This document shows, piece after piece, positions 1 through 22,404 of a DNA stretch of 22,404 nt (within the stretch, counting starts at the first letter, position 1; each line of letters begins with the position of its first letter). The position numbers and the translations under genes were made by a program. A model generated the notes under the pieces. It did no database searches. It saw only the letters and a program-made list of their open reading frames with translations, and was not told the DNA's origin. The stretch spans positions 1-22,404 of IMG/VR virus record IMGVR_UViG_3300023181_000083; one strand, given 5' to 3'. This DNA comes from a virus.

Positions 1-387
1 CTTTTCGAATTCAGGATTAATTTTTATAAGATATTTATCCTTATGTAGTTTCAATTCACATTCAAATTCTTCCTCTGAAATAACGTCATTATCAAATTCA
101 TTTGAGAGTTCTAAGAATTCAGCTTTTTTATATAAATTTTGAATAGCTTGTATATAAAATTTTTCTTTCATTTGATGATTATGGAGAACACCAAAAATAT
201 TTTTGACGTACCTATTGCTTTCACCTGAAATGTAATTTACACTTTTAGTATCCGCTATAGCAAACATATACGCTCCTGGCGCTATGTGAGTGTCAGGCTC
301 AGATACTTTACTAAATATCTTATTGGGAAGAATAGGACCAAGCGTATCAAAGTCTGCATCTAAATATGTTAATTTAATCGATTTCAT
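1..387 (-). CDS. Hypothetical protein, 3' end outside window
   Basis: Reading leftward from an ATG at 387, the frame stays open for 129 codons to the window edge, so the C-terminus is missing. The protein begins MKSIKLTYLDADFDTLGPIL and has a mixed alpha/beta look, with an acidic, helix-rich stretch late in the visible part (SEEEFECELKLHKDKY). I see no motif I can name. Its start overlaps the end of the upstream gene (374-1003) by 14 nt, so the two are probably translationally coupled and may act together. Base composition is very AT-rich, unlike the head genes further right. Whether this pair belongs to the phage or to flanking host or accessory DNA cannot be decided from the window. Confidence 0.7.
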   Translation of the reverse strand, partial: MKSIKLTYLDADFDTLGPILPNKIFSKVSEPDTHIAPGAYMFAIADTKSVNYISGESNRYVKNIFGVLHNHQMKEKFYIQAIQNLYKKAEFLELSNEFDNDVISEEEFECELKLHKDKYLIKINPEFEK

Positions 388-1003
388 AATATTTCATGAT
401 TTTATCACATTCACTCTTATACATCGGAGCTTCCAGTATGCTCTCTTTAACGTCATGGGCTTTCAAATCAATATGAAAATTGAAAATAAATGCCAGTACT
501 TTATTTTCAATATCTGTGTCTACCCTTCTAACATTGCTGGGTTTAATATCAAGTTTTAATCTTGCTGATCCAATATCCTTCGATACATAGTATCCGTAAC
601 TTACATTTTCGGCATTAAATATCTCATTAGTAAACCTGTTATTTAAATCAAAAAACTTCTTTGATAGTTCATCCGTTTTGCCCTCTGAGAAAATATAATA
701 ATGATAGTTTATTCCAAGGGCATCACAATTACAACTTCCAGTGTCAATCATCCTATTTAATATATCAAATAGGTCGTCATTGTCATGTGGATAAAGTGCG
801 GTTAATATCATCTGATTTGAGTAAATAACCAAATGGAATTTATTGGTTTCAATGTGACTTAGATCATTTGAAAAGTGAGTTTTAGAGATTTCCTCTTCTG
901 AAAAAATTTGATTCTTAATGAAATAATATTTATCGAAATTACTAACTTTAAATTCACCTATAAGAACGACATTTCTCACAGTAAGGGTTGTTTCCATTTT
1001 CAT
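374..1003 (-). CDS. Hypothetical protein, 209 aa
   Basis: This is a 209-aa soluble protein starting MKMETTLTVRNVVLIGEFKV from an ATG at 1001-1003; a second in-frame ATG lies two codons later. I see no signal peptide, membrane segment or catalytic motif. Alternating hydrophobic stretches (VRNVVLIGEF, FHLVIYSNQMILTALYP, ENKVLAFIFNFHIDLKA) suggest beta-sheets with helices between them. The end overlaps the next gene (1-387) by 14 nt, a typical two-gene operon arrangement. The DNA is AT-rich, in contrast with the capsid and portal genes. About 240 nt of AT-rich sequence without a convincing gene separate it from the SH3b gene. The function is unknown and I do not recognise the family. Confidence 0.75.
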   Translation of the reverse strand: MKMETTLTVRNVVLIGEFKVSNFDKYYFIKNQIFSEEEISKTHFSNDLSHIETNKFHLVIYSNQMILTALYPHDNDDLFDILNRMIDTGSCNCDALGINYHYYIFSEGKTDELSKKFFDLNNRFTNEIFNAENVSYGYYVSKDIGSARLKLDIKPSNVRRVDTDIENKVLAFIFNFHIDLKAHDVKESILEAPMYKSECDKIMKYYEID

Positions 1004-1246
1004 TTAATTTAACTTGAAGTATTAAAATTTAAGAATATAATCGAATAAAATTTTCATTTGAAATAATCTTACAATAAATGGTAAAAGTATCAAAAGTTTT
1101 GAAATACATTACAATTTTATTTTAATGCTATCCTATATATTCTAAAGTTAATAAGTTACAACAATCATTCCAATGATATTAACCTACTATTAACCTGCCA
1201 TTTATTGTATAGCTTAGTCCATTAGTATTTAATACATGTTTTTTTG

Positions 1247-1753
1247 TCACTTTACAAATTTATAATTAACCCATCCATTAGTGCCTGATTCATCCACACG
1301 AACGTACAGCCATTCTCCATCATGAGAGATGTAGGTTACCATATCTCCATAATTAATAACTTCAAGTACCTTGTAATTGCTGCCGGCACCATCTCGAACA
1401 TTTAAAGTCTCGCTGGTAACCTCAAGCATTTGCAGACGTTTATATTGTTTCATTGGTTTAACAACTGTTGTACCGCCTGCAGCTGTAAAGGCTTTGGCTT
1501 TTACCTTGCGTGGCTTTGCAACAACCGGTGCGGCGTAACTGGCGCAAACACCACAGCTGCCACCTTCCTTACTGCAGTGCTTGCATGCACTACAGTTTTT
1601 GCACGCTGTACAGTATGCATCGCCGGAGCAGCGGCCGTAATCTTCTTTCTGCTCTACTGCAGGAGTGCAGCAACTTGCAATTAATTTTGTGGTTTGAGAA
1701 ACCACGGCATTACTGCATAGGATTATTATTAGTATTAGTAGTTTTTTTATCAT
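1247..1753 (-). CDS. Secreted Cys-rich protein with C-terminal bacterial SH3 domain
   Basis: A 168-aa exported protein. Residues 1-19 are a signal peptide (lysines, then LLILIIILCSNAVVS). Residues 28-70 hold ten cysteines in closely spaced CxxC-like pairs (CTACKNCSACKHC, then CGVC), which could bind metal or form disulfides. A Lys/Ala-rich linker follows. Residues about 113-168 form an SH3b domain with the classic LNVRDGAGSNYKVL start, GEWLYVRV middle and GWVNYKFV end. SH3b domains commonly bind peptidoglycan peptides or mediate protein contacts outside the cytoplasm. The start overlaps the stop of the upstream small membrane gene in an ATGA junction, so the two are co-translated. Transcription probably starts at the repeated promoter element near 1987-2060. 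It could be a surface or lysis-associated accessory protein; the exact job is unknown. Confidence 0.8.
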   Translation of the reverse strand: MIKKLLILIIILCSNAVVSQTTKLIASCCTPAVEQKEDYGRCSGDAYCTACKNCSACKHCSKEGGSCGVCASYAAPVVAKPRKVKAKAFTAAGGTTVVKPMKQYKRLQMLEVTSETLNVRDGAGSNYKVLEVINYGDMVTYISHDGEWLYVRVDESGTNGWVNYKFVK

Positions 1754-1968
1754 TGAGAATTAGTTTTGAAAATTAACGCTAAACCTATAAGTATACCCAT
1801 AACAAAGCTGAAGCCAACCATATAATAAATCATGGTTACAGCACTATTAGTGGACCGGGCATAATCCGCAGTTTTCCGCGCATAATATGTACGTATCTCT
1901 AAAAGGTTTCGGTCAGTATGATTTTGGATATTTTGTAAGTACTCTTTTTTTTCCTGTTCTTGTGTCAT
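1750..1968 (-). CDS. Small single-pass membrane protein
   Basis: A 72-aa protein. Residues 1-45 are hydrophilic and helical (MTQEQEKKEYLQNIQNHTDR). One transmembrane helix covers about 48-67 (YYMVGFSFVMGILIGLALIF), followed by a short tail, KTNSQ. The ATG is at 1966-1968. The stop overlaps the ATG of the SH3b protein gene (ATGA at 1750-1753), so the two form one operon. The pairing of a membrane-anchored small protein with a secreted SH3b protein suggests an envelope function, but this is inference from context only. The operon is preceded by one of two nearly identical promoter elements in the window. Confidence 0.75.
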   Translation of the reverse strand: MTQEQEKKEYLQNIQNHTDRNLLEIRTYYARKTADYARSTNSAVTMIYYMVGFSFVMGILIGLALIFKTNSQ

Positions 1969-1986
1969 AATTGATTGTTTAGCTGA

Positions 1987-2060
1987 TAAATGTATGTTAA
2001 AAATTTAACAGGAAAATACGGGTTGCCTCAATTCAGGTAAAAATACCTACTAATGGGTAT
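1987..2060 (-). promoter_or_regulatory. Promoter with palindromic operator, copy 1
   Basis: On the minus strand the -7-like box TACATTTA (1987-1994) lies 19 nt before the ATG at 1968. A 53-bp block (2008-2060) upstream is 47/53 identical to the block at 2691-2743. It contains the perfect inverted repeat AGGTA-N4-TACCT (2035-2048), exactly 40 nt from the -7 box, as in copy 2. There is no TTG at the -33 position; instead a conserved CCCGTnTTTTCnTGT lies there. This fits activator-dependent initiation. Confidence 0.6.
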
Positions 2061-2089
2061 AGAAAAACCTGACGCAGCAGGTTGAAAGG

Positions 2090-2644
2090 TTATAGAAATT
2101 CAACTTCATCAAATTTTTCTAATATTCCTACTTGGTTTGTAAATATGTTGAAAAATACGTTTGTTAGTCCGGCTCCATAACCATTTTCAATAATATGAAA
2201 ATTAATTAGCCTGCTATCATATCCTTCTAATGGTGACACACCTGGATCAGTACCGGTGCCTGGATCTTCGGATGGAGGTATAACAGGAGCATACTCGTTA
2301 TATAATTGAGATGGAGAAAAGTCTGGGTAAATAGCAATATATCCCTGTTTTGTATTTTCTGATGATACTCTTAAATTCAAATCTTCCAATTGTTTGTCAA
2401 AAAGAATGTTTTGAGATTGAGATTCGGTATCCGGGTATACATTTTTCACTGCATTTAAAATGAAATTATCAACTTCATCATCTCCAAAATTAGGCCCTAA
2501 TTTATACGTCCCTGTTGGCTTTCTCATGTAAAGAATTTGGCCAATGGTGATGGTGTCAGTATTGAATTTTAATTTAATGTTTATAGTTTTTAAAATTCTT
2601 GCATTCGTTAACGTTAGATACGTCATAACTCTTGAATTGGACAT
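2090..2644 (-). CDS. Hypothetical protein, 184 aa
   Basis: A 184-aa protein from an ATG at 2642-2644. Residues 1-110 are mixed alpha/beta (MTYLTLTNARILKTINIKLK). About residues 120-140 are a Pro/Gly/Asp-rich linker (PPSEDPGTGTDPGV), followed by a short beta-rich tail (LINFHIIENGYGAGLTNVFF). There is no signal peptide or membrane segment. I do not recognise the family. It sits alone as a minus-strand unit under the second copy of the repeated promoter element, and so is probably co-regulated with the SH3b/membrane pair at 1247-1968. A virion or accessory role is possible but unsupported. Confidence 0.7.
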   Translation of the reverse strand: MSNSRVMTYLTLTNARILKTINIKLKFNTDTITIGQILYMRKPTGTYKLGPNFGDDEVDNFILNAVKNVYPDTESQSQNILFDKQLEDLNLRVSSENTKQGYIAIYPDFSPSQLYNEYAPVIPPSEDPGTGTDPGVSPLEGYDSRLINFHIIENGYGAGLTNVFFNIFTNQVGILEKFDEVEFL

Positions 2645-2669
2645 TTGTATTTATTTAAAGGTTATTTAG

Positions 2670-2743
2670 TAAATGTAGAGTATTAATTTTACACGAAAAC
2701 ACGGGTCACCGCAATTCAGGTAAAAATACCTACTAATGGGGAT
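2670..2743 (-). promoter_or_regulatory. Promoter with palindromic operator, copy 2
   Basis: TACATTTA (2670-2677, minus strand) lies 26 nt before the ATG at 2644. The 53-bp block at 2691-2743 repeats the one at 2008-2060, with AGGTA-N4-TACCT at 2718-2731 and the same 40-nt spacing to the -7 box. The region also lies between divergent genes, so the palindrome could influence the + strand gene at 2790 too. Confidence 0.6.
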
Positions 2744-2766
2744 GGCAACTAATTCTGAAAATTATC

Positions 2767-2774
2767 TATGTTTG
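2767..2774 (+). promoter_or_regulatory. -7 element (TATGTTTG) for the 2790 gene
   Basis: TATGTTTG matches the Bacteroidota -7 consensus TAnnTTTG perfectly and ends 15 nt before the ATG at 2790. No clear TTG lies about 20 nt upstream (only TGG nearby). The AGGTA-N4-TACCT palindrome at 2718-2731 lies 35 nt upstream and may supply an activator or repressor site. Confidence 0.5.
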
Positions 2775-2789
2775 TAAAAATTTCCCGCC

Positions 2790-3680
2790 ATGACCCTCAC
2801 CGAATTAGCCAAAAGTATTTACGATAGTTCTACCGAAAGAATTAAAACACCTATTACAGGCTCGTTCTCATTGGCATTTGTGCTGTACAATTGGAGGCCA
2901 ATACTCTTGTTGTTATTTTCAAAAGATAGTATAGAAAATAAAATTCAGGTTATTGATATATTTTTTAGCAGTTGGCATGCAATCGTAGTCCCGCTGTTAA
3001 TAGCGCTTCTTTATGTAGTTATTGTGCCATACCTAATGATGGTAATTGAGATTCTATTAAATACCGCAAATGTTGGTAGGAAAACCAATAGGAGTGAACA
3101 GCAACTTTTAGACCTGACATTAAAGTCTAAGTTACTTTCTCAAAAATTTAAAAATACTCAAATTGAAAGTGGAGAGAAAGATATTAAAGAGTTGAATGAT
3201 ACAATTGCAAATATGCAGTCTCAAATCACAATTATCAATGATCAGCATAAAAGTGTCGTGGAAAATTACGAATCAATTATTGTTGGCTATAAGAATGCTG
3301 ATTCCGAAAATAGCAGATTTAGCAAATCTTTATCTGAAATGGAATCTAATTTCCTTTACATGACCGACTATTTAACCACTACATTAAAAATTATAGTGTC
3401 ATTATTGACACCAGAACAACTATCTAATATATTAAATCTTTTAACTCAACTCATGAATGATCCCCCTCACAATGTGAATACCCATCTGGTAAACATGTTG
3501 ATAGAATACGAATTTGTTGAAGATGTGATTGATAATAAAACTGGATTTCCTACATTCAAGGTAACTGAACTTGGAGAAATGTTTAGAGATAACTTTCTTA
3601 ATTGGAGCAGAAATAACACTGACAATAATAAAAATATTACCTTTCCAACCCCCTCAATTCCTCCTTTATCGCCTCAGTAA
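2790..3680 (+). CDS. Membrane-anchored coiled-coil protein with winged-helix-like C-terminus
   Basis: A 296-aa protein. Residues about 1-45 hold the pattern ERIKTPITGSFSLAFVLYNW and a first hydrophobic helix; a second membrane helix covers about 61-90. Residues about 100-190 are a long polar coiled coil (KDIKELNDTIANMQSQITII). Residues about 205-270 (LLTPEQLSNILNLLTQLM, then LIEYEFVED and FKVTELGEMF) look like a small winged-helix fold. Such an arrangement puts a coiled coil and a sensing or binding domain in the cytoplasm behind a membrane hairpin. The function is unknown. It is transcribed opposite to the phage late genes and its 3' end overlaps the convergent gene at 3637 by 44 nt. It could be a superinfection-exclusion or other accessory gene. 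That is inference from topology and orientation, not homology. Confidence 0.75.
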   Translation: MTLTELAKSIYDSSTERIKTPITGSFSLAFVLYNWRPILLLLFSKDSIENKIQVIDIFFSSWHAIVVPLLIALLYVVIVPYLMMVIEILLNTANVGRKTNRSEQQLLDLTLKSKLLSQKFKNTQIESGEKDIKELNDTIANMQSQITIINDQHKSVVENYESIIVGYKNADSENSRFSKSLSEMESNFLYMTDYLTTTLKIIVSLLTPEQLSNILNLLTQLMNDPPHNVNTHLVNMLIEYEFVEDVIDNKTGFPTFKVTELGEMFRDNFLNWSRNNTDNNKNITFPTPSIPPLSPQ

Positions 3681-4005
3681 ATCCAAAAGACAGTTCCCGG
3701 ATAATGTTGTTGTAATGCCCCCAGATGATTCTGTTATAAATAGGGTGCGATTTCTTTTTATACTGTTTCATTTTCTTGGAAATCTTTTTCATATCTACAA
3801 AACGGTGCTTCAGGAACTGGGCATAGTTCAGGGCATTTTCAGTAGCGTTAAAGGTACGGCCGGTTATCCAGTTGGGGTTGCTAAAGCCATGGGAGCCCAT
3901 GTATTTAACCTGAGCCACATTAATATCAGTTGCTGCAGCTTGCATAGTGCGCCTGATAAAACGCCCCTCCAGCACATCATTAAGGGTTTTCTCGTTACTC
4001 TCCAT
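3637..4005 (-). CDS. Hypothetical phage protein, last gene of the portal/connector unit
   Basis: A 122-aa, strongly basic protein (KKISKKMKQYKKKSHPIYNR) beginning MESNEKTLNDVLEGRFIRRT. It contains a Gly/Trp-rich turn (GSHGFSNPNWITGRTFNATE) and a helical C-terminus. The start ATG overlaps the stop of the upstream gene in TAATG (4003-4007), so translation is coupled. Its place at the end of the portal-connector row suggests a head-completion or neck component, or a small minor virion protein of the HK97 gp10 kind. No family was recognised. The 3' end overlaps the convergent membrane-protein gene by 44 nt. Confidence 0.7.
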   Translation of the reverse strand: MESNEKTLNDVLEGRFIRRTMQAAATDINVAQVKYMGSHGFSNPNWITGRTFNATENALNYAQFLKHRFVDMKKISKKMKQYKKKSHPIYNRIIWGHYNNIIRELSFGFTEAIKEELRGLER

Positions 4006-4466
4006 TACGGATTGGTTTTTATGGTAATTTGCACGTAATAGCCATTGCAGCCATTCAGCATCTTGGTAGGCCCGGCATTAAAGGAACTTTCCTGCAGCCA
4101 TGCCATCATACCACAAAACAGGCCTTCCCCATTAGATTTATCCATGATTAGCTTATCCATAAACTTTTTGGCCACTGCCTGGGTACGGGTAAAGACTTCT
4201 ATGTATTCGTTACGTTTAAGTTTAGAGTAATCTACTTTTTCAAGAAAGAAAAAGCCACATACATTTTCGTACTTGGCAGCATCCTGCTGGCCGTCCATGC
4301 CATGCTCAGGCACCAGTGTGAGCATTAAAATATTGTCGCCGGCTTTATGATCCTGCATGAGCTTGCCAAGGTCTTCCTCGGTAACAGCCATTTCAACGCG
4401 TTTAATTTCGGGTATGACAGAGGCTACCTGATTACTGTATGCTTCGAGTTGGGGTATCAGGATCAT
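4005..4466 (-). CDS. Hypothetical phage protein, putative neck or tail-completion factor
   Basis: A 153-aa protein with an alternating helix and strand pattern (VASVIPEIKRVEMAVTEEDL, then DNILMLTLVPEHGM and ENVCGFFFLEKVDYS). It ends with a beta-rich segment YYVQITIKTNP. No signal peptide or membrane helix is visible. It is coupled on both sides through TAATG junctions (4003-4007 and 4464-4468). The size and position after the portal and two other connector-like genes fit a tail-terminator or neck protein, but I see no diagnostic motif. Conservation within Bacteroidota phages would be expected. Confidence 0.7.
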   Translation of the reverse strand: MILIPQLEAYSNQVASVIPEIKRVEMAVTEEDLGKLMQDHKAGDNILMLTLVPEHGMDGQQDAAKYENVCGFFFLEKVDYSKLKRNEYIEVFTRTQAVAKKFMDKLIMDKSNGEGLFCGMMAWLQESSFNAGPTKMLNGCNGYYVQITIKTNP

Positions 4467-5353
4467 TATGTTTTAGATTTATCGTTCAGTTTGTAATCCA
4501 GGTCTTTTTTCTTAAGGTCGTAAAGTCTTATCAGTATTTCCCAAAGGTTAGTTTTGCGAACTGCCTCAAGGTTGCCAAATTCTCCACTTTCGGCCAATGC
4601 AAATGCCAGGCTGTCCATCCCGATTCCCGGTACCGCTTCGAGCTGGTCGCCGGAACCGGCTTCAAAAAGTATCGACAGGTCAAGTTCCCTGCCTCCCCAC
4701 GGAATGACAGCGCCGGTAATATATTTCTGGAAGCTCGCAAACTGTAAGTAGAAACCATATACAAAACCTATAGGGCCATGCTTAAATACCTGGGCGCGCT
4801 CTTCTATGGTGTGTGAGTTGTAAGGCTCCCTGATATCGCCATTTAGCTTAGGGAACAGTTGTGCCAGTTTAGCCTTGCGGTAAAATACCGCTGCCAGTAA
4901 ATATAGCAAATTTGTATTGCCGGTGGCTGCAAAGTCCAGGAACAAACGCAGGCCATCAAGGTACTCGCCAAAAGTTACGTTCATAAAACTATCCCTTGGG
5001 CCATGGTAGCCTCTCCAGAGGGGCCTGTAAAGCGACACCGGTGTATGCGTAAATTCAAGCTTAATGACCTTTTGCCCATCTACATCATCAAAGAATGTAT
5101 CTATCAGTTGTGCCAGGGTATATACATTGCCCCACTTAGCTTCTTCGTCTACAATCAGCAATTCTTTTTTAGATGGCTGGAGGTTTAGCAGCTTGTAAAT
5201 TGCCTGCACCTTCAGGTCGGAATATGTGAGAGCACCAACCTGGTACCGAAATATAAGCTCGCACATTTCTATATATTGTGCAGCATCACATTCAGCAAGG
5301 CTATGAGGGAGGTACAGGCTTTTATTTGCTTCAGGGATATCTATTGTATGCAT
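4466..5353 (-). CDS. Hypothetical phage protein, 295 aa
   Basis: A 295-aa, mostly helical protein. The N-terminal part has an aromatic helical pattern (YIEMCELIFRYQVGALTYSD), followed by YRPLWRGYHGPRDSFMNVTF. A helical middle follows (LLYLLAAVFYRKAKLAQLFP). The C-terminal 60 residues (VPGIGMDSLAFALAESGEFG, then LWEILIRLYDLKKKDLDYK) resemble in rhythm the small tail-assembly chaperones, which end in a helix with a Trp and a basic/acidic tail. I do not claim that homology. The start overlaps the previous gene by 13 nt and the stop overlaps the next ATG in TAATG. The place in the row suggests head-tail joining or tail assembly. Confidence 0.7.
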   Translation of the reverse strand: MHTIDIPEANKSLYLPHSLAECDAAQYIEMCELIFRYQVGALTYSDLKVQAIYKLLNLQPSKKELLIVDEEAKWGNVYTLAQLIDTFFDDVDGQKVIKLEFTHTPVSLYRPLWRGYHGPRDSFMNVTFGEYLDGLRLFLDFAATGNTNLLYLLAAVFYRKAKLAQLFPKLNGDIREPYNSHTIEERAQVFKHGPIGFVYGFYLQFASFQKYITGAVIPWGGRELDLSILFEAGSGDQLEAVPGIGMDSLAFALAESGEFGNLEAVRKTNLWEILIRLYDLKKKDLDYKLNDKSKT

Positions 5354-5667
5354 AGTGTCATATCATCTTTAAGGACTACTTTATATTTAGCCATATCGGC
5401 ACCAAACACAAGTTCTACCTGATACCTGCAGACTTCTTTACTTTTGTTATCCCAGGGAATAAATTTTGAGCGTGCATCAACCCTCATAAATTTTTTCATG
5501 TACTTAACAATGCTGTGTTTAAGCACTATTTGGTTGATTTCCAAGTCGCGTTGCTCCTTTATAATTGCTGCCTGCAGGCGCTTATCAAAGCCTTCAAACT
5601 GTTTGTTTTTCCTGTAATAACGTAGTTTATGGTACAGTTTTTTTAATGGCTGAAATGGATTTTTCAT
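5341..5667 (-). CDS. Small basic hypothetical phage protein
   Basis: A 108-aa protein. The first 60 residues are very basic and helical (LKKLYHKLRYYRKNKQFEGF); the last 40 alternate as short strands (YQVELVFGADMAKYKVVLKD). The ATG is at 5665-5667, two nt after the stop of the upstream gene, and the stop overlaps the next gene by 13 nt. The family is not recognised. The tight packing between connector-like genes implies a structural or assembly role, but nothing in the sequence proves it. Confidence 0.65.
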   Translation of the reverse strand: MKNPFQPLKKLYHKLRYYRKNKQFEGFDKRLQAAIIKEQRDLEINQIVLKHSIVKYMKKFMRVDARSKFIPWDNKSKEVCRYQVELVFGADMAKYKVVLKDDMTLCIQ

Positions 5668-5669
5668 GG

Positions 5670-6623
5670 TTATGTAGATAAGAAGTTAGATCCTATAATA
5701 ATTTTTGGTAGAATGGGTTGCTCGTAGTTGGCCACAGGTGCCGGTGCTACTAATTTTTCAATGGATAGCAATGCTGCATCGGCATCCTGCTTAAATGCCT
5801 GGCGCGCTGCCTGTGGCTCCATTTTGGCCGCCGGTTGTTTTATCTGGGTGCTGTCACGATCTGATGTGTACGCCTGCAAGACACCCTCAGGGAAAATAGT
5901 TACTGATAGGCGCACCATTGCCCAGGACAAAGAGTAGAATGCACAGGCCTCCTTAATAAGCGCAAGCAGCTGTAGGTCTTTTTCGTCCTCGATATCGGTA
6001 CCCGTTTGCAATTTCGTTTTTAGATCGTCAAACTTTGCTTTGCCTATGCGCGGAAGTATCTCCCTTGTTTCGCATTGGCTGATGCCCGGCACAAGTTTCA
6101 TGAGGATAAGGCGCGAGCCTATCATGAAATATTCGTTGAACTCTGATGTAGACGTGATGAAAAGCTTATTAAGCTTCTTATAGGCCTGCATATCTTTCCA
6201 CTCTTCCAAGGTATCGAGATGCATTAATAAATCGTCTACAGCCCTGTAATAGCGTTTTTGCAAGGCTTCATTATCTGCATCCAGCATCCACTGGAAGGCT
6301 TGTTTCTCATTATTGTCCTGGCGCATCTTACGGCCGTTGGCAGTATGCGATATATCCATATTAGGCGCCAGCAGAGAATAAGCCATTATAGCGATTGGGT
6401 ACCTGGTCAGGTATAAAAGATGTTCCTGCTCTGTATCATCGTCTTCGTAGGCTGCAAAAACAGCATCGTACATCGGCTGGCCAATAAGGTCAACCATGTC
6501 ATTTGTAGCTGTAATAATATCCGGTTTTATTTTGCTGAAGGCGATATCAGCATCTATAAAGCCAAGCAGTTCCTTAAGTTCGTCGCTGCCGTCAACGCCG
6601 TCTTTATCAAATAATAATTTCAT
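5670..6623 (-). CDS. Putative head-tail connector, DUF6712-like
   Basis: A 317-aa, mainly helical protein directly downstream of the portal. The N-terminus FIDADIAFSKIKPDIITATN followed by DLIGQPMYDAVFAAY recalls the DUF6712 proteins that follow the portal in Bacteroidota phages. This is from memory of the pattern, not from a search. The middle has long amphipathic helices (LDTLEEWKDMQAYKKLNKLF), and the C-terminus is an Ala/Pro/Gln-rich flexible tail (about 265-305) ending PILPKIIIGSNFLST. Such proteins are thought to act as adaptor or head-completion factors on the portal ring. The start overlaps the portal stop (TAATG, 6621-6625), so it is made with the portal. Confidence 0.6.
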   Translation of the reverse strand: MKLLFDKDGVDGSDELKELLGFIDADIAFSKIKPDIITATNDMVDLIGQPMYDAVFAAYEDDDTEQEHLLYLTRYPIAIMAYSLLAPNMDISHTANGRKMRQDNNEKQAFQWMLDADNEALQKRYYRAVDDLLMHLDTLEEWKDMQAYKKLNKLFITSTSEFNEYFMIGSRLILMKLVPGISQCETREILPRIGKAKFDDLKTKLQTGTDIEDEKDLQLLALIKEACAFYSLSWAMVRLSVTIFPEGVLQAYTSDRDSTQIKQPAAKMEPQAARQAFKQDADAALLSIEKLVAPAPVANYEQPILPKIIIGSNFLST

Positions 6624-7981
6624 TAGGCTACGTTTTTAAATCGTTTCTCCGGGGCGATATCCTGCTCTTTTTCCGGCTGTATGTGGTAGAAGCCCATCTT
6701 TAGTCCGAGTTTTGGAAAATTCGCCTTCAGGGCATAGTTAAGCGCTTTCATTACGATCATCTCAGGTATGTCAATACCAGTTGCCATAAAGTTCTTTAGT
6801 GCATAGAGCTGCTCTGAACCACTATCGGATGAACCCTGACCGGCAATGTTCCCAAGGGAACCATGCAGGCCTATACCGGAGGATACAGCCCTGTCGGCTC
6901 TGTCGGCAATAGATATCTGTGCATCAACAAAGTCTTTTATTTTCTGGTCGATAACATGTATTTCCCATTCATGCTCCAGTAAATTTTGACCATCATACTC
7001 CAGGTTTTTAGTAGTGTGCCAGAACTTACCTGTGTTATCTTCTCCTGAAAGAATCTTTGCAACTGTAGTAAGCGTGTCCCGCTTAAGTTCTTCGAGCATT
7101 GAATCAGTATATAACCTGCCTGCTTTTTCGCAATTGTCCCTGATGGCTTTTTCCTTTTCTTCCCAATATTTACCGGGAGAAACAATATGGTACTTTAGGT
7201 TTATGGAATTTTTAGAAAGGGCTTTAAGTATTAAGGGTATAGCAGTAGATCTGCGCAGCCACTCTAATGAGCCATACAGGTCGGGCACAGTATAGTACTC
7301 GGTACAGAAGCTATACATATTACTGTACAGGATAGAGTTCTTAGAACCAAAGGGCTTTTTAAAATCAAACTTATCGTATACTTTATATTCAAGGGATTGG
7401 GGTGTGGCAAAGCTCCAGTCATTAACCACTACATGGGTAGGCTTATAGTTAGGTGCACCCCTCAGGGAGGCAAGCCGTGCCTTATCTGGCGATACGCCCT
7501 CCAGTTGGGCAATGAAGTTATTGCCTATGCGTGTACCCTTACTCTGCTCAAACTTAGAGTATACACCCTGCATGTGCTGATAGTCTACAGACATTTGTAC
7601 TAAGTAAGACTCTACATCCCATGTATCTAACCATGCTTGTATAGTAGTGTTATCCTGCCAGTCCTTAACTATCTGTCTGTCTTCTATTACTTCTTTGTAT
7701 AGCTTAGGCCCTGAACCCCATAGCAATTGTGTCTTCTTTGTAAGTATACCCGGTGCAAGGGAGTTATGCTGCACTACATCCTTTATCCTGTCAGGCAGGT
7801 CATTGTTAGCACCGTAGGGGTACACTATATAGTCACCTACAAAGTTCTGTGTGTTGCCCCAGTTCAGGTCATCCTTGGGCATGTCATCATCAAAGGCGCG
7901 GGGTGTGTCGCTTACCTGATAGGTAAATGCCATGTTCTCTGCCTGTACTATGGCATCCCTGCCTACATATTCTATTGTCAT
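6623..7981 (-). CDS. Phage portal protein
   Basis: A 452-aa protein with the architecture of a portal subunit, the dodecameric ring through which DNA enters and leaves the capsid. The N-terminal wing/stem region includes YPYGANNDLPDRIKDVVQHN and GILTKKTQLLWGSGPKLYKE, and the middle has DLYGSLEWLRRSTAIPLILK. The C-terminal third has DGQNLLEHEWEIHVIDQKIK and DFVDAQISIADRADRAVSSG, then a Gly/Ser-rich loop and QLYALKNFMATGIDIPEMIV. These segments match the usual portal pattern of stem, long clip/crown helices and Ser/Gly loop. The ATG is at 7979-7981. It follows the small upstream gene by 2 nt and is coupled to the DUF6712-like gene. The length is normal for a Bacteroidota phage portal. Confidence 0.8.
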   Translation of the reverse strand: MTIEYVGRDAIVQAENMAFTYQVSDTPRAFDDDMPKDDLNWGNTQNFVGDYIVYPYGANNDLPDRIKDVVQHNSLAPGILTKKTQLLWGSGPKLYKEVIEDRQIVKDWQDNTTIQAWLDTWDVESYLVQMSVDYQHMQGVYSKFEQSKGTRIGNNFIAQLEGVSPDKARLASLRGAPNYKPTHVVVNDWSFATPQSLEYKVYDKFDFKKPFGSKNSILYSNMYSFCTEYYTVPDLYGSLEWLRRSTAIPLILKALSKNSINLKYHIVSPGKYWEEKEKAIRDNCEKAGRLYTDSMLEELKRDTLTTVAKILSGEDNTGKFWHTTKNLEYDGQNLLEHEWEIHVIDQKIKDFVDAQISIADRADRAVSSGIGLHGSLGNIAGQGSSDSGSEQLYALKNFMATGIDIPEMIVMKALNYALKANFPKLGLKMGFYHIQPEKEQDIAPEKRFKNVA

Positions 7982-7983
7982 AG

Positions 7984-8271
7984 CTATGGTTTGATTTCGT
8001 AGTCGTTAAACTTCATGATTAGTGCCATGTGGAAGAACCGTGGCACATCACCCTCGCTATGGTCTTGGTAAGCTATGAGTGTGCCTGCCTTGTCGCTCTG
8101 GTCGTTACGCAGCCCTAAGCGCAGCACTGCTTTGGCTACTACCTTGCGACCACCATACTGCCCAGTGGTTGAGTTGTATTTATCAAATTCAAATGAGAAG
8201 GGTATGCCTAAAGCGGTCAGCTCACGCATGCGCTTAAGGGCTTGATGTGGTGTGATAGTAAGTGACTGCAT
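7984..8271 (-). CDS. Small conserved-looking phage protein, first gene of the portal unit
   Basis: A 95-aa protein starting MQSLTITPHQALKRMRELTA and ending MALIMKFNDYEIKP. It is compact alpha/beta without membrane segments, and two nt separate it from the portal ATG. The frame stays open upstream to a TTG at 8475, with an ATG at 8403. I chose the ATG at 8269-8271 because a TCATGTTACA-N21-TACTATTG promoter (8288-8326) lies just in front of it. The upstream stretch also reads as an implausible Cys-rich peptide with two CDC repeats that reflect a repeated DNA motif. If that promoter is wrong, the longer form is possible. The function is unknown; it may be a portal-associated or regulatory protein. 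Confidence 0.65.
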   Translation of the reverse strand: MQSLTITPHQALKRMRELTALGIPFSFEFDKYNSTTGQYGGRKVVAKAVLRLGLRNDQSDKAGTLIAYQDHSEGDVPRFFHMALIMKFNDYEIKP

Positions 8272-8289
8272 GCAATAACATTTATTGCA
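8271..8289. promoter_or_regulatory. Perfect palindrome over start site of the portal unit
   Basis: TGCAATAA-CAT-TTATTGCA has two perfect 8-bp arms with a 3-nt spacer. On the minus strand it runs from the end of the -7 box to the last base of the CAT that encodes the start ATG (8269-8271). It would therefore cover the predicted transcription start (about 8281-8284). This is the classic place for a repressor operator, or for an RNA hairpin that hides the start codon. Confidence 0.5.
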
Positions 8290-8326
8290 ATAGTACTGCA
8301 CGCAATCGCATGCGGTTGTAACATGA
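8288..8326 (-). promoter_or_regulatory. Late-type promoter a (portal unit)
   Basis: On the minus strand TCATGTTACA (8326-8317) is followed after exactly 21 nt by TACTATTG (8295-8288), which matches 5 of 6 fixed positions of TAnnTTTG. The ATG at 8271 follows 17 nt later. Three other sites in the window have the same 10-mer and the same spacing. Confidence 0.6.
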
Positions 8327-8640
8327 ATAAACCCAGTAAAAACAAGGCTTCCGGCTTTGGCGAAGTGGTGTAGCACCCACCCCGTAGGCGGGTGCGCCCT
8401 CATATATCCCGCGCGCCACCCCTTTATGCAATCGCAATCCTCATACTTAGCGGGTCGGTATGCATCGATAGACAAACATCAACAAACTGCACCTGAAAAG
8501 GGTTTGTTTGTTGATTTTGTGTGTTTTATGATTTTGGGTTTTTTTCAATAGCAAGTTTTGTCAAACTTTTTTTATGCGGTTTCGCCCTATTTAGAAAGAG
8601 TTTATTTTGTTGATTTACAGAGGGTTTTTGGCTTGAAAAG
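8327..8640. other. Gene-poor divergent region with inverted repeats
   Basis: This stretch of about 314 nt lies between the portal-unit promoter and the + strand promoter, and I see no convincing gene in it. It contains a GC-rich hairpin (8373-8395: GCACCCACC, loop CCGTA, GGCGGGTGC, one mismatch). It also contains a 10-bp inverted repeat ATCAACAAAC (8478-8487) / GTTTGTTGAT (8506-8515), a further TTTGTTGATTT-like run near 8607, and a copy of GCAATCGCA (8428-8436). A regulatory, origin or packaging function is possible but not shown. Confidence 0.4.
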
Positions 8641-8671
8641 TTGTACAAAACACTGTTATTTTGTATCTTTA
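8641..8671 (+). promoter_or_regulatory. Vegetative promoter of the + strand island
   Basis: TTG (8641-8643), 20 nt, then TATCTTTA (8664-8671), close to the Bacteroidota consensus TTG-N19/20-TAnnTTTG. The ATG of the first island gene is at 8700, giving a leader of roughly 20 nt. It differs from the late-type promoters, so the island can be expressed by the host sigma factor alone. Confidence 0.55.
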
Positions 8672-8699
8672 AGTATTAATAATCAAATCATTATACGCA

Positions 8700-9095
8700 A
8701 TGAACACAAAAACACAAGCCGCGCAATCGCACAAACCGTCGTCAAATCTTCCTGCAGTCATTACTCCCGAAAAAGGAAAAAACGACCTGATTTCACAAGA
8801 AACCGAAATTAAGGGCTTTAATAGCTTTTCCGCCGAGCAAAGAATTGGAAATTTAAAGAATTTTACTCTTTTGAGTGAAAGATTTAACCACCTCAAAAAG
8901 AAACAGGATGAACTTACAGCCTTTTCAATTTCTAACGACAACACCGAGGAAAAATTTAAACTTTCAAACTCTACAGGGTTTATTTTTCAAAGCAGCAACA
9001 CCGACGTAATTCAAAAAATAGTTTCTGTTTTAAGCGATTATTTAGGAGAAAGAATTGAAGTGACTAAAAAGGAAATTGTAGAATTTTCGATTTAA
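8700..9095 (+). CDS. Hypothetical protein, first gene of the + strand island
   Basis: A 131-aa protein. Residues 1-40 are polar and probably disordered (MNTKTQAAQSHKPSSNLPAV). About 42-75 form an amphipathic helix (FSAEQRIGNLKNFTLLSERF, then NHLKKKQDELTAF). A beta-like middle follows (EEKFKLSNSTGFIFQSSN) and then a second helix (DVIQKIVSVLSDYLGERIEV). No catalytic motif is visible. Proteins of this look are, from memory, common companions of SymE-like and DUF6943-like genes in Bacteroidota mobile DNA; a search would be needed to confirm this. It is expressed from the promoter at 8641-8671. A strong hairpin (9107-9134) separates it from the next gene. Confidence 0.7.
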   Translation: MNTKTQAAQSHKPSSNLPAVITPEKGKNDLISQETEIKGFNSFSAEQRIGNLKNFTLLSERFNHLKKKQDELTAFSISNDNTEEKFKLSNSTGFIFQSSNTDVIQKIVSVLSDYLGERIEVTKKEIVEFSI

Positions 9096-9097
9096 TT

Positions 9098-9177
9098 TAA
9101 AAAGGAACTCCCACGGGGTGCAACCCGTGGGAGTAATTAAAATCAAACATTATTACCACCAATGATAAATAATATTC
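9098..9177 (-). ncRNA. Candidate antisense RNA over the start of the 9162 gene
   Basis: The promoter at 9182-9212 (minus strand) would start RNA near 9175-9178. Reading left, the RNA would cover the ATG at 9162 and its leader. It would end at the 11-bp hairpin 9107-9134, which on the minus strand is followed by TCC and then TTTTT. This gives an RNA of about 80 nt antisense to the translation start of the operon carrying the SymE-like gene. Existence is inferred from promoter and terminator signals only. Confidence 0.4.
9107..9134 (-). terminator. Hairpin, terminator-like on the minus strand
   Basis: ACTCCCACGGG (9107-9117), loop GTGCAA, CCCGTGGGAGT (9124-9134): a perfect 11-bp stem. On the + strand it is followed by AATTAAAA, so it should not terminate + transcription well. 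On the minus strand TTTTT follows three nt after the stem. It therefore suits termination of a leftward antisense RNA, and on the + mRNA it would be an intercistronic stem-loop. Confidence 0.5.
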
Positions 9178-9383
9178 AGGGCAAAGCTACAGCTTTTCGC
9201 CTTAGCGACCAAGTATTTTCTATTCTGCACCAACGCGGACTTTCAAAAGTTTTCAACTACCAAGACTACTTATATTTTAAAAAACAATGCAATGCCGCTT
9301 TTGACAAAGCCCAGGCAATTGCGGAACTTTTTATACAAGATAATAACCTAACTAATTCTGATTACAATGATTACGTTTATTAA
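9162..9383 (+). CDS. Small helical protein upstream of and coupled to the SymE-like gene
   Basis: A 73-aa protein starting MINNIQGKATAFRLSDQVFS, predicted all-helical (DYLYFKKQCNAAFDKAQAIA), with an acidic/Asn-rich end (NNLTNSDYNDYVY). No known domain is recognised. Its 3' end overlaps the SymE-like ORF by 17 nt, so translation of that gene probably depends on this one. That would make this leader gene the natural target for control by the predicted antisense RNA, which covers its ATG. It might be an antitoxin-like partner or only a coupling leader; the sequence does not decide. No separate promoter is seen, so it is probably read from 8641-8671 through the hairpin. Confidence 0.65.
   Translation: MINNIQGKATAFRLSDQVFSILHQRGLSKVFNYQDYLYFKKQCNAAFDKAQAIAELFIQDNNLTNSDYNDYVY
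9182..9212 (-). promoter_or_regulatory. Antisense promoter inside the 9162 gene
   Basis: On the minus strand TTG (9212-9210), exactly 20 nt, then TAGCTTTG (9189-9182), a perfect match to the Bacteroidota promoter consensus. It points left, towards the start codon of the gene in which it lies. It has the same spacing as the sense promoter at 8641-8671. Confidence 0.5.
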
Positions 9384-9573
9384 CAGCGTTCGCAGTTTAA
9401 AAATATCTGCTTCGCTTGTGCGTAATAAATGGAGCAGGACAACAAAGCCAAAATTAACCCTTACAGGCGACTGGATGCAAAAGGCAGGGTTTTCTATAGG
9501 CATGCAGGTAATTATTGAAGTAGAAGCCGACAGGCTTATAATTAAGCGGGCTACAGATGATTTTCAGGGTTAA
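9367..9573 (+). CDS. SymE-like toxin family protein
   Basis: A 68-aa protein. Residues about 28-60 match the SymE core: PKLTLTGDWMQKAGFSIGMQ followed by VIIEVEADRLIIK. This is the family pattern of LxLxGxWLxxAGFxxGxxV and then xGxLVI. SymE of E. coli is a small AbrB-fold-related toxin controlled by the antisense RNA SymR; members in other bacteria are mostly uncharacterised. The first 25 residues are basic (SASLVRNKWSRTTK). The gene overlaps its neighbours on both sides (17 nt each), so the three genes 9162-9982 form a tightly coupled operon. Function as a toxin is by family resemblance only. Confidence 0.75.
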   Translation: MITFINSVRSLKISASLVRNKWSRTTKPKLTLTGDWMQKAGFSIGMQVIIEVEADRLIIKRATDDFQG

Positions 9574-9982
9574 CACTTACGACCCAGTAAGGCATGAAGC
9601 TAAACCAAATCAATTTTTTATACAGTCCAAAGGCTTTAATGCTGGGCGACCACTTAAAGAGCCAAAGCGTAACAGCTGGGTTATTGAATGTGATTTTAGC
9701 CATGCTTTTGAAGTCCTTACAATTTTGTGGGTTTCGAAAAAATATGACCTTTACATTGGCGGGAGCGTAATCCCATTTTTACGGCTTCACGATTTTAAAA
9801 GTATTGCACTACCTTACTTACGGCAATGCGAATACATGAATCTAATCTTTGCCAATGAAATGAGCGCTTTGCAAAATATAGATAAGCTGATTACTATTAC
9901 AGAAAGTAAACTAAAACTAATTAAATCGCTCAAAATATGTACCGCTGCCGAAGTTTTAAAGAAAATTGATGCAGGTTTATAA
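9557..9982 (+). CDS. DUF6943-like protein
   Basis: A 141-aa protein. The N-terminal half has FFIQSKGFNAGRPLKEPKRN followed by SWVIECDF, and the middle has ILWVSKKYDLYIGGSVIPFL. This is the pattern I associate with DUF6943 (a nKGlnaGkPl motif, then GSvIPFl and a following helix). The assignment is from memory. The C-terminus is helical and basic (IDKLITITESKLKLIKSLKI). These proteins occur in Bacteroidota mobile elements and phages with no known function. The start lies inside the end of the SymE-like gene, a 17-nt overlap. The constant linkage with a SymE-like gene suggests a shared role. Confidence 0.65.
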   Translation: MIFRVNTYDPVRHEAKPNQFFIQSKGFNAGRPLKEPKRNSWVIECDFSHAFEVLTILWVSKKYDLYIGGSVIPFLRLHDFKSIALPYLRQCEYMNLIFANEMSALQNIDKLITITESKLKLIKSLKICTAAEVLKKIDAGL

Positions 9983-10010
9983 AAAGCTGTTATTTACAAT
10001 TGTGAATTTG

Positions 10011-10018
10011 TAACTTTG
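10011..10018 (+). promoter_or_regulatory. -7 element (TAACTTTG), possible leaderless start
   Basis: TAACTTTG is a perfect TAnnTTTG and ends only 4 nt before the ATG at 10023. Transcription would start at or next to the start codon. The -33 region lacks an exact TTG (TGT at the expected place). Confidence 0.45.
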
Positions 10019-10022
10019 TAAT

Positions 10023-10226
10023 ATGAATAAATTTAGAAATACTAAACTTTATAAAATTTTGTCAGGAGATACCAAGACAGAACAAATATCTGGTTCAGCG
10101 TCTAAAATAGTTTTTAATGGATATTTGTCTTCACAACTTTACGACCAAGTAGATACAAAATCTGTATTCACTATTAAATCGTTAGATGGTAAAACATTTA
10201 CAATAAAACACCTTAAGACAAATTAA
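10023..10226 (+). CDS. Small hypothetical protein, last gene of the island
   Basis: A 67-aa basic protein, MNKFRNTKLYKILSGDTKTE. It is predicted as several beta-strands (SKIVFNGYLSSQLYD, SVFTIKSLDGKTFTIKHLK). No domain is recognised. It sits 40 nt after the DUF6943-like gene and has its own -7 box almost touching the ATG, so it can be made from a leaderless or near-leaderless mRNA. A bidirectional terminator follows 3 nt after the stop. An antitoxin, anti-defence or other moron role is conceivable, but nothing in the sequence shows it. Confidence 0.6.
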   Translation: MNKFRNTKLYKILSGDTKTEQISGSASKIVFNGYLSSQLYDQVDTKSVFTIKSLDGKTFTIKHLKTN

Positions 10227-10229
10227 CTC

Positions 10230-10254
10230 AAAAACGCCAGTAAAAGGCGTTTTT
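10230..10254. terminator. Bidirectional intrinsic terminator
   Basis: AAAAACGCC (10230-10238), loop AGTAAAA, GGCGTTTTT (10246-10254): a perfect 9-bp stem with T-runs in both directions. It lies between two convergent ends, the 10226 stop on the + strand and the large terminase stop at 10300 on the minus strand, and can end both transcripts. Confidence 0.8.
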
Positions 10255-10299
10255 AAAATTTCTCGCGCTACGCGCTCGGCAGGACGGAGAACACTTTTT

Positions 10300-12021
10300 C
10301 TAATACACTCCCGGCGCACCACCAGAAAAAGTGCTCGTTTTTTTTGTGTGTTTCACCCAGTCCGGACGATATATAAAGTATTTAAAGGCATCAGCAAAGT
10401 TAGTAGAGAACATTGGCCTTGATTCTAATGGTAACTTTTCTGAGGATTTGTCTTTGTGAATACTTTTTACTCCGTGTTTGTCGGCCTTTACCTCAATCTT
10501 TGTTAGCTCCAGGCTACTTTTAAGATGCTTGCAGCCAAATTTGTCAATGCGAAGAATAGGAAGATCCGGGCTCATTCTCCCCATCAGCTGCATGGCAAAT
10601 TTATATTCGTCCTCCTGACCAATGGTTGCCTGGCCAATATTCATCAGATTTACGGTCCAACCCGTTTTAACGCCATCCTGCATCTCTATAAATCCTGCAA
10701 GCTCTGAAGCCCAGTCCCTTTTTACCTTCTTGTACTGATTACCGGAACGGTCATAATACATGTCTAACCTTTTTAGCTTGTGATTTTTATAAAAGTCTGT
10801 AAATTGCTTTGCAATAACTTTAGAACTTTCATTTAGAGAAAAGAAATTTTTATAGCAGTCTATATAATTTCCCCTGTGCTGGCCAGTAACCATACTCATC
10901 ATATCTCCAAAGTCAACCCCGCATTCCATCTTACGGTTATGGTCTATATATTTTAATGCAAGGCTGCTTTCTACAATATCATCGGTAAGCTTAAATTTGT
11001 CGTAGTAGGAACTATTGATGCCATCATCATAAAAATGATGTTCTCCCAGGTGGCTGTAGAATTTTTCTCCTTTCTTAAGATTCACTTTCAATGAAAGAAT
11101 CGCACTTTTAAACTCTTCCATACCAAGCGCTGCGAGGTTATCGTAAAAGAAACCATCGGTTAGCACATCGGCATTTACAAAAGAGGAAACAACATAAAAA
11201 AAGGTAAGTTCCTTACGGGCCCTGATCCAGTACTCCGTCCACTTTTTAACCTGGCGCTTTAGCGAAGCTATTTTTTTATTGTCGCCGGCTTTTATATAAT
11301 TTATTAGTTCTGACTTTATTTCATTCAGCACTAAGCCTATCTCAAGGGCAAGCTGTGCTGTGTCCTGGTCCATTTCTTTTTGCATCTGCCATATCCAATC
11401 CTGGTCTCCGGAAAGAAGGTTAGGCATATCGGTAAAAAAGGTACGGCCACGATAATATACAGAATGTCCAAACCGAACATATTCACCCCTGATAGCAGGA
11501 GTAAGGCGCTTAAGTTTTTCAAATTTTAGTAGCCTGGCCTCGTCACCATACATGTGCTGATAGGATCCACCGGCAAGGCCGCTGGGCTGGTCGAGGCTAC
11601 CAATATTAAAAAAACAACCGTTAAAAAGGGATATCGTATGCTTAAAAGCCAAAGGCGGCTTATAAGGCAGGTCGAAATGGGAGGGAGGCCGCTGATCAGT
11701 AACGTAGTGTATCCCTTCGCGCCATCCATTACGGCGCCACCCTTCCAATAGTGCCGGCACAACATTTTTTATGGCATTTACATAAGTGTCAGAAACAAGT
11801 ACCTGGTAACTGCCCGGCATATCATAAATGATGTTCTGCGAGCGCTCAGCCATCATGCCCGAAGTTTTGGAAGTTGCACGGCCGGCAACGACGCCTAAAT
11901 TTTTAGGTGCAATTATATCGATAGCTATATTAGCCTTGTTAGAATATCTTGCTTCCGCAAAATGTTCATCAAGACTTACGAGGGTCTTCCTGCTCACTTG
12001 GAAATACTTTAAATGATCCAT
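10300..12021 (-). CDS. terL: Terminase large subunit (DNA packaging ATPase/nuclease)
   Basis: A 573-aa protein starting MDHLKYFQVSRKTL; the ATG at 12019-12021 is preferred over a TTG one codon earlier. The N-terminal ATPase has a Walker-A-like loop VVAGRATSKTSG (about 44-55) and a Walker B with catalytic acid, YQHMYGDEA (D160, E161). The C-terminal RNase H-like nuclease shows the expected three acidic residues in CGVDFGD (D370), MYYDRSGN (D424) and NFADAFKYF (D544). The enzyme translocates DNA through the portal and cuts concatemers. The length is normal. The start overlaps the end of the upstream gene by 53 nt, so it is coupled. A bidirectional terminator follows 46 nt after the stop, ending this transcription unit. 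Confidence 0.92.
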   Translation of the reverse strand: MDHLKYFQVSRKTLVSLDEHFAEARYSNKANIAIDIIAPKNLGVVAGRATSKTSGMMAERSQNIIYDMPGSYQVLVSDTYVNAIKNVVPALLEGWRRNGWREGIHYVTDQRPPSHFDLPYKPPLAFKHTISLFNGCFFNIGSLDQPSGLAGGSYQHMYGDEARLLKFEKLKRLTPAIRGEYVRFGHSVYYRGRTFFTDMPNLLSGDQDWIWQMQKEMDQDTAQLALEIGLVLNEIKSELINYIKAGDNKKIASLKRQVKKWTEYWIRARKELTFFYVVSSFVNADVLTDGFFYDNLAALGMEEFKSAILSLKVNLKKGEKFYSHLGEHHFYDDGINSSYYDKFKLTDDIVESSLALKYIDHNRKMECGVDFGDMMSMVTGQHRGNYIDCYKNFFSLNESSKVIAKQFTDFYKNHKLKRLDMYYDRSGNQYKKVKRDWASELAGFIEMQDGVKTGWTVNLMNIGQATIGQEDEYKFAMQLMGRMSPDLPILRIDKFGCKHLKSSLELTKIEVKADKHGVKSIHKDKSSEKLPLESRPMFSTNFADAFKYFIYRPDWVKHTKKTSTFSGGAPGVY

Positions 12022-12598
12022 CAATATCCGCTTCTTGCTCTAAGCGTACCTTCTCTTTCTCTGTCAGTTCCGGAAGCTTAGCAATTAGCTCCTTTAATCT
12101 GTTTCTGTTAGCTGCAGGTAAGCCCATAGAAGCAGCATCTGAAGTATATATTTTAATTGGTGGCTGAAATAGTTGTTTTGGAAGTTCTTCTTTATCCGGT
12201 TCATCAAGTCCCCGAACATTGGCAGCATCTATTATCAGCTTACCTACTTTGGCTGCATCGTTCATATCTTTCATGGTAAGTAGGCCAAAGTTTATTAATT
12301 GGTCTATCTTATCAGCATAGAGGTTTTTATATGCGGCTTTGGATATATGGCTGTCACAATAGAAGTATTCAATGGTATCCTCAAAAATTTGTTTGGCCTT
12401 ATACCTGGACATTCCATCAAAAGCTATCAAATGTTTAATGATCGCTTCAGGGCTGCTGAATTTATCAATACGTAAATACATTGCCCTGACCTTGTCAAGC
12501 AGTTCCACATAGTCCTTGATTTTTTGAGGTGCATTGGCCATATTGCCATACTCCATAAAATCATACAGATCTGATAATTTTACATCTTCAATCTTCAT
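11969..12598 (-). CDS. Hypothetical protein between the small and large terminase genes
   Basis: A 209-aa protein from an ATG at 12596-12598 (a TTG lies two codons upstream). The first 130 residues are helical (MKIEDVKLSDLYDFMEYGNM, then FDGMSRYKAKQIFEDTIEYF). The last 70 include LPAANRNRLKELIAKLPELT followed by an acidic helix and a polar tail. I see no catalytic motif. The start overlaps the small terminase gene by 11 nt, and the end overlaps the large terminase start by 53 nt. This tight arrangement suggests a packaging-related helper or a second DNA-recognition subunit. The family is not recognised. Confidence 0.7.
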   Translation of the reverse strand: MKIEDVKLSDLYDFMEYGNMANAPQKIKDYVELLDKVRAMYLRIDKFSSPEAIIKHLIAFDGMSRYKAKQIFEDTIEYFYCDSHISKAAYKNLYADKIDQLINFGLLTMKDMNDAAKVGKLIIDAANVRGLDEPDKEELPKQLFQPPIKIYTSDAASMGLPAANRNRLKELIAKLPELTEKEKVRLEQEADIDGSFKVFPSEQEDPRKS

Positions 12599-12911
12599 TG
12601 CCAAATAGTACTTGTTTACGAATGTTATCTACCCTTACACGTTCCGATTCCTTCAGGAATATTTGCGCTGCAGTAATGTTGCCGGACTTGGCCAATTCCA
12701 ATTGCTTCTGGTTAATCATGAATTCGGCCTGCAGCTGCCCTTTATCATATGCCTGGCGTATATCACTCATATGATCATAATAATGCGAGAGGAATGCTTC
12801 CTTGCTTACATCGAGGTATAAGGCTATCTTCTCCGGAGAATAATTTACCGCAGCAAGATCTTCCACGGCCGTAAGCTGTTCATCTGATAATCTGAGTGGG
12901 AGGAGTTTCAT
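12588..12911 (-). CDS. terS: Putative terminase small subunit
   Basis: A 107-aa helical protein. The first half contains a helix-turn-helix-like stretch (LSDEQLTAVEDLAAVNYSPE, then KIALYLDVSKEAFLSHYY). A helical oligomerisation part follows (KGQLQAEFMINQKQLELAKS), then GNITAAQIFLKESERVR, the pattern typical of small terminases (A..Gn..A...fLKe). Small terminases recognise the packaging site and load the large subunit. The gene order, two genes ahead of the large terminase in the same unit, agrees. The start overlaps the stop of the newly read 55-aa gene (ATGA, 12908-12911). Confidence 0.7.
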   Translation of the reverse strand: MKLLPLRLSDEQLTAVEDLAAVNYSPEKIALYLDVSKEAFLSHYYDHMSDIRQAYDKGQLQAEFMINQKQLELAKSGNITAAQIFLKESERVRVDNIRKQVLFGNED

Positions 12912-13075
12912 ATTAATGCGAAAAAGTTGGTAGTGAAAAGCAATGCTATTATTATTGCCATATAGAGCACTTCAATAACCAGACTGCGATCTTGACATTG
13001 GTCTTTAAACTGAACGCACTGCAAAGCGATGGTATAAATTAGCACAATAACTATTGCCAGTTTAATGAGTACCAT
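12908..13075 (-). CDS. Small two-helix membrane protein (55 aa)
   Basis: This short frame starts at the ATG 13073-13075 (MVLIKLAIVIVLIYTIALQC) and ends at the TGA 12908-12910. It codes for two hydrophobic helices (about 3-19 and 33-49) joined by a polar Cys-containing loop (QCVQFKDQCQDRS). Both ends overlap neighbours: TAATG with the PLD-like gene and ATGA with the small terminase gene. Such exact packing is strong evidence that it is a real gene despite its size. The topology is holin-like or that of a small envelope peptide, but the lysis genes are elsewhere. The function is unknown. Confidence 0.6.
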   Translation of the reverse strand: MVLIKLAIVIVLIYTIALQCVQFKDQCQDRSLVIEVLYMAIIIALLFTTNFFALI

Positions 13076-13668
13076 TAGTATTTTTTTAGTTTTGATGTCG
13101 TAAATAGTTGCATCCTGAAATCGTATAGGCCTTTGTCATTGGCTAAAAGGTATTGTTCGTAATGTGCGTTCTCGCTCCAGTTCCCGGAACCTTCAACTAC
13201 GTAATGGTAGTCATGCGTTTTAAGGAGGCAAACCTTTGCATGCACCCACGCAAATTGTACTTTTACATTAGGCCTTGATGCTGCCATTGCCATAAGATTG
13301 TCTATAGTTACCGGATTACGCTTTATCATGCTGTCCGATATCATAATGGTAACCTGCTCAATCATTCCGCGGTCATGCATTTCTAATAAGGATGTAATCA
13401 CCCTGGTGTTGATACTGTAGGTAGAAGCGCACAGCTCTTTTATAGGAAATCGTTTTGCAATTAGCGGGATGAATGTGAAAGCATTAAAGGAACTGTCTGA
13501 CTGCAGGAAAAATATTTCGCCGGGAGTAGGAAGGCGGGTAAGATCTTCTTCCAGTTTTTCAACTTTTTCAAAATGAAGATTTAAATATTTTGAGACCCAT
13601 TTATCCGGGGCTATTTCGTCTTCCTTTTCTTCAGACAGTTCTTTATAATCAAAGAATCTATTGACCAT
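13075..13668 (-). CDS. PLD-like domain protein with one HKD-type motif
   Basis: A 197-aa protein. Residues 143-163 read HAKVCLLKTHDYHYVVEGSG then NWSEN, matching the phospholipase D motif of HxK followed by GSxN. The canonical Asp of HxKxxxxD is replaced (Lys150 at that place). Upstream, a Rossmann-like alternation (GEIFFLQSDSSFNAFTFIPL, EQVTIMISDSM) fits one half of a PLD fold. Single-motif members normally work as dimers; relatives include nucleases and lipid enzymes. In a head/terminase operon a nuclease or DNA-end factor is more likely than a lipase, but this is inference. It overlaps the upstream gene by 11 nt and the 55-aa gene in TAATG. Confidence 0.7.
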   Translation of the reverse strand: MVNRFFDYKELSEEKEDEIAPDKWVSKYLNLHFEKVEKLEEDLTRLPTPGEIFFLQSDSSFNAFTFIPLIAKRFPIKELCASTYSINTRVITSLLEMHDRGMIEQVTIMISDSMIKRNPVTIDNLMAMAASRPNVKVQFAWVHAKVCLLKTHDYHYVVEGSGNWSENAHYEQYLLANDKGLYDFRMQLFTTSKLKKY

Positions 13669-14497
13669 TGCTGATGCCCAGCTTCTTGTTTACCAAGGCA
13701 AGTTTTTCGAGACGTCCGTCAAGTTCGCCCTGAAGCTTAGCTTTTACCTCTTCTGAAACTGCCTGTTCAATTTTTTCAAGTTTTCTTGATTTATATGAGG
13801 CAGTAGACTTTATAAATGCCAGGCACGCAGTATTATCCATTTCGGCTACTTCGCGCTCCAGTGTCAAGGTCCTGAAAATAGGATCTTTTCCTAACACCTC
13901 TTTTTTCTCCTGGTAATGGTCGAGCTCTGCCTTAATAGCTTCGCTGCGAGCAAAATTGTCTGTGGCTGTTTTAGCCAGGGCCAGTTTTTCTTCTTCAGAT
14001 AATACCAAGGTACCCACTTCACCCTGGGCCAGCTGCTCATGCGCTGCCTGGTAAGCTTTCCATGCTGTAAGTTTATCGGCTACCAGAATCTTTAATTCGT
14101 TAGGACAATCAGGAGCGTTCAGGAATGGGTATTCTTCTCGAAAAGATATATTAGAATTGTCGGCTTTATTAGCTTGGCCCTCATCCTGATCATCATCTTT
14201 TTTATCACTGTCTAAATCACCTTGAGTATCGCCTTCCGGTAATTGATTTTCAATCAATGATTCGGAGTCTTCCGCTGCAGGCGCTATCTTTTCAATGTCT
14301 TTAATACCGTGGCATTGCTGCAGTTCGTGTAGCACTGTTTGTAGATTGTATGTATTATAGCCACCGGTATTCAATGACCTTTCAATGTTTTGGTTTTTCC
14401 CAGGGGATTGCCTGTAGAGCTCGCAAGCTTTGTTGAATTGTTCCGGAAGGCTCTCAGGCTTGTTCCAAAAGAATTCGAGTACTGTTTTCTTGTCCAT
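13658..14497 (-). CDS. Helical hypothetical protein, first gene of the terminase unit
   Basis: A 279-aa protein. The N-terminus (MDKKTVLEFFWNKPESLPEQ) precedes a very acidic, low-complexity stretch at about 80-112 (DLDSDKKDDDQDEGQANK). The C-terminal half is predicted to be long coiled helices (LALAKTATDNFARSEAIKAE, then KSRKLEKIEQAVSEEVKAKL). This organisation resembles scaffold or internal head proteins, though the capsid gene here already has its own helical N-terminal domain. The gene follows a terminator and a TCATGTTACA-type promoter (14533-14571), so it opens a separate late unit that also includes the PLD-like, 55-aa and terminase genes. The function is unknown. Confidence 0.7.
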   Translation of the reverse strand: MDKKTVLEFFWNKPESLPEQFNKACELYRQSPGKNQNIERSLNTGGYNTYNLQTVLHELQQCHGIKDIEKIAPAAEDSESLIENQLPEGDTQGDLDSDKKDDDQDEGQANKADNSNISFREEYPFLNAPDCPNELKILVADKLTAWKAYQAAHEQLAQGEVGTLVLSEEEKLALAKTATDNFARSEAIKAELDHYQEKKEVLGKDPIFRTLTLEREVAEMDNTACLAFIKSTASYKSRKLEKIEQAVSEEVKAKLQGELDGRLEKLALVNKKLGISNGQ

Positions 14498-14532
14498 AAT
14501 TATGATGTATTGATATGAAGATTAATCAATAA

Positions 14533-14571
14533 CAAAAATCATATTTTGTAAAGCGGGAGGCTGTAACATGA
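14533..14571 (-). promoter_or_regulatory. Late-type promoter b (terminase unit)
   Basis: On the minus strand TCATGTTACA (14571-14562), exactly 21 nt, then GATTTTTG (14540-14533), 5 of 6 fixed positions of TAnnTTTG. The ATG at 14497 follows 35 nt later. It sits directly behind the terminator of the capsid unit, as expected for a new transcription start. Confidence 0.65.
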
Positions 14572-14572
14572 A

Positions 14573-14598
14573 AAAAGCCCCTGATTTCAGGGGCTTTT
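14573..14598 (-). terminator. Intrinsic terminator after the capsid unit
   Basis: AAAAGCCCCTGA (14573-14584) and TCAGGGGCTTTT (14587-14598) form a strong stem. On the minus strand it ends in GCTTTTTT, 20 nt after the stop of the 14619 gene. It closes the protease/capsid transcript; the next promoter starts 2 nt further on. Confidence 0.8.
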
Positions 14599-14618
14599 CA
14601 AATTAATCAACAACCAAA

Positions 14619-15440
14619 TTATGTTCGCGAAAGTTCTATCAGATACTTTTCAGTACCGGAATCAAATACCTGCAGCTGCAGAACGGAACCTACTAATGCG
14701 GTCCAGGTTGAACCGGATTTAAGAAGCACACGTACTGATCCTGTAATTATTTGGGAAATTGTAGCCGGAGCTGCACCGCCTCCACCTATTAATGTCACCA
14801 CTTGTCCTGCAGGAAGATCTAATGCTGAAGGTGCAATCGTAGCGGTAACCGCTAATGCTGGGATTTGGTACTGATTGCCATTAGCCGCATTAATAGCAAA
14901 CACAGCAGTTGTAGGAGCAAACGGCGCGCTTAATACAAGAGCACCGGTATAATGACCCGGGAACCATGTGCTTTTAGCTAATTGCTCGAACACAAGCATT
15001 TTCTTTCTTGCCTCGTTATCATCCTGAGATGATGGTTTAAGCTGCAATGGCGCACACTTGGTACCGTACACTTTCTGGAAGTCATCTGAACAACTGCCGA
15101 AAATGATAACTACATTTACCCCCATCCACGTAGCAAGGAACTCGTTAGCCTCAAGGCTGTCGCCAGGAATTTCCGTTTCTACCTTTTGTTTGTTTGTAAT
15201 GGCATCTTCATCGCCTTCCGACTCTGTTGTTGCCTTAAATTTGGATATCGTCTGGTAAAACTGGTACATACGCGCTCCGGTCTTTAAAACGAAGCTGCCA
15301 AGCATCCTTACACCTCTGGCATCCCTTGCAGGCCATACCAGGATATCATCCAATGCAATGATAGTTACATTGGGCTCTTTTGCTGCAGCACCTGCCGGAG
15401 ATATCCCCGGCGGCCTGCTAAAATTAGTTCCTATAAACAT
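14619..15440 (-). CDS. Capsid-associated structural protein with a C-terminal beta module
   Basis: A 273-aa protein directly after the major capsid gene (10-nt gap). The N-terminal 200 residues show no known motif (MFIGTNFSRPPGISPAGAAA; VTIIALDDILVWPARDARGV). Residues about 209-273 are an Ala/Gly/Ser/Thr-rich beta domain that begins LPAGQVVTLIGG and ends KYLIELSRT. The same rhythm (GQ-x-x-TI-x-G, then alternating strands, then T-x-ELSR) occurs twice in the C-terminus of the capsid protein, so the two proteins share a surface module. A decoration, head-vertex or head-completion protein is the best guess; a tail-tube protein is less likely. It is the last gene of the protease/capsid unit before a terminator. 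Confidence 0.65.
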   Translation of the reverse strand: MFIGTNFSRPPGISPAGAAAKEPNVTIIALDDILVWPARDARGVRMLGSFVLKTGARMYQFYQTISKFKATTESEGDEDAITNKQKVETEIPGDSLEANEFLATWMGVNVVIIFGSCSDDFQKVYGTKCAPLQLKPSSQDDNEARKKMLVFEQLAKSTWFPGHYTGALVLSAPFAPTTAVFAINAANGNQYQIPALAVTATIAPSALDLPAGQVVTLIGGGGAAPATISQIITGSVRVLLKSGSTWTALVGSVLQLQVFDSGTEKYLIELSRT

Positions 15441-15450
15441 AGATTATTTA

Positions 15451-17634
15451 TTAAGCTGTTACACGTTTTGTTTCGGTCCACATCCCATTGATAAGGGTAA
15501 GTTGTAGGTAATCTGTAGTAGCATCAAGTGTTACACTGCTTGTTACTTTAATATTACCGGCTGTAGCTACAGTAAGGGCGGCATTTGCTGCTTTACCATA
15601 TATCCTGATAGACTGGCCTTCTACACCATTGATAATGCTTGTAAACGCTGTTGTAGAGGCTGTACCATTATACCTGAATACTTTACCCGTATCGGCATCT
15701 ATAGCACCTGCAGTAAACGTAACGTCGGTAGAGGCCACTGCCGGAGCGGTTATTGTCCTGGATAACTCTGTTAGTGTTTTATCTTCATTGACGAAAAGGG
15801 TAATTGTACCACCAGTGTTAAGTGGATAATCTCCCTGAAGGTCAAACGGAGCAGCATCTTTAAGATTTTTTGTGCTTGCAAGCGATGTATTACCAGTGAT
15901 CGTTAATACTTGGCCAGGAACAAAATCACCTTCAAATTCCGTAATATCTGTTTTCCAAGCTTTATCTACCACCATGTTCTTGTAGACAATTTTTACAGTA
16001 CCTGATTCATTGTCAAAAATTGGAACCTTAGTTTCAGGGCCGAATACCGGTACATCATTACTCCAAAGCATTTGTTTTTCAAATAATTTTGGATCGCCGG
16101 CTTTAACTTTGGTACCCACAAATATGAAACGGATACCTAATCTGTAATCGGCAAAGATGTTCATGTTTCTTTTCTCGTACGTAAATGTGAACCTGTTTTT
16201 TTCTTCTGGCTTATATTCCATTACCTGAATATTCTTAGAATAGGTAATACCGATAAAATCAGTCTGTGTCTGGTCTTTAAGAACCTGGAATTTAAAGTTA
16301 GGCCTGTCGATAGGATGATCGAGAGAATACTCTTTTTTACCCTGATCAGTGCTGTACTGAAGGTTATAAAGGTCTCCGGCTTTTTTGTTGTAAGCACGCT
16401 TCCAACGGTCAGAAATTTCTATTTCCAAGCCCTGGTTTTTACGATGTTCTTCCGGAACCGTCATTATTAGTTTCTCTACATACTCAACAATGTTAGCTTC
16501 GGTAGGTACACCAATGCTGGCAGCGCGGTATTTTTTAAGGACATCCCTGTAGTAATACCATAAGTAACGAATACCATGTTGAGAGTTTACAGCATCGCCC
16601 GGAGAATCTGCATCTCCACCTACGGCAAAAATACCATTGATCTGGGCAATACGGTCATCTACAATTTGCTGTTTGGTAAGCTCAGATAACAGGAATGCCA
16701 CGAAGCTTAATTTCCATGGGTGTGAGCCATCCATGTTCTTTATCTTCCCGATCCATGTATTTTCTAACTGCTGCAGTTCGAAACCATCAAAAGTAATATC
16801 AATTTTTTTCCTGTAAACCATTCCGGTTTCAGTATCAAAATGGAAGTTGTTTTTAGGAGCCCAACCTTTTTTACGGCCCTGTACGATCTCAGCAGGAATG
16901 ACATAACCCGATGAAATTTGATCCTGTACGTTAGATGCGTAATCCCACTCTGATGGAAGCGTTTCGGTATCATTAAATAATGATTCAATAACCTCCGGAT
17001 TTTCGCGGACGAAATGCTCAAGATCGCCTTTTAATAAAGGTATTTCGCTATCATCCCTAAACGTTGTGGCTTTTAAGCCTCCTTTTGCTGCCCTGGCATT
17101 CCATGGGCGCTTATCTATTGCATCATACGTTTTATTTGATGCAAATAAGTGTGTTGCAGAGTGCTCCATTGTTCCTTTTCCTAAATGCCTGATAATCGCT
17201 GTAGGTATATCACCTTCAGGCTCTTTCATTAATTGCTGAACAGCTGCTTCAAGCTCTTCATTCTTTTTTTTCATTGCAGACATAGAAGTGTTAAGCAATT
17301 CCATTTTAGCAGCAATAGTTCCTTCATCGGCGTTGTTTTCCTGTGCCCTGTTAACATCCTGAGCATTTAGCTCATTCTCTTTAATGATAGCATCAAGTTC
17401 ATCCTGCATGGCTTTTAGGTCCATGTTCTTGTCAAGATGTGCCTTGATCTCGCCATCTATGGCGCTAAACATTTTTTTGGCATAGTTCGGCCCAAGGGCT
17501 GCCTCCAGTTTTTTGACCTGCTCCGCTGACAGGTCGAGTTTCTTTTCTGTAGCATTAATGGGTATCTCTGCTTCGGCGCTAAAGCCTAAGAGGACCATCA
17601 TTGTGGCTACTGTTTGTTTCAGTTTTCCAAACAT
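15451..17634 (-). CDS. Major capsid protein, HK97-type, with fused helical N-terminal domain
   Basis: A 727-aa protein, long for a capsid subunit. Residues 1-22 look like a short hydrophobic leader (MFGKLKQTVATMMVLLGFSA). About 30-140 are charged helices with coiled-coil character (LEAALGPNYAKKMFSAIDGE; KKKNEELEAAVQQLMKEPEG), the place and type of an HK97 delta/scaffold domain that a prohead protease removes. About 185-560 should form the HK97 fold. Two beta modules of about 57 residues follow at 571-627 and 671-727, with the same pattern as the end of the neighbouring 14619 protein. The S49 protease gene lies just upstream (26-nt gap), agreeing with processing. The assignment rests on size, context and architecture. 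Confidence 0.75.
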   Translation of the reverse strand: MFGKLKQTVATMMVLLGFSAEAEIPINATEKKLDLSAEQVKKLEAALGPNYAKKMFSAIDGEIKAHLDKNMDLKAMQDELDAIIKENELNAQDVNRAQENNADEGTIAAKMELLNTSMSAMKKKNEELEAAVQQLMKEPEGDIPTAIIRHLGKGTMEHSATHLFASNKTYDAIDKRPWNARAAKGGLKATTFRDDSEIPLLKGDLEHFVRENPEVIESLFNDTETLPSEWDYASNVQDQISSGYVIPAEIVQGRKKGWAPKNNFHFDTETGMVYRKKIDITFDGFELQQLENTWIGKIKNMDGSHPWKLSFVAFLLSELTKQQIVDDRIAQINGIFAVGGDADSPGDAVNSQHGIRYLWYYYRDVLKKYRAASIGVPTEANIVEYVEKLIMTVPEEHRKNQGLEIEISDRWKRAYNKKAGDLYNLQYSTDQGKKEYSLDHPIDRPNFKFQVLKDQTQTDFIGITYSKNIQVMEYKPEEKNRFTFTYEKRNMNIFADYRLGIRFIFVGTKVKAGDPKLFEKQMLWSNDVPVFGPETKVPIFDNESGTVKIVYKNMVVDKAWKTDITEFEGDFVPGQVLTITGNTSLASTKNLKDAAPFDLQGDYPLNTGGTITLFVNEDKTLTELSRTITAPAVASTDVTFTAGAIDADTGKVFRYNGTASTTAFTSIINGVEGQSIRIYGKAANAALTVATAGNIKVTSSVTLDATTDYLQLTLINGMWTETKRVTA

Positions 17635-17660
17635 GTTTTTAATTTTAGATTAGTAATTAT

Positions 17661-18533
17661 TTATAGTGATCTCATTTCACTCAACATTTCAACCCTGTTC
17701 ATTGCATCGGCAAGGTTTCCTACTGCATCAGTTAAGCCATATTCAATAGCCTGGTCTGTATAGAATGTTTTGCCGGTAAGCACTCCCGGAACATCTTTTT
17801 TTAAATTAGGCCTTGTAGCTTTTGCAACATTCTGGAACTTGATGGCCAGGGGAGCCATCATCTCTGTTTTTATCATTTCGTAGTCGCCGTTCAGTGCCAG
17901 CCTGAACGCTAAATTTTTATCCTTACTTTCGTCCGGATAGATATCATGCTGAACAATACCCATGTTTTCCAGGTACTTGCTGTCATTTCTTAAGGAGATT
18001 GTAATACCAAGTGAACCTATGTTAGCGGACAGGTCATTTTCTGCCATTACGTAGTCTACAAAGGAGTAGACAGAGAATAGATGTGCCGAACAGCATTGCT
18101 CATACAATGCTACGTATGGCTTTTTCCTGCGCAGGCCAAATGCCTGGAAAGGGGGTATGGCAGTTACAGCGCCGCCCGGGCCATCTACATACACTACAGC
18201 ACCTATAAAGTTTTTATTAGATTCTATAAAATCAAGTGCTTTTACAATATCATCGGCACCATGCATGCAGTAGTCGCCATATTTAATAAGCACCCCGACC
18301 ATATTAATGACGCCAACAGAACCTTTAGGTACATCATAATTACCATCCTCGTCCGGCTGCACTATGCGCCTGTTCTTATCAAACACTGTAAGCAATGAGC
18401 CGGCCTCAAATTCAAACTTAAGATCTTCACCCATGCGAAGCTTCTGTGCAAGCGGCGCCCAGAAGTAAATTCCCTCAAGGCTCATGGCCCACATGCCTTT
18501 GGATAGTTCGTTTAAAAGGAGATTGACTTTCAT
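17661..18533 (-). CDS. S49 family prohead protease (SppA/ClpP-like fold)
   Basis: A 290-aa serine peptidase of the S49 type, as in lambda gpC. Visible features are a strand GVINMVGVLIKYG, the oxyanion loop YVDGPGGAV (about 115-123) and the nucleophile segment EQCCSAHLFSVYSFVDYVMA with Ser149 in the position of the ASxG motif. The motif NIGSLGITI (171-179) follows, then a catalytic Lys candidate in DESKDKNLAFR (K204 or K206). The enzyme would mature the capsid by removing the N-terminal scaffold domain of the capsid protein encoded next. Two cysteines directly before the serine are unusual. The gene begins 13 nt after the weakest of the four late-type promoters (18547-18585). Confidence 0.88.
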   Translation of the reverse strand: MKVNLLLNELSKGMWAMSLEGIYFWAPLAQKLRMGEDLKFEFEAGSLLTVFDKNRRIVQPDEDGNYDVPKGSVGVINMVGVLIKYGDYCMHGADDIVKALDFIESNKNFIGAVVYVDGPGGAVTAIPPFQAFGLRRKKPYVALYEQCCSAHLFSVYSFVDYVMAENDLSANIGSLGITISLRNDSKYLENMGIVQHDIYPDESKDKNLAFRLALNGDYEMIKTEMMAPLAIKFQNVAKATRPNLKKDVPGVLTGKTFYTDQAIEYGLTDAVGNLADAMNRVEMLSEMRSL

Positions 18534-18546
18534 TGATAATTTTTTA

Positions 18547-18585
18547 CGAAGATGATATGATTAGGAAAATAGCTTTGTAACATGA
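18547..18585 (-). promoter_or_regulatory. Late-type promoter c (protease/capsid unit)
   Basis: On the minus strand TCATGTTACA (18585-18576), exactly 21 nt, then CATCTTCG (18554-18547), 4 of 6 fixed positions of TAnnTTTG. The ATG at 18533 follows 13 nt later. The 10-mer lies inside the end of the spanin-like gene. The wider 16-mer TAAAAGTCATGTTACA is identical to that of copy d. Confidence 0.45.
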
Positions 18586-19130
18586 CTTTTAATCCTGTTT
18601 ATCAGGCCAAAGCGTTTATTGAGGTACCACACTAACACAAGTCCCAGGATTAAAAGTAAAATCCATAAATATGATAGAAGATTAAAGCCGGTCTTGTGAA
18701 CTGTTTTATCAAGCGTTTCCTTGTAAGCTTCGCCATTAATCTTTGTTGTACCGGTAGCCTTCAGGTCTATGTTTTCAGTCAGATCTGTTTTAAATTCTTC
18801 CTGGTGCACTTCCTGTTTTTCTCCTGATGTAATTTTAGATTTCCCCTTGCCTTTGATTACTGTTTTATTCAGCAGCTGGCCACCAGGCCCGTAATTCTCG
18901 ACTGATAAAGAATCACCCAGAGCGCCGTCGTATTCAATGACCATATTTCGTTCCTGATGGGATGAAGCAAAAAGAAGCGAAGTTGATACCTGCAGCTGCT
19001 TTGCAAAATTGAAAGTAGTGTCCAGCTGGGCAAGATATTTAAATGATGAAGCTGTTTTTGTAACTTCTTTATGCTTAGTGGCACAGCTGAGCAGCATAAG
19101 AACCGGTAGGAGATAGAGTAGCTTTTTCAT
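18561..19130 (-). CDS. Candidate unimolecular spanin (lipoprotein plus C-terminal TM)
   Basis: A 189-aa protein. Residues 1-16 are a lipoprotein signal with the lipobox LLSC (Cys16 would be lipidated). About 17-150 are a periplasmic part rich in Lys/Thr/Glu and probably beta-stranded (TDLTENIDLKATGTTKINGE). One transmembrane helix covers 151-170 (LLSYLWILLLILGLVLVWYL), and a basic tail is last. A lipid anchor at one end and an inner-membrane helix at the other is the defining layout of u-spanins, which join inner and outer membranes for fusion at lysis (phage T1 gp11). It follows the endolysin gene by 2 nt, which supports the role. The alternative is another lipoprotein of unknown use. Confidence 0.65.
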   Translation of the reverse strand: MKKLLYLLPVLMLLSCATKHKEVTKTASSFKYLAQLDTTFNFAKQLQVSTSLLFASSHQERNMVIEYDGALGDSLSVENYGPGGQLLNKTVIKGKGKSKITSGEKQEVHQEEFKTDLTENIDLKATGTTKINGEAYKETLDKTVHKTGFNLLSYLWILLLILGLVLVWYLNKRFGLINRIKSHVTKLFS

Positions 19131-19132
19131 GA

Positions 19133-19666
19133 TTATTTTAATTTAACCCAGCGGTACACTTTGCCATCAATCGTTTCAAGAGTTGTATTGCCGGCCTGAT
19201 TAGCAGCCTGCAATGTTTGCCATGTGTGGCCAAAGGTTTTTTCGAAGTGTGGATAGTCCGGGAATGAAGGCCAGTCGCCGCCCCATTTCCAACCCAGTTT
19301 TTTAAAATAAGTTACCACTTCCATCCAGTCGGGCACTCCATCCTTGTCATCATCGCTTTTTGTATCCCAGGAAGCAGTTTCAAATTTTCCATCACCGTCT
19401 TTATCTACAAGTATCACAATGTCGAAAGCGAGCCCGTAGTTATGTATCGATCTGCCGGGACCGGCATTTGTAACTTTTTTGCCGGGCTTAGTACGGCCTA
19501 TTGCAAACAGCGCCTCCTGCTCTGCTAATGTTCGGAAGGTAAAGGCAAGACGTAGCCTTATCCGATTCCCAAAGAGTTTGGAGTTTATGTGTGTGTACGC
19601 GTCCAGGACTTCCTGTCGTACAGTGGGGTGCAGGAACTTAATCCTGTCCAGAGATACCTGATCCAT
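19133..19666 (-). CDS. Endolysin, M15 family metallopeptidase
   Basis: A 177-aa peptidoglycan peptidase. The zinc motif GRSIHNYGLAFD gives the ligands H75 and D82 (SxHxxGxAxD). The second motif WGGDWPSFPDYPHFEK gives H140, with D137 in the position of the usual catalytic acid. Related phage enzymes (Ply118/Ply500, VanY-like) cut peptide bonds in the peptidoglycan stem or crosslink. Between the motifs is an Asp-rich insert (VDKDGDGKFETASWD then DDDKDGVPDW) with DxDGDG-like calcium-binding character, common in Bacteroidota members. No signal peptide is seen, so export depends on the holin. The gene overlaps the holin gene by 29 nt and is followed by the spanin-like gene. Confidence 0.9.
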   Translation of the reverse strand: MDQVSLDRIKFLHPTVRQEVLDAYTHINSKLFGNRIRLRLAFTFRTLAEQEALFAIGRTKPGKKVTNAGPGRSIHNYGLAFDIVILVDKDGDGKFETASWDTKSDDDKDGVPDWMEVVTYFKKLGWKWGGDWPSFPDYPHFEKTFGHTWQTLQAANQAGNTTLETIDGKVYRWVKLK

Positions 19667-20000
19667 TATTATTTGAATTATCTGTTACTTTTGAAGGGGA
19701 AGTGAACTTATCTGCGAGATAAGCATAGAGTACTTCGACAAATTTTAAGCCTCCGTAACCTAACAAGAAAGCCAGTCCGTACAAAGTCTTGTCGGACATG
19801 TTAAGCCATTCTGCAACAACCGGAGTAAGGTAATTGGCAGTAAAGCCACCGGAAACAACTGTTGTAAATTTTTCGAGTTTGCTTTTATTGGAGCTTCTGG
19901 GAAGAAAGGCTATTCCTCCCGCGATGCCCGCAAAAAAGAGAATCACATCAAAGCCAAAATCTTTTAATGTGGAAATGGAGGTAAGGAAATACAGTTTCAT
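19638..20000 (-). CDS. Putative holin
   Basis: A 120-aa membrane protein with about three hydrophobic segments: 15-33 (FGFDVILFFAGIAGGIAFLP), 46-64 (around TTVVSGGFTANYLTPVV) and 72-96 (LYGLAFLLGYGGLKFVEVLY). A polar Ser/Asn/Gly tail follows. Size, topology and position fit a phage holin of the small multi-TM type that releases endolysin at a set time: its 3' end overlaps the M15 endolysin by 29 nt, and the spanin-like gene is next. It is the first gene behind a late-type promoter (20023-20061). The other membrane protein at 20624-21004 is an alternative holin or an antiholin. Confidence 0.75.
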   Translation of the reverse strand: MKLYFLTSISTLKDFGFDVILFFAGIAGGIAFLPRSSNKSKLEKFTTVVSGGFTANYLTPVVAEWLNMSDKTLYGLAFLLGYGGLKFVEVLYAYLADKFTSPSKVTDNSNNNGSGISGQD

Positions 20001-20022
20001 GAAGCCGGAGATTAATTTACTC

Positions 20023-20061
20023 CAAACTTAATGTGGGCTTAAAAGTTTGCCTGTAACATGA
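20023..20061 (-). promoter_or_regulatory. Late-type promoter d (lysis unit)
   Basis: On the minus strand TCATGTTACA (20061-20052), exactly 21 nt, then TAAGTTTG (20030-20023), a perfect TAnnTTTG. The holin ATG at 20000 follows 22 nt later. This is the clearest of the four sites. Its 10-mer occupies the place where a -33 TTG would normally lie. Confidence 0.65.
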
Positions 20062-20064
20062 CTT

Positions 20065-20613
20065 TTAGCTGTTTGCAACCCTGTTAGACGGGCGCACCTG
20101 CAGGCGGGCCAGCTTAGCTTTTTTTTTTTCGCGGTAGTGCAATTGCCTCATACTGTCTACGCTTAAGCCAACTTCGAGCAAGTCGTACTTATCTATAAAT
20201 TCGTTTATGCCTGAATTTATCACCGCACCATGAGCCATCATGTAGCCCTCCATAAAGGACATAAAGGCAACACGGAAGATATCTTCCAGTAAATTATTAA
20301 TTTCCTTATTGGTATCGGCGGGCAGTTCCAGAAATGACCGTGAACCCGATTCGAATTTGTAATAATTTCCATCATATTCTTTACCGCCTCCCGGCTTATC
20401 GGCCACAGAAAGGTACAGCTGGTAATGATCTACAACCTTTGTGGGCTTTTCTACTTTTACCATGAATAAGCGCATCATGCGCCCTAAGGACGATGATGTG
20501 CTTACTCTTATGGCTTTAACCTTTTGCCCCAGGTAATTCGCATCCTTCCCATCAAATTCTTTAAAGAAAAAGGGGATAAGATGCGGACGAATATGTACAG
20601 GGACTATGCTCAT
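20065..20613 (-). CDS. Hypothetical protein with basic helical C-terminus
   Basis: A 182-aa protein. The N-terminal 100 residues look like a beta-rich fold (MSIVPVHIRPHLIPFFFKEF; VVDHYQLYLSVADKPGGGKE). The C-terminal 80 are helical (NNLLEDIFRVAFMSFMEGYM, then INEFIDKYDLLEVGLSVDSM) and end in a strongly basic helix, RQLHYREKKKAKLARLQ. The last part has a helix-turn-helix-like look with a Tyr-Arg-Glu-Lys run, so DNA or RNA binding is conceivable. A run of eleven A in the mRNA (20119-20129) codes the Lys stretch and may slip. The gene stands between the tail-fibre group and the lysis promoter. I do not recognise the family; a regulatory role would be worth testing. Confidence 0.65.
   Translation of the reverse strand: MSIVPVHIRPHLIPFFFKEFDGKDANYLGQKVKAIRVSTSSSLGRMMRLFMVKVEKPTKVVDHYQLYLSVADKPGGGKEYDGNYYKFESGSRSFLELPADTNKEINNLLEDIFRVAFMSFMEGYMMAHGAVINSGINEFIDKYDLLEVGLSVDSMRQLHYREKKKAKLARLQVRPSNRVANS
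20119..20129 (-). other. A11 homopolymer in coding sequence
   Basis: Eleven T on the + strand read as GAA AAA AAA AAA in the 20065 gene. Polymerase slippage by one extra base would meet TAA within two codons after the run. Loss of one base would replace the last 17 residues with a longer tail running past the normal stop. It could be programmed slippage or a sequencing length error. Confidence 0.4.
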
Positions 20614-20623
20614 AGGTTATAAA

Positions 20624-21004
20624 TTACTTTTTAAAAATTCTGAAAATGCCACCGTGTAAAATAATGGCCAGTATAGCCACAACAATTCCTACAATCCAAA
20701 CCGGCGACCAGTTTTTGATTGCGAACAACAGTACTACTACGGTAAGAACTACACCAGAAATACCGCCCCATAACCAGGCAGTTTTAATCTCTGCATCAAC
20801 TGATCTCGCTGATTGATGATTTTGTCCCTGTACCTGGTTCCAGCCCCACTGTGGCAGGAATGAAGTAAGCCCTGCTGCCAGACTGACTAATACATGCTGC
20901 CATGTACCTGTGTTTTGCATGTAGGCACCTCCTAATGCCACACCTACGATAATAAGCACCCACCAGACCCCATTTAACCCATTTGCGATAACGTCTTTTT
21001 TCAT
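20624..21004 (-). CDS. Four-helix membrane protein
   Basis: A 126-aa protein with four predicted membrane helices: about 12-29 (GVWWVLIIVGVALGGAYM), 35-52 (WQHVLVSLAAGLTSFLPQW), 76-96 (AWLWGGISGVVLTVVVLLFA) and 101-119 (PVWIVGIVVAILAIILHGGI). A polar central loop (QVQGQNHQSARSVDAEIKT) and a basic tail (FRIFKK) are also present. It lies two genes upstream of the lysis cassette, so it may be a second holin, an antiholin or a superinfection-related membrane protein. Nothing decides between these. Ten nt separate it from the next gene. Confidence 0.7.
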   Translation of the reverse strand: MKKDVIANGLNGVWWVLIIVGVALGGAYMQNTGTWQHVLVSLAAGLTSFLPQWGWNQVQGQNHQSARSVDAEIKTAWLWGGISGVVLTVVVLLFAIKNWSPVWIVGIVVAILAIILHGGIFRIFKK

Positions 21005-21035
21005 AAAATATAATTGATTTAATTGTTACTGTGTA

Positions 21036-21431
21036 TTAAAAAGCTAAAGGATAAGAAATCCAACCGTCGGAAATCTTAAAGTAGACTTTGCCGATATTAA
21101 TGGCAAACACCCTGAAATGGTCTTCAACTTCCGGATAAAGCGGGTCTAATACCTGGGCGTTGGTTTTCCCTAAAAAATCTGAGGGCGCCAGTTGATCATT
21201 GATATGCTCTGTAACCAACGACCATTTTGTGACAAGATTTTGATGCTCCCACGCTGCTATTTCCTGAGGTGTAGCTGCATCAAACCAAATTTCACCGACA
21301 GGATCAAACGTAGGGCTGCACATGGCCACTGTTCGAGGAACTGTTGTATATGAACCTTCTTCAGGCGCAATAAATGATGCGTATATCTCCCTGAAAGTTT
21401 CGGTATCGTACGAAGTATAAATAGTTGACAT
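21036..21431 (-). CDS. Hypothetical virion-associated protein downstream of the fibre gene
   Basis: A 131-aa acidic protein (MSTIYTSYDTETFREIYASF) with beta-strand and loop character, and an internal helix DAATPQEIAAWEHQNLVTKW. It ends with DHFRVFAINIGKVYFKISDG followed by WISYPLAF. No known motif is recognised. It starts 2 nt after the stop of the fibre-like gene, suggesting a fibre chaperone, a fibre-tip protein or a small tail component. This is inference from position. Confidence 0.65.
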   Translation of the reverse strand: MSTIYTSYDTETFREIYASFIAPEEGSYTTVPRTVAMCSPTFDPVGEIWFDAATPQEIAAWEHQNLVTKWSLVTEHINDQLAPSDFLGKTNAQVLDPLYPEVEDHFRVFAINIGKVYFKISDGWISYPLAF

Positions 21432-21433
21432 AA

Positions 21434-22404
21434 CTACGATTTAAAGTATTTATATGAAAATTTTTGCTGCTTTGCTGTCTGCGTAGCACCCTTGGCAACA
21501 GTAGTCATTAAATAGTATTGCAAGGTATTATCTATGATCATTGAGCCTCCGCTGTAGGCACCATTTGAAGCTGCCGCATCCGTAGGCGCATTTCGGTCAA
21601 AAGGGAACCCCGTTAACAAGCCATTATAGATGGTATGCTTACGCATTAGCGAAGTATAACCCTGAGTTGTAGTTATTTGCACACGCCCAATTTCTGTAGC
21701 TGATACAAGGCTATTGTTATTAGTACCTAAATAAAATCTAAAAGTCTTTACCTCAGTACCAACACCGGTTTCAGCCTCAAATCTTGCATCAAGCTCCCAT
21801 TCGCCGTTGATAAACATCCCCAGGGGTAATGGATAATTTCCAATTATTGTATCGGTAACACTTCCGGCACCTACAGGTATTGGCTGGCTGAATACCCTTA
21901 TATAAGTAAGATTTAGGTTAAGAGCCGCGACAGCTGCCTGCACATAAATCTCATTGGCCACCTTAGTGGTAACACTACTTTGGCTTGCTGTGGGTACCGT
22001 TATACCATTTGTAAAGTTCCAAAGCCCGGATATTGTTGTGACCTGTGTTTTAATCCAGTTCCACCAATTAAAGAGCCTGATACTGTCGATAAACCTATTT
22101 TGGGTTGTAGGCAACACCGTAACCTGTATATCGGCATCAGTGGCACGGCTACCAATCAGGCGGTCAGTTAACCAGGTAACAAGGTTAGGAACATCTACCA
22201 TTGTTGTACCATGCGGGTTGCCGGTGCTTTGGCTATGGTCGTAGGCTGTTTTTCCTTTATCGCCTGGATAGGCTTTATCGGAAGTATCACCCAAAACCAA
22301 TGTAGAGCTGGTCCCGCTTAGTTTTTCGAAATCAGTCATTGCAGATATTAGGTAACCGGTACCATAACGGCCCGCTATACCAATGAACAAATAACTTGTT
22401 ACCA
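21434..22404 (-). CDS. Tail-fibre-like protein, 5' end probably outside window
   Basis: The frame is open from the right window edge to a TAG at 21434. The visible part reads GYLISAMTDFEKLSGTSSTL, then KTAYDHSQSTGNPHGTTMVD. The DHSQ..GNPHGT motif is a well-known element of phage tail fibres. After it come a beta-rich part (TVPTASQSSVTTKVANEIYV) and a C-terminal jelly-like domain (WELDARFEAETGVGTEVKTF) ending KFSYKYFKS. An ATG at 22337-22339 (MTDFEKL) would give a 301-aa protein, but the reading upstream stays open and plausible (VTSYLFIGIAGRYG), so the true start is probably beyond the edge. The likely role is receptor binding at the host surface. Confidence 0.65.
   Translation of the reverse strand, partial: VTSYLFIGIAGRYGTGYLISAMTDFEKLSGTSSTLVLGDTSDKAYPGDKGKTAYDHSQSTGNPHGTTMVDVPNLVTWLTDRLIGSRATDADIQVTVLPTTQNRFIDSIRLFNWWNWIKTQVTTISGLWNFTNGITVPTASQSSVTTKVANEIYVQAAVAALNLNLTYIRVFSQPIPVGAGSVTDTIIGNYPLPLGMFINGEWELDARFEAETGVGTEVKTFRFYLGTNNNSLVSATEIGRVQITTTQGYTSLMRKHTIYNGLLTGFPFDRNAPTDAAASNGAYSGGSMIIDNTLQYYLMTTVAKGATQTAKQQKFSYKYFKS

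Follow-up and report, generated by a model that had tools for sequence, protein, structure and literature searches.

Repeated promoter units upstream of phage accessory genes and their possible link to a NarL/FixJ-type response regulator of Flavobacterium

SsrB of Salmonella is a member of the NarL/FixJ family of response regulators. It directly activates the prophage accessory genes sseI (Gifsy-2) and gogB (Gifsy-1) (PMC7380047), and the action of NarL-family host regulators on prophage genes is already known from this example. The 7-2-7 site of NarL/FixJ proteins is defined as two inverted heptamers with a 2-bp separation, and through such sites E. coli NarL activates napF (-40 to -49) and yeaR (-38 to -47) (PMC4549865). 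In Bacteroidota, whose regulators and binding sites are poorly known, the primary-sigma promoter consists of a -33 TTTG and a -7 TAnnTTTG element, the latter spanning -12 to -5 (PMC6847099). The locus described here resembles the SsrB case in that a host two-component response regulator would activate prophage accessory genes, as judged from sequence evidence only.

The window, a whole IMG/VR record, is a linear fragment of 22,404 bases. Its terminase shared 60% identity with the one from Flavobacterium phage laban6-1; Flavobacterium psychrophilum and Cellulophaga phages gave the next best matches. Accessory genes, additional to the structural genes, occupied the left 3.7 kb. There the plus strand had a 296-aa ORF (2790..3680), and the minus strand had a 184-aa ORF (2090..2644), a 72-aa membrane-type ORF (1750..1968), the gene for a 168-aa protein (1247..1753) and two further ORFs. 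The 168-aa protein is exported and Cys-rich with a C-terminal SH3 domain (SH3_3, E = 2e-10), and no relatives of it were found among phage proteins. Its gene overlaps the 72-aa ORF and is in one transcription unit with it. Family searches returned no family for the 72-aa or the 184-aa ORF, and phage protein searches no homologue for the latter. The 296-aa protein matched phrog_4780 (E = 1e-17) and has two N-terminal membrane segments (read by eye) and a coiled coil; only its first 80 residues matched Proteobacteria and Leptospira phage proteins. PADLOC gave no match for any gene of the window, and nothing in Rfam matched within it.

Two 53-bp blocks on the minus strand, copy 1 (2008..2060; repeat D1), with the 72-aa ORF as the first gene after it, and copy 2 (2691..2743), with the 184-aa ORF behind it, were identical at 47 of 53 positions, as the initial annotation had reported. 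The best other ungapped matches to copy 1 in the window reached 26/53 on the plus and 29/53 on the minus strand. Similarity extended over 103 nt at 76% (1963-2065 and 2646-2748), with 68% identity in the spacer from core to box, and fell to near background further upstream (38%) and downstream (50%); the flanks, previously described as dissimilar, were so further out but not next to the blocks. An intrinsic-terminator-like hairpin on the minus strand (2066..2083) ends the 184-aa gene just ahead of copy 1, and from this hairpin (2083-2066) the 184-aa gene and the 72-aa and SH3 genes look like separate transcription units.

Both blocks contained AGGTA-N4-TACCT (2035-2048 in copy 1), the end of which lay 40 nt from a -7 element, TACATTTA, at 1987..1994 for copy 1 and 2670..2677 for copy 2 (minus strand), in agreement with the distance first given. 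The sequence AGGTAAAAATACCTACTAATGGG occurred in the window only at 2035 and 2718 (0 expected in shuffles). The gap from block edge to TACATTTA was 13 nt in both copies and not 14 nt, and the distance from TACATTTA to the ATG was 18 nt (copy 1) and 25 nt (copy 2) instead of 19 to 26 nt. TACATTTA fits the Bacteroidota -7 element save for its last base, A instead of the G of TAnnTTTG. At -33 to -30, both copies had TTTC and not TTTG (2012..2015 and 2695..2698, minus strand), a weak -33 element as expected of an activator-dependent Bacteroidota promoter; the reported lack of TTG at -33 held as a weakness but not as an absence, the element being degenerate in both copies.

The plus strand of both copies can be read as I-Q-V-K-I-P-T-N-G, and the blocks might on that account be a conserved short coding remnant. 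The frame is open in the copies, with a stop within a few codons (by eye), and similar peptides stood at gene starts in two other loci (L003 and L108). The window copies have no start codon, however, and they differed mainly at codon positions 1 and 2, with the core identical at the third, which is the opposite of coding constraint; this explanation is extremely unlikely.

The conserved core, T[A/C]CCCATTAGTAGGTATTTTTACCTGAATTG, includes a 16-bp inverted repeat with a 2-bp centre, T[A/C]CCCAT-TA-GTAGGTA, present as TACCCAT-TA-GTAGGTA in copy 1 (2044..2059, minus strand) and as TCCCCAT-TA-GTAGGTA in copy 2 (2727..2742, minus strand). In copy 1, the -7 element stood 49 nt after this palindrome. 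As two inverted T-A-C-C-x-x-T heptamers 2 bp apart, the pairs TACCCAT/TACCTAC (copy 1) and TCCCCAT/TACCTAC (copy 2) agree with the 7-2-7 arrangement. A second, weaker heptamer pair began 20 bp (two DNA turns) after the first, as the imperfect 7-2-7 pair TACCTGA-AT-TGAGGCA in copy 1 (2024..2039, minus strand), with a putative functional role, and as the weaker TACCTGA-AT-TGCGGTG in copy 2 (2707..2722, minus strand). AGGTA-N4-TACCT, put forward earlier as the site, is indeed present and corresponds to the inner halves of the first and second pairs; it is incomplete, the element common to phage and host being the overlapping 16-bp palindrome TACCCATTARTRGGTA. The unit did not match the Bacteroidetes LexA motifs CTAA-N5-TTAG and GGA-N5-TCC (PMC8565304).

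Independent copies of the extended unit were few. An 18-mer scan of GTDB genomes gave 12 matches, of which only that in Flavobacterium sp. Sd200 was real; the others were rejected, the flanking core being absent. At the Sd200 site S1, a 28-bp core was identical to the window, TAACTTTA followed at exactly 40 nt, and the gene behind encoded an SH3 protein related to that of the window (72% identity over 57 aa). Site S2, 2.3 kb from S1, was a diverged copy (79% over 47 nt) in which TACGTTGG likewise stood 40 nt on; by eye, nothing more than a 13-codon ORF followed. Summed over the two window copies, S1 and S2, offset 49 was the best of 95 box positions (23/24; next 19/24); TACATTTA had the same offset in copies 1, 2 and S1, with S2 as a one-off match, and copy 1 and Sd200 had an additional box-like sequence at offset 25. 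In a further genome (G763), reached via an SH3-domain search, the SH3 gene had TACCCATTAATGGGTATTTTTACCTG and, 50 nt on, TATATTTG, a spacing 10 nt or one helical turn beyond the 40 nt of the window; its perfect TACCCATTAATGGGTA has the same 7-2-7 arrangement. SH3 relatives followed the unit in a phage, in a tRNA island and on another chromosome, which are three separate contexts, and the spacings in Sd200 (40 nt) and in the third genome (50 nt) support the initial proposal of a constrained unit of probable activator type with fixed spacing.

Both Sd200 sites lay within an island of 2,931 bp that looks like the remnant of an integrated element and has, at its two ends, an 18-bp stretch of the 3' end of tRNA-Ala as a direct repeat. 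The island (L032:2995-5943), at tRNA-Ala(GGC), had an SH3 gene, two coiled-coil genes and two promoter copies, and no integrase. With S1 and S2 bracketing genes inside these repeats, and with two direct copies flanking a gene in the window, the blocks could be read as a repeat that moves or recombines, such as a MITE, an att site or a cassette boundary, and not as a promoter. This is very unlikely, as the att-like junction repeats of the island differ in sequence from the unit, no att sequence was found in the window, and genomes carried one or two copies, invariably in fixed register with a -7 box and in many cases also with the start of a gene. The extended phage-type unit was rare in Flavobacterium, occurring in only a handful of genomes, and was not enriched over controls across 299 Flavobacterium genomes. 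Behaviour as a mobile repeat and random placement relative to genes were both looked for; the unit did not behave as such a repeat, and its register with -7 boxes was fixed.

The motif was absent from 25 related phage loci, and blastn against phages and plasmids gave weak matches only. In IMG/VR, an exact 19-mer search had one match, in a coding region of an unrelated phage present in two contigs, and a spacing-aware pattern had one chance match inside a coding gene; both were rejected. The sole other IMG/VR copy was in a temperate phage contig (G782, locus L111). It agreed with copy 2 at every position over 26 nt, and its palindrome was followed at 48 nt by a TATATTTG box, 1 nt closer than in the window. 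It runs antisense to a 93-aa ORF, at the start of that ORF, and precedes a CI-like repressor gene. This copy is suggestive only as a real instance and could be due to chance. The layout (L111:389-1585), in which the motif faces the repressor gene and overlaps the opening codons of an early gene in antisense orientation, resembles the lambda PRE promoter.

This contig bears on another explanation, in which AGGTA-N4-TACCT would be the operator of a phage-encoded Cro/CI-type (XRE) regulator and the repressor circuit of the prophage itself would govern the promoters. Such operators are compatible with a palindrome of 14 bp that has 5-bp arms, and in G782 a repressor gene follows the stretch shared with copy 2. 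The likely operators of that repressor, however, are different repeats adjoining its gene, which look like repeated ACTAACATATGTTAT (by eye), and the motif itself, within the start of the 93-aa ORF, may be there by chance. The unit is retained in the Sd200 island and at the G763 locus, neither of which has a repressor gene, and none was found in the phage fragment. Control by a phage repressor is unlikely.

The plain palindrome was more widespread than the extended unit. TACCCATTARTRGGTATTTTT, with at most one mismatch, was present in 18 of 249 Flavobacterium genomes (reversed control 0), and a TAnnTTTG-like box started 22-23 nt after the palindrome in 27 of 68 nonredundant directed sites (0.94 expected per offset; Poisson P about 3e-22). 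The plain palindrome is genuinely a promoter element of Flavobacterium. Because the -7 element occupies -12 to -5 (PMC6847099) and the spacing is 22-23 nt, the ordinary host palindrome is centred near -43. The fixed spacing to the -7 box also led to rejection of the palindromes as plain terminators; some of those behind the regulator gene described below may double as its terminator. In the window, a perfect -7 element for the divergent 296-aa gene, TATGTTTG (2767..2774, plus strand), followed the copy 2 palindrome, read on the plus strand, by 24 nt, close to the host spacing, and the earlier suggestion that copy 2 also serves the gene at 2790 is plausible.

Genes after host palindromes included PadR-type regulators, lipoproteins, a CBASS cyclase and a TIR-domain protein. 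Orthologous PadR-type regulator genes in two genomes (L084 in G763 and L099 in G216) had the palindrome 22-23 nt before the -7 box. A host palindrome with a -7-like box stood before CBASS oligonucleotide cyclase and TIR-domain genes (L078 in G216; L081/L105 in Sd200), and a Cas9-like ORF (by eye) started 85 nt from a palindrome copy (L096 in G216), one that does not fit the -7 spacing. Defence-type genes near palindromes were a CBASS cyclase, a TIR protein and a Cas9-like ORF, in genomes G001 and G216. The idea of a promoter for defence genes was rejected, three genes being too few and the other targets being lipoproteins and regulators.

A GerE-domain search was run in five genomes. The palindrome adjoined the same response-regulator gene in 4/5, and degenerate forms lay behind its orthologue in the fifth. 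The five regulator proteins, of about 203 aa, had receiver and GerE domains and 69-75% identity to the first. The gene of the Sd200-type regulator, a 203-aa protein, lies at L201 8568-9179 on the minus strand. In Sd200, the gene preceding the regulator reads as a TPR sensor kinase (by eye) and a gene for an LpoB-like lipoprotein follows it. Clear regulator orthologues were found in 28 of 189 genomes, and most of the 26 readable ones had T[A/C]CCCATTRATGGGKA and a T-tract just behind the gene, together with a -7-like box at a distance of 22-23 nt; conservation of the box there may in part be due to common descent. Behind the regulator gene the TCCCCAT variant, known from copy 2, was seen again as TCCCCATTAATGGGGA. 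Element and regulator co-occurred (8/13 vs 20/176; Fisher P = 7e-5), a figure inflated by shared ancestry, the genomes being related. In three loci (L200, L201 and L203), the regulator gene was separated from the LpoB-like gene by a segment of about 130 nt that is driven by the element and closed by a terminator; its TAGTTGGTTTAG tail was common to these loci (by eye), and the segment is a possible small RNA.

The sites may be activator sites as proposed and yet be bound by another NarL/GerE-type protein or an unrelated host protein. Examined Flavobacterium genomes had 8-15 GerE proteins each, the heptamer preference is common to the family, and 5 of 13 element-bearing genomes had no clear regulator orthologue. 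Against this, only this regulator gene repeatedly adjoined the element, and a different binding protein is a possible but distinctly less probable explanation.

The preferred reading, with a rough probability of 0.6, is that activator sites wire the phage accessory genes to a host NarL/FixJ two-component regulator. Support for the promoter unit is good, the repeat, its fixed spacing, the independent copies, the host promoter element and the linkage to the regulator gene having been computed directly; the identity of the regulator we infer. Each 53-bp block would supply the upstream half of a Bacteroidota promoter that depends on an activator, with the weak -33 TTTC and the -7 TACATTTA. The predicted activator site would consist of the 16-bp NarL-type 7-2-7 palindrome and the weaker heptamer pair two turns on. 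The most likely protein would be the host NarL/FixJ response regulator encoded beside the TPR sensor kinase in Sd200, which the phage's host is assumed to carry. Phosphorylated regulator dimers would bind both tandem heptamer pairs upstream and recruit RNA polymerase, and an active host kinase would then lead to expression of accessory (moron) genes from the prophage independently of the lytic programme. Predicted targets are the operon of the 72-aa and SH3 genes, the 184-aa gene and perhaps the divergent 296-aa gene.

The phage-type palindrome is centred near -70, in comparison with -43 in ordinary host sites, a difference that is a non-integral number of turns, and the extra heptamer of the extended phage-type units was not found in ordinary host sites. 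Because it lies further from the -7 box and has this extra heptamer, the phage-type unit is a distinct architecture. More speculatively, and doubtfully, it could be a portable promoter cassette of temperate Flavobacterium phages that places lysogenic-conversion genes, and perhaps the G782 repressor gene (the unit then being a PRE-like promoter for establishment), under a host two-component system of the NarL type, with a host signal deciding accessory expression and lysogeny. The signal may be tied to phage defence, because the host element also precedes CBASS cyclase and TIR-domain genes. No description of the element, of the Flavobacterium regulator linkage or of the repeated phage cassette was found in the open-access papers searched. 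What the analysis yields is a concrete element, TACCCATTARTRGGTA followed at 22-23 nt by a -7 box, together with a candidate regulator and its sensor kinase; the proposal that a phage connects its accessory genes to host signalling can be tested on this case.

Compared with E. coli NarL sites, the locus has the same kind of inverted TACCCnT-type heptamers 2 bp apart, as in the engineered narG -89 site TACCCCTAAAGGGGTA (PMC4549865). Ordinary Flavobacterium copies centre near -43, similarly to napF and yeaR, and additional single heptamers are shared with narG. Unlike in E. coli, the phylum and the sigma factor are others, the phage copies are near -70 with a second imperfect pair, and nothing known marks the Flavobacterium candidate as a nitrate regulator. 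The SsrB system is a virulence regulon with experimental proof, whereas the Flavobacterium system is proposed from sequence evidence alone, and, unlike with SsrB, a near-identical promoter cassette is used more than once in one phage.
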